Shown piece after piece: positions 1 through 64,000 of a DNA stretch of 64,000 nucleotides. Each line of letters starts with the position of its first letter. Within the stretch, counting starts at the first letter, position 1. Made by a program: the position numbers and the translations under genes. Location: positions 558,001 to 622,000 of the forward strand of contig NZ_CP039249.1 in assembly GCF_004795835.1 (NCBI RefSeq), in the 5' to 3' direction. Below the pieces are notes generated by a model. It saw only the letters and a list, made by a program, of their open reading frames with translations. It was not told the DNA's origin and ran no database searches. The DNA is from Sphingomonas sp. PAMC26645 (lineage in GTDB: Bacteria; Pseudomonadota; Alphaproteobacteria; Sphingomonadales; Sphingomonadaceae).

Positions 1-1
1 G

Positions 2-292
2 GAGGAAATCCGCACCTGCCGGCCGTTCCTCGAGACGCAGGCGGATGCGGTGCCGACCGCGCGGGTGTTCGTGGCATTGGGGCATATCGCGCATCAGTCG
101 GCGGTGAAGATGCTGGGTGGGCGGCTGCCCAAGGCGCGGTTCGCGCACGGCGCGGAGCATGTGATGCCCGATGGCCGCGTGCTGATCGATAGCTTCCATT
201 GCTCGCGGTACAACGTGAATACGGGCGTGCTGACCGCGGATATGTTCGACGCGGTGTTCAAGCGGGCGCTGGAGTTGCGCGGGGCGGTTTGA
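2..292 (+). CDS. Uracil-DNA glycosylase family 5 (UDGb-like), 3' part
   Basis: The reading frame is open from the window edge to a TGA, giving the last 96 residues of a protein whose start lies outside. It carries VFVALGHIAH and, near the end, the segment SFHCSRYNVNTGVLT, which matches the active-site region H-x-S-x-x-N-x-x-T-G-x-L-T of family 5 uracil-DNA glycosylases. These enzymes remove uracil and some other deaminated bases from DNA. The usual HPS is HCS here. The assignment rests on that motif alone because the N-terminal iron-sulfur cysteines are not in the window. A family 1 Ung is encoded 3 kb downstream, so the organism would have two unrelated uracil glycosylases. Confidence 0.75.
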   Translation, partial: EEIRTCRPFLETQADAVPTARVFVALGHIAHQSAVKMLGGRLPKARFAHGAEHVMPDGRVLIDSFHCSRYNVNTGVLTADMFDAVFKRALELRGAV

Positions 293-304
293 GCGGCGGT
301 CTTT

Positions 305-417
305 GCTCCCCTCCCTGGAAGGGAGGGGTTGGGGGTGGGTCGGTGTCCGGATCGCGGATCGGCTGGGGCTCGATCGGGCCTACCCACCCCCTACCCCTCC
401 CTTTCAGGGAGGGGAGC
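305..417. repeat. Palindromic intergenic repeat, family A copy 1
   Basis: Two arms, GCTCCCCTCCC...GGGAGGGG on the left and CCCCTCCC...GGGAGGGGAGC on the right, form a long imperfect inverted repeat between the glycosylase stop and the MBL gene stop. Related copies lie at 18413-18560 and 58009-58120, and a variant lies inside leuS. As it separates two converging genes it may also act in transcript ends. Confidence 0.8.
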
Positions 418-424
418 CGGACGA

Positions 425-1462
425 CTACTCGATCACCCAGGCCTCGCCGGCCTCTGGCGTGCGGAAGCGGTTCGCGGCGATGTGTTCGCGGATCAGCGCC
501 GCCTGGAGGTGGTCGGGGGGGTCGTTGATCCCTTCGGACGTCAGCTCGAACGTGCCCCAGTGGACGCCGATCGCATAGGCCGCGCCGAGCTGTTCGAACG
601 CGGTCACCGCCTGGTCCGGGCCGATGTGGTTGTCGGTTTCGTGACCTGCGAAATGATACGCGCCGATCGGCAGGATCGCGAGGCGGACCGGGCCGGCTGC
701 GCGCGCTTCGGTTGCCCAGCGCATGTCGCCCGGCCCGGTGTCGCCTGCGAAATACAGGTTGCCGCCGGGTAGCGTCACGGTGAAGCCCGCCCAGAGCGTC
801 TTGTCGCGGTCGCCGGGGTCGTATTCGCTCCAGTGGTGCGCGCGGTCGACGATCACGTCGATGCCGGGACGCAACGCCACCCGCCCGCCCCAGTCGCGCG
901 CGACCGCATGGATGCCGCTGCGCGCTAGGATCTGGTCGTTGCCGAGGCCGGTCACGATCAGCGGCTTGTCGCGGTGCCAGAGCCGTCTCATCGCGGTCAT
1001 GTCGAGATGGTCGCGGTGGTCGTGGCTGAGCAGGATCAGGTCGATCTTCGGCAGGTCCGCGAGACGCACGCCGGGTTCGCGGACGCGCTTTACGCCGACG
1101 AACTGGACCGGGGACGAGCGCTCGAGCCACATCGGATCGGTCAGGATGTTGAGTCCTTGCGTCTGCACCAGCACGGTCGAATGGCCGATCCAGGTGATGC
1201 GCATCGTCCGGCCCTCGACGCGGGCGGGCGGGCGCGTTGGGGTGACGGGCACCTTGGGCCAGCTCCGATAGGGGGGCTTTACGAGATTACGGAGCAGCGC
1301 GACCGGGCCCTGCTTCTGCTCGCCGGTACTGCCCTGTACGCCGTCGGGGTTGAAGAAACGCGTTCCGTTGAAGTGATCGCTCGGCGGCATGGTCTTCACG
1401 GACGGCGTCGCGCAGCCGGCGAGAAACGTGAGCGCGAGCAGTATCGAGCGAGGGCGGATCAT
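425..1462 (-). CDS. MBL-fold metallohydrolase lipoprotein (NAPE-PLD/UlaG-like)
   Basis: This 345-residue protein begins with a lipoprotein signal peptide ending LAGC (residues about 13-16), so it is probably anchored in the envelope. A metallo-beta-lactamase core follows: ITWIGHSTVLVQ near residue 90 and the metal-binding motif SHDHRDHLD near residue 145, with later histidine/aspartate sites FAGDTGPGD, AYHFAGHE and GVHWGTFEL. The order and spacing resemble the N-acylphosphatidylethanolamine phospholipase D-like and UlaG-like branches of the fold, which hydrolyse phosphodiester or lactone bonds. The substrate cannot be told from the sequence. It stands alone, converging with the upstream glycosylase gene. 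Confidence 0.8.
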   Translation of the reverse strand: MIRPRSILLALTFLAGCATPSVKTMPPSDHFNGTRFFNPDGVQGSTGEQKQGPVALLRNLVKPPYRSWPKVPVTPTRPPARVEGRTMRITWIGHSTVLVQTQGLNILTDPMWLERSSPVQFVGVKRVREPGVRLADLPKIDLILLSHDHRDHLDMTAMRRLWHRDKPLIVTGLGNDQILARSGIHAVARDWGGRVALRPGIDVIVDRAHHWSEYDPGDRDKTLWAGFTVTLPGGNLYFAGDTGPGDMRWATEARAAGPVRLAILPIGAYHFAGHETDNHIGPDQAVTAFEQLGAAYAIGVHWGTFELTSEGINDPPDHLQAALIREHIAANRFRTPEAGEAWVIE

Positions 1463-1528
1463 GGCGCTGACGACTATGTCACGCGATCATCAGCGTCCAG
1501 TCACGCGCGGAGGGCCATAGCGACCAAC

Positions 1529-2104
1529 ATGGATGATGATTTCGAAGTGCGCGGGTTGCATGAGCAACTGTCGGAGGAACGCGCGGCCAAGGGTGAGGCG
1601 TTCGACCAGCGGATCGCGTTGTTCACCGCGATCCTGGCGACGCTGGCGGCGGTGACCAGCTTCCTCGGCGGGCATACGCAGAACGAGGCGCTGCTGCACA
1701 AGAACGAGGCGGTGCTGATCAAGGCTCAAGCGTCGGATGCGTGGGGCTATTACCAGGCGGAGGATTTGAAGCGGCATATTGCGCAGATGGAGGTCGACCT
1801 CGCGCCGGCCGGGTTCGGTGCGACTCAGATGGCGACGCACCGGGCGGATATCGCGCGGTACAAGGCGCGCGGGACGGCGTTGAAGCGGGAGGCGGAGACG
1901 CTCGATCGGCGCTCGGCGGCGGCGGATGGCGAGTCGGACGAGGCACTACGGCCGCATACGAAACTGGCGCTGGCGGTGACCGCGATCCAGGTGGCGATCG
2001 CGTTGGCGTCGATTACGGCGCTGACCGGGCGGCGGTGGTTGCTGTGGGTTGCGGGGGCGGCTGCGCTAGTGGGGGCGGCGTTGGCTGGGCTGGCTTGGTT
2101 CTGA
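1529..2104 (+). CDS. DUF4337 family membrane protein
   Basis: The 191-residue protein starts at the ATG before GATGATGAT; the frame is open further upstream, but the DUF4337 pattern begins here. An acidic N-terminus is followed by a hydrophobic segment at residues about 30-47 (ALFTAILATLAAVTSFLGG). Then comes the family segment NEALLHKNEAVLIKAQASDAW, a charged coiled-coil-like middle, and two C-terminal membrane helices ending in LVGAALAGLAWF. Members are small bacterial membrane proteins of unknown role. It is transcribed away from the MBL gene, and a family B palindrome follows its stop within 10 bases. Confidence 0.75.
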   Translation: MDDDFEVRGLHEQLSEERAAKGEAFDQRIALFTAILATLAAVTSFLGGHTQNEALLHKNEAVLIKAQASDAWGYYQAEDLKRHIAQMEVDLAPAGFGATQMATHRADIARYKARGTALKREAETLDRRSAAADGESDEALRPHTKLALAVTAIQVAIALASITALTGRRWLLWVAGAAALVGAALAGLAWF

Positions 2105-2110
2105 TCCCTC

Positions 2111-2235
2111 GATCCTCCCCCGCCAGGGGGAGGTGGCTGGCACTTGCCAGACGGAGGGGGAGGTAAGGGGAAACATCTGTTTCGTGTCCTCCCCCTCCGT
2201 CGCTTCGCGCCACCTCCCCCTGGCGGGGGAGGATC
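2111..2235. repeat. Palindromic intergenic repeat, family B copy 1
   Basis: The ends GATCCTCCCCCGCCAGGGGG and its complement CCCCTGGCGGGGGAGGATCG bracket a centre with a second inverted pair (GGAGGGGGAGGTAAG and CCTCCCCCTCC). The same nested structure recurs at 9691, 18622, 36951 and 40347. It lies between two converging genes. Confidence 0.85.
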
Positions 2236-2241
2236 GACGAG

Positions 2242-3102
<861 letters not shown>

Positions 3103-3153
3103 GGCGGCGCATATAAGAGAGCGGTTCGGGTTGTGCGAGCCTTTGGTGGTCCG

Positions 3154-3231
3154 GTTTCCCCGCGGAGGCGGGGGTCCAGGGTAACGGGCGTTGTCCTGCG
3201 AGATCCTGGGCCCCCGCCTTCGCGGGGGAAC
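3154..3231. repeat. Palindromic intergenic repeat, family C copy 1
   Basis: Inverted arms CCCCGCGGAGGCGGGGGTCC and GGGCCCCCGCCTTCGCGGGG lie between the divergent aguB and ung genes, so the element sits in their shared promoter region. Family C recurs at 22653, 23701, 26071, 36851 and 63055. Confidence 0.8.
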
Positions 3232-3270
3232 AAGAGGGGTGGCGATTGACACTGCCCTGCCCTGTCCGAC

Positions 3271-3978
3271 ATGCGACCGGAGATGATGACACCCAACCTC
3301 CCCGAAAGCTGGCAAGCGCTGCACTCCGAGTTCGAGGCGCCGTACATGCGGGCGCTGGATGTGTTTCTGGAGGCAGAGCGGGCGGCGGGGGCTCGGGTGT
3401 TTCCGGAGGATGCGGACCGGTTTCGGGCGTTGGAGCTGACGCCGCTCGATCAGGTGCGGGTCGTGATCCTGGGGCAGGATCCGTATCACGGCGAGGGGCA
3501 GGCGCACGGGCTGAGCTTCTCGGTGCGGGAGGGGGTGCGTACGCCGCCTAGCCTGGTGAATATCTACAAGGAGCTGGAGGCGGATCTCGGGATCCCGCGC
3601 GCGTCGCATGGCATGTTGGATCATTGGGCGGCGCAGGGCGTGTTGCTGCTCAACGCGGTGCTGAGCGTGCGGATGGGCGAGGCTGCGTCGCACCAGAAGC
3701 GGGGGTGGGAGCGGTTTACTGACGCCGTCATCGCGGCGGTGAACGCGCAGGACAAACCGGTCGTGTTCCTGCTGTGGGGGGCGTATGCGCAGAAGAAGGC
3801 GGCGTTCGTCGACGATGTGAGCAAGGGCGGGCGGCATCTGGTGATCCAGTCCGCGCATCCATCGCCGCTGGCAGCAAGGACCGGGTTCTTCGGATCGCGG
3901 CCGTTCAGCCGGGCCAATGACTTTCTCGAAACCCATGGGCGCGCGCCGATCGACTGGGCGCTGCCGGAGACCGACTAA
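3271..3978 (+). CDS. ung: Uracil-DNA glycosylase family 1
   Basis: The 235-residue enzyme excises uracil from DNA as the first step of base-excision repair. It has the family 1 water-activating motif GQDPYHG (around residue 68), the [10 protein letters not shown] segment, and the C-terminal HPSPLAA loop that inserts into the minor groove. Two in-frame ATG codons follow at 3283 and 3286, so the first five residues (MRPEM) are uncertain. The stop overlaps the ATG of the next gene by one base, which suggests coupled translation with the PhnA-like protein. Confidence 0.95.
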
Positions 3979-4277
3979 TGAGCGACGAATATGTGTACGA
4001 CGAAGCGACTGGCGAGTGGGTTGCGGGCGGTGCGGCGACCGCGGTGGCGGCGGACGACGGTGCGGTCGTGGTGCGGGATTCGGTCGGCAACGTGCTGGCG
4101 GACGGCGACCAGGTGACGTTGATCAAGGACCTTACCGTGAAGGGCGCGGGGCAGACCCTGAAGCGCGGGACGGTGATCAAGTCGATCCGGCTGACTGGTG
4201 ACGCACAGGAGATCGACTGCCGGTACGAGGGGATCAAGGGGCTGGTGCTGCGCGCGGAGTTCGTTCGGAAGCGGTAG
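3978..4277 (+). CDS. Short PhnA-like protein lacking the zinc-ribbon cysteines
   Basis: Residues about 30-99 match the C-terminal domain of PhnA/YjdM proteins: VVVRDSVGNVLADGDQVTLI, KDLTVKGAGQTLKRGT, and EGIKGLVLRAEFVRK. Ordinary PhnA proteins begin with a four-cysteine zinc ribbon. Here the N-terminus (DEYVYDEATGEWVAGG) has no cysteine, although the local pattern Y-x-Y-D-E-x-x-G-x-W recalls the ribbon's second half. The family name comes from alkylphosphonate operons, but no phosphonate genes lie nearby and the function is unknown. It overlaps the ung stop by one base. Confidence 0.75.
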   Translation: MSDEYVYDEATGEWVAGGAATAVAADDGAVVVRDSVGNVLADGDQVTLIKDLTVKGAGQTLKRGTVIKSIRLTGDAQEIDCRYEGIKGLVLRAEFVRKR

Positions 4278-4324
4278 GGCTTCGAAGCCGCGTTCGAGGG
4301 GCGGCGCCAAAGGTCACGATAAAG

Positions 4325-5173
4325 TTACGCTCGGAAACGGCGCCGGCCAGGACCTTCATGGTCATCCTCACCCTCCTGGGCGCGGCCCCTCTCGGGATAT
4401 TTGGGCGGGATCGTCGCCTTCGCGGCAGCGAGCTGCGCCTCGAACGTCTGGACGGACGGTGCGGAACCGGTTGACGCGGGACGGCGCTGGGCAATGGGTT
4501 CGGCGCGGATATCGGCGACTGCGAGCGCCATAACCAGCGCCTCGGGGGCCATCAGGCGGTGCGGTTCGGCGGGCATCGGCGGTGCGAGCGCGGCGAGCGT
4601 GGTATCGACCGGCGGTACCGGGATGGGCGCCGGCGCAGGCGACTGGCCGGGGGTGCGATAGCGATCGGGTTGGTGCGCGCGCAGGAGGAACATCAGCAGC
4701 CGATCGTTGAACCGGACGCGCTGGCCGACGCGGTTGCCGTCGCGGTCGAACACCGGCTCGGGCGACCCGTTGATCGCGCGATCGAAGGCGAGATCGACCA
4801 GCCGCAGCGACGCGGTCTGCACCGCAGCATCCCACGCCGCCGCGAACGCCGCGCCATCGGCCGCGCGGCGCAGGCGGTAGCACGAGGTCGCCGACATGTT
4901 CACCTCGCGCGCGGCCTGCGTGACCGATCCGGTATCCGCGAGCACGCCGATGAACGCCTGCTGCGTCGCGACCGTCCAGCCATCGTGCCGCACCTTCCGG
5001 CGGACCGGCACCCAGTCGTATCCGGCGAGGTCGAAGTCCTCGACCGTCGGGAGGCGCTCCGCCTCGATGATGGTCATCGCGGTGGTCGGTGCGGTTGGCT
5101 CGGGGGCGAGAGCGGAGGCGATGTCGGGCATGACATCGCGGCGAGAGCGCGTGCGCGTTGGTTTTGTTTGCAT
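4325..5173 (-). CDS. Helix-turn-helix protein of unknown function
   Basis: The 282-residue protein has a predicted helix-turn-helix at residues about 63-103 (DGWTVATQQAFIGVLADTGS followed by VTQAAREVNMSATSCYRLRR). A conserved helical region follows (AAWDAAVQTASLRLVDLAFD) with a segment for FNDRLLMFLLRAHQPDRY. The C-terminal third is proline- and alanine-rich and looks disordered. Similar proteins are common in sphingomonads, and the layout recalls phage terminase small subunits, but no phage genes are present. The start may be M15 or M33 instead. It is divergent from the Fic gene. Confidence 0.65.
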   Translation of the reverse strand: MQTKPTRTRSRRDVMPDIASALAPEPTAPTTAMTIIEAERLPTVEDFDLAGYDWVPVRRKVRHDGWTVATQQAFIGVLADTGSVTQAAREVNMSATSCYRLRRAADGAAFAAAWDAAVQTASLRLVDLAFDRAINGSPEPVFDRDGNRVGQRVRFNDRLLMFLLRAHQPDRYRTPGQSPAPAPIPVPPVDTTLAALAPPMPAEPHRLMAPEALVMALAVADIRAEPIAQRRPASTGSAPSVQTFEAQLAAAKATIPPKYPERGRAQEGEDDHEGPGRRRFRA

Positions 5174-5376
5174 GCGCGAAACGGATCAGGGCGAAGGCGT
5201 GTAGGACAGCGATATTGTTACGTGTTGGACTTTTCGCGCGGCAAGTGTGGCGCTGGGGCATCCACCTTGGAAGGCATCCTTGGACCACTTTGCACGGATG
5301 TATAAAGCGACGGCAGCACTTTTCACGAAACACGGTTTTCGTTGAAAGTGGCCGTTGCACTTTGTAGATCCGTTGC

Positions 5377-6528
5377 ATGGACCGCAACGGCTTCAACGAT
5401 CGCGCGACCGGGCAGCTTATGCCTACGGTCGGCGGTCGCAAGGCGTTCGTCGCCGCGCCACTGCCGCCCGCGATACTCGACATAGGTCGCTTTCTGCCCG
5501 AACTCACGCGCGCGACGCAAGCAGTGGGAGAACTCAAGGGAATCGGGCGATCGGTCGCCAATCCGCTGTTGCTGATCCGGCCGCTTCAACGGCGCGAGGC
5601 GGTGTCCTCGTCCAGTATGGAGGGGACTTATACAACGCTAACCGACCTGTTCCTGTTCGAGGCGGGCGCAGCGGATGCGGCGACGCGCGGCGATAACCGC
5701 GAGGTGCTGAACTATGTTCGCGCACTGGAGGGGGCGATCGACGGGCTCGCCACGCTGCCGATCTCGTCCCGATTGATCCGCGACGCGCACCGCACGCTGT
5801 TGACCGGAGTTGCACGCAATCGCGGGGCAACGGTCGAGGCGGGCGAGTTGAAGCGCGACCAGAACTGGATCGGGGGATCGGGCCGGATCGACACCGCACG
5901 GTTCATTCCTGCGCCTCCGATAGAAACGCCGCGCGTACTCGATACCTTGATGACGTTCGCCAATCGCGAGGAACGTCCGTCGCCGTTGATCGACGCCGCG
6001 CTGGCGCATTACCAGTTCGAGGCGATCCACCCGTTCGCCGATGGCAACGGGCGGGTTGGTCGCATGCTGATCACGCTGATGCTGATCGACAACGGCACGT
6101 TGCCGCAGCCCCTGCTCTACATGAGTCCGTATCTGGAGCGGCACAAGGATCGCTATATCGACCTGATGTACGCGGTGTCGCGCGACGGCGCGTGGGAAGA
6201 CTGGATCGCGTTCTTTCTCGAAGCCGTTGCGGAATCGGCGGAAGAGACGATCGCGGTGGTCGAGCGCCTGCAGGACCTGCAACGCGCATATCGCGAACGC
6301 TTCCAGACGGCACGGCGATCGGCGCTGATGTTGCGGATCATCGATCTGGCGTTCGAACGCCCGGTGCGGTCGATCTCTGATTTCGCAGAAGCGCTGGGCG
6401 TTACGTATCAGGGTGCGGCGAACAACTTGAACGAGTTGATCGCGCATGGCGTCGCGGAGGAGGTGGAGGGGAGTTACCCGAAGCTTATTCGGTTTCCGGG
6501 CGTGTTGGCGGCGTTGCAGATCGGGTAA
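5377..6528 (+). CDS. Fic family protein, class II (putative AMPylase)
   Basis: The 383-residue protein contains the Fic active site HPFADGNGRVGR at residues 218-229, with the catalytic His218 and the phosphate-binding loop intact. An inhibitory helix SSSSMEG at residues 77-83 has the (S/T)xxxE(G/N) form upstream of the Fic core, which defines the self-inhibited class II. The C-terminal region (LMLRIIDLAFERPVRSISDF and AEALGVTYQGAANNLNELIA) is a winged-helix DNA-binding domain seen in many Fic/DUF4172-like proteins. It probably transfers AMP to a hydroxyl side chain of itself or a partner. No adjacent antitoxin is needed for class II and none is seen. Confidence 0.9.
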   Translation: MDRNGFNDRATGQLMPTVGGRKAFVAAPLPPAILDIGRFLPELTRATQAVGELKGIGRSVANPLLLIRPLQRREAVSSSSMEGTYTTLTDLFLFEAGAADAATRGDNREVLNYVRALEGAIDGLATLPISSRLIRDAHRTLLTGVARNRGATVEAGELKRDQNWIGGSGRIDTARFIPAPPIETPRVLDTLMTFANREERPSPLIDAALAHYQFEAIHPFADGNGRVGRMLITLMLIDNGTLPQPLLYMSPYLERHKDRYIDLMYAVSRDGAWEDWIAFFLEAVAESAEETIAVVERLQDLQRAYRERFQTARRSALMLRIIDLAFERPVRSISDFAEALGVTYQGAANNLNELIAHGVAEEVEGSYPKLIRFPGVLAALQIG

Positions 6529-6758
6529 GGCGAGAATCATTTCACGCGTCACGATCCGGTTGCGGCAACTCGACTGGTAGAGCTTGTCCCGAGCGTGGTT
6601 CGGTCAGCAGACTATGCTAAAAGTCGCCCGTCGCGACCTGAAATCGTGGCGGGTGTAAGAATTATCGTCGACTTGTACTGTATCGAGTGGAGCGCGACAG
6701 CGTGAATATGGTGCGGGGTCGCGTATAGATCGCAATATTCCGTCACAACTTTAATAAT

Positions 6759-7493
6759 CTAGCTCCGAATATCTAGCATAATAAGTTCCAATATTTCTAT
6801 TGTCGACTGATCAGGATTTCCATTAAAACTGCGGACAGTATCCAAACTACGCTGAACCGCTCCAAAAAGTTGATCCCACTCTACGTTTGAAAGAGCGTTA
6901 TTCGCGATATTTTGCAGAGCTAGCGCAGCATGATAAAATACAAATGGCTGCTCTACGGAAAACCGCTCGGCTAGCCAATCTATGTCACACGCATTTGGGT
7001 TCATCTGCATCATTGCAATAGCAGCCAACCTGCTTCCTGGTGATCCGGATCCCTTATAGTTGTCAATGTGTCCAACCAGCGTAGGTGCAAGCGCCCTCAT
7101 TCGTACTATGACTCGCGTCATCGCTTGAGTACGATCGCTACCCGCCGGCATAGAGCGACGAATCGAGTCATACTCAAGACATAGGCGGTCGAGCTGCTTC
7201 GCAAGATCTAAATCGCTATCCGCTTCGAGAGCTATCTTAGCGGCTATTTCTATCTGCCGTGACGTTACAGTGCCTTTTTCATTTTCTTTTACCGCGTCTG
7301 CGACGCGATCCAACTCGGCCTCGATGCCCGCAATCTTCATTTTGCGTACACGATCCATAAACGATGGGATTCTTTTGGCAGCAAATCTCAGCTCATTTCT
7401 GAATAAGAAGCCAAGCGTGAAGATGGCGAGCGGCCACGCGATAGCCCCAAGGAGAGTGCCTATGGCCGTGATTAGCTTTGCGGCACTCTCCAT
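6759..7493 (-). CDS. AT-rich gene for a membrane-anchored protein of unknown function
   Basis: The 244-residue protein has one N-terminal hydrophobic stretch (about residues 8-30, ITAIGTLLGAIAWPLAIFTL). A basic juxtamembrane part follows, then a mostly helical soluble region with HEAT-like character (ALALQNIANNALSNVEWDQL). I do not recognise the family. The coding sequence is clearly richer in A+T than its neighbours and uses codons such as ATA, AAA and TTT freely, so it was probably acquired by transfer. It begins 12 bases after the thiC stop on the same strand and could be read through from thiC. Confidence 0.7.
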   Translation of the reverse strand: MESAAKLITAIGTLLGAIAWPLAIFTLGFLFRNELRFAAKRIPSFMDRVRKMKIAGIEAELDRVADAVKENEKGTVTSRQIEIAAKIALEADSDLDLAKQLDRLCLEYDSIRRSMPAGSDRTQAMTRVIVRMRALAPTLVGHIDNYKGSGSPGSRLAAIAMMQMNPNACDIDWLAERFSVEQPFVFYHAALALQNIANNALSNVEWDQLFGAVQRSLDTVRSFNGNPDQSTIEILELIMLDIRS

Positions 7494-7505
7494 GGTTGCT
7501 TCCTA

Positions 7506-9565
<2,060 letters not shown>

Positions 9566-9649
9566 GGTGAGCATAGGGGGGTTGGGGTGGGGTGCAATGG
9601 GGAATTTGGGGGTCCTGAGCGGGGGCGAGGCGTTTGTGCTTAGGGTCTG

Positions 9650-9680
9650 CCCTTCGACTTCGCTCGGGGCGAACGGGGGG
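9650..9680. repeat. Half copy of repeat family E
   Basis: The segment CCTTCGACTTCGCTCGGGGC followed by GAACGGGG equals one arm of the full palindrome at 49886-49957. It is an isolated half in the thiC upstream gap. Confidence 0.6.
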
Positions 9681-9690
9681 TGCCTCTTGC

Positions 9691-9817
9691 GATCCTCCCC
9701 CGCCAGGGGGAGGTGGATGGCGCTTGCCAGCCGGAGGGGGAGGTAAGGAAAACCTCTGTTGCGTGGCCCTCCCCCTCCGTCACCTTCGGTGCCACCTCCC
9801 CCTGGCGGGGGAGGATC
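9691..9817. repeat. Palindromic intergenic repeat, family B copy 2
   Basis: The same nested palindrome as at 2111, with outer arms GATCCTCCCCCGCCAGGGGG and CCCCTGGCGGGGGAGGATCG and a variable centre. It fills most of the 9590-9978 gap together with the half repeat and the terminator. Confidence 0.85.
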
Positions 9818-9829
9818 GAACACATAAAG

Positions 9830-9866
9830 AAAAGGCCGCTGCCCGGTTTGGGGCAGCGGCCTTTTC
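9830..9866 (-). terminator. Probable rho-independent terminator (bidirectional)
   Basis: A stem AAAAGGCCGCTGCCC / GGGCAGCGGCCTTTT encloses a short GGTTTG loop. The A-run and T-run on the two sides allow use on either strand. On the minus strand it lies about 110 bases after the outer-membrane protein gene, its likely client. Confidence 0.8.
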
Positions 9867-9978
9867 TGTCACTCCGCGCGCCGTCAGTCGTAGCTAAGCT
9901 ACGCCTTGTGGCGTGCTTTGCTGCGCTGACCGGGCTTGGGCGAGTCTTGCGCCGGGTCGGCGCAAGCCGCCCTGCGCC

Positions 9979-10851
9979 TCAGAACCGGAAGCTCACCGTG
10001 CCGCGCAGCGAGTGCCAGCGGAACTGGTCGTCGCTGCGGCGGAAGGCGGTGCCGGCGGTGTTGGGAGCGAGCACGAACGGGTTGTTCGCGAGCAGGACCG
10101 GGCTGCCGGTGATCGCGCTGCCAGCCGTGACGAGGACGCGGGCGTCGTCGTCCTTGTACTGGTGGTAGGTGTATTCCATGCCGATCGAGATGTTCTTGGT
10201 CAGCTTTTGCTCGATGCCGCCGCCACCGACATAGCCCCACTTCTTGTCCGAACCGGTGGCTGCGAACGCGTTGGCGGTGTTGGTGGTGAAGAACAAATTG
10301 TCGATCTTGGCATAGCCAGCGCCGCCGGTGGCGTAGAACAGCGTGTTGCGCGCGGCGAGACCGGCGCGGAGGCGGGCCGACCCTTCCCACTTCAGCTTGC
10401 GGGCCATCGTGTAGCTGGCGGGCGTGGTCGAGAAGGCGGCGACGCTGTCGGTGATCTCGGACTTGCCGAATTCGCCGACGATGCCGACCACGAACGGACC
10501 GCGCTGCACGTCGAAGCCTGCGCGGCCGTAATACGACCAGCCGTCATCGTCGTTGCGGCAACCATAGGCGGGCACTGCGGTGCGGGCCGAGCCGTTGCAG
10601 AAGCCCGGCGAGAAGGCGTTGGCGCCGGTGATGGTGTTGACGCTGTCGCTGAAATTGCCGTCGTTGTTGCGGTCGAACAGGATCGACGAGCCGACGTCGT
10701 TGCCCTGGACGTCATAGCCGCCGGCTGCGCCGATATAGACGCCCGAGAACGGCTTGGTGTCGGTGGTCATGTCCTGCGCGGCGGCCGGAACAGCGAAAAT
10801 GCCCGCGGTCGCGAGACCGGCGAGCATGGTGAGCTTCGTGAAGTTGGTCAT
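9979..10851 (-). CDS. Outer-membrane beta-barrel protein
   Basis: The 290-residue precursor has a signal peptide (MTNFTKLTMLAGLATAGIFA, cleavage after the AAAQ region near residue 26). The mature part consists of alternating strands such as SGVYIGAAGGYDV, GWSYYGRAGFDV and NISIGMEYTYHQYK, and it ends in the outer-membrane signature GTVSFRF with C-terminal Phe. The pattern is that of small OmpA-like or surface-antigen porins (porin family, OMP_b-brl). The start MTNF was preferred to an ATG eight codons upstream, because it begins the signal peptide. It lies downstream of the two ferritin-like genes on the same strand. Confidence 0.85.
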   Translation of the reverse strand: MTNFTKLTMLAGLATAGIFAVPAAAQDMTTDTKPFSGVYIGAAGGYDVQGNDVGSSILFDRNNDGNFSDSVNTITGANAFSPGFCNGSARTAVPAYGCRNDDDGWSYYGRAGFDVQRGPFVVGIVGEFGKSEITDSVAAFSTTPASYTMARKLKWEGSARLRAGLAARNTLFYATGGAGYAKIDNLFFTTNTANAFAATGSDKKWGYVGGGGIEQKLTKNISIGMEYTYHQYKDDDARVLVTAGSAITGSPVLLANNPFVLAPNTAGTAFRRSDDQFRWHSLRGTVSFRF

Positions 10852-10930
10852 GGTCGTTCCCCAAACGAGGGCCACGGCGCTCCCATTGCTCGCCGCGGCC
10901 CAAGGTTTCAGTTTCAGGCAGTGATCGCGA

Positions 10931-11953
10931 TCACGCGTTGGCGCCGCTGGTCCGCAGCGAATCGAGGCGGTTGTTGGTCCCGTTGGGGAAGAAGCCGCCG
11001 CCGATCTTCGCGGTGGGCGTCAGGTAGACGATGTTGTGCACCTGCGCGACCGAGCGGCTGTAGGCCAGGCCGTTGGCGTCGGTGGGCACGATGTTCGAGA
11101 TCGTCGGATCCGACCCGGTGATGCCCTGGTCGTCGTCGCTCGAGCCGTCGAGGCTGTCGCGCGCGTCGCTGATCTGGTTCGCGGCGGTGATGAGCGACGG
11201 GATCGGGTTCGGCGTCTGCAGACCCTTGCGGTACAGGATCGTGCGGATCAGGCCTGCGTGATACGCCTCTGCCGCGAGGATGCCGGCGGCCGCCTCGAGA
11301 TAGGTCTTGTTGGCGATCAACGGTGCTGCGCCCTTATAGGCAGACACACCGACGTCCTCGAAGATGTACGCGCCGAGCAGGAAGCTGTTGTCGTCAGCAT
11401 AGGGGTTGAACACACCCGTTGCGCCGATGACGCCCGCCGCACGGGCGGCCGCGGTGAACGCACCCGGAGCGGCTGCCGTGCCGACCGAGATGTCGATCGC
11501 GGGCTGGGCGACGGCGGCGCTGCCGAGCGCCGAGCGCAGGAAGGCGACGTGTGCGACTTCGTCGATCGCGATTTCGCGCGCGTATTCACGGACGACGGTG
11601 TCCTGGAACGGCACCTGTGCACCGCCGGTGACGGCACCCTGCGTACCGATGCCGGTCAGCATGTTGGCGTTGAGGCCGACACCGAATGCCGCGAACGCGT
11701 AGAACTGCGCTTCGAGATATTCGAGGTTCAGTGCGACGTTGAGCACGTCGGCGTCGTTGAGTGCCGCAACCGGCGCCGGTCCCGGAGTCGGGGTCGGTGC
11801 GAGATCGGAATCGTCGCTGCCGCATGCCGAGAGCAGCGTGGCGCCGCCGATGGCGAGCGCGGAACCGCCGGCAAAGCGCAGGAAGTTACGACGTTCGTTG
11901 CGACGGCTGGCGATCGCGTCGAATATTTCCAGCTTGGTATTGAGATCGGTCAT
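10931..11953 (-). CDS. Exported ferritin-like protein, paralogue 1
   Basis: The 340-residue protein begins with a basic region (SRRNERRNFLRFAGGSALA) resembling a Tat signal, and a lipobox-like LLSAC at residues about 40-44, followed by a proline linker. The core [20 protein letters not shown] and AREIAIDEVAHVAFLRSALG carries the Glu/His pairs of a ferritin-like four-helix bundle, with a third helix at YLEAAAGILAAEAYHAGLIR. The family (ferritin_2, related to plant desiccation protein PCC13-62) has no settled function. It is a close paralogue of the next gene, 49 bases away on the same strand, so this is a tandem duplication. Confidence 0.85.
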   Translation of the reverse strand: MTDLNTKLEIFDAIASRRNERRNFLRFAGGSALAIGGATLLSACGSDDSDLAPTPTPGPAPVAALNDADVLNVALNLEYLEAQFYAFAAFGVGLNANMLTGIGTQGAVTGGAQVPFQDTVVREYAREIAIDEVAHVAFLRSALGSAAVAQPAIDISVGTAAAPGAFTAAARAAGVIGATGVFNPYADDNSFLLGAYIFEDVGVSAYKGAAPLIANKTYLEAAAGILAAEAYHAGLIRTILYRKGLQTPNPIPSLITAANQISDARDSLDGSSDDDQGITGSDPTISNIVPTDANGLAYSRSVAQVHNIVYLTPTAKIGGGFFPNGTNNRLDSLRTSGANA

Positions 11954-12002
11954 TGGGTTAATCCCCTGAATATCGAAGAAGAGCGGGTGATCGGACGACC
12001 GA

Positions 12003-12995
12003 TCAGCTTGCCGCGATGCTCGTCTTGATGTTGCCGTTCATGCCGTTCGGGTAGAACCCGCCTGCCGACGCCGCACCCTTGTTGAGGTACACGATGTTGA
12101 GCACCTGGCTGGCCGAGCGGCTGAAGGCGACGCCGTTCGCATCGAGCGGCACGATGTTCGACGCGGTGACTGCGGCCTGCGTCGTGCTCAGGTTGATCGG
12201 CGTCTGCGAGATGGGCGAGATGCCCTGATCGAGATCGGTCGTACCGTCGAGGCTGTCGCGGGCGTTCGAGATCGCATCGGCCGACTGGCGCAGCGACGGG
12301 GTCGCGATGCCCTTGCCGTACAGCGTCGTGCGAACGATCGCGGCGTGATACGCCTCGACTGCGAGCAGGCCGGCAGCGGCTTCGAGATAGGCCTTGCTGG
12401 TGAGCAGCGGGGCAGCGCCCTTGTATGCGGTCACGCCGACGTCTTCGAAGATGAACGCACCGAGCAGGAACGCTTCGTCCGAAGCATACGGATCGAACGC
12501 GGTACCGGCGGGGACGAGGCCAGCAGCCTGTGCCGCAAGCGAGAACGCGCTGGTCGGCGAGACGCTGACGTCGATCACCGGCTGCGCGACGGCGGCGGAG
12601 CCGAGTGCGGTGCGGAGGAACTTGACGTGGGCGATCTCGTCCTGGGCGATCTCACGTGCGTACTGGCGCACGATCGGATCGCTGAAGTTGACCTGACGAC
12701 CGCCACGAACCGCACCCTGCGTGCTGGTACCGCTGAGCAGGCTGTTGTCGAGGCCGGTGCCGTAGGCGGCGTAGGAATAGAACTGCGCCTCGAGATATTC
12801 GAGGTTGAGTGCGAAGTTCAGGACGTCCGCATCGGTGATCGTCTGTGCCGACGCCGACGTGGAGAAGGACAGCGCGGTCGCACCGGCTGCGGTCATCGCA
12901 GCGGCGCCCAGCGCGGTCTTGAAGAATTCACGTCGCTCGCTGCGGCGTTCCACTCGCGCATCGAGGGCTTCGATCAGGTGCACGCTCTCGGTCAT
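12003..12995 (-). CDS. Exported ferritin-like protein, paralogue 2
   Basis: The 330-residue protein has a Tat-like leader ([20 protein letters not shown]) with cleavage probably after SASAQ near residue 51, so it lacks the lipid anchor of its neighbour. The ferritin-like helices [20 protein letters not shown] and [20 protein letters not shown] are almost the same as in paralogue 1, as is [20 protein letters not shown]. The metal-type Glu and His residues are kept. MTESVH was taken as the start; the upstream open frame lacks family similarity. It is the first gene of a likely transcript with paralogue 1 and the barrel protein. Confidence 0.85.
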
Positions 12996-13385
12996 ATCAG
13001 GGTCCTCCCCTTGCTGTTGCGGACGTGGAAATGCTCTGCGGCAGTCGCGCAACGGGGCATGCCCCGATCAGGTCGATTGCTCGAATCCCGCTCGTAACGC
13101 GCTCAATTACGGACATAAAAAAAGCCGTCCGTGGCGAGGAACGTACGCGGATGAATAATGGATGCACGGTTCAAGGGGGTGCGATGAAATAAATTTCACG
13201 ACCCGACAGAGAGGCTTACCTGCTTGCGATGATTGGGGTTTTGGTGGCGGCTACATGCCGGCTTCACCTTTCCCTGGTCCTCCCGGAAAACGCCCGGCAG
13301 GCCCCTTCTCTCTCCCTACGGTAAAGGGAGCAGAGGTAACGCGTTCGGCGGATCGGACCGAGCCGGATCCGCCGAAATCGACAGC
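12996..13385. other. Non-coding gap upstream of the ferritin-like genes
   Basis: This stretch should hold the promoter of the minus-strand ferritin-like set. It contains a GGGGCATGCCCC palindrome near 13058 and a short ACGGAC/GTCCGT pair around a poly-A run near 13110. No confident sigma factor site or small gene was recognised. Confidence 0.4.
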
Positions 13386-14249
13386 TTAGAACGTGTAGGT
13401 CAGGCCGAGGGCGTAGAGCCACTGGTCCGCATCACCGACGTCGGCGACGATCGGCGTGTTCTTGTACTTGCCGAGCATGCGACCGTAGAGGACGCCCGCG
13501 CCGACGCCGAAGCCGTGGCGCAGATCACCCGAGAGGCTCTGCACGACGAACAGCGAGGCGTTGGCGCGACGGAAGCCGCTGTCGTTGATGTCGTAGGTGC
13601 GCAGGCCGCTGTTCAGCGAGCCGATCGGCGTCACGGCGGCATAGGTGCGGCCGAAGCCCTTGCCGGCGTAATCCGCCGACACGCCGAGCGAGACGAGCGT
13701 GCGGACCGACAGCGGCGTCGTGTAGTTCACCTGCGGGGTGATGACGTAGCTGTCATAGGTGCCCGAGACGTCGTGGACGTACGCGACGCGCGCGGTGATC
13801 GTGTCGTAGTCGCTGGTGATGACGCCGGTCTTGCCGATGCCGACATAGCCGCCGAGCTCATACGCGGTATCGATCTTGCCGAGCGCGCGGACCTGGCGGT
13901 TGTCGATGTCGCCGGTGCGGTCGCGGCGGATACCGCCGATGACGCCGACTTCGTAGTTGATGCCGACTTCGCCCGTGTTCGGGATCAGGTTGAAATAGAG
14001 CTGCGTGCCGCGGAGGAAGAAGTCATGCCCGCGCACCGTGCCGACGATCGCGCCGGCGGGGGTGAAGGAATTGCTGTCCGCACCCTCGTAATCGGGCATC
14101 GACACCGCACCGACCGCTATCGTGATACGGTTGTTGTCGCGCGGGTCGGTGATCGTTGGCGACGGGTTCGGATCGGTCTGGGCGAGCGCCGGGGTGGCGG
14201 TTGCCAGCACCGCGATTGCGGCAGACATGAGAAGGGTGAATGCGCGCAA
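13386..14249 (-). CDS. MipA/OmpV family outer-membrane protein
   Basis: The 287-residue protein has a signal peptide ending ATPALAQ near residue 23. The family opening TIAVGAVSMPDYEGADSNSF follows, then barrel strands including VGINYEVGVIGG, YELGGYVGIGK and RTLVSLGVSADYAGKGFGRT. It ends YALGLTYTF with the terminal Phe expected of outer-membrane barrels. MipA proteins have been linked to murein synthesis complexes and OmpV proteins to osmotic adaptation; which applies here is not known. It has its own promoter region downstream of the DUF2141 gene on the same strand. Confidence 0.88.
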   Translation of the reverse strand: MRAFTLLMSAAIAVLATATPALAQTDPNPSPTITDPRDNNRITIAVGAVSMPDYEGADSNSFTPAGAIVGTVRGHDFFLRGTQLYFNLIPNTGEVGINYEVGVIGGIRRDRTGDIDNRQVRALGKIDTAYELGGYVGIGKTGVITSDYDTITARVAYVHDVSGTYDSYVITPQVNYTTPLSVRTLVSLGVSADYAGKGFGRTYAAVTPIGSLNSGLRTYDINDSGFRRANASLFVVQSLSGDLRHGFGVGAGVLYGRMLGKYKNTPIVADVGDADQWLYALGLTYTF

Positions 14250-14318
14250 GGAAATGCTCCGGAGAAAAAGGTTCCACGTCGCAACGCGGTAAAACCGTTT
14301 TCGGTCCGCTGCGATCGG

Positions 14319-14753
14319 TCAGAAGATGTAACGCATTTTTACCTGTTGCATTTCGGCATCACCGGCAAGCATGAACCGGGCGGCATCGAAACGCGGCGGG
14401 CCGAAGCGTACGGCGGCATTGCGCGAGAACCCATAGCCCTCGCGCGGGATGCCGGCGATCGTGTCGAGCTTCGCATTGCTGTTCTCGTCATGGATGATCG
14501 CGAGCGCATAGCCGCGCTGGGGCAGGCCCGAAAAGCTGGTGGCGTGGACGCTGGCGGGCAGCGTCCGCGTCAGTGCCTTGGCATCGTCGACGCAGGCGGG
14601 AAAATTGTCGGGGTCCGCGGTGAGGCAGATCCGGATCATCCCCTTCGACGAGCGGAGATTGTCGACCTGAACGTCGAGCCGCGTGACGGGCGCCGCCGCC
14701 GACAGCATCGCCCACGTCGTTGCTGCCGCCACGACGAACAGCCGCTTTCGCAT
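14319..14753 (-). CDS. DUF2141 family exported protein
   Basis: With the start at MRKRLF the protein is 144 residues long and opens with a signal peptide (FVVAAATTWAMLSAAAP). The DUF2141 features follow: LDVQVDNLRSSKGMIRICL near residue 27, and the calcium-like acidic loop AIIHDENSNAKLDTIAGIPR with EGYGFSRNA after it. The function of the family is unknown. The open frame begins 24 codons earlier, but the basic MRKR start gives a normal signal peptide. It lies 70 bases upstream of the MipA gene on the same strand. Confidence 0.8.
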   Translation of the reverse strand: MRKRLFVVAAATTWAMLSAAAPVTRLDVQVDNLRSSKGMIRICLTADPDNFPACVDDAKALTRTLPASVHATSFSGLPQRGYALAIIHDENSNAKLDTIAGIPREGYGFSRNAAVRFGPPRFDAARFMLAGDAEMQQVKMRYIF

Positions 14754-15112
14754 GCGCGCCGGCAAGATCGCCGCGTTGCTTGTCGGTGCCGCAGAGCCGA
14801 TCCCAAAAGCGGAAATAGAGGCCATAGTTGCACCCGTGTCGTTCGTGATGTCGCCGATGATGGCTCGCCGTGATCAGCCAGCCGCCCCATGCGCCCCGCC
14901 ACATGAACCGGGGGAAAACCTCCCCACCTCATGCGATGGTTACCCCATAGCCGTCGTGATCGTCAGTACCAGACCCGGTGCGTCGATGTTGATCGGAATC
15001 AAGGGCACCCGTAGCGGAATTACCACAACGCCGGTGATCCGCGCGATCGGATCGCCTCGACCAGGCGGCCGCAAGACGTCGTCGCAGGTGCGTGATAGTC
15101 TCGGGCGATTAC
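14754..15112. other. Non-coding gap between DUF2141 and a hypothetical gene
   Basis: The genes on each side are divergent, so two promoters are expected. No repeat, hairpin or small gene stood out, and the long plus-strand open frame through it continues antisense into DUF2141 and has no protein-like composition. Confidence 0.4.
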
Positions 15113-15469
15113 ATGATGGAGTCGTCGATGGTTCTGCTCGCGCTGATCCTGACCGTGACCGGGTATTCGGGTATGCCCCCCGCGACCCGTGCAGGGTTCG
15201 AGGCGCTGGGGCGGCGTACCAACAGGCTGTGCCCGGCACGCCATGTACGGACGATTACCCCCGGCGACCTGGATTATCTCCAGGACGGGTTCGAGCGGAG
15301 CCTGTCGCGGCTGGACCGCGCGCGGCTGGCTGCCGTCAATACCGCGGACCGGCGTTGCGCCAACCGCGACGGGCTGGCGTGCCAGACCTCGGCGACGATG
15401 GGCGCGATGCAGACGACGCGGCTCGTGTCCCGGTTCGCCGGCTATGTCTGTGCGCACCGGGTACCCTGA
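15113..15469 (+). CDS. Small exported protein of unknown function
   Basis: The 118-residue frame starts at MMESSMVLLALILTVTGYSG, which looks like a signal peptide. The remainder has four cysteines in a charged, helical-looking sequence (RRTNRLCPARHVRTI; DRRCANRDGLACQTS; SRFAGYVCAHRVP). I do not recognise the family. An ATG three codons later (or the GTA-preceded ATG at 15092) cannot be excluded as the start. The next gene, the GH127 enzyme, begins 73 bases later on the same strand. Confidence 0.5.
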   Translation: MMESSMVLLALILTVTGYSGMPPATRAGFEALGRRTNRLCPARHVRTITPGDLDYLQDGFERSLSRLDRARLAAVNTADRRCANRDGLACQTSATMGAMQTTRLVSRFAGYVCAHRVP

Positions 15470-15541
15470 CCCTCTACCTCTTTCGCCGGCACGACACGCC
15501 TGCTACTCAGACAAATAATGAGAGCATAAGAGGGTGTCGTT

Positions 15542-17503
15542 ATGGTCGAGCTGTGTCGCGGGGGCCAATCCCGCCGGAAATTCCTGACGGGTGTCGCGAC
15601 CGGTGCGCTGACCGTGGGTTCCCTGTCGACCGCTTCACAGGCGTTGGCGTTCGTGCCGCCAGAGGTGGTGCCGGCGACGGTGCCGACCGCGAAGTTGCAG
15701 GCGTTCGACCTGGCCGACGTCACGCTCGGCGAGGGGCCGTTCCTGCATGCGCAGCGCAAGACCGAGGCGTATCTGCTCGCGCTGCAACCCGACCGGATGC
15801 TCCACAATTTCCGAGTCAATGCGGGGCTGGCACCGAAAGCACCGGTCTATGGCGGTTGGGAATCGGATCCGCTGTGGGCGGACATCAATTGCCACGGGCA
15901 TACGCTGGGGCATTATCTGTCCGCGTGTGCACTGGCCTATCGATCGACCGGCGACCGGCGGTTCAAGGCGCGGATCGACCATATCGCGCGCGAACTGGCG
16001 GCGTGCCAGGCGGCGTCGGGGACCGGGCTGGTCTGTGCGTTCCCGGACGGGCCGGCGCTGGTGGCGGCGCATCTGCGCGGCGATCCGATCACCGGCGTGC
16101 CGTGGTACACGCTGCACAAGGTGTATGCGGGCCTGCGCGATGCGACATTGCTGGCGGACAGCGACACGGCGCGCGCGGTGCTGCTGCGGCTGGCCGACTG
16201 GGCGGTGGTCGCGAGCCGGCCGCTGAGCGATGCGCAGTTCGAGACCATGCTGGATACCGAGCATGGCGGCATGAACGAGGTGTTCGCCGACCTCTACACG
16301 ATGACAGGGACCGCGGAGTATCGCACGATGGCGGAGCGGTTCTCGCACAAGGCGATCCTTGCGCCGCTGGCGAAGAGCCGCGACCATCTCGACGGGCTGC
16401 ATGCCAATACGCAGGTGCCGAAGATCATCGGCTTCCAGCGGGTCTGGGAGGTGACGGGGAAGCCCGAATACCGCGATGCGTCCGAATTCTTCTGGAAAAC
16501 GGTGGCGCTGACGCGGTCGTTCGCGACCGGCGGGCACGGCGACAACGAGCATTTCTTTCCGGTCGCCGATTTCGCCGAGCACGTCCTGTCGGCGAAGGGA
16601 TCGGAGACGTGTTGCCAGCACAACATGCTGAAGCTGACGCGGGCGCTGTTCCTGCACGATCCGCAGGCGGGCTATGCCGATTATTACGAGCGGACGCTGT
16701 ATAACGGGATCCTCGCGTCGCAGGATCCGGACAGCGGCATGGCGACGTACTTCCAGGGTGCCCGGCCGGGTTACATGAAGCTGTATCACACGCCCGAGAA
16801 CTCGTTCTGGTGCTGCACCGGCACGGGGATGGAAAACCACGTCAAATACCGCGACTCGATCTACTTCCATGATGACCGCGCGCTGTACGTGAATTTGTTC
16901 GTGCCCTCCGCCGTGCGCTGGAAGGACAAGGACGCGGTGCTGACGCAGGTGACGACGTTCCCCGACACTGCGACGACGACGCTGCGCTGGACGTTGAAGC
17001 GACCGGCCGAGCTGACGCTGAAGCTGCGGCATCCGGGGTGGAGCCGGACCGCGGTGGTGCTGGTGAACGGGGTCGAGGCGATGCGGTCGACCAGTCCGGG
17101 GCGGTATCTGGCGTTGGCGCGGGGGTGGCGCGACGGCGATACGGTGGAACTGCGGCTGGATATGCGCGCCGGGGTCGAGCGATCGCCGGCCGCGCCGGAA
17201 ATCGTTGCGTTCACGTTTGGGCCGCTGGTGATGGCGGGCAGCTTTGGGCGCGAGGGGCTGGCGCCGGGATCGGACATCATCGTCAACGAGCGCAAATATG
17301 GAGAATATAATGCGGCGCCGTTCGCGCCGCCGACGCTGGCGGGCGATCCCGATACGATTGCCGAGAAGATGCGCGCGGGGGACCGGCCGCTGGAGTTCAC
17401 GATCCTCGCGGCGGACCGGCAGCCGGTGCGGATGGTGCCGTATTTTCGCGTCGCGCACGAGCGCTATGCGACCTACTGGCCGATCGCGCCGGGATTGGCG
17501 TAG
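15542..17503 (+). CDS. GH127 beta-L-arabinofuranosidase, Tat-exported
   Basis: The 653-residue enzyme has a Tat signal (SRRKFLTGVATGALTVGSLS). The (alpha/alpha)6 catalytic domain typical of the family is marked by INCHGHTLGHYLSACALAY, TEHGGMNEVFADLY and GGHGDNEHFF. The zinc and nucleophile residues of GH127 are all visible: Glu and Cys in GSETCCQHN, and the paired Cys in FWCCTGTG. C-terminal beta domains follow to residue 653. It probably removes terminal arabinofuranose from plant-derived glycans in the periplasm. No transporter or other glycosidase gene is adjacent. Confidence 0.92.
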   Translation: MVELCRGGQSRRKFLTGVATGALTVGSLSTASQALAFVPPEVVPATVPTAKLQAFDLADVTLGEGPFLHAQRKTEAYLLALQPDRMLHNFRVNAGLAPKAPVYGGWESDPLWADINCHGHTLGHYLSACALAYRSTGDRRFKARIDHIARELAACQAASGTGLVCAFPDGPALVAAHLRGDPITGVPWYTLHKVYAGLRDATLLADSDTARAVLLRLADWAVVASRPLSDAQFETMLDTEHGGMNEVFADLYTMTGTAEYRTMAERFSHKAILAPLAKSRDHLDGLHANTQVPKIIGFQRVWEVTGKPEYRDASEFFWKTVALTRSFATGGHGDNEHFFPVADFAEHVLSAKGSETCCQHNMLKLTRALFLHDPQAGYADYYERTLYNGILASQDPDSGMATYFQGARPGYMKLYHTPENSFWCCTGTGMENHVKYRDSIYFHDDRALYVNLFVPSAVRWKDKDAVLTQVTTFPDTATTTLRWTLKRPAELTLKLRHPGWSRTAVVLVNGVEAMRSTSPGRYLALARGWRDGDTVELRLDMRAGVERSPAAPEIVAFTFGPLVMAGSFGREGLAPGSDIIVNERKYGEYNAAPFAPPTLAGDPDTIAEKMRAGDRPLEFTILAADRQPVRMVPYFRVAHERYATYWPIAPGLA

Positions 17504-17620
17504 GTCGGGCGGTGTAGTCCCGACGCGTTCGTGCGGTTGCATTAGCCTCTATGCAGTGCGGCGAAACCTGATAGCCTCCCTCTCCAGAGCAGGACGACCT
17601 GCCAATACGGAGGGAGATGC

Positions 17621-17821
17621 ATGGCACATCAAAACGCCGCGCGCGGGGATACCGGCACGAATACCAGCGCCAATTCCGGCAGGGATCACAAGAGCCTGAT
17701 CTATGTGATCGCGGGGAGTATATTGGCATTGGGGCTGGTGTTGATGGCGTTCTACGACCGGGCGGGCGATCCCATGCCGATCGCGTCGGTGCAAAATCCG
17801 GTGGTTACTGCGCAGAAATAG
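17621..17821 (+). CDS. Small single-pass membrane protein
   Basis: The 66-residue protein has a polar N-terminus rich in Asn, Gly and Thr. One membrane helix (SLIYVIAGSILALGLVLMAF, residues about 25-44) follows, then a short periplasmic tail. A Shine-Dalgarno GGAGGGAG lies just before the ATG. It is not recognised as a named family, although small proteins of this pattern are common in sphingomonads. It converges with the acetyltransferase gene. Confidence 0.65.
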   Translation: MAHQNAARGDTGTNTSANSGRDHKSLIYVIAGSILALGLVLMAFYDRAGDPMPIASVQNPVVTAQK

Positions 17822-17830
17822 CGCCGGGAC

Positions 17831-18358
17831 TTACGGCGCCGCGGCTCGGTCGAAGATCAGGATCGGGGCATCTCGGTAGGTGCCCGTGGTGCGCAAGCCG
17901 TAGCCCAGCCGTTCCGCGAGACGGATCGAGGGGGCGTTGGCGGGGTCTATGATGCAGGTTGTCGCGGGGATGCGCGCGTCGGTCCAGGCGAGGATCGCGG
18001 CGAGCGCTTCGGAGGCGTAGCCTTTGCCTTGCGCGTCGCCGGTTAGCGTCCAGCCTGTTTCCGGCGTTGCGTCGATCGAGGGGTCGATGGCTCTGCGCGC
18101 CTCGATGAGGCCGAGTTCGCCGATGAGGTGGCCTGTGGCGGTGTCTCGGGCGATCCAGCTGCCGTAGCCGAACAGCGTCCATTGGCCGATCGAGCGGAGC
18201 AGGCGGATCCAGACGTCCTCTCGGGTGCGCGGCTGGCCGCCGATCATCGTGTAGACGCGCGGGTCGGTCCACATCGCGGCGCAGTCTTCGAGGTCGGTGG
18301 AAGTGTGGGCGGTTAGGGTTAGGCGGGCGGTGGTGAGTTTGGGGGCGGATGTGGGCAT
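17831..18358 (-). CDS. GNAT family N-acetyltransferase (RimJ/RimL-like)
   Basis: The 175-residue protein opens with the RimJ/RimL-type start LTTARLTLTAHTSTDLEDCA. It has the acetyl-CoA segments HLIGELGLIEARRA, ETGWTLTGDAQGKGYASEAL and NAPSIRLAERLGYGLRTTG. The Q-x-x-G-x-A loop is QGKGYA. Such enzymes acetylate protein N-termini or small amines; the substrate is not predictable. A family A palindrome and a family B palindrome lie upstream of its start. Confidence 0.85.
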   Translation of the reverse strand: MPTSAPKLTTARLTLTAHTSTDLEDCAAMWTDPRVYTMIGGQPRTREDVWIRLLRSIGQWTLFGYGSWIARDTATGHLIGELGLIEARRAIDPSIDATPETGWTLTGDAQGKGYASEALAAILAWTDARIPATTCIIDPANAPSIRLAERLGYGLRTTGTYRDAPILIFDRAAAP

Positions 18359-18412
18359 TCGTGCTGTCTAAGAGCGATCTTGGTGGAAGGGTATCCGTCG
18401 CCGCGCACTCTT

Positions 18413-18560
18413 CACTCCCTGGAAGGGAGGGGGCGGGGGTGGTCGGCCCGCTTGAGCCACTGGCGTTCCGGTTTGCGGAGGCCAGTCCACCCTTAGCCAC
18501 GCGCGTTCGAACTTGCGGAAGCCGACCCACCCCCAGCCCCTCCCTTCCAGGGAGGGGGGC
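18413..18560. repeat. Palindromic intergenic repeat, family A copy 2
   Basis: Arms ACTCCCTGGAAGGGAGGGGG and CCCCTCCCTTCCAGGGAGGG bracket an internal duplicated pair GCTTGAGCCAC...GTTCG and CGTTCGAACTTGCGG. The internal segment GCTTGAGCCAC and CGGAAGCCGACCCACCCC is shared with copy 3 at 58009, so the copies are related along their length, not only in the arms. Confidence 0.8.
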
Positions 18561-18621
18561 AGGTTGGGCTTTTCCTTTTCGTACGGTTCACACAGTTCAG
18601 GCGTCGCGATTTTCGATCGTT

Positions 18622-18748
18622 CGATTTTCCCCCGCAAGGGGGAGGTGTCGCCGGAGGTGACGAAGGGGGAGGATACGGAACAGAGGTTTCCCTTTCCTCC
18701 CCCTCCGTCTGGCTAGGGCCAGCCACCTCCCCCTGGCGGGGGAGGATA
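18622..18748. repeat. Palindromic intergenic repeat, family B copy 3
   Basis: The nested palindrome of family B with left arm TTTCCCCCGCAAGGGGGAGG and right arm CCACCTCCCCCTGGCGGGGG. Together with family A copy 2 it takes up most of the 490-base gap between the acetyltransferase and crtY. The rest shows no recognised feature. Confidence 0.85.
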
Positions 18749-18850
18749 CTAAGAGAGTCCCGCCCCCCCCCCGGCAACGCAGGTTGTCTTCGCAGGCGAT
18801 TGGTTCGGAAAGGTTGTTTTCGTGTCCCCCGCTTTGCGCTAGTCGGAGGC

Positions 18851-20017
18851 ATGGCATCGACGATCTCCTGCGACGTTGCGATCGTTGGCGCGGGTTTGGC
18901 CGGCGGGATGATCGCGCTGGCGTTGAAAGCAAAGCATCCGGCGTTGGATGTGCGGCTGATCGACGCCGCGCCGGTGGTCGGCGGCAATCATCTCTGGTCG
19001 TTCTTCGGCAGCGACGTGGCGCAAGGCGATCGCTGGATTGTCGCACCGCTCGTGGTGCATGCGTGGCGCGGATACGATGTGCATTTTCCGGCGCATGCGC
19101 GGACGATCGATGCGACCTATTATTCGATCGAGAGCACGCGGCTCGACCGCGAAGTTCGCCGCGTGCTGCCGCCGCATGCGCTGATGCTGGGGCGGAAGGT
19201 GTCGGGGGCTAGTGCGACCGCGGTGGTGCTGGCGGATGGCGACCGGATCGAAGCGACTGGCGTGATCGACGCGCGGGGGGCGGGCGATCTGTCGCTGCTC
19301 GACCTGGCGTGGCAGAAGTTTCTCGGGCGGGAACTGGCGTTGTCGGTGCCGCATGAGAGTCCGCGGCCGATGGTCATGGATGCGACCATTCCGCAGATTG
19401 ACGGGTATCGGTTCGTCTATTGCCTGCCCTTCTCGCCCGAGCGGATGTTCGTCGAGGACACTTATTATAGCGACACGCCGGATCTCGATATTCCGGTGCT
19501 GGGCGCGCGGATCGACGAGTATGTCACGGCACGCGGCTGGTCGGTCGAGAGCGTCGTTCGCGAGGAGTCCGGCGTGTTGCCGGTCGCGATGGGGGGGGAT
19601 TTCGAGGCGTATTGGCGGTCGGGTGGTGCTCGGGTGGCGAAGGCCGGGATGCGCGCGGGAATGTTTCATCCGACCACGGGGTACTCGCTGCCGGACGCGG
19701 TTCGGACCGCTTCCATGCTGGCGGGCCTCGGCGATTTCTCGGGCGCGAAGCTTCACGATGCGACCCACGCGATGGCGCGGGCGACGTGGAAGTCGCGTGG
19801 CTTCTACCGGATGCTCGACACGATGTTGTTCCGCGCCGCCGAACCGGAGGAACGCTACCGCATCCTCGAGCGCTTCTACCGCCTCTCCCCCTCGCTCATC
19901 GGCCGTTTCTATGCCGGGCGCTCGACGCTTTCCGACAAGGCACGCGTTCTTACCGGCAAGCCCCCCGTCCCCATCGTGCGCGCCGTCCGCGCCATCGCAG
20001 GCAGTATGTCATTATGA
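18851..20017 (+). CDS. crtY: Lycopene beta-cyclase CrtY
   Basis: The 388-residue flavoprotein should close both ends of lycopene to form beta-carotene. It has an N-terminal FAD-binding Rossmann motif VAIVGAGLAGGMIAL, the cyclase motif RLIDAAPVVGGNHLWSFF, the DARGAG segment near residue 140, and the late blocks FEAYWRSGG and GMFHPTTGYSLPDAVR. The start MASTISCD was chosen because TCGGAGGC precedes it; the frame is open 17 codons further up. Its stop overlaps the crtI ATG by four bases (ATGA), indicating coupled translation of the carotenoid genes. Confidence 0.95.
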   Translation: MASTISCDVAIVGAGLAGGMIALALKAKHPALDVRLIDAAPVVGGNHLWSFFGSDVAQGDRWIVAPLVVHAWRGYDVHFPAHARTIDATYYSIESTRLDREVRRVLPPHALMLGRKVSGASATAVVLADGDRIEATGVIDARGAGDLSLLDLAWQKFLGRELALSVPHESPRPMVMDATIPQIDGYRFVYCLPFSPERMFVEDTYYSDTPDLDIPVLGARIDEYVTARGWSVESVVREESGVLPVAMGGDFEAYWRSGGARVAKAGMRAGMFHPTTGYSLPDAVRTASMLAGLGDFSGAKLHDATHAMARATWKSRGFYRMLDTMLFRAAEPEERYRILERFYRLSPSLIGRFYAGRSTLSDKARVLTGKPPVPIVRAVRAIAGSMSL

Positions 20018-21489
20018 AGACCGCAATAGTCATCGGCGCAGGTTTCGGCGGGCTGGCGCTCGCGATCCGGCTGCAATCCGCGGGCGTGCAGACGACGATC
20101 GTCGAGAGCCGCGACAAGCCGGGCGGGCGTGGGTATTTCTGGGAGCACGACGGCTTCACGTTCGATGCGGGGCCGACGGTCATCACCGATCCGGACTGCC
20201 TGCGCGAGCTGTGGGCGCTGACCGGGCGGGACATGAGCGAGGACGTGACGCTCGATCCGGTGCTGCCGTTCTACCGGCTGAACTGGCCCGACGGGACGAA
20301 TTTCGACTATACCAACGACGACGTGCAGATGCGCGCCGAGATCGAAAAGCTGCATCCCGGCGACTGGGCGGGATACGAGAAGTTCCTGCAATATTCGGCG
20401 GGGGTGTTCCACGAGGGCTATGAGAAGCTCGGCCATGTCGCGTTCCTCGACTTCGGGTCGATGATCAAGGCGGCGCCTGCGCTGGCGAAATACCAGGCGT
20501 GGCGGTCGGTCTATTCGATCGTGTCGAGCTTCGTGAAGTCGGAGAAGCTGCGCGAGGCGTTGAGCTTCCACACGCTGCTGGTCGGCGGCAACCCGATGAC
20601 GACGAGCGCGATCTATGCGCTGATCCACAAGCTGGAGCGTGATGGCGGGGTGTGGTTCGCGCGCGGCGGGACCAACCGGCTGGTGGCGGCGCTGGTGACG
20701 CAGTTCGAGCGGCTGGGCGGCGTGCTACGGCTCGACGATCCGGTGACGTCGATCGAGACTCTGGGCGATCGTGCGACCGGCGTGACCTGCGCGAGCGGCT
20801 GGTCGGGTCAGGCGGATGCGATCGCGGCGAACAGCGACATCATGCACACCTATCGCGACCTGCTGGCCACGTCGCGCAGCGCCAAGCGGAAAACCGGGTC
20901 GCTCGAGCGGAAGAAATATTCGCCGTCGCTGTTCGTGGTGCATTTCGGGATCAAGGGCACGTGGCCGGGCATCCCGCACCACATGATCCTGTTCGGGCCG
21001 CGCTATAAGGGGCTGCTCGAGGACATTTACGACCACGGCGTGCTGAGCGAGGACTTCTCGCTGTACCTGCATCACCCGACCGTGACCGATCCTTCTTTGG
21101 CGCCGGAGGGGCATTCGACGTTCTATGCGTTGGCGCCGGTGCCGCATCTCGGGAAATTCCCTGTCGACTGGGACGAGATCGCGCCGATTCTGGAGAAGCG
21201 CATCCTCGACGAGATCGGACGGCGGTTGATCCCGGATATCCATGAGCGGATCGTGACGAAATTCTCGTACGCGCCGAAGGATTTCGCGGAGGATCTCAAT
21301 GCGCATCTGGGTAGCGCATTCTCGCTGGAGCCGGTGCTGACGCAGAGCGCGTATTTCCGTGTGCATAATCGCGACGAGCATATTCCGAATTTGTACTTCG
21401 TGGGCGCTGGAACGCATCCGGGTGCTGGCATTCCGGGGGTTGTCGGGAGTGCGAAGGCTACGGCGGCACTGATGCTCGGCGAACAATAG
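20014..21489 (+). CDS. crtI: Phytoene desaturase CrtI
   Basis: The 491-residue FAD enzyme should introduce four double bonds into phytoene to give lycopene. The N-terminus has the dinucleotide fold VIGAGFGGLALAIRLQSAG followed by KPGGRGYFWEHDGFTFDAGP. The C-terminus has the bacterial carotenoid desaturase signature YFVGAGTHPGAGIPGVVGSA. The length is that of normal bacterial CrtI. It overlaps crtY and is separated from crtB by two other genes, which is unusual. Confidence 0.96.
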   Translation: MKTAIVIGAGFGGLALAIRLQSAGVQTTIVESRDKPGGRGYFWEHDGFTFDAGPTVITDPDCLRELWALTGRDMSEDVTLDPVLPFYRLNWPDGTNFDYTNDDVQMRAEIEKLHPGDWAGYEKFLQYSAGVFHEGYEKLGHVAFLDFGSMIKAAPALAKYQAWRSVYSIVSSFVKSEKLREALSFHTLLVGGNPMTTSAIYALIHKLERDGGVWFARGGTNRLVAALVTQFERLGGVLRLDDPVTSIETLGDRATGVTCASGWSGQADAIAANSDIMHTYRDLLATSRSAKRKTGSLERKKYSPSLFVVHFGIKGTWPGIPHHMILFGPRYKGLLEDIYDHGVLSEDFSLYLHHPTVTDPSLAPEGHSTFYALAPVPHLGKFPVDWDEIAPILEKRILDEIGRRLIPDIHERIVTKFSYAPKDFAEDLNAHLGSAFSLEPVLTQSAYFRVHNRDEHIPNLYFVGAGTHPGAGIPGVVGSAKATAALMLGEQ

Positions 21490-21536
21490 GCTTAACAAGC
21501 TTTTATCGTCTGATAGAGTTATCCGAAACGGTGTGA

Positions 21537-21542
21537 TTGACA
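21537..21542 (+). promoter_or_regulatory. Possible -35 element ahead of the small peptide gene
   Basis: A perfect TTGACA stands 134 bases before the peptide ATG, in an AT-richer patch. A convincing -10 at 16-18 bases is not present (GATACT lies 13 bases on), so this is a weak call. Confidence 0.3.
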
Positions 21543-21675
21543 TCTGTTATTTGACGATACTTCCTCGGAAGGTCGTGACTAACTCCGTAATGGCGGCATC
21601 AAGAGTAGATGCCGGCAGCCATCATTCTAGCATCCCTTTAGACCGGATTTTGGTCAGCAAAAGAGGGGATGCATC

Positions 21676-21948
21676 ATGGCCATTACTGTCAAGAGCGTGG
21701 ACTGGAACGGTATCAGCAGCGACGAGCAGCAGAAGATCCGCGACATCATCGGCAAGAACTTCGACGGACAGACGGTCGAGGTCGGCGAAACGCCCCTGGA
21801 GGCAAACGGCGGCAACGCCTGCACGACGGCCTGCTCTATCGCGCAGCAGGCCGCCCAGGCCGCATGTAGCCTCCTGCCTTGGCCTGCGAGCACGGTCTGC
21901 AATTTTGCCGCCGAGAAGGCCGGTGATTTTTGTCGGAGCCAGTGCTGA
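21676..21948 (+). CDS. Cysteine-patterned small peptide, putative secreted helical hairpin
   Basis: The 90-residue product has a strong Shine-Dalgarno GAGGGG seven bases before its ATG. Residues 1-44 are acidic and cysteine-free (DWNGISSDEQQKIRDIIGKN region). After Gly45-Gly46 the C-terminal half holds cysteines at 49, 53, 64, 75, 86 and 90. The spacing is CX3C-X10-C-X10-C-X10-CX3C, symmetric about residue 69.5, where Pro68-Trp69-Pro70 would make a turn. This suggests an antiparallel helical hairpin with nested disulfides (49-90, 53-86, 64-75), as in alpha-hairpinin-type peptides, possibly released from a leader at the GG. The family is not recognised and no peptide-processing or C39 exporter gene is adjacent. 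Confidence 0.75.
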   Translation: MAITVKSVDWNGISSDEQQKIRDIIGKNFDGQTVEVGETPLEANGGNACTTACSIAQQAAQAACSLLPWPASTVCNFAAEKAGDFCRSQC

Positions 21949-21958
21949 GATAGTATGC

Positions 21959-21983
21959 GGGTGCCGCGATCGCGGCGGCACCC
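21959..21983 (+). terminator. Hairpin after the small peptide gene
   Basis: A nine-base-pair stem GGGTGCCGC / GCGGCACCC begins 11 bases after the peptide stop. It is followed by AAATACT and not by a T-run, so it may protect the transcript end or terminate only weakly. Confidence 0.45.
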
Positions 21984-22041
21984 AAATACTCGAGCCGGGT
22001 ACCTGCTTGTGACGGGGTATCACATCCCCTAACGCGGGCAC

Positions 22042-22623
22042 ATGAAACGTCTTGCTGTGTATTGCGGGTCGGCGACGCCGGCTGATCCTGTCTATATCGA
22101 GGGCGCTCGGGCGCTGGGATTGGCTTTTGCCGAGCGGGGGATTGGCCTCGTTTATGGCGGCGGGCGGACCGGGCTCATGGGTGCGATCGCGGATGGGGCG
22201 CTTGAGGGCGGCGGCGAGGTGATCGGCGTCATTCCGCAGGCGCTGGTCGATGCGGAGGTCGCGCACCGGGGGCTTACCGAGTTGCACGTCGTCAGCGGCA
22301 TGCATCAGCGCAAGCAGATGTTTACCGATCTCTCCGACGGGTTCGTGACGATCCCGGGTGGGACGGGGACTATGGACGAGCTGTGGGAGGCGCTGAGCTG
22401 GGCGCAGCTTGGGTATCATGCGGATCCGGTCGGGTTGCTCAATACGGCTGGGTATTATGATCACCTGATCGCGTTCTGGGAGAAGATGGGCGAGGTTGGT
22501 TTTTTGCGGCCGCAGCACCGGGATCTGCTGATCGTGGCGGATACGCTGGATGTGCTGCTCGACCGGATGGCGAGACATGTGCCGACGCAGCCGATCGTGC
22601 GGATGAACGCGTCGGATTTGTGA
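22042..22623 (+). CDS. LOG family cytokinin/nucleotide phosphoribohydrolase
   Basis: The 193-residue protein has the lysine-decarboxylase-like Rossmann motif of the LOG family. YCGSATPADP is near the start, GLVYGGGRTGLMGAIADGAL binds the nucleotide, and PGGTGTMDE is the diagnostic active-site motif. SGMHQRKQMF precedes it. These enzymes release the base or ribose 5-phosphate from nucleoside 5'-monophosphates; in bacteria the true substrate is often AMP or a cytokinin nucleotide. It sits between crtI and crtB on the same strand, without an obvious carotenoid role. Confidence 0.9.
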   Translation: MKRLAVYCGSATPADPVYIEGARALGLAFAERGIGLVYGGGRTGLMGAIADGALEGGGEVIGVIPQALVDAEVAHRGLTELHVVSGMHQRKQMFTDLSDGFVTIPGGTGTMDELWEALSWAQLGYHADPVGLLNTAGYYDHLIAFWEKMGEVGFLRPQHRDLLIVADTLDVLLDRMARHVPTQPIVRMNASDL

Positions 22624-22652
22624 GGTTCGACACGATGAACTTCGTCGCTTCT

Positions 22653-22731
22653 TGTTCTCCCGCGAAAGCGGGAGCCCAGGAGTCGCTGGCGCAGCGTTTG
22701 TGGTCCTGGGCCCCCGCCTTCGCGGGGGAAC
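22653..22731. repeat. Palindromic repeat, family C copy 2, abutting crtB
   Basis: Arms TTCTCCCGCGAAAGCGGGAG and CCCCCGCCTTCGCGGGGGAA with GCCCAGG / CCTGGGC inside form a long hairpin. The right arm ends four bases before the crtB ATG, and its GGGGGA is the only Shine-Dalgarno-like sequence there. Confidence 0.85.
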
Positions 22732-22735
22732 TAGA

Positions 22736-23683
22736 ATGAGCCAGGCACTCCCGAGCCGCGAGGCGATCGTCGCGACCGCGCATGAGTCGATTTCGCGGGG
22801 GTCGAAGAGTTTTGCCGCTGCCAGCCTGTTGTTCGACAAGCCTACGCGGGAGCGGGCTTGGCTGCTGTATGCGTGGTGCCGGCGGTGCGATGATATTGCC
22901 GATGGGCAGGATCATGGGCACGGGATGACCGTGGTCGAGGACGCTCCGGCGCGGTTGGTGGCTTTGTCGGCGATGACCGAGCAGGCGCTCGCGGGGGAAG
23001 TCGTCGGCGAGCCAGCGTTCGATGCGTTGCGGATCTTCGCGGCCGAGACTCGGCTGCCGAAGCGGTTCGCGCGCGATCTGGTCGAGGGGTTTGCACTGGA
23101 TGCGCGCGAGTGGCGGCCGCGGTCGGAGAACGACCTGTACAAATATTGCTACCATGTCGCGGGCGTCGTGGGGTGCATGATGGCGATCGCGATGGGCGTC
23201 GATCCCGAGGACGAGGACACGCTCGACCGCGCGTGTGACCTGGGGATGGCGTTCCAGCTCGCCAATATCGCGCGCGATGTCGAGGAGGATGACCGGGTCG
23301 GCCGGTGCTACCTGCCTGAGGACTGGCTGGTCGAGATGGACTTTCCGCCGGGTCAGCACATGAAGCCGCCGTTCCGATCTCGCCTCGCGGTGTTGACGAA
23401 GCGGATGGCGGATCGGGCTGCGGCGTTCGAGGCTAGTGCGCGGGAGGGGACGCCGGCGCTATCGTTCCGTTCGGCGTGGGCGGTGTTGTCCGCGGCGGGG
23501 ATCTATGGCGCTATCGGAAGGACCGTGGCGGCGCGCGGGGAGCACGCTTGGGATCACCGGGTGACGACGTCTGGGATGCAGAAGGTTGGGTTTATCGTGA
23601 CGGCGGCGCGGGAAGCTGCGCGGCGGGATACGCTGTATCCGCGGACAGCGCGGGATGCGCGGCTGTGGACACGGCCTCGCTGA
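22736..23683 (+). CDS. crtB: Phytoene synthase CrtB
   Basis: The 315-residue enzyme condenses two geranylgeranyl diphosphates to phytoene, the first carotenoid step. Both aspartate-rich motifs are present: CRRCDDIADGQ near residue 47 and NIARDVEEDDRVGRCYLPED near residue 178, which also carries the YLP signature. YCYHVAGVVGCMM is the second family signature. The start at MSQALPSRE was chosen from homology and because upstream codons encode the palindromic repeat. The TGTTC-to-AACTAG repeat arm supplies its ribosome-binding site. With crtY and crtI it completes a beta-carotene pathway. Confidence 0.95.
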   Translation: MSQALPSREAIVATAHESISRGSKSFAAASLLFDKPTRERAWLLYAWCRRCDDIADGQDHGHGMTVVEDAPARLVALSAMTEQALAGEVVGEPAFDALRIFAAETRLPKRFARDLVEGFALDAREWRPRSENDLYKYCYHVAGVVGCMMAIAMGVDPEDEDTLDRACDLGMAFQLANIARDVEEDDRVGRCYLPEDWLVEMDFPPGQHMKPPFRSRLAVLTKRMADRAAAFEASAREGTPALSFRSAWAVLSAAGIYGAIGRTVAARGEHAWDHRVTTSGMQKVGFIVTAAREAARRDTLYPRTARDARLWTRPR

Positions 23684-23700
23684 TTGCCGGCGTCTACCTT

Positions 23701-23753
23701 GTTCTCCCGCGAAGGCGGGAGTCCAGTCTGGGTCCCCGCCTTCGCGGGGAAAC
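23701..23753. repeat. Palindromic intergenic repeat, family C copy 3
   Basis: A compact version, GTTCTCCCGCGAAGGCGGGA then CCCCGCCTTCGCGGGGAAAC, lies between the converging crtB and a small hypothetical gene. The right arm abuts the latter's stop codon. Confidence 0.85.
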
Positions 23754-23756
23754 AGT

Positions 23757-23987
23757 CTAGCCCTGCGACTTGACCTTGCCAGTCTTCGCCATCAACTGGC
23801 CCTGCGCACGGCAGTTCGCGCCGATCATCGGGTACGGAACGTCGGTGTTCTGCGCCAACTGATCGGGGAGCGCCGCGCGGCACTGCGCCATAGTCTCGTA
23901 GCGCGCCGGGATCACCCGCGCTTCGGTGCAGTTCACGTTGCCGTCACCGCAGCCCATGATGGCCATGACGTAGAACAGCGGTTCCAT
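23757..23987 (-). CDS. Small cysteine-containing hypothetical protein
   Basis: With the start at MEPLFYVMAI the product has 76 residues and a Shine-Dalgarno GGAG eight bases upstream. A short hydrophobic start is followed by GCGDGNVNCTEARVIPARYE, then TMAQCRAALPDQLAQN and GANCRAQGQLM, giving four cysteines spread over the chain. Proteins of this pattern are found in sphingomonads, but no function is known. The long upstream extension in the same frame overlaps the ABC transporter start and was rejected. Confidence 0.7.
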   Translation of the reverse strand: MEPLFYVMAIMGCGDGNVNCTEARVIPARYETMAQCRAALPDQLAQNTDVPYPMIGANCRAQGQLMAKTGKVKSQG

Positions 23988-24108
23988 TTCATTCTCCAGT
24001 GGATCGCCGTGGCCGACATCGGACACGGTAATTAAAGCGACGAAGTGGCAGGATTGTTCCCCCAACTGCTTTCGCCGGGGCTTGACTGCGCCTACATCGC
24101 ATCGATCC

Positions 24109-25938
24109 ATGCCCCCTGACACCTACACCTCCACCCGCGCGGACCAGCCCTTGCTGCCGACGCTTCGCCGCTTCCTGCCGTTCCTGTGGCCGGCGGGGCA
24201 GCCCAGGCTGAAGGCGCGGATCGTCGTCGCGATGCTGCTCGTGATCGCGTCGAAGCTGATCCAGGTCTTTGGCGCCGCGTTCACGCTGAAATACGCGGTC
24301 GACCGGATGGCGGGGAACGATCGCACCGCGCTGACGCTCGTCGTGTTGCTGGTGGTTGGGTACGCGGCGTCGCGGTTCGGGACGACGCTGTTCGACAATC
24401 TGCGCAACGCGGTGTTCGAGCGCGTCGGGCAGGACGCGTCGCGGCGACTGGCGGCACAGGTCTTTCGCCATCTGCATGCGCTGAGCCTCGATTTTCACCT
24501 GTCCAGGCGGACTGGCGCGGTCACCAAGGTAGTCGAGCGCGGCACCAAGAGCATCGATACGATGCTGTATTTTCTGCTGTTCAACATCGCGCCCACCGTG
24601 TTTGAACTGGTGCTGGTGCTGGGACTGTTCTGGACCAAGTTCGGCTGGCCGCTGGTCGTCGCGACCGTGGTGATGGTGGTCGGTTATATCGCGTTCACGC
24701 GGATGGTGACCGACTGGCGCAATGCGTTGCGTGCGCGGATGAACGACCTCGATACCGGCGCGGTCGCGCATGCGGTGGATTCGCTGCTGAACTTCGAGAC
24801 GGTGAAGTATTTCGGCGCGGAGGAGCGCGAGGCGCGGCGCTACGACAGCGCGATCACCGCCTATTCCGAGGCGGCGGTGAAGAGCGAGAATTCGCTCGCG
24901 TGGTTGAACCTCGGCCAGGCGCTGATCACCAATGTGATGCTGGCGGGCGGCATGGGGTTCGTCGTGTGGCGGTGGAGCCGCGGCGAGGCGTCGGCGGGCG
25001 ACGTGGTGTTTGTGTCGACGCTGCTGGCGCAGTTGTTTCGGCCGCTCGACCTGTTGGGGATGGTGTATCGGACGATCCGGCAGGGTGCGCTCGACATGGC
25101 GGCGATGTTCGACCTGATCGATACGCCCGCGACCGTGGTCGATGCGCCGGGTGCGCCGGCGCTGGCGGTGAGCGCGGGGCATGTCCGGTTCGAAAACGTA
25201 TCGTTCGGATACGATGCCGGACGGCCGATCCTTCGCGACCTGGAGCTGGACGTGCCTGCCGGATCGACACTGGCCGTGGTCGGGCCGTCGGGTGCGGGCA
25301 AGTCGACGCTCGCGCGATTGCTGTACCGGTTTTACGATCTGACAGGCGGGCGGATTACCGTCGATGGGCAGGATATCGCGCAGGTGCGGCAGGCTTCGCT
25401 GCGGGCTGCGATCGGCATCGTGCCGCAGGATACGGTGCTGTTTAACGACACGATCGGCTACAACATCGCCTATGGGCGCGAGGGTGCGGAGATGCCGGAG
25501 GTCGAGGTTGCCGCCAAGGGCGCGGCGATCGCCGGGTTCATCGAGCGCCAGCCGCTGGGATATGAAACGCGCGTGGGCGAGCGTGGGTTGAAGCTGTCGG
25601 GTGGCGAGAAGCAGCGCGTGGCGATCGCGCGGACTTTGTTGAAGAACCCGCCGATCCTGATCCTAGACGAGGCGACGTCGGCGCTGGACAGCCGGACCGA
25701 GGCTGAGATTCTCGATACGCTAGAGGCGATCGAGCGTGGGCGGACGACGATCGTGATCGCGCACCGGCTGTCCACGGTGGTTCATGCGGACCAGATCGTC
25801 GTGCTGGAGGCGGGGCGGATCGTCGAGAAGGGGACGCATGGCGCGCTGCTGCGGCAGGGCGGCGTGTATGCGGAGATGTGGAACCGGCAGGCGCAGGAGC
25901 GCGCCGGGGATGATGATGGGGCGCTGGCGGCGGAGTAA
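24109..25938 (+). CDS. Atm1/HMT1-type ABC exporter
   Basis: The 609-residue half transporter has an N-terminal membrane domain with six hydrophobic helices (from ARIVVAMLLVIASKLIQVFG to GQALITNVMLAGGMGFVVWR). The hallmark FHLSRRTGAVTKVVERGTKS of the Atm1 branch is present. The nucleotide-binding domain has Walker A VVGPSGAGKSTLARLLYRF, signature LSGGEKQRVAIARTLLK, Walker B ILILDEATSALD and the H-loop IAHRLS. Relatives export glutathione-metal or sulfur compounds for iron-sulfur assembly or metal tolerance. ATG 24109 was preferred to a TTG nine codons upstream. It acts as a homodimer in the inner membrane. Confidence 0.92.
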   Translation: MPPDTYTSTRADQPLLPTLRRFLPFLWPAGQPRLKARIVVAMLLVIASKLIQVFGAAFTLKYAVDRMAGNDRTALTLVVLLVVGYAASRFGTTLFDNLRNAVFERVGQDASRRLAAQVFRHLHALSLDFHLSRRTGAVTKVVERGTKSIDTMLYFLLFNIAPTVFELVLVLGLFWTKFGWPLVVATVVMVVGYIAFTRMVTDWRNALRARMNDLDTGAVAHAVDSLLNFETVKYFGAEEREARRYDSAITAYSEAAVKSENSLAWLNLGQALITNVMLAGGMGFVVWRWSRGEASAGDVVFVSTLLAQLFRPLDLLGMVYRTIRQGALDMAAMFDLIDTPATVVDAPGAPALAVSAGHVRFENVSFGYDAGRPILRDLELDVPAGSTLAVVGPSGAGKSTLARLLYRFYDLTGGRITVDGQDIAQVRQASLRAAIGIVPQDTVLFNDTIGYNIAYGREGAEMPEVEVAAKGAAIAGFIERQPLGYETRVGERGLKLSGGEKQRVAIARTLLKNPPILILDEATSALDSRTEAEILDTLEAIERGRTTIVIAHRLSTVVHADQIVVLEAGRIVEKGTHGALLRQGGVYAEMWNRQAQERAGDDDGALAAE

Positions 25939-26070
25939 CAGCGCGAGTAGCCGTGGGTAGCCGTCGGTTATAGCGTGCCCACGCCGCCGCTCCCGCTGCG
26001 TTGAGCAGTTCCGTTCTCATCCCGTAAAGCAAGTACGGCGGCCGCATTCGAACGGCAGCCTTCCTTCCTT

Positions 26071-26123
26071 GTTCTCCCGCGGAGGCGGGAGCCCAGTCTG
26101 GGTCCTCGCCTTCGCGGGGAAAC
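26071..26123. repeat. Palindromic intergenic repeat, family C copy 4
   Basis: A compact family C element, GTTCTCCCGCGGAGGCGGGA to CGCCTTCGCGGGGAAAC, between the ABC exporter gene and the converging aspartyl-protease-like gene. Confidence 0.85.
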
Positions 26124-26180
26124 ACGCTTGGCGACGGCGTCCTAGGAACTTGTGCGTTCCCCACCATTAACGGACCAAGT

Positions 26181-27152
26181 CTACCCGCAGGTGAGGCGGA
26201 TCTGTTTGGCGGGTTTGTCGAAGACGATCGAGGAGCAGCGGTCGAGCAGGTCGGCGCCGATCGTCAGGCGATCGCGGCTGGCGTCGCGCTTGCCCTTGGC
26301 GATGACGACGATCTCGTCGGGGTCGGGTGGCGGCGCGTCGGCATCGGGGATCGCGGCGGCGCTGCCGACGTCGGTGGTGCGGACGCCGAGCGACGATAGC
26401 GCGAGCGGGCCGACGAGGAGCGGGGTGGCGAGCGTCATCGTGCGGACGGGTCGGGCGATACCGAAGGCGATCTCGACCGGTGCGGTTAAACCGACCAGCG
26501 TGCCGCGCTGCGCCTGCGCGATCAGCGTGGCGGCGTTGGCGGTGACGGTCGTGCGCGGATGATAGGGATCGAAGCGGACCCGGATCGGCTGGCCGCCGAT
26601 CGTGATCTGCGCGAAGGTCCCGGAGAGCTTCCCCAGCAGGCCGCCGCCGTCGACCATCGGCAACGCGACGGTCCGCTCGCCGGCGCGCGGCGCGTTCAGG
26701 AGGATGCGCACGACGGGTTCGGGCAGCGACGCCGGGCCGATGCTGCCGTCGCCGACATCCGCATAGGGCCGGCCGACCCAGCGCGGGTCGGCAGCCTTCC
26801 CCTTGGTCTCGTGCTTGCGGCTGGGAAAGCTGATCCGCCGTTTCACCGCATTGGTCCCGAACGTCATGGGGCGGACCGTCGTCGCCTGCATCGCGCCTTG
26901 CCCGCCGACCGAATAGCCGAGGCCCAACGCGCCGCCCTTCAGGGCAAGTCGCTCGGCGACTGCGGTCGTGACGAAGACCAGGCCGGGCGCGGCGGGATCG
27001 ACGCGCAGGGTGACGGGCTTGCCGTCGATCGTTGCGGCGATCATCCCGCCGACCGGTACGTCGCGGATGGCCGGGGCCGTGTCGCCGGCTAGCGCGACGC
27101 TGCTTACGAGCACCGATGCCGCCACGCCGGTTCTAAAGATATTGGCGATCAT
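26181..27152 (-). CDS. Exported protein, possible inactive retropepsin-like fold
   Basis: The 323-residue protein has a signal peptide cleaved after VALAG near residue 23. Two halves show similar beta segments: MIAATIDGKPVTLRVDPAAP and AQITIGGQPIRVRFDPYHPR, each followed by a short T-V-type strand. This is the layout of two-domain aspartic proteases, but the catalytic D-T/S-G triplets are not seen (DPAAPG and DPYHPR stand in their places). A C-terminal part has an acidic PPPDPDEIVVIAKGKRD stretch and a Cys pair near the end. The assignment is tentative and no enzymatic role is claimed. Confidence 0.55.
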   Translation of the reverse strand: MIANIFRTGVAASVLVSSVALAGDTAPAIRDVPVGGMIAATIDGKPVTLRVDPAAPGLVFVTTAVAERLALKGGALGLGYSVGGQGAMQATTVRPMTFGTNAVKRRISFPSRKHETKGKAADPRWVGRPYADVGDGSIGPASLPEPVVRILLNAPRAGERTVALPMVDGGGLLGKLSGTFAQITIGGQPIRVRFDPYHPRTTVTANAATLIAQAQRGTLVGLTAPVEIAFGIARPVRTMTLATPLLVGPLALSSLGVRTTDVGSAAAIPDADAPPPDPDEIVVIAKGKRDASRDRLTIGADLLDRCSSIVFDKPAKQIRLTCG

Positions 27153-27286
27153 CGTGAGGTCTCCGGCGTCAGGCGCCGCGATCTTGCCGCGTCATATCGT
27201 ATTCGCAACGAATTTATGATCGGTAATGATCGGATAACCAATGCAGGCTCGCCCCTCGACGGGCGACTGCGCGACGCCTAGATCGC

Positions 27287-29062
27287 ATGGCAATGGCACT
27301 CGACCCTCTTCCCGATCTCCAGCGCATCTTCGGCTTTCCTGATTTTCGTGGCGTGCAGCGCGATGTCGTTGATCGGGTGCTGGCGGGGCAGCGGACGCTG
27401 GCGGTCATGCCGACGGGTGCGGGGAAGTCGCTGTGTTACCAGTTGCCGGCGACGATGCTGGAGGGGACGTGCGTGGTCGTGTCGCCGCTGATCGCGCTTA
27501 TGCATGACCAGTTGCGGGCTGCCACGGCGGTTGGAATCAAGGCCGCGACGCTGACGAGCGTCGATACCAATCGCGAGGAGACGATCGCGCGGTTTCGGGC
27601 GGGCGATCTGGATCTGCTGTATGTCGCGCCGGAGCGGGCTTCGAATGAGAGTTTCCGCAATCTTCTATCGCAGGCCAAGCTGTCGCTGTTTGCGATCGAC
27701 GAGGCGCATTGCGTCAGCGAGTGGGGGCATGATTTCCGGCCGGACTACCGGTTGCTGCGGCCTCTGCTCGACAGCTTTCCGGATGTGCCGCGGCTGGCGC
27801 TGACGGCGACTGCGGACGCACATACGCGAGCGGATATCCTCGAGCAGTTGGGGATTTCGCAGGAGGGGCTGATCGTGTCGGGGTTCGACCGGCCGAACAT
27901 CCGCTATGCGATTTCGGGGCGCGACAACGTCAATCGGCAGATCGCGGATATCCTCGAAAGGATCCCGGGGCCGGGCATTGTGTACGCGCAGACGCGGGCG
28001 GCGACCGAGAAGCTGGCGGAGGCGCTGGGGCGGAGCGGGCGGCCGACGCGGGCGTATCATGCGGGGCTCGATCCGCAGGTGCGCGCGAAGAACCAGGCGG
28101 ATTTCGTCGCGAGCGAGGACATGGTGATCTGCGCCACGGTCGCGTTCGGGATGGGGATCGACAAGCCCGACGTCCGGTTCGTGGCGCATGCCGGGCTGCC
28201 GAAGTCGATCGAGGCCTATTATCAGGAGACGGGGCGCGCGGGGCGCGATGGCGATCCGGCGATCGCGCACCTGTTCTGGGGCGCGGAGGATTTCGCGCGC
28301 GCGCGGCAGCGGATCGGCGAGGTCGAGCCCGAGCGGCAGGCGGGCGAGCGGCAGCGGCTGACGGCGATGGGCGGGCTGGTCGAGACGGCCGGGTGCCGGC
28401 GGCGGATACTGCTCAAGCATTTCGGCGAAGAGCGGCTCGAGGATTGCGGGAACTGCGACAATTGCCTCGGTAACGTCGATGCCGTGGATGCGACGGAGAC
28501 CGCGCGGAAATTCCTGTCGGCGGTGTTCCGGACCGGGCAGATGTACGGCGTGGGGTATATCGAGGGCATCCTGACGGGGGTGTCGAGCGAGCGGAGCCTG
28601 ATGAACGGGCACGAGGCGCTGTCGGTGTACGGGATCGTCGAGGGCGACGAGGTCGCGTTGCTGAAGCCTGTGTCGCGCGCGTTGATGCTGAAGGATGCGC
28701 TCAGGACCAATCCGCATGGCGGCCTCGAGTTCGGGCCTGCCGCGAAGGCGATCCTCAAGGGCGAGGCGGCGGTGTCGATCGTCGTGCCGCCCAAGCGCGA
28801 GCGGCGGCGCAAGGGCGCGGTTGGCGCTGTGCCGAACCCCGTGGACGATCCGCTGTTCGAGGCGTTGCGCGTGCGGCGGCGCGATCTGGCGAAGGAAGCG
28901 GGCGTTCCACCGTATGTCATCTTCCACGATTCGGTGTTGCGTGACATTGCGCGGCAGCGGCCGGCGTCGCGTGCCGAGTTGAGCCTGTTATCAGGCATTG
29001 GCGCGCGCAAGCTCGACGCCTATGGGGATGCCTTCCTCCAGGTCATCCGCGAGTCCGCATGA
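27287..29062 (+). CDS. recQ: ATP-dependent DNA helicase RecQ
   Basis: The 591-residue helicase unwinds DNA 3' to 5' in recombination and fork repair. Visible motifs are Walker A MPTGAGKSLCYQLPA, the DEAH-type box FAIDEAHCVSEWGHDFRP, ALTATAD, and TVAFGMGIDKPDVRFVAH with QETGRAGRDG in the second RecA domain. The RQC zinc site follows (CRRRILLKHFGE, CGNCDNCLG). A C-terminal HRDC domain covers about residues 525-591. The stop overlaps the next ATG (ATGA), so at least two further genes are probably co-translated. Confidence 0.96.
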   Translation: MAMALDPLPDLQRIFGFPDFRGVQRDVVDRVLAGQRTLAVMPTGAGKSLCYQLPATMLEGTCVVVSPLIALMHDQLRAATAVGIKAATLTSVDTNREETIARFRAGDLDLLYVAPERASNESFRNLLSQAKLSLFAIDEAHCVSEWGHDFRPDYRLLRPLLDSFPDVPRLALTATADAHTRADILEQLGISQEGLIVSGFDRPNIRYAISGRDNVNRQIADILERIPGPGIVYAQTRAATEKLAEALGRSGRPTRAYHAGLDPQVRAKNQADFVASEDMVICATVAFGMGIDKPDVRFVAHAGLPKSIEAYYQETGRAGRDGDPAIAHLFWGAEDFARARQRIGEVEPERQAGERQRLTAMGGLVETAGCRRRILLKHFGEERLEDCGNCDNCLGNVDAVDATETARKFLSAVFRTGQMYGVGYIEGILTGVSSERSLMNGHEALSVYGIVEGDEVALLKPVSRALMLKDALRTNPHGGLEFGPAAKAILKGEAAVSIVVPPKRERRRKGAVGAVPNPVDDPLFEALRVRRRDLAKEAGVPPYVIFHDSVLRDIARQRPASRAELSLLSGIGARKLDAYGDAFLQVIRESA

Positions 29063-29487
29063 TACGGCAAATCAACGAAAGTATTTCGGTCGCGCCACAG
29101 ATCGCGGTCGAGCAAGTCGCGGAAATCGCCGCGGCGGGCTTCAAGACGATCGTCAATAATCGGCCGGACGACGAGGATGCGGGGCAACCTTCGGGTGACG
29201 CGATCCGCGCGGCTGCGGAAGCGGCCGGGCTGAAATATGTTTCGATCCCGGTGACGCATGCGGGGTTCTCGCATCCGCAGATCGACGCGATGACGCAGGC
29301 GCTGACGGATTCGGACGGGCCCGTTCTGGCCTATTGCCGGTCGGGGACGCGGAGCTGCAATCTGTGGGCGCTGGCGGCGGCGAAGGCGGGGCGGAATCCG
29401 AACCTGCTGCTCGCGCAGGCTGAGGACGCTGGGTATGACCTGCGCGGAATCCGGCCGATGCTGGACGCGCTCGCAGGGCCGCGATGA
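29059..29487 (+). CDS. TIGR01244 family (DUF442) phosphatase/sulfur transferase-like protein
   Basis: The 142-residue protein matches the small dual-specificity-phosphatase-like family: INESISVAPQIAVEQVAEIA at the start, FKTIVNNRPDDEDAGQPSG, and the active-site loop LAYCRSGTRSCNLWALA near residue 93. Relatives include the N-terminal part of Blh sulfide-oxidising proteins. The substrate is unknown. It is translationally coupled on both sides, overlapping recQ and the next gene by four bases. Confidence 0.85.
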   Translation: MIRQINESISVAPQIAVEQVAEIAAAGFKTIVNNRPDDEDAGQPSGDAIRAAAEAAGLKYVSIPVTHAGFSHPQIDAMTQALTDSDGPVLAYCRSGTRSCNLWALAAAKAGRNPNLLLAQAEDAGYDLRGIRPMLDALAGPR

Positions 29488-29882
29488 CGCCTGCCATCGT
29501 CGGCGGCATCGTGGCCGTCGTTGTGTTGCTGCTCGCGGGCTTGGCCTGGGCGGTCGTGCGGATGCGGCGGGTCGTGAAGATCGAGACGCCGGAAGAGGCG
29601 GCGGACGCGGCGCAGGCGCAGCTTCGCGGGTTTGCGGTAGCGGGCGCTGTCGTCGGCGCGGACGGGCAGGGCGCGCTGGCGATCGCAGATGACGGGCGCG
29701 TTGCTGCGGTGAAGCGGATCGGCAAGACGCTGACGGTGCGCGAGGTATCGTGGCGGACGGTGCGCGCGACGCATGAGGGGATACTGGTCGAGACCGGGGA
29801 CAAGGCGCTGGGCGCGGTGATGCTCGCGCAGGTCGACGTCCTCGATATCCGCCGGTTGGCGCCGAAGAGCGTGCGGGTCTAG
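29484..29882 (+). CDS. Membrane-anchored protein of unknown function
   Basis: The 132-residue protein has one N-terminal membrane helix (IVGGIVAVVVLLLAGLAWAV). The rest is cytoplasmic or periplasmic: ETPEEAADAAQAQLRGFAVA, then beta-rich repeats (GALAIADDGRVAAVKRIGKT and LTVREVSWRTVRATHEGILV). The family is not recognised, although the soluble part looks like a small bacterial PH-like or beta-sandwich domain. It is coupled to the DUF442 gene by an ATGA overlap, the third gene of the recQ set. Confidence 0.7.
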   Translation: MTPAIVGGIVAVVVLLLAGLAWAVVRMRRVVKIETPEEAADAAQAQLRGFAVAGAVVGADGQGALAIADDGRVAAVKRIGKTLTVREVSWRTVRATHEGILVETGDKALGAVMLAQVDVLDIRRLAPKSVRV

Positions 29883-29966
29883 CGAGCCATACGCGCCGCG
29901 GTCATTCTGCGGCAGCGGTCCTGACGCTTGCGGAACGTTTCTCGTTTCAACGCGTCGCCGCAGTAG

Positions 29967-31823
29967 ATGAGAACATGGGTCGCCAAGCGCTGGGTGAAAG
30001 TCACCGGCATCGTCGTCGTGGCTGTGATGGCTACGGTCATAATCGGGCTCGCCGTGTTCCCCTGGGGATCACTGAAAGGCGTGATCGAGCGGCAGTTGAC
30101 CGCGCGCTTCGGGCGGCCGGTGACGATCGGCGGGATCAAGCGCGTCGACGGGTTCGGCTTCTCGCCGACGATCCGCATCACGCAGGTGCGTATTTCGCAG
30201 GCGGCATGGGCCGGTAGCGGCGATTTCGTGCGGTTGCGCGAGGCGGAGGCGACCTTCTCCGCGCTGTCGCTGTTGAAGGGCGGGTTCGGGCCGCGCGACG
30301 TGAAGGCGTCCGGGCTGTACCTGGCGCTGGTCCGGGACAAGCAGGGGCGGACCAACTGGGATCGGCCGGGCAAGGCCAAGAGCGGCGGCAGTTCGAACGA
30401 CCTGCAAGGGCTCGTCATCCGCGACAGCGTGATCTCGTACCGCGATGCCAAGCAGGGGCGGCAGGTTACCGCGCAATTCTCGTCCGATCCGGTTACGGGC
30501 ATCCGTGCGACCGGCACCGGCACCGTGCGTGGCGCGGCGGTGCGAATTGCTGTCTCGGGGCCGTCGATCGAGCGATCGCAGGGCAAGCCGTGGCCGTTCA
30601 CCGCGTCGATCGACGGGGACAAGCTGTCGATCTCGGCAAAGGGCGTGATGGACCGGCCGCTCGATACCGATGCGATGACGCTCGACGTGACGGCGCGCGC
30701 GACCGACCTGAAGCTGATCGACGCGGTGATCGAGGCGGGGCTGTTCCGGACGCAGCCGGTGTCGTTCAGCGCGCACGTCCGCCACGATGCGCCGAAATGG
30801 GCGATCACGCAGCTGAAGGGCGTGGTCGGGCGGTCGGATTTTGCGGGTCATGTCACGGTCGACAAGCGGGACGGGCGGAGCAAGGTGAACGGCGACATCG
30901 TCTCGCGCCAGTTCGACTTTGCGGACCTGTCGTCGGACGAGGCGCAGGCCAAGGGCGCCGCGCTGGAGCGGGCGATCGGGCCGAGGCTGGTGCCGAATAC
31001 GCGGATCGACATCGGCAAGATCGACACGACCGATGCCGAGTTCGGGTTCCGCATCCAGCATATCGTCGCGGCCAAGGGGAAGTCCCCGATCGTGTCGGCC
31101 AAGGGGACGATCGCGATCGATCACCAGTTGCTGACGCTGGACCGGCTGGTTGCGAGGCTGCCGCAGGGAACCGTTACCGGCAAGGTCACCGTCGACCAGC
31201 GGGGCGATCGCAAGACGCCGACCGTTGCAATCGACCTGCGGTTGCGGGGTAGCAGCGTCCAGGCGCTGGCAGGCGGGCGCGGCGATTTCAGCGGGAATGT
31301 GAGCGCACGGGTGCGGCTGAAGGGGCCGGGCGAGACGATTCGGGCTGCGGTAGGGAACGCCGATGGCAGCATCGGGTTCGTCGCATGGGACGGGCAATTG
31401 CCGCAGGGGATCGCCGCCGCGCTGGGGTTCGATGCGGCGCGGGCGTTGCTGGCGAAAGATGGCGAGCGCGCGGGGCTGCGCTGTGTGGTGGTGAAACTCG
31501 CCGTGACGCGGGGGCGAGGGCGCGTCGATCCGATGATCGTCGATACCACCGCCAGCCAGTTGCGCGGGCAGGGGAGCGTGGTGTTTCCCGCCGAAGCGAT
31601 CGACATTCGGCTGAGCGGCGCGCCGAAGCAACATGCGCTGCTGCAACTGCCGGGATCGGCGTACATGACTGGGACGATCCAGCAGCCGCACGTGACGATC
31701 CCGCCGGAGGTGAAATCGGTGGGGAATATCTTCAAGGCGATCGGCCGGGCGATCACGGGCAAGCAGGGACCGACGGCTAGAGATGCGGATTGTTCGGGGT
31801 TGGCGGCACGAGTGCTGCGGTAG
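29967..31823 (+). CDS. AsmA family envelope protein
   Basis: The 618-residue protein has an N-terminal signal-anchor (VKVTGIVVVAVMATVIIGLA). The AsmA opening LKGVIERQLTARFGRPVTIG follows, then a long repetitive beta structure (ADFSALSLLKGGFGPRDVKA-like segments) and an AsmA C-terminal block near residues 460-560 (ALGFDAARALLAKDGERAGL, IVDTTASQLRGQGSVVFPAE). AsmA-like proteins form rods between the membranes and are linked to phospholipid transport and outer-membrane assembly. It is not overlapped by its neighbours. Confidence 0.9.
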   Translation: MRTWVAKRWVKVTGIVVVAVMATVIIGLAVFPWGSLKGVIERQLTARFGRPVTIGGIKRVDGFGFSPTIRITQVRISQAAWAGSGDFVRLREAEATFSALSLLKGGFGPRDVKASGLYLALVRDKQGRTNWDRPGKAKSGGSSNDLQGLVIRDSVISYRDAKQGRQVTAQFSSDPVTGIRATGTGTVRGAAVRIAVSGPSIERSQGKPWPFTASIDGDKLSISAKGVMDRPLDTDAMTLDVTARATDLKLIDAVIEAGLFRTQPVSFSAHVRHDAPKWAITQLKGVVGRSDFAGHVTVDKRDGRSKVNGDIVSRQFDFADLSSDEAQAKGAALERAIGPRLVPNTRIDIGKIDTTDAEFGFRIQHIVAAKGKSPIVSAKGTIAIDHQLLTLDRLVARLPQGTVTGKVTVDQRGDRKTPTVAIDLRLRGSSVQALAGGRGDFSGNVSARVRLKGPGETIRAAVGNADGSIGFVAWDGQLPQGIAAALGFDAARALLAKDGERAGLRCVVVKLAVTRGRGRVDPMIVDTTASQLRGQGSVVFPAEAIDIRLSGAPKQHALLQLPGSAYMTGTIQQPHVTIPPEVKSVGNIFKAIGRAITGKQGPTARDADCSGLAARVLR

Positions 31824-31844
31824 GCTGAAACGTCAGCGGATATG

Positions 31845-31876
31845 AAAAACCCCGCCCCGCTGGGTGCGGGACGGGG
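31845..31876 (-). terminator. Rho-independent terminator of the SleB-like gene
   Basis: Read on the minus strand, ACCCCGTCCCGC pairs with GCGGGGCGGGGT and is followed by TTTTTC. It lies 27 bases after the stop of the cell-wall hydrolase gene. Confidence 0.85.
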
Positions 31877-31903
31877 TCGGACTTCAGCGATATCCGGGGG
31901 ATA

Positions 31904-32563
31904 TCAACGATAGAAGATGTGGTTGCCGATCGAGGCGACCTTGATCGCGCGGACGCTGGGGCGGCGATCGGGGGTGTTGAAGTAGAGCGCCTTGTCGGCC
32001 GGGCTGTTCCACGCATCTGCGAGGGCGACCTTGGCGACCGCGATCGCGGTGCGGTAGGCGGTGCCGGCGTTGATGTTGGGAATCTGGCCACCGCGGACGA
32101 AGCTGAACTGGCCGCGCTGCTTGACGACGGCGCAGACGTTGGCGGGGAAGCGACCCGACTTGGCGCGATTGATGATGACTTCGGCGACCGCGAGCTGGCC
32201 GGTTAGCGGCTCACCCTTGGATTCGAAATAGATCGCGCCGGCGAGGCACTGAAGCGCTTCGTCGGCGGCGGCGCTATCCTGCGCGGCGACGGCCTGGGCG
32301 AGCGTGTCGAATTCTTCGGCTTCTGCGACGGCAGGGCTGACTGCGGTGTTCTCGGCGTTCGTCTCGACAGGTGCGACGGTGGTGGCAACTGGAGCGATCT
32401 GCGGAACATTCTGCGGCGAGAGCGCGTTTAGATTGGCGAGAGCAGTGAGATTGGTGGTCGAGCGATCGATACCGGTTGCCTGACCGGGAGCGCTGTTGCC
32501 GAGCAGGCCGGCGAGAGAGAAGGTCATGACCGCGATCGTCGCGGCCCGCTGAAGAATCGTCAT
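31904..32563 (-). CDS. SleB/CwlJ family cell-wall hydrolase
   Basis: The 219-residue protein has a signal sequence (ATIAVMTFSLAGLLGNSAPG) and a low-complexity linker rich in Ala, Val and Thr. The Hydrolase_2 domain follows from about residue 103: CLAGAIYFESKGEPLTGQLA, then EVIINRAKSGRFPANVCAVV and QFSFVRGG. The catalytic Glu lies in YFESKGEP. The domain is a lytic transglycosylase-type murein hydrolase known from spore germination but widespread in alphaproteobacteria. It probably remodels peptidoglycan in the periplasm. Confidence 0.9.
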   Translation of the reverse strand: MTILQRAATIAVMTFSLAGLLGNSAPGQATGIDRSTTNLTALANLNALSPQNVPQIAPVATTVAPVETNAENTAVSPAVAEAEEFDTLAQAVAAQDSAAADEALQCLAGAIYFESKGEPLTGQLAVAEVIINRAKSGRFPANVCAVVKQRGQFSFVRGGQIPNINAGTAYRTAIAVAKVALADAWNSPADKALYFNTPDRRPSVRAIKVASIGNHIFYR

Positions 32564-32716
32564 TCAAACTTATTCAGATGCGGTTGGACCGCGGAAGCAA
32601 TCGTACGAGCCGATCGTCCAGGCATCCCCCCGACTGCGTAACTGATCCGGATCGCACCCGTCCCAGCACAACGCCAATCAATGTTGCAATTCCCCTCTAT
32701 TGGGGGGGCTTTCGAG

Positions 32717-33043
32717 TCAATCGTCGAGGATCGTTTCAGCGGCGAACCGTTCCGCCGCTGCGATGTCCACCTCGATTACCCAGAGATCCGGGTCGCTTGC
32801 GCGGCGACGACGCCAATATCCGTCGAGGTCTTCGAGCGGGGTGGAGTCGATCAGCGCGGTCCGGCCATCGGGTCCGATGCCGCGTTCGAGCAGGCGGGGC
32901 GGGGCGCCCTTGTCGACCGTGATGACCAGGATCGCGCCACCTTGCGGGTCGCCTTTCGCCATTACCGCACCGAAACCGCCGGCGTCGTTGACGCGCCGCA
33001 GCAGGGCGCTGACGAGGACTCCGCTGGGCAGCCGGCCGCTCAT
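32717..33043 (-). CDS. DUF1491 family protein
   Basis: The 108-residue protein matches DUF1491: LPSGVLVSALLRRVNDAGGF, KGDPQGGAILVITVDKGAPP and the C-terminal RRRASDPDLWVIEVDIAAAE. The family is restricted mostly to alphaproteobacteria and its function is unknown. The start overlaps the stop of the thioesterase gene by four bases, and the set ptsN, thioesterase, DUF1491 appears to be one transcript. Confidence 0.88.
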   Translation of the reverse strand: MSGRLPSGVLVSALLRRVNDAGGFGAVMAKGDPQGGAILVITVDKGAPPRLLERGIGPDGRTALIDSTPLEDLDGYWRRRRASDPDLWVIEVDIAAAERFAAETILDD

Positions 33044-33525
33044 GCTGCGCTGCGGTATCCGGGAAGGCCAGCGAGCGCGATCCGCGAGCGCATGAACGTG
33101 CCGGTGCCTCTCGCCGCTTCTTCGCCGTCCGCATCGATCAGCCGGGCATCTGCGACGAACACGCGTCGCTTGCCGCTGATCCAGCGTCCTTCGGCGATCA
33201 CGGGGCCGATCTTCAGCGGTCGCGTTAGGAGGAGGTTGAACGCCGTGGTGAGCAGGAAGCGGTCGGTGACCAGGCTGTTGCAGGCGTAGAAGGCAGCGTC
33301 GTCGAGCATCTTGAAATAGCTCGTGCCATGCGCCGCGCCGCCGGCGTGGTAATGGCGCTCGTCGATCGTGAAATGGATCCGCGCGACGCCGGCTTCGGGG
33401 AGTTCCAGCGAGGAGTCGAAGAACCGGTTGATCGGGGCTTGGGCGTAGAGCGACTCCAGCGCGCGGAAATGCGCGTCTGCGCCGGCTGTGTTTGGGGCCG
33501 AACTGGGAGCCAACTCAGGCTGCAT
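33040..33525 (-). CDS. PaaI-type hotdog-fold thioesterase
   Basis: The 161-residue protein has the hotdog fold signature GGAAHGTSYFKMLDDAAFYA (the normal H-G-G-x-x-x-x-L-x-D is seen as AHGTSYFKMLDD), followed by TAFNLLLTRPLKIGPVIAEG and VFVADARLIDADGEEAARGT. Acyl-CoA or related thioesters are the usual substrates. Its start overlaps the ptsN stop by 11 bases. The identity of the acyl group cannot be inferred. Confidence 0.85.
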   Translation of the reverse strand: MQPELAPSSAPNTAGADAHFRALESLYAQAPINRFFDSSLELPEAGVARIHFTIDERHYHAGGAAHGTSYFKMLDDAAFYACNSLVTDRFLLTTAFNLLLTRPLKIGPVIAEGRWISGKRRVFVADARLIDADGEEAARGTGTFMRSRIALAGLPGYRSAA

Positions 33526-33982
33526 CGCGGACCTCGTCGGCGGTGAACAGCGCGTAGACCGCGTCGGGCGAACCGCCGCCGCGCAGCTTCTCGAGGAACG
33601 CCTTGTCGCGCAACCGGCGTGAGACGCGGGCGAGGGCCTTCAGGTGGACCGCGCCGGCGTCGGTGGGGGAGAGCAGCATGAAGACGAGATCGACGGGGAG
33701 ATCGTCGACCGCCTGGAAGTCGACAGGCTCTGCCAGCCGCGCGAAGACGCCGGTCACCTGCGCGAGCCCTTCGAGCTTGGCGTGCGGGATCGCGACGCCG
33801 CCGCCGAATCCGGTCGAGCCGAGCTTCTCGCGCGCAGCCAGCCGATCGGCGATCATCTTGGGGTCGGCATTGAGTATCTCAGACGCAACCGTGGCGAGAT
33901 GCTGGAACACTGCCTTCTTGTTTTTGGCAATCACGCCCGTCTGCACTGCGTCGGGACGCAGCATGTCACTAAAATCGGTCAT
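33515..33982 (-). CDS. ptsN: Nitrogen-regulatory phosphotransferase IIA (PtsN)
   Basis: The 155-residue protein has the EIIA-Ntr fold with the phosphorylated histidine in GGGVAIPHAKLEGL near residue 69, and the strand MLLSPTDAGAVHLKALARVS. It receives phosphate through PTS-Ntr and regulates potassium uptake and nitrogen responses by protein contacts. ATG 33982 (MTDFSD) was preferred to a TTG three codons upstream. It follows hpf on the minus strand, an arrangement widely conserved near rpoN in proteobacteria, although rpoN is not seen here. Confidence 0.9.
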   Translation of the reverse strand: MTDFSDMLRPDAVQTGVIAKNKKAVFQHLATVASEILNADPKMIADRLAAREKLGSTGFGGGVAIPHAKLEGLAQVTGVFARLAEPVDFQAVDDLPVDLVFMLLSPTDAGAVHLKALARVSRRLRDKAFLEKLRGGGSPDAVYALFTADEVRDAA

Positions 33983-34000
33983 TGTGTTCAATGTCTCAAG

Positions 34001-34072
34001 CGCCCCCGCGCGCGTCCGCCTTAGCGGGTTGCGCGGGGGCGTAAAGGCGCGGCCTTGAGACCCGCGCCTTTA
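34001..34072 (-). terminator. Two tandem hairpins between hpf and ptsN
   Basis: One stem is CGCCCCCGCGC / GCGCGGGGGCG at 34001-34041 (11 perfect pairs). The other is TAAAGGCGCG / CGCGCCTTTA at 34042-34072 (10 perfect pairs). They stand between the hpf stop and the ptsN start on the minus strand. The absence of a clear T-run makes partial termination or transcript processing as likely as full termination. Confidence 0.5.
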
Positions 34073-34083
34073 TGGACCCTTCT

Positions 34084-34683
34084 TTATTGGGCCGGGGTGG
34101 CCGCTGCTCGCTGTGGCTCGACCCAACCGATCGTGCCATCGCCGCGGCGGTAGACCATGTTGTGCGCACCGGTACCCGCATTCATGAAGAGCAACGCCGC
34201 GGTGTTACGCAGATCGAGCATCATCACCGCGTCCGACACGCTCGCCTCGGGGATATCGACGCGCGTTTCGGCGATGATCAGCGGTGCGTCCGCGACATCG
34301 TCTTCCTCGATGCTTTCCTGGAATAGCGTGTAGCCGGCATTGTCGTAGCCGTTGCTCTCGGCGATCGCGACCGCTTCGCCGGCGTGGCGATCCTTCAGGC
34401 GGCGCATGTAGCGGCGGAGCTGAGTCTCGATCTTGGCGGCGGCGGCATCGAACGCGGCGCGCGCGTCATAGGCGTCGCCGTGGCCCTTGATCACGAGGCC
34501 CTTCATCACGTGCGAGACGATGTCGCATTTGAAGCCGGCGTCGTGCGGGCCCTTGCCGAACGTGACCTCCGCCGAAATGGCGCGCGAGAAATACTTGTCG
34601 GCGATACCCTGGAGTCGGTCTTCCACGTGGCTGTTGAGTGCTTCGCCAGTGTCAACCTGATGACCAGAAATCCGGATATCCAT
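34084..34683 (-). CDS. hpf: Ribosome hibernation promoting factor, long form
   Basis: The 199-residue protein starts MDIRISGHQVDTGEAL, the HPF/RaiA N-terminal domain that binds the small ribosomal subunit (about residues 1-105, with EVTFGKGPHDAGFKCDIVSH). A C-terminal dimerisation domain follows near residues 140-195 (EASVSDAVMMLDLRNTAALL, FMNAGTGAHNMVYRRGDGTI), so this is the long form that joins two 70S ribosomes into 100S particles. ATG 34683 was chosen over an in-frame upstream start. It precedes ptsN on the same strand. Confidence 0.93.
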   Translation of the reverse strand: MDIRISGHQVDTGEALNSHVEDRLQGIADKYFSRAISAEVTFGKGPHDAGFKCDIVSHVMKGLVIKGHGDAYDARAAFDAAAAKIETQLRRYMRRLKDRHAGEAVAIAESNGYDNAGYTLFQESIEEDDVADAPLIIAETRVDIPEASVSDAVMMLDLRNTAALLFMNAGTGAHNMVYRRGDGTIGWVEPQRAAATPAQ

Positions 34684-34744
34684 TGTCGTCTCCTTGTCGG
34701 CGTTACAGTCTTCGGGCGGTCCTATTGGCTCCACCCTGCCAGCG

Positions 34745-35437
34745 TCATCCGGACGCCACGGCCCCCCAAATCGGATCCTTGATCCCCTTCATAAACGCAG
34801 CATGGGCCGCAAGGTCTCCCTCGCTCACCGCGAAAACACGGGCTGGGCGAACGACCCGAGGCGCCTGTGCGACGATCGGAGTCGCGGCGTTGCTGCCGGT
34901 ATCGCTAAGCAGCCCGAGGCCGATCTGGCGGCCGCCCATCAGCTCGACATAGACCTGCGCGAGCAACTGCGCGTCGAGCAGCGCGCCGTGCAGGACGCGG
35001 TGGCTGCGATCGATTCCGAAGCGCGAGCAGAGTGCGTCGAGCGAATGCTTGGCGCCGGGGTGACGGCTGCGCGCGATCTGCAGCGTATCGACCATCCGCT
35101 TCATGTGGACGATCTGGCGGCCGCACTTGGTGAGTTCGCCGTTGAGGAACGAGAAGTCGAAGCCCGCATTGTGCGCGATCATCGGCGCGTCGCCGACGAA
35201 TTCGAGCAAATCCTCGACCGCGTCGGCGAACTTGGGCTTGTCGGAGAGGAACTGCGCGCTCAGCCCGTGGACGTTGAACGCCTCGACCGGCATGTCGCGT
35301 TCGGGGTGATAATAGGCGTGGAAGGTGCGGCCGGTCTCGACCCGGTTGAGCATCTCGACGCAGCCGATTTCGACCATGCGGTCGCCGCCGGAAAAACTGA
35401 GCCCGGTGGTTTCGGTATCGAAGACGATCTCACGCAT
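34745..35437 (-). CDS. dnaQ: DNA polymerase III epsilon subunit (proofreading exonuclease)
   Basis: The 230-residue protein carries the DEDDh exonuclease motifs: IVFDTETTGLSF at the start, IAHNAGFDFSFLNGEL near residue 88, and VLHGALLDAQLLAQVY near residue 147. These remove mismatched 3' nucleotides during replication. The C-terminal tail (about residues 175-230) would contact the alpha subunit. It is in a minus-strand cluster with coaE and aroE that is common in alphaproteobacteria near the origin. Confidence 0.95.
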   Translation of the reverse strand: MREIVFDTETTGLSFSGGDRMVEIGCVEMLNRVETGRTFHAYYHPERDMPVEAFNVHGLSAQFLSDKPKFADAVEDLLEFVGDAPMIAHNAGFDFSFLNGELTKCGRQIVHMKRMVDTLQIARSRHPGAKHSLDALCSRFGIDRSHRVLHGALLDAQLLAQVYVELMGGRQIGLGLLSDTGSNAATPIVAQAPRVVRPARVFAVSEGDLAAHAAFMKGIKDPIWGAVASG

Positions 35438-35452
35438 CCCGATGGTATCGGC

Positions 35453-36028
35453 TCAGATTTCCAAGGATGCAAGCACCGCCCGGACTTGCGCGCGTGTTGC
35501 GTCGAAGCTGGTGTCGGTGTTGATGACATGATCCGCGCGGGCGCGTTTTTCGGCGTCGGGAGTCTGGCGGGCGAGAATCGCGGCGAACTTCTCCGCGGTC
35601 ATGCCGGGGCGGGCGAGGACGCGGGCGCGCTGGACGTCGGGGGCGGCGGAGACCACGACGATCACGTCGACATTGCGATCGCCGCCGGTCTCGAACAGCA
35701 GGGGGACGTCGAAGACGACTCGCTGGCCGACGTGTTGGGCGAGGAAGGCGGCGCGTTCTTCGCCGACGGCGGGGTGGACGATCGCTTCGAGCCGCTTGAT
35801 TGCGGCGTCGTCGCCGAACACCGCTGCGCCGAGTTTCGCGCGGTCGACTGCGCCGTTGGCGGTGGTGCCGGGGAACGCGGTTTCGATCGCGGGGACCAGT
35901 CGCCCGCCGATGCCTTGCAGTCGGTGGACGGTGGCGTCGGCGTCGAACACCGGGACGGCCTCGTCGGCGAACATCGCAGCGACCGCGGATTTGCCCATGC
36001 CGATCGAGCCGGTGAGGCCGATGATCAT
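35453..36028 (-). CDS. coaE: Dephospho-CoA kinase
   Basis: The 191-residue kinase carries out the last step of coenzyme A synthesis. It has a P-loop [17 protein letters not shown] at the N-terminus, [18 protein letters not shown] next, and [20 protein letters not shown] with the [15 protein letters not shown] segment later. Its start overlaps the aroE stop by four bases (ATGA), so aroE, coaE and dnaQ are probably one transcript. Confidence 0.95.
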
Positions 36029-36837
36029 TTCGCCAGCAACGCGCGGAGTTGGTCGTCGCGATCGCGGGGTGGTTCCACGTGGAACAATATCTCGAATGCC
36101 ACCGCTGCCTGGCCGATCAGCATCTCAAGCCCGTCGACGGTTTCGAGGTCGCGCGCGCGTGCCGCTTTCAGGAGGACGGTTTCGAGAGGGGAATAGACGA
36201 TGTCGTAAACCAGCGAGTCCGGTTCGAGCGCACCGAGATCGATGTCGAGCGGTGGCTGACCGGTCATGCCAAGGACGCTGGCGTTGACGAGCAGGCGCGA
36301 CGGCGGGGCGGCGGGGCCGATCGGGAGTGCCTGGCCCTTGAGGCCGAATGACGACAGCAGTGCCGCACCCTTCAGCGGATTGCGGTTGAGGATGATGACG
36401 GGGCCGACCCCCATCCGCGACAGCGCGAACAGGATCGCGCGGGCGGCTCCACCGGCGCCGATCACCGTGACGGGCTGGCCAGCGATGTCGAGGTCGTCGA
36501 TCGGCGCCCAGAACCCGGCGGCGTCGGTGTTAGTGCCGATGCAGTCGCCCGCTTGGTTGCGAAACACCGTGTTGATCGCGCCGATCGTTCCGCGGACGTT
36601 GCCGGGATCGGAGACGTGGTCGAGTGCGGCGAGCTTGTGCGGCATCGTGATGTTGCATCCGCGCCAGGCTGGGTCGGCTTTGCGTTCGGCGAAGTAGGCG
36701 GGGAGGGTGTCGGCGGTGACGAGCTTGTGGCGGTACTCCGCATCGATCCCGAGCGCGTCGAGCCAGAAGCCGTGGATTAGCGGCGATTTCGACTGTGCGA
36801 TCGGATCGCCGATCACTTCTGCATAGGGACGGGTCAT
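36025..36837 (-). CDS. aroE: Shikimate dehydrogenase
   Basis: The 270-residue enzyme reduces 3-dehydroshikimate with NADPH in aromatic amino acid synthesis. The substrate site is visible as [15 protein letters not shown] at the start and [19 protein letters not shown] near residue 61, with catalytic Lys and Asp. The cofactor site is [21 protein letters not shown] parS palindrome lies inside the last 20 codons and is read as FHVE. Coupled with coaE. Confidence 0.95.
36071..36086. other. parS-like ParB-binding site 1 (inside aroE)
   Basis: GGTTCCACGTGGAACA matches 15 of 16 bases of the two perfect sites at 45676 and 48109. It is about 2.5 kb left of oriC, on the other side from the parAB genes. 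Confidence 0.8.
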
Positions 36838-36850
36838 TCGAGGCTCCGTG

Positions 36851-36903
36851 TTTCCCGGCGAAGGCGGGAATCCAGTCTGGGCACCCGCCTTCGCGGGTGA
36901 ACA
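36851..36903. repeat. Palindromic intergenic repeat, family C copy 5
   Basis: TTTCCCGGCGAAGGCGGGAA and CACCCGCCTTCGCGGGTGAA form the arms, around TCCAGTCTGGG. It lies just upstream of the aroE start, in its promoter or leader region. Confidence 0.8.
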
Positions 36904-36950
36904 AGATTTAGTCTAGCTCGGGTGGATTGCCATGCGCGACGGTCCATTCA

Positions 36951-37076
36951 ATCCTCCCCCGCAAGGGGGAGGTGTCGCCGAAGGTGACGGAGGGGGAGGA
37001 CACGGAACAGACGTTTCGCTTACCTCCCCCTCCGTCTGGCAAGAGCCAGCCACCTCCCCCTGGCGGGGGAGGATCG
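36951..37076. repeat. Palindromic intergenic repeat, family B copy 4
   Basis: The left arm ATCCTCCCCCGCAAGGGGGA and right arm CCCCCTGGCGGGGGAGGATC bracket the internal pair of family B. It separates aroE from maf and begins about 50 bases after family C copy 5. Confidence 0.85.
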
Positions 37077-37083
37077 TTTTAAA

Positions 37084-37674
37084 TCAAGCCAGCAACTCGC
37101 CACGCACGCGCAGAAAGTCGAGGACGTTGAGTAGCGGCATGCCGAGTACCGTCAACTGGCTTCCCTCGATCTTGGCGAACAGCTGCGCGCCGGGGCCTTC
37201 GATGCGGTAACAGCCGACGCAGCCCGAGATGGCGGGCCATTCCGCATCGAGATACGTCTCGATGAATGCGTCGGACAGCGGGCGGACGTGCATCTTCGCG
37301 CGCTCGACATGGCGCCAGATCGCCTGGCCGTTCTCGGCGATGACCGCGGCGCTCCAGAGGTCGTGGCGCTTGCCGGACATAAGTCGCAGGTGTGCCGCCG
37401 CATCGTCTCGGTCGACGGGCTTGTCGAGGATGGTGCCGTCTTCCAGTGCGACCAGCGAGTCGCTGCCGAGGACGAGATAGCCGGGCATCCTTGCGGAAAC
37501 CTTGAGCGCCTTCAGTTCGGCCAGCGCATCGGCGAGATCGCGCGGCGACAGGTCGCGTAGCGCCGCCTTGGCCGCATCCTCGTCGACGCCGGCGAAGGTC
37601 GCCTCGAACGGTACGCCGGCGGCGGTCAGCATCGCGCGACGCGAGGCGCTTTGCGAGGCGAGGATCAGGCTCAT
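37084..37674 (-). CDS. maf: Maf family nucleotide pyrophosphatase
   Basis: The 196-residue protein starts SLILASQSASRRAMLTAAGV, the Maf signature, followed by DEDAAKAALRDLSPRDLADA and GSDSLVALEDGTILDKP. Maf proteins hydrolyse modified or non-canonical nucleoside triphosphates and affect septum formation in some bacteria. The conserved E-x-x-P-segment CVGCYRIEGPGAQLFAKIEG suggests the YhdE/YceF group. ATG 37674 overlaps the ppsR stop by four bases. Confidence 0.92.
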   Translation of the reverse strand: MSLILASQSASRRAMLTAAGVPFEATFAGVDEDAAKAALRDLSPRDLADALAELKALKVSARMPGYLVLGSDSLVALEDGTILDKPVDRDDAAAHLRLMSGKRHDLWSAAVIAENGQAIWRHVERAKMHVRPLSDAFIETYLDAEWPAISGCVGCYRIEGPGAQLFAKIEGSQLTVLGMPLLNVLDFLRVRGELLA

Positions 37675-38510
37675 GACTCGACCTTCGGAGCGGCGTCGGC
37701 ACGGCGCTGGTTGCACAAGGCAATGATCGCCGCCGCGGTTTCCTCGATCGAGCGGCGCGTAACGTCGATCACCGGCCAGCCATTGTCGGCGAACATCCGG
37801 CGCGCAAATGCGAGTTCGCGCATCACCGCTTCCTCCTCGACATAGGACGTGTCGGGCTGCTGGTTGAGCGACAGCAGGCGGTTGCGGCGGACCTGGATCA
37901 GTCGGTCGGCGCTGGTCGTCAGGCCGACTATCAGTGGGTTGGCGAGCTTGTAGAGGTTTAGCGGTGGTGGGCTTTCCACGACGATCGGGATGTTCGCGGT
38001 CTTGTAGCCGCGATTGGCGAGATAGATCGAGGTCGGCGTCTTCGACGAACGCGATACGCCCGCCAGGACGATATCGGCCTCCTCCCATTCTTCCGAGGCG
38101 ATCCCGTCGTCATGGGCGATCGTCCACTGGATCGCGTCGACGCGCGCGAAATAGGCCGCATCTAGGACGTGCTGGCGGCCAGGTCGTGCCTTCGCCTGCT
38201 GCCCGAGCAACCCCGATAGCGCGTCGTTCACGGGGTCGAGCGGCGCAACCGCGGGCAGCCCCAACGCGAGGCACCGCTGCTCCAGGATGCGCCGCGTCGC
38301 GGGGTTTACCAGCGTGAACACGACCAGCCCCGGGTTCTGCGCGATCTCCTGGAGGATGCGTTCGAGATGTGCCTCGGTCCGCACCATCGGCCAGAAATGG
38401 CGGACCGTCTCGACGTCGTCATATTGCGCCAGCGCCGCCTTCGCGATGTTCTCCAGCGTCTCGCCGGTCGAGTCCGACAGCAAATGAAGGTGGAGCCGGA
38501 TCATCGGCAT
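37671..38510 (-). CDS. ppsR: Pyruvate, phosphate dikinase / PEP synthetase regulatory protein (DUF299)
   Basis: The 279-residue bifunctional kinase/pyrophosphorylase controls pyruvate phosphate dikinase or PEP synthase by reversible threonine phosphorylation. It has HLLSDSTGETLENIAKAALA at the start and the P-loop VLAGVSRSSKTPTSIYLANR near residue 148, with the C-terminal RIGRLLSL-like segment RLIQVRRNRLLSLNQQPDT and FVEEE-type SYVEEEAVMRELAFA. MPMIRL was chosen as the start on the basis of a GGGGAC Shine-Dalgarno; MIRL two codons later is possible. It faces away from oriC. Confidence 0.92.
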   Translation of the reverse strand: MPMIRLHLHLLSDSTGETLENIAKAALAQYDDVETVRHFWPMVRTEAHLERILQEIAQNPGLVVFTLVNPATRRILEQRCLALGLPAVAPLDPVNDALSGLLGQQAKARPGRQHVLDAAYFARVDAIQWTIAHDDGIASEEWEEADIVLAGVSRSSKTPTSIYLANRGYKTANIPIVVESPPPLNLYKLANPLIVGLTTSADRLIQVRRNRLLSLNQQPDTSYVEEEAVMRELAFARRMFADNGWPVIDVTRRSIEETAAAIIALCNQRRADAAPKVES

Positions 38511-38832
38511 TTTGTCCCCAGCGACGGGGTCCCTGGGCGTGGATCTGTGGATAACATGGGGAGAAGGGCTAGCGTAACTCATCCCCCTCGCCAAGCGACC
38601 GGTGTGCCGTGGATAACACCCATTTTATCCACACGCTCGCGCACAAGGGCCGATTTTATCCACAGGCTGTGGGTAACGGGGAGCCTTGAATCGAATCAGC
38701 GCGTTTGTGGGCGTGCCGAGGGGTCAAGCTGTTGGCATTTCCGGGATCACCGCATAAGTCCCGGGTTCAACCGCCCAACCACTGCAACAACCTATTTCTA
38801 GAATCTTCTTATAGTAGAAGAAGGGTGCTCCG
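38511..38832. other. Chromosomal replication origin oriC (predicted)
   Basis: The gap between the divergent ppsR and hemE genes holds five DnaA-box-like 9-mers within 131 bases: 38546-38554 (TGTGGATAA, perfect, minus), 38608-38616 (one mismatch, minus), 38625-38633 (TTATCCACA, perfect, plus), 38656-38664 (perfect, plus) and 38668-38676 (one mismatch, minus). Three GAATC sites for CcrM-type methylation are at 38688, 38693 and 38801. hemE next to the origin is the known Caulobacter arrangement. Gene direction also switches here, as expected for bidirectional replication. No CtrA site was seen. Confidence 0.88.
38784..38823. other. AT-rich stretch, candidate DNA-unwinding element of oriC
   Basis: CCTATTTCTAGAATCTTCTT is followed by ATAGTAGAAGAAG; this is by far the most AT-rich stretch of the surrounding GC-rich sequence, 110 bases from the nearest DnaA box. 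It ends at the hemE Shine-Dalgarno. Confidence 0.55.
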
Positions 38833-39882
38833 CTGACCGATCCGACCCCCAATACGCCTGCCTTCAAGCCGCTCCTGGCGACCCTTCGCGGGGAGCGTCA
38901 GGCCGTGCCGCCACTGTGGCTCATGCGGCAGGCGGGGCGGTATCTCCCTGAGTATCGCGAACTCCGCGCCGAGAAGGGCGGGTTCCTCGCGCTCGCGACC
39001 GATCCGGATGCGGCGGCCGAAGTCACGCTCCAGCCGATCCGCCGGTTCGGGTTCGACGGCTCGATCCTGTTCTCGGACATCCTGATGATCCCGTGGGCGC
39101 TCGGGCAGGATCTGAGCTTCGGGGTCGGCGAGGGGCCACGGCTCGAGCCGGCGCTGGTCGACCATGCGCTCGATCGGTTGCAGCCGGTGATGGGGCGGCT
39201 GGAGCCGGTCTACGGCACCGTTGCGAACGTCGCCGCTGCCTTGCCTCCAGAAACGACGTTCCTGGGCTTTGCGGGGTCTCCCTGGACGGTCGCGACGTAT
39301 ATGGTGGCGGGGAAGGGCTCGAAGGATCAGTCCGAGACGCGGCGTTTCGCGTATCGCGACCCCGAGGCGTTCGGTGCGATCATCGATGCGATCGCCGACA
39401 ACACCGTCGAGTATCTCGCGCGGCAGGTCGAGGCGGGCGTCGACGTGGTGCAGCTGTTCGACAGCTGGTCGGGGTCACTTTCGCCCGCGCAGTTCGAGCG
39501 CTGGGTGATCGCGCCGACCGCGTCGATCGTCGAGCGGCTCCACGTGCGCTGCCCCGGCGTGCCGATCATCGGCTTTCCGAAGGGGGCGGGGGGCAAGCTG
39601 CCGGCGTATGCGCGCGAGACGGGCGTCGATGCGATCGGGCTGGACGAGACGGTCGATCCGGTCTGGGCGCACGCGTCGCTGCCTGCGGACATGCCGGTGC
39701 AGGGCAATCTCGATCCGCTGGCGTTGATCGCAGGCGGTGCGGACCTCGATGCGGCGATCGACCGGATCCTCGCGGCGTTCGTCGAGCGTCCGCACGTCTT
39801 CAACCTCGGCCACGGCATCCTGCCCGACACGCCCATCGCGCATGTCGAGCAGCTGATCGCCCGCGTAAGGAGCACGACATGA
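38833..39882 (+). CDS. hemE: Uroporphyrinogen decarboxylase, apparently with a CTG start
   Basis: The enzyme decarboxylates uroporphyrinogen III to coproporphyrinogen III in haem synthesis. Family blocks PPLWLMRQAGRYLPEYRELR, SILFSDILMIPWALG and GFAGSPWTVATYMV are intact. Homology requires residues before PPLWLM, and the frame back to the tandem TAG stops at 38812 offers no ATG, GTG or TTG in the right place. CTG at 38833 is preceded eight bases away by AGAAGAAGG and gives a normal N-terminus (LTDPTPNTPAF). GTG 38905 would remove about 24 conserved residues. The stop overlaps hemJ (ATGA). Confidence 0.93.
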   Translation: MTDPTPNTPAFKPLLATLRGERQAVPPLWLMRQAGRYLPEYRELRAEKGGFLALATDPDAAAEVTLQPIRRFGFDGSILFSDILMIPWALGQDLSFGVGEGPRLEPALVDHALDRLQPVMGRLEPVYGTVANVAAALPPETTFLGFAGSPWTVATYMVAGKGSKDQSETRRFAYRDPEAFGAIIDAIADNTVEYLARQVEAGVDVVQLFDSWSGSLSPAQFERWVIAPTASIVERLHVRCPGVPIIGFPKGAGGKLPAYARETGVDAIGLDETVDPVWAHASLPADMPVQGNLDPLALIAGGADLDAAIDRILAAFVERPHVFNLGHGILPDTPIAHVEQLIARVRSTT

Positions 39883-40340
39883 GCGGTTTTCTTGGGGCGG
39901 CCTATGATTGGGTGAAGGCGGCGCATCTGATCTTCGTGATCTTCTGGATGGCGGGGCTGTTCATGCTGCCGCGCTACCTCGTCTATCATCAGGAGGCGCT
40001 GGCGGCCGGCAACACGACCGAAGCGGCGAACTGGGTCGAGCGCGAGAGCAAGATCCGCCACATCATCCTGACGCCGGCGATGATCGTCGTCTGGGTTCTG
40101 GGGATCGCGCTGGCGCTGAACCTGGGGCTGGCGGACGGCGCGCCGGGGCTGGGGTGGCTGCACCTGAAGCTGGTGCTGGTGCTGCTGCTGACCGGGTATC
40201 ACGGCTGGGCGGTCGGCTATGCGAAGAAGCTCGCCGCGGGGAAGCCGACGCTGGCGGGGAAGCAGTTGCGGATGCTCAACGAGGTGCCTGCGCTGGCGGT
40301 GACGCTGATTGTGGTGCTGGTGATCGTCAAGCCGTTCTGA
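39879..40340 (+). CDS. hemJ: Protoporphyrinogen oxidase HemJ
   Basis: The 153-residue integral membrane protein oxidises protoporphyrinogen IX in bacteria lacking HemG/HemY. It has the family blocks AAHLIFVIFWMAGLFMLPRY, with the essential histidine near residue 16, RHIILTPAMIVVWVLGIALA and LHLKLVLVLLLTGYHGWAVG. Four membrane helices are evident. It is translated by overlap with hemE, so two haem steps are co-expressed right next to the origin. Confidence 0.93.
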   Translation: MSGFLGAAYDWVKAAHLIFVIFWMAGLFMLPRYLVYHQEALAAGNTTEAANWVERESKIRHIILTPAMIVVWVLGIALALNLGLADGAPGLGWLHLKLVLVLLLTGYHGWAVGYAKKLAAGKPTLAGKQLRMLNEVPALAVTLIVVLVIVKPF

Positions 40341-40346
40341 ACCCCT

Positions 40347-40473
40347 GATCCTCCCCCGCCAGGGGGAGGTGTCGCCGAAGGTGACGGAGGTGGAGGCACA
40401 AGCAACAGTCGTTGCCCCTTCCTCCCCCTCCGTCTGGCAAGTGCCAGCCACCTCCCCCTGGCGGGGGAGGATT
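40347..40473. repeat. Palindromic intergenic repeat, family B copy 5
   Basis: GATCCTCCCCCGCCAGGGGG and CCCCTGGCGGGGGAGGATTG form the outer arms, with the usual inner pair. It lies between hemJ and rho, starting six bases after the hemJ stop, in a transcript-internal position. Confidence 0.85.
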
Positions 40474-40640
40474 GAAGGGGCCGCTTGACTAACCCGCCCC
40501 CCAATTCTAACCCCTTCTCCCAACACGGCCTCCTGGCGTCCTGCCCGGTCGTGTCTTGCCAGACTCGTCTCGCCCAGTTCCGCTTCCCAAGCGCACCGTC
40601 GACCGAGCGTTCTCCCGTTGATTGCTATCCGGAAATCCCC

Positions 40641-41897
40641 ATGCATCTCAAAGACCTGAAGAAGAAAAAACCCGCCGAGCTGGTCCAGCTGGCCGAGGAA
40701 CTGGGGGTCGAGAGCGCCTCGACGCTGCGCAAGCAGGACCTGCTGTTCGCGATCCTGAAGGTTCAGGCGGACAATGGCGATCAGATCATGGGGCTCGGCA
40801 CGATCGAGGTGCTGCCCGACGGCTTCGGCTTCCTGCGCTCGCCGGAATCGAACTATCTGGCGGGTCCGGACGACATCTACATCTCGCCGAACCAGGTCCG
40901 GAAGTTCGGCCTGCGCACCGGTGACACGGTCGAGGGCGAGATTCGCGGACCGAAGGATGGCGAGCGCTATTTCTCGCTGGTAAAGCTGACTGCGGTCAAT
41001 TTCGACGACCCCGATGTCGTCCGTCACCGCGTCAATTTCGACAACCTCACGCCGCTCTATCCCGAGAGCAAGCTGACGCTCGATCCCGCCGACCCGACCG
41101 TCAAGGACAAGTCGGCGCGGGTGATCGACATCGTCTCGCCGCAGGGCAAGGGCCAGCGCACGCTGATCGTCGCGCCGCCGCGCGTCGGCAAGACGGTCAT
41201 GTTGCAGAACATGGCCAAGGCGATCACCGACAACCACCCCGAGGTGTTCCTGATTGTCCTGCTGATCGACGAGCGCCCCGAGGAAGTCACCGACATGCAG
41301 CGCAGCGTGAAGGGCGAGGTGGTCAGCTCGACCTTCGACGAACCTGCGCAGCGCCACGTGCAAGTCGCTGAAATGGTGATCGAAAAGGCCAAGCGCCTGG
41401 TCGAGCACAAGAAGGACGTGGTGATCCTGCTCGACTCGATCACGCGTCTGGGTCGTGCCTACAACACCGTCGTGCCGTCGTCTGGCAAGGTCCTGACCGG
41501 CGGTGTCGACGCGAACGCGCTGCAGCGTCCGAAGCGCTTCTTCGGTGCCGCGCGCAATATCGAGGAGGGCGGTTCGCTTTCGATCATCGCGACCGCACTG
41601 ATCGATACGGGCAGCCGCATGGACGAGGTGATCTTCGAGGAGTTCAAGGGCACGGGCAATTCGGAAATCGTGCTCGATCGCAAGGTCGCGGACAAGCGCA
41701 TCTTCCCGGCGCTGGACGTCGGCAAGTCGGGCACGCGCAAGGAAGAGCTGCTGGTCGACAAGGCCAAGCTCAGCAAGATGTGGGTCCTGCGCCGTATCCT
41801 GATGCAGATGGGCACGATCGACGCGATGGAGTTTCTGCTCGACAAGATGAAGGATTCGAAGACCAACGAGAATTTCTTCGACAGCATGAATCAGTGA
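40641..41897 (+). CDS. rho: Transcription termination factor Rho
   Basis: The 418-residue hexameric RNA helicase ends untranslated transcripts. The N-terminal Rho domain is [20 protein letters not shown]; the RNA-binding cold-shock domain follows ([40 protein letters not shown]). The ATPase has [27 protein letters not shown] and the Q-/R-loop region [23 protein letters not shown] 40641 gives the normal length; the upstream open frame encodes leader sequence. A rho gene close to hemE and mnmE is usual near alphaproteobacterial origins. Confidence 0.97.
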
Positions 41898-41969
41898 TCG
41901 ATTGCGGCCCGCTGCACGCTGCAGCGGGACTCGCATTGATCCGGCCGGCGGGGCAGGGCCCCGACCGAC

Positions 41970-41990
41970 GACATGGGCTTTGCCCATGTC
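41970..41990 (+). repeat. Perfect hairpin downstream of rho
   Basis: GACATGGGC / GCCCATGTC with a TTT loop. The 20-mer CGACGACATGGGCTTTGCCC at 41966-41985 recurs in inverted orientation at 60589-60608. Confidence 0.6.
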
Positions 41991-42007
41991 CGCCAAGCAC
42001 ACCAAAG

Positions 42008-42041
42008 CGGCACGCGAGAGCATGGCTTTCGCGTGCCGTTT
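42008..42041 (+). terminator. Rho-independent terminator after rho
   Basis: Stem CGGCACGCGA / TCGCGTGCCG (10 perfect pairs) around GAGCATGGCTT, followed by TTT. It lies about 110 bases after the rho stop. Confidence 0.75.
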
Positions 42042-42083
42042 CGCTATTAAACCCCCTGAAATCCGTCACCGGGAGCTGACATC

Positions 42084-42818
42084 TTGAGTATCATCGCCAT
42101 GCTGGCCGCCGCCGCATCGAGCACCGCGGGCCCCGGCTCGCCGCTGGAAATCTGGCAACACATCGTCGCTGATTTCTCCAACCTGGGCGACCCGAAGGCA
42201 CTCGCCGCGTTCGGATCGGTCCTGATGATCGACCTCGTCCTCGCGGGCGACAACGCGATCGTCGTCGGCGCACTCGCTGCCGGACTGCCCACCGACCAAC
42301 GCAAGAAGGTCATCCTGATCGGCATCGGCGCCGCGCTGGTGCTGCGCATCTTCTTCGCGCTGATCGTGACGTGGCTGATGGGCATCGTCGGGCTCATCTT
42401 TGCGGGCGGCCTGTTGCTGCTCTGGGTCAGCTCGAAGTTCTGGCGCGAAATCCGCGAGGGCGCGGAGAACGCCGGCTCCGAGGAGATCGAGGGCGACGAG
42501 CGATCGGGTATTCGGTCGTCGAAGGGCTTTGCGAGTGCGGCCTGGGCCGTTGCCGTCGCCGACGTCTCGATGAGCCTCGACAACGTCCTGGCCGTCGCAG
42601 GCGCGGCGCGCGAGCATCCCGGCATCCTCGTCATCGGCCTGCTGCTGTCGGTCGCGATGATGGGTCTCGCCGCGAACTACATCGCGCGCGTGATCAACAA
42701 GTATCGCTGGATCGCGTATATCGGCCTCGCGGTGATCCTCGTGGTCGCGCTGAAGATGATCTACGAGGGCTGGGTCGGCACCGGCGAGACGCTCGGAATC
42801 ATCTCGCTGCTGCGCTGA
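42084..42818 (+). CDS. TerC family membrane protein
   Basis: The 244-residue protein has seven or so hydrophobic helices and the TerC motifs MIDLVLAGDNAIVVGALAAG (near residue 50) and ADVSMSLDNVLAVAGAAREH (near residue 155), whose acidic residues are conserved. TerC/Alx-type proteins export manganese or insert metals into exoenzymes. A TTG start with GGGAG eight bases upstream is the best supported; the next ATG is residue 6. A strong terminator follows. Confidence 0.9.
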   Translation: MSIIAMLAAAASSTAGPGSPLEIWQHIVADFSNLGDPKALAAFGSVLMIDLVLAGDNAIVVGALAAGLPTDQRKKVILIGIGAALVLRIFFALIVTWLMGIVGLIFAGGLLLLWVSSKFWREIREGAENAGSEEIEGDERSGIRSSKGFASAAWAVAVADVSMSLDNVLAVAGAAREHPGILVIGLLLSVAMMGLAANYIARVINKYRWIAYIGLAVILVVALKMIYEGWVGTGETLGIISLLR

Positions 42819-42840
42819 TCGCGGGGGCAGTTGGGATAAG

Positions 42841-42879
42841 AAAAAGGCCTCGCCGGGATCGTCCGGCGAGGCCTTTTTC
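42841..42879. terminator. Bidirectional rho-independent terminator
   Basis: AAAAAGGCCTCGCCGG pairs with CCGGCGAGGCCTTTTT around GATCGT. It separates the converging terC and dienelactone hydrolase genes and can serve both. Confidence 0.92.
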
Positions 42880-42932
42880 ATGTCTGTCGTCAGCACCCCG
42901 TCACCCGGAACAGGATGACGGGGAGGGCGTGG

Positions 42933-43634
42933 TTAGCCCAAATTGTCTGCGAAGAACTTTGCCGTACGCTCGTCCGCCAGCTTGGCCGACGTATCCGAGC
43001 GCCGCTCGCCGAACTCGGTCGCGAAGCCGTGGTCCTCGCCCGCGTAATCGTAGATCGTCACCTTGGGGTGATCGTCGAGTCCGGCGTGCATCGCAGCCTG
43101 CGCCGCCTTGTCGACGAAGTGATCCTCCTCCGGCACGTGCAGCAGCACCGGGTGTGCGATCGCGTGCTTCTCGCCGAGCAGGCCGTCGATCCCGACGCCG
43201 TAATAGCCGACGCTTGCATCGACGTCGGTCCGTGCCGCGGTCATGAACGCGAGGCGCCCGCCGAGGCAGTAGCCGACCACGCCGACCTTGGCGTCGTCAC
43301 CGAGTTCCGACCGGACCGCGCGAATGCTCGCTTCGATATCGGCGATGCCCTTGTCCTGGTCGAACTGGCCCATCAATTCGAGCGCGCGGTCGAACTCGGG
43401 CTTGATGTCCGGATCGAGTTCGATGCCGGGCTCGAGGCGCCAGAACAGGTCGGGGGCGATCGCGAGATAACCGGCCTCGGCGAGCGTATCGCACTTGCGG
43501 CGGATCCCGGCGTTCACGCCGAAGATTTCTTGGATCACGACGATCGCGGCCTTTGGGGTGCCTGCCGGGGTCGCGCGATACGCGGTGAATTCGCCATCGC
43601 TCGTGAGCGTGGCGATCTTGGTAGTGTTCGTCAT
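42933..43634 (-). CDS. Dienelactone hydrolase family protein
   Basis: The 233-residue alpha/beta hydrolase has the catalytic triad in GVVGYCLGGRLAFMTAART (Cys near residue 118), the acid in VPEEDHFVD and His in YAGEDHGFATEF. It opens with IVVIQEIFGVNAGIRRKCD, the family's conserved strand. Substrates include dienelactone and other cyclic esters. An AGGAGGACTGTT Shine-Dalgarno precedes the ATG. The start overlaps the ogt stop by four bases. Confidence 0.9.
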   Translation of the reverse strand: MTNTTKIATLTSDGEFTAYRATPAGTPKAAIVVIQEIFGVNAGIRRKCDTLAEAGYLAIAPDLFWRLEPGIELDPDIKPEFDRALELMGQFDQDKGIADIEASIRAVRSELGDDAKVGVVGYCLGGRLAFMTAARTDVDASVGYYGVGIDGLLGEKHAIAHPVLLHVPEEDHFVDKAAQAAMHAGLDDHPKVTIYDYAGEDHGFATEFGERRSDTSAKLADERTAKFFADNLG

Positions 43635-44101
43635 AACAGTCCTCCTGGCGGCCGCTCGTGGTCGAGCAGTCGGGATTTGGTGATCGGGCCTTCCCCCGCG
43701 GAGTACGCACCAAGCGCTCCGCCGGCTCCAAGGATTCGGTGGCAGGGGACGATGATCGGAAAAGGATTGCTTGCGCACGCCTGGCCGATCGCGCGCGGGC
43801 TCGATCCGATTGCCTTGGCGAGCGCGCCGTAGCTGGCCGTCGTGCCGTAGGCGATGTCGACGATTGCCTGGCGGAGGTCGGCACCGCGCGGGGTAGCGGA
43901 AGGCGCGAGGGGCAGGTCGAACTCGGTCAGCCGTCCGGCGAAATACGCGTCGATCTGGCGGAGTGCTTCCAGGATCGCGGGGGCGTCGCTGGCCGAACCA
44001 TCCTCCACGCCGATATCGATCGCGTCGATCCGGTCCCCGGTGCCGGTCACACGGACCAGACCGATAGGCGTTGCGATCGAGGCGGCATCGCGCGCATACA
44101 T
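43631..44101 (-). CDS. ogt: Methylated-DNA--protein-cysteine methyltransferase
   Basis: The 156-residue suicide enzyme removes alkyl groups from O6-alkylguanine. The acceptor Cys is in NPFPIIVPCHRILGAGGALG near residue 126. The helix-turn-helix is GTTASYGALAKAIGSSPRAI followed by GQACASN. Its N-terminal domain is short, and it lacks an Ada-like methyl-sensor. Coupled to the dienelactone hydrolase gene by an ATGA overlap, a less common pairing. Confidence 0.92.
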   Translation of the reverse strand: MYARDAASIATPIGLVRVTGTGDRIDAIDIGVEDGSASDAPAILEALRQIDAYFAGRLTEFDLPLAPSATPRGADLRQAIVDIAYGTTASYGALAKAIGSSPRAIGQACASNPFPIIVPCHRILGAGGALGAYSAGEGPITKSRLLDHERPPGGLL

Positions 44102-44156
44102 TCCCCGCTATGCAGCGCCGCGATGGACCGCTCAAGCGTCATCGAGGGTGCGTCAC

Positions 44157-44390
44157 ATGAAGATGAATATCGAGATCGAATGCACGCCAGAGGAGGCGCG
44201 TCGCGCGGTCGGGCTGCCCGACCTGACGCCGATCCACGACCGCTATATCGCGATGATGATGGAGGCGATCCCCGACGGCCAGATGAAGCCGGAGATGCTC
44301 GAATCGATGATGCGCGGGTGGCAGCCGATGGGCGAGGCGGGGATGGCGATGTGGAAGCGCCTGTTCGACAGCGCGACGAAAAGCGGCTGA
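44157..44390 (+). CDS. DUF6489-like small protein
   Basis: The 77-residue protein begins MKMNIEIECTPEEARRAVGL and has a methionine-rich helix (AMMMEAIPDGQMKPEMLESM) and a short amphipathic end GMAMWKRLFDSATK. It resembles a small family found next to mnmE in sphingomonads whose function is unknown. It begins divergently from ogt and is separated from mnmE by seven bases. Confidence 0.75.
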   Translation: MKMNIEIECTPEEARRAVGLPDLTPIHDRYIAMMMEAIPDGQMKPEMLESMMRGWQPMGEAGMAMWKRLFDSATKSG

Positions 44391-44397
44391 GTTTCCC

Positions 44398-45675
44398 GTG
44401 AAGACGATTTTCGCGGTATCGAGCGGACGACCGCCAGCGGCGATCGCCGTGGTTCGCGTGAGCGGGCCCCAGGCGTTTGCTGCGGCCGAGGCGCTGGCGG
44501 GACCATTGCCGGTGCCGCGCCATGCCAGCCTCCGGGGACTGCGGGACAGCGATGGGGCGTTGCTCGATCGCGCGCTGGTCATCGTGTTTCCGGGACCCGC
44601 GACGGCTACCGGCGAAGACCTGGTCGAGTTCCATTGCCACGGTGGTCGCGCGGTAATCGCGGCGGTCGAGCGTGCGTTGTCGGTAATGCCCGGCCTACGT
44701 CATGCCGAGCCGGGCGAGTTCACGCGCCGCGCGCTGACCAATGGCCGCATCGACCTGACCGAGGCGGAGGGGCTCGCCGATCTCCTCGAAGCCGAGACGG
44801 AGAGCCAGCGGGTCGCGGCGATGACGGCGGCTGAGGGTCGCGTGAGCCAGGCCGTGCGCGGCTGGATGGACTCGGTCGCGATGCTGTCTGCGCGGATCGA
44901 GGCGATGCTCGACTTCGCCGACGAGGACGACGTCGCGAGCGATACCGCCGCGTACGATGCGATCGTCTCGGAGATCGACGCGCTCGCTGCGCAGATCGAG
45001 GCGGTGGTCGATGCCCCGCCGGTCGAGCGGCTGAAGGATGGCCTGCGCGTTGTCATTGGCGGTCCGCCCAACAGCGGCAAGTCGACGTTGCTCAACCTGC
45101 TCGGCGAGCGCGATGCGGCGATCGTTTCGCCGATCTCGGGAACGACGCGCGACCGGATCGACGTTCCGGTGACGCGGGACGGTATCGCCTATGTGCTGAC
45201 GGACACTGCCGGTTTGATCGATACGCTCGACCCGATCGAGGCAATCGGTGTCACGCGTGCGGAAGGTGCGATCGCCGCGGCGGACATCGTGATGTGGCTG
45301 GCCGATACCGCGCCGCCCCGCGCCGATGCGATCTGGATTCATGCGCGTGCCGATCTGCCGGGGCGGGGGGATATGCCCGCCGACCGGACATTGGCGGTCT
45401 CGCAGACCGACCGGGAATCGCTCGATGCCCTTTGGAATGAATTGCATCGGCGAGCGATTGCGATGCTGCCGCGTGGCGATGAGATCGCATTGAAGCAGCA
45501 CCAGCGCCGGCAGTGCGCTGCGGCAGTCGAGGCTCTTCGGTATCGAAGCTCCGATGCGCTTATCGTCGCGGAACACCTTCGACAGGCCCGCGCGATCCTT
45601 GCTGGCGTGCTTGGGCTCGACGCGACGGGGGAGATGCTCGACGCGCTGTTCGGACGTTTCTGCATCGGGAAGTGA
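44398..45675 (+). CDS. mnmE: tRNA modification GTPase MnmE
   Basis: The 425-residue GTPase works with MnmG to make 5-(carboxymethyl)aminomethyluridine at the tRNA wobble position. N-terminal folate-binding TIFAVSSGRPPAAIAVVRVS and CHGGRAVIAAVERAL are followed by a helical region and the G-domain (GGPPNSGKSTLLNLLGERDA, SGTTRDRIDVPV, TDTAGLID). It ends with the FCIGK motif whose Cys is conserved. The start is GTG. A parS site follows directly. Confidence 0.96.
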   Translation: MKTIFAVSSGRPPAAIAVVRVSGPQAFAAAEALAGPLPVPRHASLRGLRDSDGALLDRALVIVFPGPATATGEDLVEFHCHGGRAVIAAVERALSVMPGLRHAEPGEFTRRALTNGRIDLTEAEGLADLLEAETESQRVAAMTAAEGRVSQAVRGWMDSVAMLSARIEAMLDFADEDDVASDTAAYDAIVSEIDALAAQIEAVVDAPPVERLKDGLRVVIGGPPNSGKSTLLNLLGERDAAIVSPISGTTRDRIDVPVTRDGIAYVLTDTAGLIDTLDPIEAIGVTRAEGAIAAADIVMWLADTAPPRADAIWIHARADLPGRGDMPADRTLAVSQTDRESLDALWNELHRRAIAMLPRGDEIALKQHQRRQCAAAVEALRYRSSDALIVAEHLRQARAILAGVLGLDATGEMLDALFGRFCIGK

Positions 45676-45691
45676 TGTTCCACGTGGAACA
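45676..45691. other. parS site 2 (between mnmE and mnmG)
   Basis: TGTTCCACGTGGAACA is a perfect 16-base palindrome of the parS type bound by ParB proteins. It begins one base after the mnmE stop and lies about 3 kb from parB. Confidence 0.93.
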
Positions 45692-45708
45692 TCTTTGACG
45701 CGTCGGTC

Positions 45709-47565
45709 GTGGCGTTCTACGGCCGTGACATGTTCGATGTAGTGGTGGTTGGCGGTGGCCATGCCGGAACCGAAGCCGCAGCCGCGGCGGCGCGGAGGGG
45801 CGCGCGTACCGCGCTCGTATCGTTCGACGCTGCGCATATTGGCGCGATGTCGTGCAATCCGGCGATTGGTGGGCTCGGTAAGGGGCATATGGTTCGCGAG
45901 GTCGACGCGTTCGATGGGCTGATCGGACGCGCGGCCGATGCTGCTGCGATCCACTATCGGATGCTCAATCGGAGCAAGGGTTCGGCGGTGCAGGGCCCTC
46001 GGATCCAGGCTGATCGGCGTCTGTATTCCGGGGCGATCCAGGCGATGCTTGCGGCCACGGAAGGCCTCTCGATCGTCGAGGGCGAGGCGACGGCGTTGCA
46101 TTGCGACGGCGATCGCGTGGCGGGTGTCGTGCTGGCGGATGGCGCGATCGTGGCGGCACGCGCGGTAGTGTTGGCGACCGGCACGTTCCTGGGGGGCCGT
46201 ATCTTCCGGGGTGACGATCGCGAGGAAGGGGGCCGGATCGGCGAGCGCGCCGCCAAGCCACTCGCGGACCAGTTGCGCGCGCGGGACCTGCCGATGGCGC
46301 GACTGAAGACGGGGACGCCGCCGCGGCTCGACGGTCGGACGATCGACTGGGGTGCTCTTGCGGAACAGCCGTCGGACCTCGATCCCTGGACGATGTCGCC
46401 GATGACCCGTGCGCGTCCATTGCCCCAGGTCGCGTGTGCCATCACGCGTACGACTGATCGGACGCACGCGATCATTCGCGAGGCATTCCATCGGTCGCCG
46501 CTGTTTACGGGCGCAATCGAAGCGGCCGGCCCGCGCTACTGTCCGTCGATTGAGGACAAGGTGCATCGGTTTGGCGACCGGGACGGGCATCAGGTTTTCC
46601 TCGAACCCGAAGGCCTCGACGATGCGACGGTCTATCCGAACGGGCTGTCGACGTCGCTGCCTGTCGAGGTCCAGGCGGCGATGCTGGCTAGTATTCCCGG
46701 GCTCGAGCGTGTGACGATGACGATGCCGGGTTACGCGGTCGAGTATGATTATATCGATCCGCGGGCGCTCGATACGCGGTTGGCGCTGGGTGCGATCGAG
46801 GGCGTGTTTTGCGCGGGGCAGATCAACGGCACGACTGGATACGAGGAAGCGGCGGGGCAGGGGCTAGTCGCTGGGCTGAATGCTGCAGCGTATGCATGCG
46901 ATCTGGCGCCGGTGATCCTCGATCGCGCGTCGAGCTATCTTGGGGTGATGATTGACGACCTCACGCTGCAAGGCGTGACCGAGCCGTATCGGATGCTGAC
47001 GGCGCGGGCGGAGTTTCGGTTGTCCTTGCGCGCGGATAATGCCGAGACACGACTGGGTGGAATTGCGGAGGCGGCTGGGTGTCTTGGACCCAAGCGTTTG
47101 GCGCACCAACATACTTTGGCGGAAGATCGCGCTCGTTTCCGCTCGGCGCTCGACGGCGAGCGGACTGCGACCCATGTAGCCGATCAGGGCGTTGCGATTG
47201 GTCGAGATGGTGCGCGGCGGACGGCGTTCGACTGGCTCCGGTTCGAGGGGGTAACGCTCTCGCATGTAGCACCGGATGCGGCGACGGGCATCCCGACCGC
47301 AGTCGTTGACGAAGTGTTAGAGGACGCGCGCTACGCTCCGTATATCGAGCGGCAGGCGCAGGAGGTCGCGCGGTTGCGGGCCGACGAGGCGATCCGTTTG
47401 CCGGAGGACCTTGCCTACGACCGCGTGCCTGGTCTTTCTAACGAGATGATCGATCGCCTGAGCGCGGCGCGGCCGACGTCGCTAGCGGCGGCGGCGCGGG
47501 TGCGGGGGATCACCCCGGCGGCTCTGTCGGCTGTTCTATTGCATACGAAACGAGTGCCAGCATGA
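45709..47565 (+). CDS. mnmG: tRNA uridine-modification flavoprotein MnmG
   Basis: The 618-residue FAD protein partners MnmE. It has [20 protein letters not shown] at the start (FAD binding), [17 protein letters not shown], and the family signature [12 protein letters not shown] near residue 275. The C-terminal helical domain binds MnmE and tRNA. The GTG at 45709 was kept as the start; ATG 45730 (MFDVVVV) is an alternative. Its stop overlaps rsmG by four bases. Confidence 0.96.
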
Positions 47566-48182
47566 CTGAAGACGACGCACAGGGCTGGACCACGGAGCGG
47601 TTCGGGGCGGCAGCGACCGAGCGCTTGAACGCGTTCGTGGCGATGGTCGTCGAGGAAGCGCCGCATCAGAATCTGATCGCGCCGTCGACGATCCCGACGA
47701 TCTGGGACCGGCACGTTGTGGATTCGCTCCAGTTGGTTGCGCTTGCGGGCGCGGATACGTCGGCGAAGCGTTGGCTCGATATCGGCACCGGCGGGGGGTT
47801 TCCCGGTATGGTCGTCGCGCTGGTTCGCGAGGGGCCGGTTGATCTGGTCGAGCCCCGGCGCCGGCGCGCGGACTTTCTCCAGTTGTGTGTCGCTCGGCTC
47901 GGGCTCGGAGAACAGGTCCGCGTTCACGCCTCGAAAGTCGAGAATGCCACGGCCGACGCGTCGATCATTTCTGCTCGCGCGGTCGCGTCGTTGCAAAACC
48001 TTTTGCGTGGCGCGGCGCACTGCGCCACAACGGAGACGCGGTGGTTGCTTCCTCGGGGGCGTTTCGACGAGGAGGAGCTGACCGCGCTCAAGCAGCACTG
48101 GCGGTTTATGTTCCACGTGGAACAAAGCGTCACGAACCCGGAGTCGTCGATCGTGGTTCTGGATCGGGTAAGCGCGCGATGA
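47562..48182 (+). CDS. rsmG: 16S rRNA (guanine527-N7)-methyltransferase RsmG
   Basis: The 206-residue SAM-dependent enzyme methylates G527 of 16S rRNA. It has [20 protein letters not shown], which precedes the SAM-binding [20 protein letters not shown], and [14 protein letters not shown] later. A parS palindrome lies inside its 3' part and is read as FHVE. Its stop overlaps parA by four bases, so mnmG, rsmG, parA and parB are coupled. Confidence 0.95.
48109..48124. other. parS site 3 (inside rsmG)
   Basis: TGTTCCACGTGGAACA, a second perfect copy, lies in the rsmG coding sequence 55 bases before the parA start. The gene's protein sequence there is MFHVEQ, so the codons keep the site. Confidence 0.93.
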
Positions 48183-48961
48183 TCACCATCGCGGTCGCCA
48201 ATCAAAAGGGCGGGGTGGGCAAGACCACCAGCGCCATCAACCTCGCGACCGCGCTCGCGGCGACGGGGATGCGCGTGCTGCTAGTCGATCTCGATCCGCA
48301 GGGCAACGCGTCGACCGGGCTCGGCATCGGCCATTCGCAGCGCGAGCGGTCGAGCTACGACGTGCTGGTCGGCGAGACGTCGATCGAGGAAGCGGTGGTG
48401 CATACGCGCGTGCCGCGGCTCGATATCGTGCCGGCAACGGTCGACCTGTCGGGCGCGGAGATCGAGCTGGTCGATTTCGATGCGCGTACGCACCGGCTCG
48501 ATCGTGCGGTGAAAGCGGCGCAGGGGCCGTGGGATATCGCGCTGATCGATTGTCCGCCGTCGCTGGGGCTGCTGACGATCAATGCGATGGTCGCGGCGGA
48601 CTCGTTGCTCGTGCCGTTGCAATGCGAGTTTTTCGCGCTCGAGGGGTTGTCGCAGTTGTTGAGTACGGTCGAGCGGATCCGCCAGCGGTTCAATCCTGGG
48701 TTGTCGATCCTGGGGGTTGCGCTGACGATGTTCGATCGTCGCAACCGGCTCACCGACCAGGTCTCGGCGGATGTCCGCGCCGTGTTGGGCAAGGTCGTGT
48801 TCGAGACGGTGATCCCGCGCAACGTGCGGCTGTCGGAGGCGCCGAGCCACGGGTTGCCGGCGCTGATTTATGATCACCGGTGTTCGGGGTCGCAGGCGTA
48901 TATTGCGCTGGCGCGTGAGCTTATCGGGCGGCTTCCGGCAACTGCGCAGGTTGCGGCATGA
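48179..48961 (+). CDS. parA: Chromosome partitioning ATPase ParA
   Basis: The 260-residue Walker-type ATPase drives origin segregation with ParB. The deviant Walker A is VANQKGGVGKTTSAINLATA, Walker A' is VLLVDLDPQGNASTGLG, and Walker B is ALIDCPPSLGLLTINAMVAA. An open frame reaches 98 codons further upstream but through rsmG. Overlaps rsmG and parB by ATGA junctions. Confidence 0.97.
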   Translation: MITIAVANQKGGVGKTTSAINLATALAATGMRVLLVDLDPQGNASTGLGIGHSQRERSSYDVLVGETSIEEAVVHTRVPRLDIVPATVDLSGAEIELVDFDARTHRLDRAVKAAQGPWDIALIDCPPSLGLLTINAMVAADSLLVPLQCEFFALEGLSQLLSTVERIRQRFNPGLSILGVALTMFDRRNRLTDQVSADVRAVLGKVVFETVIPRNVRLSEAPSHGLPALIYDHRCSGSQAYIALARELIGRLPATAQVAA

Positions 48962-49857
48962 GCGACGGTAACAAACGCGGCCGGCCGGGGTTGGGCAGGG
49001 GCCTCAACGCGCTGCTCGGCGAGATGGCGCGCGAGACGCCGGTATCGGCCGATGGTGCGGCGCAGCAATCGTCGGGTGTGCGGATGCTGCCGGTCAGCTC
49101 GCTGTCGCCACATCCCGATCAGCCGCGGCGGCATTTCGACGAGGCTATGCTCGACGAGCTGGCCGCGTCGATCGCGTCGCGGGGGCTGATCCAGCCGATC
49201 GTCGTGCGGCCGCACGGGCATGATTATCAGATCGTCGCGGGCGAGCGGCGCTGGCGGGCGGCCCAGCGCGCGCGGCTGCACGAGGTGCCGGTCGTCGTCC
49301 GCGACTTCGACGACGCCGAGACGCTCGAGATCGCGCTGATCGAGAACATCCAGCGCGAGGATCTCAACGCGATCGAAGAGGCTCAAGCGTATCAGCGGCT
49401 GGCGGGCGAGTATGGGCACACGCAGGAGGTGCTTGCCAAGATCGTCCACAAGTCGCGCAGTCATGTCGCGAACCTGCTGCGGCTGCTGGAGCTGCCGGCG
49501 CAGGTGCAGTCGCAGGTGGTCGATGGGTCGCTGTCGATGGGACATGCGCGGGCGTTGCTGGGGTCGCCGGACGTTGAGTCGCTGGCGGATCAGGTCGTGT
49601 CGCGGGGGCTCTCGGTGCGCGAGACCGAGAAGCTGGCGCGCGATGCGAAGCCTGGGCGGAGCCGGGGCGGTGGTGGGTCGTCCGAGCCTCGGGTGCCGGA
49701 TGCGGATATTGCGGCGTTGGAGCGGCAGTTGGCGGATCTGCTCGGGTTGCAGGTGAAGGTGGCGCATACCGAGACTGGGGGGACGTTGACGTTGAGTTAC
49801 TCGACGTTGGACCAGCTCGATATGGTTTGTCAGCGGTTGACGGGTGGGGCGATCTAA
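48958..49857 (+). CDS. parB: Chromosome partitioning protein ParB
   Basis: The 299-residue CTPase binds parS. It shows RPGLGRGLNALLG at the N-terminus, GERRWRAAQRARLHEVPVVV (the CTP/arginine-rich patch), and the helix-turn-helix IENIQREDLNAIEEAQAYQR with AKIVHKSRSHVANLLRLLEL. A C-terminal dimerisation domain follows to the end (ALERQLADLLGLQVKVAHTE). parS sites lie within 1, 3 and 13 kb. Confidence 0.96.
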   Translation: MSDGNKRGRPGLGRGLNALLGEMARETPVSADGAAQQSSGVRMLPVSSLSPHPDQPRRHFDEAMLDELAASIASRGLIQPIVVRPHGHDYQIVAGERRWRAAQRARLHEVPVVVRDFDDAETLEIALIENIQREDLNAIEEAQAYQRLAGEYGHTQEVLAKIVHKSRSHVANLLRLLELPAQVQSQVVDGSLSMGHARALLGSPDVESLADQVVSRGLSVRETEKLARDAKPGRSRGGGGSSEPRVPDADIAALERQLADLLGLQVKVAHTETGGTLTLSYSTLDQLDMVCQRLTGGAI

Positions 49858-49885
49858 GGCGCGGGCCCGATCCAATCGCACCCCG

Positions 49886-49957
49886 CCCGTTCGTGCTGAG
49901 CGAAGTCGAAGCACCTGCGTACCGGACCATCCTTCGACTTCGCTCAGGACGAACGGG
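49886..49957. repeat. Palindromic intergenic repeat, family E full copy
   Basis: CCCGTTCGTGCTGAGCGAAG and CTTCGCTCAGGACGAACGGG form long complementary arms. The half copy at 9650 carries the right-hand arm. It lies 28 bases after the parB stop. Confidence 0.85.
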
Positions 49958-49985
49958 TTGAGGGGGTGAATGGAGGATCACTAAT

Positions 49986-50084
49986 TTCCGTCATCCCGGC
50001 GGAAGCCGGGACCCACGGTTGCGGTGCGCTTCATGAGCCAACGTCCCGCGTCCATGGGTCCCGGCGTGCGCCGGGATGACGGAA
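49986..50084. repeat. Palindromic intergenic repeat, family D copy 1
   Basis: TTCCGTCATCCCGGCGGAAG and CGCCGGGATGACGGAA form the arms with GGGACCCA / TGGGTCCC inside. It stands between parB and the converging holA, adjoining the family E palindrome. Confidence 0.85.
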
Positions 50085-50142
50085 GGTGGGGGGTCGGAAA
50101 GAGGGAAGCGGAGGCAGACGCAGACGCGGTTGCGGTTGCGCG

Positions 50143-51162
50143 TTAGTTTCGCCGGGCGATCGCTTGGGATAGCGCCACCACCGCTGCCTCCGCCACCACA
50201 CCGCCAGCATTCCCCGATGCCATGATCGCGCGCTCGGCGGTCCGGACCCGCTGGATCGCGGTGGCGAGCATTACCGGTGACCAGCGGCGCAAGGACCGCG
50301 CGGTGCTGGCCTCTTCCTTAAAGAAGACGCGGTGGCGTTTCATCACCGCGTCGACCGCTTCGCCGCGGTCGATTTCGCCGCGCATGTCAGAGAGCGCGAT
50401 CAGGCGGCGGACGAGTTGGCGGAGCCACGGGATCGGCGACGTGCCGGCTTCCTGCAACACCGCGAGTTCGGCACCAAGATCGTCGACCCGGCCTTCGATG
50501 ACGGCGTCGATCGCACGGCTCATTTCCGCATCGCCGAGGTCTGCGCCGACCGCATCGAGTGCGTGGTGATCGAGGTCCGCAGGCCGATCGGGCGCGGCGT
50601 CGAGGTAGAGCGCGAGCTTCTCGATCTCACGCGAAATGACGGCGCGATCGCCGCCGGTCGTATCAACGAGGCGGCGGGCGACGCCGGGGGCGGGGCGGAG
50701 GCCGTTCTCGTTGGCGATCGTCGTGGCGAGGCGTTCGGCGTCCTGCGCGGTCGGGGCGTAGCAGGCGAACGCCATCGCGCGTGGGGAGTCGATCGCGAGC
50801 TTGACGATCTTGGCGGTGGATTTGACTGTCGGGGCGATCGCGACGACGGGGTTGCCGACGCGTTCGGCCGCGAGGAGGTTGGTGAAGGCTTCGAGGCTTT
50901 CCTCGCCGGCCGACGCGACGCGGACGAACCGGGCCCCGGCGAAGAACGATAGCGACGCGGCTTCGTCAGTCAGCCGGCCCGGGTCGCTCTTGAGCGTCGA
51001 GCCGTCGAGATCGACGCGTTCGGCATCCGCGCCCATCGCCTTGGCCAGCACGCGGGCAAGGTCGCTTGCGCCGGCTTCGTCGGGGCCGTGGAGCAGGTAC
51101 AGGCGGATATCGCCGCCCGGTTTGGCCAGCGCACCGCGGATCTGGCCGGCGCTGGCCTTCAC
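50143..51162 (-). CDS. holA: DNA polymerase III delta subunit
   Basis: The 339-residue clamp-loader wrench loads the beta clamp. The start GTG ([20 protein letters not shown]) overlaps the lptE stop, and LYLLHGPDEAGASDLARVLA matches the HolA N-terminus. The later NENGLRPAPGVARRLVDTTG and SREIEKLALYLDAAPD are family-typical, as is the C-terminal VFFKEEASTARSLRRWSPVM. It is in a minus-strand leuS-lptE-holA chain widely seen in proteobacteria. Confidence 0.9.
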   Translation of the reverse strand: MKASAGQIRGALAKPGGDIRLYLLHGPDEAGASDLARVLAKAMGADAERVDLDGSTLKSDPGRLTDEAASLSFFAGARFVRVASAGEESLEAFTNLLAAERVGNPVVAIAPTVKSTAKIVKLAIDSPRAMAFACYAPTAQDAERLATTIANENGLRPAPGVARRLVDTTGGDRAVISREIEKLALYLDAAPDRPADLDHHALDAVGADLGDAEMSRAIDAVIEGRVDDLGAELAVLQEAGTSPIPWLRQLVRRLIALSDMRGEIDRGEAVDAVMKRHRVFFKEEASTARSLRRWSPVMLATAIQRVRTAERAIMASGNAGGVVAEAAVVALSQAIARRN

Positions 51163-51689
51163 TTTGCGGGCGTAGTGGCCTGCGCCGCGGCGACCGCCGG
51201 CGTGTTCCGCGCATATAGCGCTACACGCGCGACGATCTGGTCGGCGACGATCTGCGACAGGCGTTCGAGCGCAGTGTTCTCGGCGGCGATCGTCGCATAT
51301 TCGGAGCGGACAACGTCGATGCCGGCGTCGGAGCCGGCAGTCGCGTCGAGCAGCACCGAATTGTCGCCGATCCGCACGAGCTGATAGCGCGCGCGCAACG
51401 TGCGGCGTTCGCGCGAGACGCTGTCGTCGGTGCGGACGCCGAGGCCGCTGATCGTGTCGTCGAGGCGGATGTCGATCCGGTAGAGCGCGGGTGCGCCGTT
51501 CGAGGGCAGGCGATCGCGCAGCGCGGTGGCCATCAGCCAGCCGTTCTTCCCCGCGATCGGGGCGATCTCGACCTGGCCGAGCGCGCCCGCGACCGGACCG
51601 CTGCTGCCGCCTGCATAGAGCGGGTGCAGGCCGCATCCGGACAGCGCAGGGGCCAGCGCGAGCGCGCCAAGGATCGCTAGGCGCTTCAT
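51159..51689 (-). CDS. lptE: LPS assembly lipoprotein LptE
   Basis: The 176-residue lipoprotein has signal and lipobox PALSGC (Cys near residue 19) followed by [16 protein letters not shown]. It forms the plug of the outer-membrane LptD translocon for LPS, consistent with [20 protein letters not shown]. Its start overlaps the leuS stop and its stop the holA GTG. The pairing with leuS and holA is conserved and supports the assignment despite low sequence conservation. Confidence 0.88.
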
Positions 51690-54367
51690 GCGACGATGTT
51701 CACGAGACGGTCGGGCACGACGATCACTTTCCGGGGCGGCTTGCCCTCGAGCAGGCGGACGATCTTTTCGGAGGCGAGTGCGGCGGCTTCGACCTCGTCC
51801 TTCGGTGCGCCCTTGGGGAAGACGAGCGTGTCGCGGAGCTTGCCGTTGACCTGCACCGCGATCGTGACTTCGTCGTCGACCAGCATCGCCGGATCGACGA
51901 TCGGCCAGGCGGCGTCGGCGATCAGGCCGTCATTGCCCGCGGTCGCCCATGCTTCCTCGGCGACGTGCGGGACCATTGGGCTGACGAGCAGCAGCAGCGT
52001 GCGGATCGCCTGTTCGCGGTCTGCGGAGGGCGCGGCCTTCTCGATCGCGCTGCACAAGCTGTAGAGCCGCGCGACTGCCTTGTTGAACTGCAAGGCATTG
52101 ATATCGCTCTCGATACCGACGGTCGTGCGGTGGCAGAGTTTGCGCAAGGCGATGTCTTCGCCCTCGGCCTTGGCGGCATCGTCCGACTCGATCAGGCGCC
52201 AGAGACGCTGGACGAACCGCCACGCGCCTTCGATGCCGGATTCGCTCCAGGGGAGATCGCGTTCGGGCGGCGAGTCGGAGAGCACGAACCAGCGCACCGC
52301 GTCGGCGCCATACTGGTCGACGATCGGCTCGGGATCGACGGTGTTCTTCTTCGACTTCGACATCTTCGTCACGCGGCCGACCGTCACGGGGCCTCCGGTC
52401 GCGATCTCGATATACCCTGCATCGGTCTTGCGGACCTCGTCGGGAGACAGCCACTTCGTCTTCACCGGTGCGTCGCTCGAATCGTCGTCGTCGGTGTCGG
52501 CCTCCGGCTGCACGTCGCCGGCGTCGCCTCGGCTATACGTCTCGTGCGTGACCATGCCTTGCGTGAACAGGCCGGCGAACGGCTCGGCAATGTCGAGCAT
52601 GCCGATATGCTTCAGCGCGCGCGTCCAGAACCGCGCATAGAGCAGGTGCAGGATCGCGTGCTCGACGCCGCCGATATACTGGTTGACCGGCAGCCACTTC
52701 TCCGCGCCCGACCGGTCGAACGGCTTGGCGTCCGGCTGGCTGGCGAAGCGGATGAAATACCACGACGAATCGACGAAGGTGTCGAGCGTATCGGTCTCGC
52801 GTCGGGCAGGGCCTGCGCAGGACGGGCAGGGGACGTGCTTCCAGGTCGGATGGCGATCGAGTGGGTTGCCGGGGATGTCGAAGCTGACGTCCTCGGGCAG
52901 GACGATCGGCAGCTGGTCCTTGGGCACGGGCACCGCACCGCACGCGTCGCAGTGGATGATCGGGATCGGCGTGCCCCAGTAACGCTGGCGGCTGACGCCC
53001 CAGTCGCGCAGGCGGAACACGGTCGTGCCCTTGCCCCAGCCTTCGCCCTCGGCACGCTCGATCACGACGCGCTTGGCGTCCTCGATGTCCATGCCGTCGA
53101 GAAAATGCGAGTTCACTATGGTGCCGGCGCCGGTCCAGGCGGTGTCGCCGACGAACACGGGGGCCTCGTCATCGCCTTCGCTGACGACGCGCTTGACGGG
53201 CAAGTCGTATTTGCGCGCGAAATCGAGATCGCGCTGGTCGTGCGCGGGGACGCCGAACACCGCGCCGGTGCCGTATTCCATCAGCACGAAGTTCGCGATG
53301 TAGACGGGGAGGTGCCACGTCTTGTCGAGCGGATGCACTGCGCGGATGCCGGTGTCGAAGCCGAGCTTTTCCTGCGTGTCGAGTTCCGCCGCGGTGGTGC
53401 CGCCGCGCTTGCAGAGTTCGATGAAGGCTGCGGCGTCGGGGTTCGTCTCGGCGATGGCGCGCGCGATCGGGTGATCGGCGGCGACCGCGACGAAGCTGGA
53501 GCCGAACATCGTGTCGGGGCGGGTGGTGAAGACCTCGACCGACTCTATTCCCTTCCCGCTTGCGGGAGGGGTTAGGGGAGGGGAGGCATCCTCGGACGCT
53601 GCCGCCGCGTTCGTGTCAGGCCCTCCCCCGACCCCTCCCGCGAGCGGGAGGGGAGCAGTGAGGTCGAACTTGAACTGCAGGCCCTGGCTGCGGCCAATCC
53701 AGTTCTCCTGCATCAGCTTGACCTTGTCGGGCCAATGCTCGAGCGCGCCGAGGCCGTCGACCAGTTCGTCGGCGAAGTCGGTAATCTTCAGGAACCACTG
53801 CGACAGCTTCCGCCGCTCGACCAGCGCACCGGAGCGCCAGCCACGACCGTCGATCACCTGCTCGTTGGCGAGCACGGTCATGTCGACCGGATCCCAATTG
53901 ACCGCTGATTCCTTGCGATAGACCAAGCCAGCCGCGAACAGGTCGAGGAACAGCGCCTGCTCGTGGCCGTAATATTCAGGCTCGCACGTCGCCAGTTCGC
54001 GCGTCCAGTCGAGCGCGAAGCCGAGGCGCTTCAGCTGCGCCTTCATCGTCGCGATGTTGGCGCGCGTCCAATTGCCCGGATGCACGCCCTTTTCCATCGC
54101 CGCGTTTTCGGCAGGCATGCCGAACGCGTCCCAGCCCATCGGATGGAGCACTTCCATGCCCTTCATCCGACGGAACCGCGCGAGCACGTCGCCCATCGTG
54201 TAGTTCCGGACATGCCCCATGTGGATGCGCCCCGACGGATAGGGGAACATCTCGAGCACGTACGAACGCGGCTTGGTCGACAGGTCGTCCGCGGCGAACG
54301 TCTTGCGCTCGTCCCAGACCTTCTGCCACGCCGCGTCCGCCTTCAACGCATTGAAACGCGACGCCAT
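51686..54367 (-). CDS. leuS: Leucyl-tRNA synthetase with an in-frame palindromic-repeat insertion
   Basis: The 893-residue class I synthetase charges tRNA-Leu. It has the HIGH-type motif [20 protein letters not shown], the editing domain from [16 protein letters not shown] (near residue 277) through [20 protein letters not shown], and the KMSKS loop in [20 protein letters not shown]. At residues 237-274 it carries an extra [10 protein letters not shown]...[10 protein letters not shown] that is the translation of an inverted repeat at 53550-53655. Two cysteine pairs (CDACG and CPSC) form a zinc site. An acidic D-rich insertion follows near residue 635. It overlaps lptE. Confidence 0.95.
53550..53655. 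repeat. Palindromic element inside leuS (family A-like)
   Basis: CCCTTCCCGCTTGCGGGAGG and CCCTCCCGCGAGCGGGAGGG are complementary arms, and GGTTAGGGGAGGGGA / CCCTCCCCCGACCCC pair inside. The element keeps the leuS frame open. The middle (GCATCCTCGGACGCTGCCGC) is not part of the arms. Confidence 0.85.
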
Positions 54368-54378
54368 TATATCAGTCC

Positions 54379-54810
54379 TCAGCCCGCGATCGAGGCGCGG
54401 CGCAGGTCGCGGGCCTTGGTCAGGATGATGTCCTCGAGCTTCTGCGTGGTCGCGGCCTGCACCGGCGACGAGACCCACTGGCCATTGCGGTTGACTTCGC
54501 GGAGGGCGGCGACGCGCAGTGCATCGGCGCGCAGATCCTGGTCGAGGATCGAGACGGTCACCTTCATGCGCTCGGTCGGCGTCTGCGGGTTGATGTACCA
54601 GTCGGTGACGATCACGCCGCCGTTGGAGTCGGTCTGGAGCAGCGGCATGAAGCCGAGCGTGTCGAGGCTCGCTCGCCACAGGTAGCTGTTGACGCCGATC
54701 GTCGTGATCTTCGATGCGGCGAGATCCGCCTTGGGACGCGCCGATCCGCCGCCGCAAGCGACGAGAGGCAGGGCAAACAGCACGACTGCGATACGCGAGC
54801 GGCGGAACAT
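54379..54810 (-). CDS. DUF3576 family lipoprotein
   Basis: The 143-residue protein begins [20 protein letters not shown], a signal with lipobox LVAC. The DUF3576 core follows: [20 protein letters not shown] near residue 37, [20 protein letters not shown] and [23 protein letters not shown] 54810 was chosen because AGGA stands eight bases before it; in-frame upstream ATGs at 54816 and 54819 are alternatives. The gene is just upstream of leuS on the same strand, and the function is unknown. Confidence 0.82.
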
Positions 54811-55101
54811 GGGCATCATCCTGGCAAGAAAATCAGCCCTTGCTCTACAGGCGAGCCCGCGCGCCCGCAAGCAGACGCCGGCGTGCGCGACGAGCGTATG
54901 CGCGGAGGGCTGCCCCGACCGGGAGAGCAATCGATTCGGTAGCGCTATCGCGGCGATCTGTGTGCTGATTGCAACACTGTCCGACAATTCGGCGACGAAG
55001 GGTGGGAATGGGCGGTTCTGCGGCCTTTGCTGTGGATCAATTCATGTTAGATGCGGTTTAACAGGATCCGATTACGGGATTCGAAGGACAGATTCGTTGT
55101 G

Positions 55102-55809
55102 ATGACGCGTGGGGGAATAGTTGGGGTGGTTGCCGGGGCGCTTGTCGCCACCGCCGCAATCGTCGCGCCTGCCTTCGGCGCCAGCGAACAGCCTGCCCGG
55201 ATCGCCAAGCATAGCGTCGCCGCGGTTCGCGGTATCGGATCATTTACGCCCGCCGCTGCCGACCCCCGCCTTGCCGCGATGTTCGCGCGCGGTGGCTTCG
55301 ACGCCGGCAGCTTCAAATTCACGCCCGCCGAAACGCGGCAGGACAACCGTGCGGTGACCGTCGCGGTCCGTGCGCAGACCAACCGCGGTGTCGCGAACAC
55401 GGCCAGCCTCGCTTCGACCACGCCGACCGTCGGGATTGCGCCAATCGCGTATAACCTCGGCATGTCGGTCGGGTGGAAGCGGTTCGCGATCTCGGGTGAC
55501 GTGAACAAGCTCGATCTCGGCGTGATGCCGGGTGGGCGTGAGGCGGCTGACCTTGCGGTGAGCTACAGCGCCAAGCGGTTCAGCGGCACGGTGAAGGCTG
55601 CGGCAGATCGTCCGCTGTCGAGCGCACCACGCCTCGTCGAGGACGCGCCAAGCTATTCGGTCGATCTGGGTGGTTCGTATGCGTTGACGCGCAGCCTCGC
55701 GGTGACAGCTGGCGTCCGGTACCGGTCGGATCGCGAGCGCTTCGTGAAGGTCGATGACGACCGTCGTGACAGCCAGGCCGTGTATCTGGGTACCGCCTTC
55801 CGGTTCTAG
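55102..55809 (+). CDS. Outer-membrane beta-barrel-like protein
   Basis: The 235-residue protein has a signal peptide (MTRGGIVGVVAGALVATAAI, cleavage near APAFGA). The second half has alternating beta strands: LGMSVGWKRFAISGDVNKLD, AADLAVSYSAKRFSG, YSVDLGGSYALTRSLAVTAG. It ends VYLGTAFRF with the C-terminal Phe. ATG 55102 gives a clean signal; the frame opens 17 codons earlier. The specific family is not recognised. Confidence 0.7.
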   Translation: MTRGGIVGVVAGALVATAAIVAPAFGASEQPARIAKHSVAAVRGIGSFTPAAADPRLAAMFARGGFDAGSFKFTPAETRQDNRAVTVAVRAQTNRGVANTASLASTTPTVGIAPIAYNLGMSVGWKRFAISGDVNKLDLGVMPGGREAADLAVSYSAKRFSGTVKAAADRPLSSAPRLVEDAPSYSVDLGGSYALTRSLAVTAGVRYRSDRERFVKVDDDRRDSQAVYLGTAFRF

Positions 55810-55909
55810 GCGTCCAGCAAAGTGGTACTTTGCTGGAGTTTTTGAACGGTCGGGGGACCTTACTGGGTAGCCTTTTTCTGTCAGGGACAGAGTTCGGTAC
55901 AGCCTGCCC

Positions 55910-55999
55910 TTCACCGTCGCCCCAGCGAAAACTGGGGTATTCCTCGATACGGTTGACGTGGGCCCCAGTGTGAGATCCCAGCTTTTGCCGGGATGACGG
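55910..55999. repeat. Degenerate family D palindrome, copy 2
   Basis: CACCGTCGCCCCAGCGAAAA CTGGGG and later GGCCCCAG...TTTTGCCGGGATGACGG resemble the arms of family D copy 1 in form, but the left arm has diverged. It lies in a 270-base gap that is otherwise without a recognised feature. Confidence 0.45.
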
Positions 56000-56080
56000 G
56001 GGTAGGGTAAGCGACGGGTGTTCGTTCTCGCTTAGCCGCTAACGTTACGTTTTATCTGAGAGGGAATGGCCTCTCAGCAG

Positions 56081-56599
56081 CTAGCGAATCCACGCATCGA
56101 TCGCGGCCCAGCCGTGGAACCCGAACCGCCGGACTTGCCGCCAGCGCGACTCGGTCATTCCACCCAGAGCGATTATGGGTATCCCAAGCCCTCTTCCGAT
56201 TCGCATGGTCTGCGCTGGACCGATCCCCGCCACGCCGTCGTGCGACTGGGTGGGATGAACCGGCGACACGAACAGAGCATCAGCTCGGGCGCGCTTGCCA
56301 GCCAAGGCCTCGCTTCTCGAATGCGCCGGCCAGGTTCTGATCCCGTGAGTCTGGGCCCGACCATGCACGCCGTCGGCCGTGATCGTAAACTTTCCCGCCA
56401 CCACAACGACTAGCCGGCGCGCCTGTGCGATGTGCTTCACCCGCCGCAGCAATACCCGCCGTTCCCGCTCGGGCGTGGCGTAATGGCGAAACACTACGCC
56501 CGATCCCGGCGGCAACCGCCTGAGCGCACGCCACATGGCGTCGTCCATCCGCTCGTCCGTCATCAGCCAGCGCGCGGGAATGGGGTTACGACGAGCCAC
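56081..56599 (-). CDS. ThiE-like thiamine phosphate synthase family protein
   Basis: The 172-residue TIM-barrel protein has LPPGSGVVFRHYATPERERR, the phosphate-binding GIPIIALGGMTESRWRQVRR and VSPVHPTQSHDGVAGIGPAQ, which correspond to ThiE/TenI segments. It is shorter than normal ThiE and the N-terminal diphosphate-binding region is reduced, so it may be TenI-like. A GTG at 56599 (VARRNPIPARWLMTDER) was used as start from family alignment; ATG 56563 is possible. It is divergent from yggS. Confidence 0.75.
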   Translation of the reverse strand: MARRNPIPARWLMTDERMDDAMWRALRRLPPGSGVVFRHYATPERERRVLLRRVKHIAQARRLVVVVAGKFTITADGVHGRAQTHGIRTWPAHSRSEALAGKRARADALFVSPVHPTQSHDGVAGIGPAQTMRIGRGLGIPIIALGGMTESRWRQVRRFGFHGWAAIDAWIR

Positions 56600-56621
56600 G
56601 CCGCTGCCTATAGCGCGCCGC

Positions 56622-57296
56622 ATGATTGCTGACGACACCACCAAATTGCAGGCCATCCGCACCCGGATCGCCAAGGCCGCCGAGATCGCTGATCGCCGCG
56701 CGGACGACGTGACGCTGATCGCGGTCTCCAAGACGCATCCGGTCGAGGCGATCGAACCGCTGCTCGTCGAAGGCCAGCGCGTGTTCGGCGAGAACCGCGT
56801 GCAGGAAGCGTCCGAGAAATGGCCGGCGTTGCGCGAGAAATATCCCGACGTCGAACTGCACCTGATCGGCCAGCTCCAGTCGAACAAGGCGGCCGAGGCG
56901 GTGGCGTTGTTCGACTGCATCCATGCGGTCGATCGCCCGTCGCTGGTCACCGCGCTGGGGAAGGCGATGGAGGCGAGCGATCGCCGGCCGGACTGCTTCC
57001 TGCAGGTCAATATCGGCGACGAACCGCAAAAGGGCGGCTGCGCGATCGCGGACCTGCCCGCGCTGGTCGAGCAGGCGCGCGCCGCCGGTTTGCCGATCGC
57101 CGGGCTGATGTGCCTGCCGCCTGCGGAAATCGAGCCGGCGCCGTATTTTGCGTTGCTCGCGAAACTCGCGCGCGATCATGGGCTGACCGGCCTCAGCATG
57201 GGGATGTCGGACGATTTCGAGACCGCGGTGACGATCGGCGCGACTCATGTCCGGATCGGCAGCGCGTTGTTCGGCGCTCGGGGGACGGGCGCATGA
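56622..57296 (+). CDS. YggS/PROSC family pyridoxal phosphate homeostasis protein
   Basis: The 224-residue PLP-binding protein has LIAVSKTHPVEAIEPLLVEG with the Schiff-base lysine near residue 37, FGENRVQEASEKWPALREKY, LHLIGQLQSNKAAEAVALFD and LSMGMSDDFETAVTIGATHV with the terminal RIGSALFG phosphate site. It keeps free PLP low and has no known enzymatic role. ATG 56622 was chosen by homology; the frame is open 29 codons upstream. It overlaps the HAD gene by four bases. Confidence 0.93.
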   Translation: MIADDTTKLQAIRTRIAKAAEIADRRADDVTLIAVSKTHPVEAIEPLLVEGQRVFGENRVQEASEKWPALREKYPDVELHLIGQLQSNKAAEAVALFDCIHAVDRPSLVTALGKAMEASDRRPDCFLQVNIGDEPQKGGCAIADLPALVEQARAAGLPIAGLMCLPPAEIEPAPYFALLAKLARDHGLTGLSMGMSDDFETAVTIGATHVRIGSALFGARGTGA

Positions 57297-57967
57297 GCAT
57301 TGCGGTCCGGTTCGACGCGCTGTTGTTCGATTTCGACGGCGTGCTGATCGACAGCGAAGCCGTCGGCAACCGGCACATCGCGGAGTGGCTGACCGCGGCG
57401 GGGCATCCGACCAGCGCCGAAGATTCGATGGCGAACTTCATGGGGCTCGCCGGGCCGCAGTTTATCGATGCGATCGAGCGCTGGATCGACCGACCGCTCC
57501 CCGAGGAGTTCTACGCCGCGCGGAAGGCCGAGGACGAGCGCGTGATGGCGGCTGGCGTCGATGCGATCGAAGGCGCGGTGGCATTCGTCCGCTTGCTCCC
57601 TGCCGATTTGCCCAAGGCTATCGTCTCGTCGAGCCCGGTCTCGTGGATCGCGCGGCACCTGGAACATATCGGCTTGCGCGATGCGTTCGGCGACCATCTT
57701 TATAGCGGGCGGGAGCATGTGACGAACGGCAAGCCCGCGCCGGATCTGTATCTGTTCGGGGCGCGTCAGCTTGGGGTCGATATCGCGAGGACGGCTATCC
57801 TCGAGGATTCGCCTGTGGGGGCGACTGGGGCGGTGGCTTCGGGGGGCTATGTGATCGGCTTGTCGGCGGGGTCGCACTGCAACGCCGAACATGGTGCGCG
57901 GCTGAAGGCGATCGGCGTGGATGCGCTGGCGGAGAACTTCGACGACGTGGCGCGCCTTCTGGACTAG
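57293..57967 (+). CDS. HAD family phosphatase (beta-phosphoglucomutase-like)
   Basis: The 224-residue protein has motif I LLFDFDGVLIDSEAVGNRHI, motif II KAIVSSSPVSW, motif III lysine in NGKPAPDLYLFGARQLGV and motif IV AILEDSPVGATGAVASGGYV. The four-helix cap between residues 20 and 90 fits subclass IA. Substrates of such enzymes are sugar phosphates or 2-phosphoglycolate. Coupled to yggS, which suggests they are co-expressed. Confidence 0.88.
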   Translation: MSIAVRFDALLFDFDGVLIDSEAVGNRHIAEWLTAAGHPTSAEDSMANFMGLAGPQFIDAIERWIDRPLPEEFYAARKAEDERVMAAGVDAIEGAVAFVRLLPADLPKAIVSSSPVSWIARHLEHIGLRDAFGDHLYSGREHVTNGKPAPDLYLFGARQLGVDIARTAILEDSPVGATGAVASGGYVIGLSAGSHCNAEHGARLKAIGVDALAENFDDVARLLD

Positions 57968-58008
57968 AGCGGATCGACTGTCAGTCGTCCTATCCCCGAA
58001 AGCCGCAG

Positions 58009-58120
58009 GCTCCCCTCCCTGAAAGGGAGGGGCTGGGGTGGGTAGGGCGGCTTGAGCCACCAGCGTTCGATCATGCGGAAGCCGACCCACCCCCGACCCC
58101 TCCCTTCCAGGGAGGGGGGA
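58009..58120. repeat. Palindromic intergenic repeat, family A copy 3
   Basis: GCTCCCCTCCCTGAAAGGGA and CCCCTCCCTTCCAGGGAGGG form the arms. The internal GGCTTGAGCCAC...GCGTTCG...GCGGAAGCCGACCCAC is shared with copy 2 at 18413. It lies between the converging HAD and YdcF-like genes. Confidence 0.85.
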
Positions 58121-58162
58121 GATTCGTGAGCAAGTCGATTTCGATCCTCAGCGCGCAGGCAG

Positions 58163-58675
58163 TCAGCCCCGCTTGCGTCGCCAGATCGCGCCGATCCCCG
58201 CGACCAGATCATACGGGATCGCCGCCGCTTCTCGCGACCGCATCTTGAGCTGGTACCGCCGGCTCCCGCCATGCGGCACGTGGATCGCGCTTGCGGGCAT
58301 GCCGAGCATCGCGAACAGCATGCGGATGCGGGGCTGGTGATAGCCGTCGGTGCAGATCATGCACTGCGCATAGTGGCCCGCGCGCGCGAAGGCGGTCGCC
58401 GCGACGACGCTTTGCAACGTGTCCACGCTCGCCTCGTCGAGATGGATTCGCGACCGATCGACCGTCTCGGTTAGCACATCCGCCATCACCGAAGCTTCCG
58501 AAGGCCCGTGCGTGCCCTTCGCGCCGGAGCAGAACAGGTCCGCATCGACGTAGCGCGCCGCCGCCGCCGCTGCGAATGCGATGCGACGGGCGAGGGTGGG
58601 GCTGGGACTGCCATCGGGACGAACGGCGGCGCCGAACACCACGATCAGGCGCCGTGAGGGAGGAATGTCGGTCAG
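58163..58675 (-). CDS. YdcF/ElyC-like DUF218 protein, CTG or internal start
   Basis: The 170-residue product has the DUF218 fold: LIVVFGAAVRPDGSPSPTLA at the start, FCSGAKGTHGPSEASVMADV near residue 56, VDTLQSVVAATAFAR with the conserved T-x-x-N/Q-x-x-F-style helix, and CTDGYHQPRIRMLFAMLG near residue 110. Relatives act on envelope carrier lipids. No ATG, GTG or TTG stands where homology begins. CTG 58673-58675 overlaps the ribA stop; a GTG seven residues into the beta strand is the alternative. Confidence 0.75.
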   Translation of the reverse strand: MTDIPPSRRLIVVFGAAVRPDGSPSPTLARRIAFAAAAAARYVDADLFCSGAKGTHGPSEASVMADVLTETVDRSRIHLDEASVDTLQSVVAATAFARAGHYAQCMICTDGYHQPRIRMLFAMLGMPASAIHVPHGGSRRYQLKMRSREAAAIPYDLVAGIGAIWRRKRG

Positions 58676-59718
58676 AACCGATGCCCCGTGCGGTCGCGCT
58701 TGGTCGCGAGATACTGCGCGTTGTGCGGGTTCGAGGGGAGGAAATGCGGTACGCGTTCGATCACCGTCACCCCCGCCGCTTCGAGTCCGGCGACCTTGGC
58801 GGGGTTGTTGGTCAGCAACCGTACCTCGCGCTGGCCGAGCAGCGTCAGCATCCGCGCCGCCACACCGAAATCGCGCGCATCGACTGCGAACCCGAGCCGC
58901 GTGTTCGCGTCGACCGTGTCGAAGCCCTGGTCTTGCAACGCATACGCACGCAGCTTGTTGACCAGGCCGATGCCGCGACCTTCCTGCCGCAGATACAGCA
59001 GGATACCCCAGCCGCCATGCTGGATCGCGTGGATCGCGGCGTGCAACTGGGGGCCGCAATCGCATTTGAGGCTGCCGAGCACGTCGCCCGTCAGGCACTC
59101 GCTGTGCAGTCGGACGAGCGGCGGTTGCCCGTTGGGCTGGCCGATCAGTAGCGCGATGTGCTCGTCCGCGCTTTCCGGGCTGCGGAAGGCCACGATCTCC
59201 GCATCCTCCGCGCCTTCGACCGGAAGCCGTGCGCGTGCCGCGAGTGTCAGTCGATTCGCGTCTTCGTGTGCGTCGATGTCTGCGCGGGCGATGCGGACCT
59301 CGGGTTCGCCCGTGCCAAGGAAGAACGCCGGCAGCAATCCCGCGATCCGGGCAAGGCGCAAAGCAGCTGCCGCCGCGTCCGGATCGGCGAGCGGTAGCGT
59401 CTGGAACGGACCCTTGAGGGGGGTGGCCAAGTCGAATTGCGGATCGGCCAGTGCGGTTGCGGCGGCGAAGTCGATCCAGGGGGCGCGATCGACGAGTACG
59501 GGCTCGGTCGGATCCGCGGCTGCGAGCTGGTTCGCGAGCTTCAACGTCGCCGCGCGGCCCGACGAGATCAGGACGCCGCCATTCGCTTCCGGATCGAACG
59601 CCGCCAACCGGCTGGCATCCGCCGTCTCGACCGCGAGCAGGACCAGTCCGTCGATCGCGATCGGCCAGCCGCGCCTGAGCGCGTCGACCGCGCGGGCGGC
59701 GGCGCGGGGATTGGTCAA
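58672..59718 (-). CDS. ribA: GTP cyclohydrolase II (with an N-terminal extra domain)
   Basis: The 348-residue protein performs the first step of riboflavin synthesis. The C-terminal GTP cyclohydrolase II domain has HSECLTGDVLGSLKCDCGPQ (zinc cysteines), LYLRQEGRGIGLVNKLRAYA and FGVAARMLTLLGQREVRLLT NNP. Residues 1-160 are a RibB-like-sized domain without the RibB signature. A TTG start (TTGACCAATCCC) overlaps the xth stop and gives the expected MTNPRAAARAVDALRRG. It is coupled to xth and to the YdcF-like gene. Confidence 0.88.
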   Translation of the reverse strand: MTNPRAAARAVDALRRGWPIAIDGLVLLAVETADASRLAAFDPEANGGVLISSGRAATLKLANQLAAADPTEPVLVDRAPWIDFAAATALADPQFDLATPLKGPFQTLPLADPDAAAAALRLARIAGLLPAFFLGTGEPEVRIARADIDAHEDANRLTLAARARLPVEGAEDAEIVAFRSPESADEHIALLIGQPNGQPPLVRLHSECLTGDVLGSLKCDCGPQLHAAIHAIQHGGWGILLYLRQEGRGIGLVNKLRAYALQDQGFDTVDANTRLGFAVDARDFGVAARMLTLLGQREVRLLTNNPAKVAGLEAAGVTVIERVPHFLPSNPHNAQYLATKRDRTGHRF

Positions 59719-60497
59719 AACGCGAACTCGGTCATGATCGGGACGTGGTCGGACGGCTTCAGCCAGCTCCGGCAGCGTTCGTAGACGTGGTGCGACACCG
59801 CGGCTTCGGCGGCGGCACCGGTCGCCCACATATGATCGAGCCGGCGACCGCGATCCGAGGCTGCCCAATCCTTGGCGCGGTAGCTCCACCACGTGAACAG
59901 GCGGGCGGGGGCGGGGTGGAAATGGCGGCCGAGATCGACCCAGTCGCCTGCCGCCTGCAACTTGCCAAGCGCCTCGACCTCAATGGGAGTGTGGCTGACG
60001 ACGTCGAGCAACTGCTTGTGGCTCCAGACGTCCGATTCGAGCGGGGCGATGTTGAAGTCGCCGACCAGAATGGTGGGGCCGGGGAGGGTTTCCGACCACG
60101 TCGTCATGCGCTCGATGAAGTCGAGCTTCTGACCGAATTTGGGGTTCACCTCGCGGTTGGGGACGTCGCCGCCGGCGGGGACGTAGACGTTCTCGAGTCG
60201 TACGCCGTTCTCCAGCCGGACGCCGATGTGACGCGCCTCGCTGTTCGCCTGCCAGTCGAAGCGGTCGTCCTCGACGATCGGGACTCGGCTGAGGATCGCG
60301 ACGCCGTGGTGCATGCGCTGGCCGTGCAGAACGATGTGTTCGTAGCCGAGCGCGCGGAACGCCTCCAACGGGAAGTCGCCGTCGATGACCTTGGTCTCCT
60401 GCAGGCACAGGATGTCGGGCTGCTCGTCGCGCAGAAACTGTTCGACGATGGCGATCCGGAAACGGACCGAGTTGATGTTCCAGGAGACGATCTTCAC
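59715..60497 (-). CDS. xth: Exodeoxyribonuclease III
   Basis: The 260-residue AP endonuclease cuts DNA at abasic sites. The GTG start gives VKIVSWNINSVRFRI, then LCLQETKVIDGDFP, RFDWQANSEARHIGVRLENG, ILVGDFNIAPLESDVW and the C-terminal DHMWATG and SDHVPIM motifs. A frame extends 101 codons upstream, but the ExoIII signature begins at the GTG. The stop overlaps the ribA TTG. Confidence 0.95.
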   Translation of the reverse strand: MKIVSWNINSVRFRIAIVEQFLRDEQPDILCLQETKVIDGDFPLEAFRALGYEHIVLHGQRMHHGVAILSRVPIVEDDRFDWQANSEARHIGVRLENGVRLENVYVPAGGDVPNREVNPKFGQKLDFIERMTTWSETLPGPTILVGDFNIAPLESDVWSHKQLLDVVSHTPIEVEALGKLQAAGDWVDLGRHFHPAPARLFTWWSYRAKDWAASDRGRRLDHMWATGAAAEAAVSHHVYERCRSWLKPSDHVPIMTEFAF

Positions 60498-60849
60498 GAG
60501 CGCGATGTAGCGTTGCGGGGGGGTGGGGACAAGGAACGCTGCTGGGGGTGCGGAAGAAGGGAAGAGCTGAGAAGTCAGAAGGCGCCACGGGCAAAGCCCA
60601 TGTCGTCGATTGGGCTTTGCCCGTCGGCCGCGCTTGAGCGAGTCATGAAGACGTAGTCTTCTTGCCGCTCTACGCGAAAGACCCCCGCTCCGGGGGCATG
60701 GAGCGAGGGCCGACTCAGCGTTCGTCACGCAGGCAAGAAATGGGGAAACCATCCGGGCAACAGGGGGAAAAATCCCGAATGCCCCACATCCGCGAGCCAC
60801 TCTCTAGGAGGCCGAACCTGTCGCTTGCATGAATGACACGAATTTTATG
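60498..60849. other. Gap between xth and lolA with two strong hairpins
   Basis: A perfect 14-base stem ACGGGCAAAGCCCA / TGGGCTTTGCCCGT at 60587-60624 includes an inverted copy of the 20-mer found after rho. A second stem CCCCCG / CGGGGG at 60682-60696 is followed on the minus strand by TCTTTC and could end the lolA transcript. Nothing else was recognised, and both genes here run on the minus strand. Confidence 0.6.
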
Positions 60850-61479
60850 TTATTTTCTTACACCCGTGCGGCGCGGATCGTTCCAGCGGAAGCTGTTGTC
60901 GCTGACCGGTTCGCCGAACTTCTGGTTGGTCAGGCGGATCGTCGTGCGGTTGTTCTGGCTGTCGAGTGCGACCCAGCCTTGCAGCATCAGCCCGCCCGGC
61001 GCACTCGCGTTGCGCACGAACACCAGCGTGATGCGGCCATATTCGGGATGCTTGGGATCGTTCGCCTCGACCGACACGATCCGCTGGTCGTAGCCGGGGA
61101 CGAGCTTCGCATAACGCGTGATGTCGCGGGTCGGATCGAGCAGCACGCCCAGCGGCGAGTTCTTGATCGGCCAGCGCTGCACCTGCTTCACCGAATAATC
61201 GATGAAGGTGAGCGCGCCGCCCTCCGCGACGATAAGGATCGGCACGCCCTTCTCGTACTGGAAACGCAGCTTGCCGGGCTTCTTCAGCGTCAGCACGCCG
61301 GTCAGCACCTTGCCGTTGCGATCCGCCTGCGAGAAATTCGCGGTCATGGTCTCGACCGATTGCAGGTGCTTCTGCACGGCGGCGAGGTCACCGGTCGCCT
61401 GCGCGGCGATCGGGGCAGGCATGGCGGCGACGGACAAAGCGGCGATCGTCGCGATCACCGCGGGGCGGGTATTGAACAT
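60850..61479 (-). CDS. lolA: Outer-membrane lipoprotein carrier protein LolA
   Basis: The 209-residue periplasmic carrier moves lipoproteins from the LolCDE exporter to the outer membrane. It has a signal peptide (ATIAALSVAAMPAPIAAQ), SVETMTANFSQADRNGKVLT, GVLTLKKPGKLRFQYEKGVP and DSQNNRTTIRLTNQKFGEPV SDNSF. ATG 61479 with GAGGAGA upstream was taken; the frame is open 33 codons earlier. It is transcribed after the OprB-type gene on the same strand. Confidence 0.92.
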   Translation of the reverse strand: MFNTRPAVIATIAALSVAAMPAPIAAQATGDLAAVQKHLQSVETMTANFSQADRNGKVLTGVLTLKKPGKLRFQYEKGVPILIVAEGGALTFIDYSVKQVQRWPIKNSPLGVLLDPTRDITRYAKLVPGYDQRIVSVEANDPKHPEYGRITLVFVRNASAPGGLMLQGWVALDSQNNRTTIRLTNQKFGEPVSDNSFRWNDPRRTGVRK

Positions 61480-61561
61480 CGAAATCTCCTCAAGGCGCGA
61501 CCGTTGCCCGCCCGCGCTTGAACCGCCACTGAATTCGGCGGGTTCCGTCAGGGCGCGCGGA

Positions 61562-62950
61562 CTACAGCGTAATCGCACCCTTCAGGCCGAGCACCGCGAC
61601 GTCGTTCGCGTCGTGCACGCCGCCGGGGTTGTGGATGAACTGCACGTTCGGACGCAACTCGAGCCACTTGGTAGGGTGGACGCTGTAATAGATCTCCGAC
61701 GCGTATTCGGCATCCTGCACCGCGGGCTGCGCCGGATCGAGTTCCTGGCCCTTCGCCACGCGTCCGTTCACGTTGGTCCGCGCCACGCCGAAGCCGAGGA
61801 TGTCGTTTGGCCGCCACGGCACCAGCCCCTTGTAGAACAGCCCGGCGGCGATCTGGTTGTCGGTGGTCGAGGTGGCGCGATCGGCCTGCGTCGCGTTGAG
61901 GAACACGCTGAGCCCGGTGACCGACTTGCCGTCCTTCGAGGTGCCGGTGACCTGTTGCTGGATGTTGAAATACACGCCGTAGCGTGCGCTGCGTCGCAGC
62001 GGTTCGAGGCCGGTGATCGCGATCGGCCGGCGGTTCAAATCGTAGAACACGTCGTCGCCGTTCGACGTGTTGACCCAACCGCCGACCTTGTACGCGCCGA
62101 CCCGGCCGTCGTCGTCGCCGCGCCGCCATTCGGCCTCGACAGGGATCAGCGCGCCGGTCGCACCGTGGAAATGGCCGATCACGAAGTCGTTATCGAGGTT
62201 GCGCGGGTTCACTTCGTAGGCGGCGGTCTTCAATGTCAGGTGATCGTTGACGTCGTATCGCAACCGCGCGCCCCATTGGCTGACCGGCCAGTTCTGCCAA
62301 TAATCGCCGTTCAGATTGCCCGGCGGCGCACCGCAGAAGCTGAGGTTCTGGAAATAGCACGAGAAGGACGCGAAATCCTCGCCCGGATTGGTGCGGCCGA
62401 TCTTGAGTTCGAGCTTTTCGCCAAGTTTCTGCTCGTACCAGAATTGTGTGAGGCGGACGGTCTGCCCGCGGCCGTACACTTCCTGGACCTGTTGCAGCAC
62501 GCCGAGATTGGCGTCCGCACCCAGATCGCGGCCACGGCGGTAGGTGATGGTCGCCTGGAACGCACCGCCCCTGAGGCCGACGACCTTGTCGAGATCGAGG
62601 AGCACGCCGACGTCGAACTGACCGGTCTCGCGCAACAGTTTCCGGTCGCCGCCGGAAAAATTATACGCGCTTTCGGAGGCATAGCGCGCGCTGAGCCCAA
62701 TCCCGCGATCGGCCAATCGTTTGCGGATATCGAACCAGTCGGCGAACAGGCCGGGGGGCGGTGTACGCTGCGTATCGGCGGTCAGCGCAGAGGGTGAGAG
62801 ATCGCTGTCACGGCGCACGCCGGAGCGCGGGCGGTGCTGCGTGTCGGTCGCACTGCTGCCGGGGGTCTGCTTGGCGGTATCCTGCGCGGAGACCTGACCG
62901 GGTATTGCGAGCGTCAACGCTGCAGCTGCACAGAACCGCCAATTTCCCAT
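61562..62950 (-). CDS. OprB family carbohydrate-selective porin
   Basis: The 462-residue precursor has a signal peptide (MGNWRFCAAAALTLAIPGQV) and an Ala-, Thr- and Gln-rich linker to about residue 70. The OprB barrel follows: GLFADWFDIRKRLADRGIGL, LGVLQQVQEVYGRGQTVRLT, ELKIGRTNPGEDFA and YFNIQQQVTG. It ends in FIHNPGGVHDANDVAVLGLK GAITL, with Leu in place of the common Phe. It probably passes sugars across the outer membrane. Confidence 0.85.
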   Translation of the reverse strand: MGNWRFCAAAALTLAIPGQVSAQDTAKQTPGSSATDTQHRPRSGVRRDSDLSPSALTADTQRTPPPGLFADWFDIRKRLADRGIGLSARYASESAYNFSGGDRKLLRETGQFDVGVLLDLDKVVGLRGGAFQATITYRRGRDLGADANLGVLQQVQEVYGRGQTVRLTQFWYEQKLGEKLELKIGRTNPGEDFASFSCYFQNLSFCGAPPGNLNGDYWQNWPVSQWGARLRYDVNDHLTLKTAAYEVNPRNLDNDFVIGHFHGATGALIPVEAEWRRGDDDGRVGAYKVGGWVNTSNGDDVFYDLNRRPIAITGLEPLRRSARYGVYFNIQQQVTGTSKDGKSVTGLSVFLNATQADRATSTTDNQIAAGLFYKGLVPWRPNDILGFGVARTNVNGRVAKGQELDPAQPAVQDAEYASEIYYSVHPTKWLELRPNVQFIHNPGGVHDANDVAVLGLKGAITL

Positions 62951-63054
62951 AACGCCCACCTGTTTTTCGTAACCTGTATCAATCCCGTATACCGGGCATC
63001 GGCTGTTCGGAACCCTTGTCCAAAGGTATGTCTTGATGAGGCGCGCGCCTTCCG

Positions 63055-63133
63055 GTTCTGCCGCAAAGGCGGGAGCCCAGGGGGCCAGACGATATCGTGG
63101 GTGACTCCTTGACCCCCGCATTCGCGAGGGAAC
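63055..63133. repeat. Palindromic intergenic repeat, family C copy 6
   Basis: TTCTGCCGCAAAGGCGGGAG and CCCCCGCATTCGCGAGGGAA form a slightly diverged inverted repeat between the oprB-like and ftsK genes. Confidence 0.7.
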
Positions 63134-63161
63134 AGGGAAGCGAACAACCGCGCGGGCGACT

Positions 63162-64000
63162 TTAGATCGCATGCCCCTCGGTATCGCGCAGCACTTCGCG
63201 GCGGCCGACATGATCCGGCCGGCCGACGATGCCGTCCTTCTCCATCCGCTCGATCAGCCGCGCAGCCGAATTGTAGCCGATCCGCAACTGGCGCTGGAGC
63301 CACGAGGTCGACGCCTTCTGCGACTCGCACACCAGCTGGATCGCCTGGCGATATTGCTGGTCTTCCGCCGAGTCTTCCCCGGTCGGCGAGCCCTCCAATG
63401 CGAAGCTCTCCTCGGGCTCCTCAGTCACCGACGAGATGTAATCGGGCAGCCCCTGCGAGCGCCAATGATCCGCCACCAGCCGCACTTCGTCATCGGTCAC
63501 GAACGGCCCGTGGACACGGACGATGCCCTTGCCGCCGGGCATGTAGAGCATGTCGCCCTTGCCCAGCAGCTGCTCCGCGCCCTGTTCGCCGAGGATGGTG
63601 CGCGAATCGATCTTCGAGGTGACATGGAAGCTGATCCGGGTCGGCAGGTTGGCCTTGATGACGCCGGTGATGACGTCGACCGACGGCCGCTGCGTCGCCA
63701 AGATCAGGTGGATGCCCGCCGCTCGTGCCTTCTGCGCAAGCCGCTGGATGAGGAATTCGACCTCCTTGCCCGCGGTCATCATCAGATCGGCGAGCTCGTC
63801 GACGATGACGACGATCTGCGGCAGGACGTCGTATTCGAGCTTCTCCTCCTCGTACATCGGCGCGCCGGTATCCGGGTGATACCCCGTCTGCACCTTGCGC
63901 CCGAGCGGTTGCCCCTTGGCCTTCGCACCGCGCACCTTGTCGTTGAAGCCGGCAAGGCTGCGCACGCCAACGGAGGACATCTGGCGATAGCGGTCCTCCA
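63162..64000 (-). CDS. ftsK: DNA translocase FtsK, C-terminal part
   Basis: The frame is open to the window's right edge, so the N-terminal membrane domain and linker lie outside. What is seen is the motor and gamma domain: EDRYRQMSSVGVRSLAGFND, the Walker B segment IVVIVDELADLMMTAGKEVE, LAQKARAAGIHLILATQRPS, PTRISFHVTSKIDSRTILGE and the winged-helix QLRIGYNSAARLIERMEKDG that reads KOPS sequences. FtsK pumps DNA through the septum and activates chromosome dimer resolution. Confidence 0.96.
   Translation of the reverse strand, partial: EDRYRQMSSVGVRSLAGFNDKVRGAKAKGQPLGRKVQTGYHPDTGAPMYEEEKLEYDVLPQIVVIVDELADLMMTAGKEVEFLIQRLAQKARAAGIHLILATQRPSVDVITGVIKANLPTRISFHVTSKIDSRTILGEQGAEQLLGKGDMLYMPGGKGIVRVHGPFVTDDEVRLVADHWRSQGLPDYISSVTEEPEESFALEGSPTGEDSAEDQQYRQAIQLVCESQKASTSWLQRQLRIGYNSAARLIERMEKDGIVGRPDHVGRREVLRDTEGHAI

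Follow-up and report, generated by a model that had tools for sequence, protein, structure and literature searches.

The window, i.e., the whole 64-kb stretch of DNA analysed here, carries a short open reading frame (ORF) between crtI and a LOG/TIGR00730 gene, which is itself followed by crtB (Table 1). Its product is a 90-residue peptide with six cysteines, found in the translation at residues 49, 53, 64, 75, 86 and 90, i.e., separated by steps of 4-11-11-11-4. An earlier note on this DNA had given the frame, the coordinates, the cysteine positions and the steps exactly. This ORF is a real protein gene. Indeed, close orthologues are found at 89–99% identity, overall NG86 dN/dS lies between 0.09 and 0.49 (ten pairs computed, some saturated), and in 10/10 Sphingomonas loci the start codon follows a purine-rich stretch that ends in GGAT and resembles a Shine-Dalgarno sequence (GAGGGG here). 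The gene is under purifying selection; for the leader taken separately, dN/dS rises to 0.81 in a single diverged pair, and positive selection was not seen on the whole gene in any of the ten pairs (all at or below 0.49). The gene's own Shine-Dalgarno, reported in the earlier note, is present, and independent expression of the gene is supported.

Table 1. Features of the peptide gene and of its surroundings, in window coordinates.
Feature	Position	Strand	Description or support
crtI	20014..21489		upstream neighbour
Upstream box 1, CCGAAACGG	21523..21531	+	comparison of loci
Upstream box 2, CCGTAATGG	21585..21593	+	62 bp after box 1; comparison of loci
-10-like hexamer TAGCAT	21628..21633	+	34 nt downstream of box 2, a distance conserved in 10/10 Sphingomonas loci
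Shine-Dalgarno-like GAGGGG	21663..21668	+	purine-rich run at same place across loci
Precursor ORF	21676..21948	+	90 aa; orthologues and dN/dS
N-terminal leader-like half	21676..21819	+	residues 1–48; net charge -4; no Cys
Arm 1, C-x3-C-x10-C	21820..21867	+	residues 49–64; 84/95 keep both arms; helical periodicity
Turn, SLLPWPASTV	21868..21897	+	residues 65–74; length 7–11 across the family
Arm 2, C-x10-C-x3-C	21898..21945	+	residues 75–90; arm conservation; helical periodicity
Hairpin 3' of the stop codon	21952..21990	+	strong (z = -4.0), without a T run
LOG/TIGR00730 gene	22042..22623		downstream neighbour
crtB	22736..23683		
ABC transporter	24082..25938		

The gene has its own promoter-like element at a fixed spacing. 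A box resembling CCGAAACGG lies exactly 34 nt upstream of a TA(G/C)C(A/C/G)T hexamer in 10/10 Sphingomonas loci, this degenerate pattern having been picked after inspection of the loci, some of which are near-identical. Outside this element, the intergenic DNA can hardly be aligned between alleles. The window contains the pattern once, counting both strands; in 912 kb, again over both strands, there are 26 occurrences, the set searched being rich in repeated peptide loci. Among the 23 crtI-LOG junctions described below, it is present in all seven that are occupied by the peptide gene and in none of the 16 others; it is absent from seven peptide copies located outside this site. The two upstream boxes are spaced as in the window in loci L006 and L007 and in genome G403, and by 63 bp in G435; box 1 is degenerate or missing in the remaining Sphingomonas loci. 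With one mismatch allowed, G000 (the window's own genome) has two such pairs 62 bp apart, G403 has one and G827 has three, and there is none in G435, G522 or G610; the backward control gives two across the same six genomes. Occurring elsewhere in the genomes, the pair was discarded as a gene-specific mark; a second CCGTATCGG pair, for instance, is found at L039 (G000:C1:203159-203229, reverse). A promoter-scan site at 21492–21519 received no support from conservation, and an upstream hairpin sequestering the Shine-Dalgarno was not significant (z = -1.15). The hairpin located after the stop codon may be the 3' end of the transcript.

The earlier note drew attention to the mirror symmetry of the cysteine array. 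The symmetry is exact in the window peptide and the arms are found family-wide: of 95 sequences, made up of the window, five loci and 89 proteins, 84 keep both arms exactly, which is far more than chance would give. The middle step, on the other hand, is 11 in 54 of these 84 sequences and 12, 10 or 8 in the other 30, i.e., loops of 10 (54 sequences), 11 (25), 9 (4) and 7 (1) residues. Since this step varies from 8 to 12, exact symmetry is ruled out as the selected feature; judging from the alignments, the selected feature is the fixed arms. Loss of the cysteine spacing among homologues, which the note had named as an observation that would count against it, was looked for, and the arms proved to be retained. 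The importance that it gave to the Pro-Trp-Pro turn was not supported, the turn reading LSGPA, LGNPI, LPFGQ or SISGSRS elsewhere. The 11 sequences without the full array comprise four that look truncated or frameshifted (P0012, P0023, P0026 and P0031), three others (P0028, P0030 and P0062) and the distant P0032 to P0035. In a 64-row alignment (A4), a selection that omits the cysteine-loss variants P0028 and P0062 and other rows, among them near-duplicates and all array-lacking records except P0030, the six cysteines are the sole invariant columns.

Homologues were recovered by sequence and profile searches. A single-sequence search found 14 proteins and a 15-row profile 35 (E≤1); with a profile of 29 rows the number rose to 74, none of them above E 1.1e-6. 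Relatives occur in Alpha- and Gammaproteobacteria, in Acidobacteriota and in one Hymenobacter metagenome-assembled genome (MAG), whose host is assigned by binning; the other named carriers are Sphingomonas, Tunturiibacter, Agarivorans and plasmids of Agrobacterium and Paracoccus. The peptide is rare in every genome sample. It was found in 1/397 Sphingomonadaceae genomes with a single-sequence query; in 13/295 genomes of the genus Sphingomonas at E≤0.01, ten of them convincing (E≤2.2e-21) and three (G617, G644 and G680, E 0.005–0.009) excluded from membership as weak; in 2/299 and 3/398 genomes of phylum samples; in 2/199 of the family of G827; and in 1/204 of the family of the Hymenobacter MAG. 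These samples overlap and most of them contain G000, which carries a single copy at E≤10. The counts are lower bounds, since a very divergent copy in G091 (steps 4-11-8-11-4) is matched only by the broadest profile (E 1.2e-4). Three short peptides, P0032, P0033 and P0035, match the profile weakly (E 0.0099, 0.12 and 0.59); they start with MNLPxxSxPVxR, and their C-terminal part has a C..LPWPAS..C turn in common with the family.

Judging from database and literature searches, this family is undescribed and has no name in Pfam or NCBIfam. The window peptide matches no Pfam family and a single NCBIfam row, at 13.1 bits for a cut-off of 225. With 64 members as queries, the best E-values were 0.014 in Pfam (among the best 25 of 33 matches) and 0.0026 in NCBIfam (among the best 25 of 30), both to unrelated families. 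Four of the 64 match Acanthaporin (PF20963) at chance level, far below the curated cut-off (best E 0.14), and the two such matches seen in detail overlie the core. A sequence search of the PDB gave nothing credible, the likeness of the leader to DctP solute-binding proteins being at chance level (best E 0.49). A phage origin was also discarded, a phage search with two members and a viral-contig search with four queries giving no match. In the literature searched, no paper on this family was found.

Several observations argue for the helical hairpin with three nested cysteine pairs that the earlier note had suggested, and such a three-rung ladder, in which the arms would be helices, is well supported and very probable. 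Among 81 distinct arm pairs, the conservation of non-cysteine residues is periodic, with a peak at 97 degrees per residue in arm 1 and at 86 degrees in arm 2 (permutation p for the 90–110 degree window of 0.0008 and 0.0082, respectively). A hairpin would also be expected to combine constant arms with a loop of free length, and this is what the family shows. In the antiparallel register 49-90/53-86/64-75, the inward pairs are A60-A79 and A56-G83, all small residues. Moreover, each of the three full-length cysteine variants alters one nested rung: P0062 lacks C1 and C6 and retains C2 and C5, P0028 lacks C3 and C4 and has gained one new cysteine, giving an odd count (five), and in P0030 both C1 and C6 have moved. 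Rung partners thus change together, which fits nested disulfides, since these require it. Nested pairs represent 3 of the 15 possible ones, so two chance losses would both be nested about 4% of the time. The coupling between the arms favours the same antiparallel register, but weakly (9 of the 12 top pairs lie within four positions of it, for a background of 54%). Mirror correlation of conservation between the arms was not significant (p = 0.26) and was dropped as support. If real, a bacterial helical hairpin of 42 residues held by three nested disulfides would be a very rigid and compact scaffold, present in several phyla.

Two known folds resemble this arrangement. Plant alpha-hairpinins, as described in the available text of PMC11591084, also consist of antiparallel helices with CX3C ends, and their cysteines are sometimes the sole conserved residues. 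Their cores follow CX3C-X4-20-CX3C with four cysteines and CX3CX3C-X4-20-CX3CX3C with six, the latter being a natural example of six cysteines in a helical hairpin (PMC11591084). The present family differs: its third cysteine lies 11 residues, not 4, from its neighbour, i.e., 84/95 sequences read 4-11-n-11-4. It is also bacterial and has a different precursor, and no sequence match was found. Small Tim and other twin CX3C mitochondrial proteins share the twin CX3C motif, whose cysteines form one outer and one inner disulfide. They are proteins of the intermembrane space (PMC3759932, in its available part) with four cysteines, whereas there are six here, and no Tim model appeared among the best 25 of the 33 Pfam matches of the 64 members.

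The N-terminal half of the peptide is, as the earlier note had proposed, free of cysteines, separable from the core and, in the window peptide, acidic. Among 83 members, its mean charge is -2.7 (range -8 to +3) and its charge is lower than that of the core in no more than 60 of them. W10 is nearly invariant across the family; the length of the leader before the core varies. The core has a mean charge of +0.25 and contains on average 31% Ala. Most antimicrobial peptides of the cationic kind differ from such a neutral core. The double-glycine processing also suggested in the note is ruled out, because the motif is unconserved: a Gly-Gly within 15 residues before C1 is present in 15 of 88 members, and even orthologues with 99% identity have NG or SG in its place. 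One member, P0081, possesses a signal-peptide-like N-terminus, followed by the same leader; such a start was not found in the other 87 of the 88 members scanned (in both cases with a crude pattern). It constitutes the sole direct hint of export, the rest of the case coming from the cysteines. If the leader does direct export although its double glycine is not conserved, a processing route not yet known would be implied.

The surroundings of the gene offered no dedicated partner. Beside it in the window, we recognised neither an immunity gene nor a C39-type peptidase nor a modification enzyme, and the window contains no C39-like pattern. Among the 25 matches listed for the nearby ABC transporter (Table 1), those to exporter models of the MsbA, HlyB and NHLM types all score under the curated cut-offs. 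In the 20-kb surroundings of the copies in G1357 and G827, genes are housekeeping-like by eye, and no exporter, immunity or modifying gene was recognised. Hence, across the window, the crtI-LOG junctions and these two genomes, no gene of these kinds was recognised as travelling with the peptide. Class II microcins are likewise small leader peptides of Gram-negative bacteria, some with disulfides (PMC13174018, available part), but they are defined by a double-glycine leader with a type I secretion system or a peptidase alongside. Here, the double glycine is not conserved, and neither a type I secretion gene nor an immunity gene was recognised alongside.

Export of the peptide and formation of its disulfides are likely. 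The opposite view is that of an intracellular or periplasmic thiol protein, whose twin CX3C ends would serve as a redox switch or as a binding site for zinc or copper, and whose N-terminal half would be a permanent domain. The near-absence of signal-peptide-like starts would be expected for such a protein, His is common at position 80 (39/81), and reduced small Tim twin-CX3C proteins bind zinc via all four cysteines (PMC3759932, available part). On the contrary, the variant P0062, by losing C1 and C6 and keeping C2 and C5, would have a broken four-cysteine site and a plausible disulfide left, and P0081 has its signal-peptide-like start. The patchy presence of the gene and its very divergent alleles would also be odd for a metal handler, and we consider this view unlikely.

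This patchiness is best seen at the crtI-LOG site. We compared LOG loci in the best 30 of 189 positive genomes, 23 of which have crtI upstream. Among the 18 nearest junctions (LOG at least 95% identical, G000 included), seven carry the peptide gene and 11 are empty, with 190–205 bp between the two genes. In the 10 of these 11 that were aligned, an imperfect inverted repeat takes the place of the peptide gene. This repeat (L053-L058, L060, L062, L064 and L065) is made of GCGGAG-type words and is REP- or MITE-like; part of the same stretch also precedes the peptide gene in G403 (L018). Since the peptide gene is absent from 11 of the 18 junctions and sits elsewhere in other genomes, its functional membership of the carotenoid cluster, inside which the earlier note had placed it, is not supported, and a carotenoid role was rejected as a simple reading. 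Occupied junctions carry very different alleles. Between the window and G403, crtI, LOG and crtB are 99%, 98% and 96% identical and the peptide 40%; between the window and L009, the corresponding values are 87%, 85%, 77% and 63% (parts of crtI and crtB in both cases). More generally, alleles with 40–46% identity lie between flanks with 91–99% identity. Replacement or import of alleles would be the simplest reading of this mismatch. Evolution at the site is probably conflict-like, presence that varies between close relatives being frequent among competition weapons and signals.

Such alleles could indeed be pherotypes, the peptide being a secreted signal read by relatives. The near-identity of the flanks around alleles of 40–46% identity and the promoter-like element at exact spacing would suit a signal, but no receptor or regulator gene accompanies the peptide in the crtI-LOG junction, and we hold this reading to be rather improbable.

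The reading that we prefer, to which we give slightly less than an even chance as a whole, is that the product of the ORF is the precursor of a three-rung hairpin peptide that leaves the cell and is most likely bacteriocin-like. The acidic N-terminal half, of about 48 residues, would serve as a leader, maintaining the peptide in a soluble, inactive state and targeting it for export. The remaining 42 residues would form a pair of antiparallel helices in close contact through Ala and Gly, stapled in a ladder-like way by the nested disulfides 49-90, 53-86 and 64-75; these bonds would be made once the peptide has been exported, in the periplasm or outside. Neutral and Ala-rich, the mature hairpin would most likely target the envelope of related bacteria that compete with the producer, much as gallocin A and other hairpin bacteriocins stapled by disulfides do. 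We infer export, cleavage, disulfides and antagonistic activity. In favour of this reading also count the members carried on Agrobacterium and Paracoccus plasmids, the two diverged copies in G1357 and the second small cysteine peptide beside the Paracoccus member. Against it speak the lack of a recognised immunity gene, C39-type peptidase or modification enzyme in the surroundings covered, the missing sign of positive selection, the neutral core, the 87 of 88 members without a signal-peptide-like start, the leader's charge in the members where it is not the more acidic half, the weakness of the coupling between the arms, their non-significant mirror correlation and the odd cysteine count of P0028. 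A bacteriocin-like role is, by analogy, the most likely single function, since presence/absence and divergent alleles fit competition and since stapled hairpin bacteriocins exist. Tentatively, and with less assurance, one may see here a trans-phylum class of exported three-rung hairpin peptides that has a leader type of its own, serves in the rivalry of closely related strains and is maintained as alleles swappable at a fixed chromosomal site.

The comparison with gallocin A is instructive on both sides. In the available text of PMC10100652, its two peptides (GllA1 and GllA2, class IIb) are modelled as helical hairpins whose disulfides are required for activity. As we propose for the present family, a leader precedes a core that is read as a disulfide-closed helical hairpin. 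The pairing may also have counterparts in some relatives: G1357 carries two hairpin genes side by side, and in Paracoccus the companion is another cysteine hairpin-like peptide. Gallocin peptides are Gram-positive, have one disulfide and a Gly-Gly leader, and are encoded in an operon with an immunity gene (PMC10100652, available part). The family described here, by contrast, has three cysteine pairs, no immunity gene recognised alongside and no conserved Gly-Gly cleavage site, as counted above.

Another possibility, a quite improbable one, is an envelope protein rich in Ala, with a structural or stress role in desiccation, cold or surface life. The Ala content of the core would agree with it, as would two carriers that, by name alone, come from cold habitats (Tunturiibacter gelidoferens and Paracoccus sp. 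Arc7-R13). But the most invariant Ala occupy predicted packing positions, although Ala is common elsewhere too, and presence/absence between siblings argues in the other direction. That the ORF is a RiPP precursor, whose cysteines are turned into thioethers or other enzyme-made links, is very improbable: the leader/core layout and the LPWPAS-like turn behind a different N-terminus in P0032, P0033 and P0035 (at weak E-values) would suit it, but neither the neighbourhood of the gene in the window nor, by eye, that in two other genomes showed a recognisable modification enzyme, and the arms contain no invariant Ser or Thr.

For the bacteriocin-like reading and for signalling alike, the crtI-LOG siblings constitute natural comparisons, since with near-identical flanks they carry one allele, another allele or nothing. 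These comparisons make self/non-self killing or signalling directly testable.

Copies located outside this site present their own particularities. The two copies in G1357 are very different and arranged head to head. On the Paracoccus plasmid (L044, 1375–1599), the gene directly upstream of the family member encodes a 74-residue peptide ending in GCELKC-x10-CRVFCG, i.e., CX3C-X10-CX3C, with no credible Pfam or NCBIfam match. In G827, the copy beside thiC (L023, 1501–1788) has a TGA that exactly replaces the first cysteine (Cys49), the rest of the frame being intact. Selenocysteine was ruled out, as the genome has no SelB above cut-off (best match 185.8 bits for a cut-off of 242.25, in a 397-residue frame), so this TGA is probably a nonsense mutation. 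Lastly, the window itself contains a TPP riboswitch (RF00059, 61.6 bits) at 9460–9568 on the minus strand.
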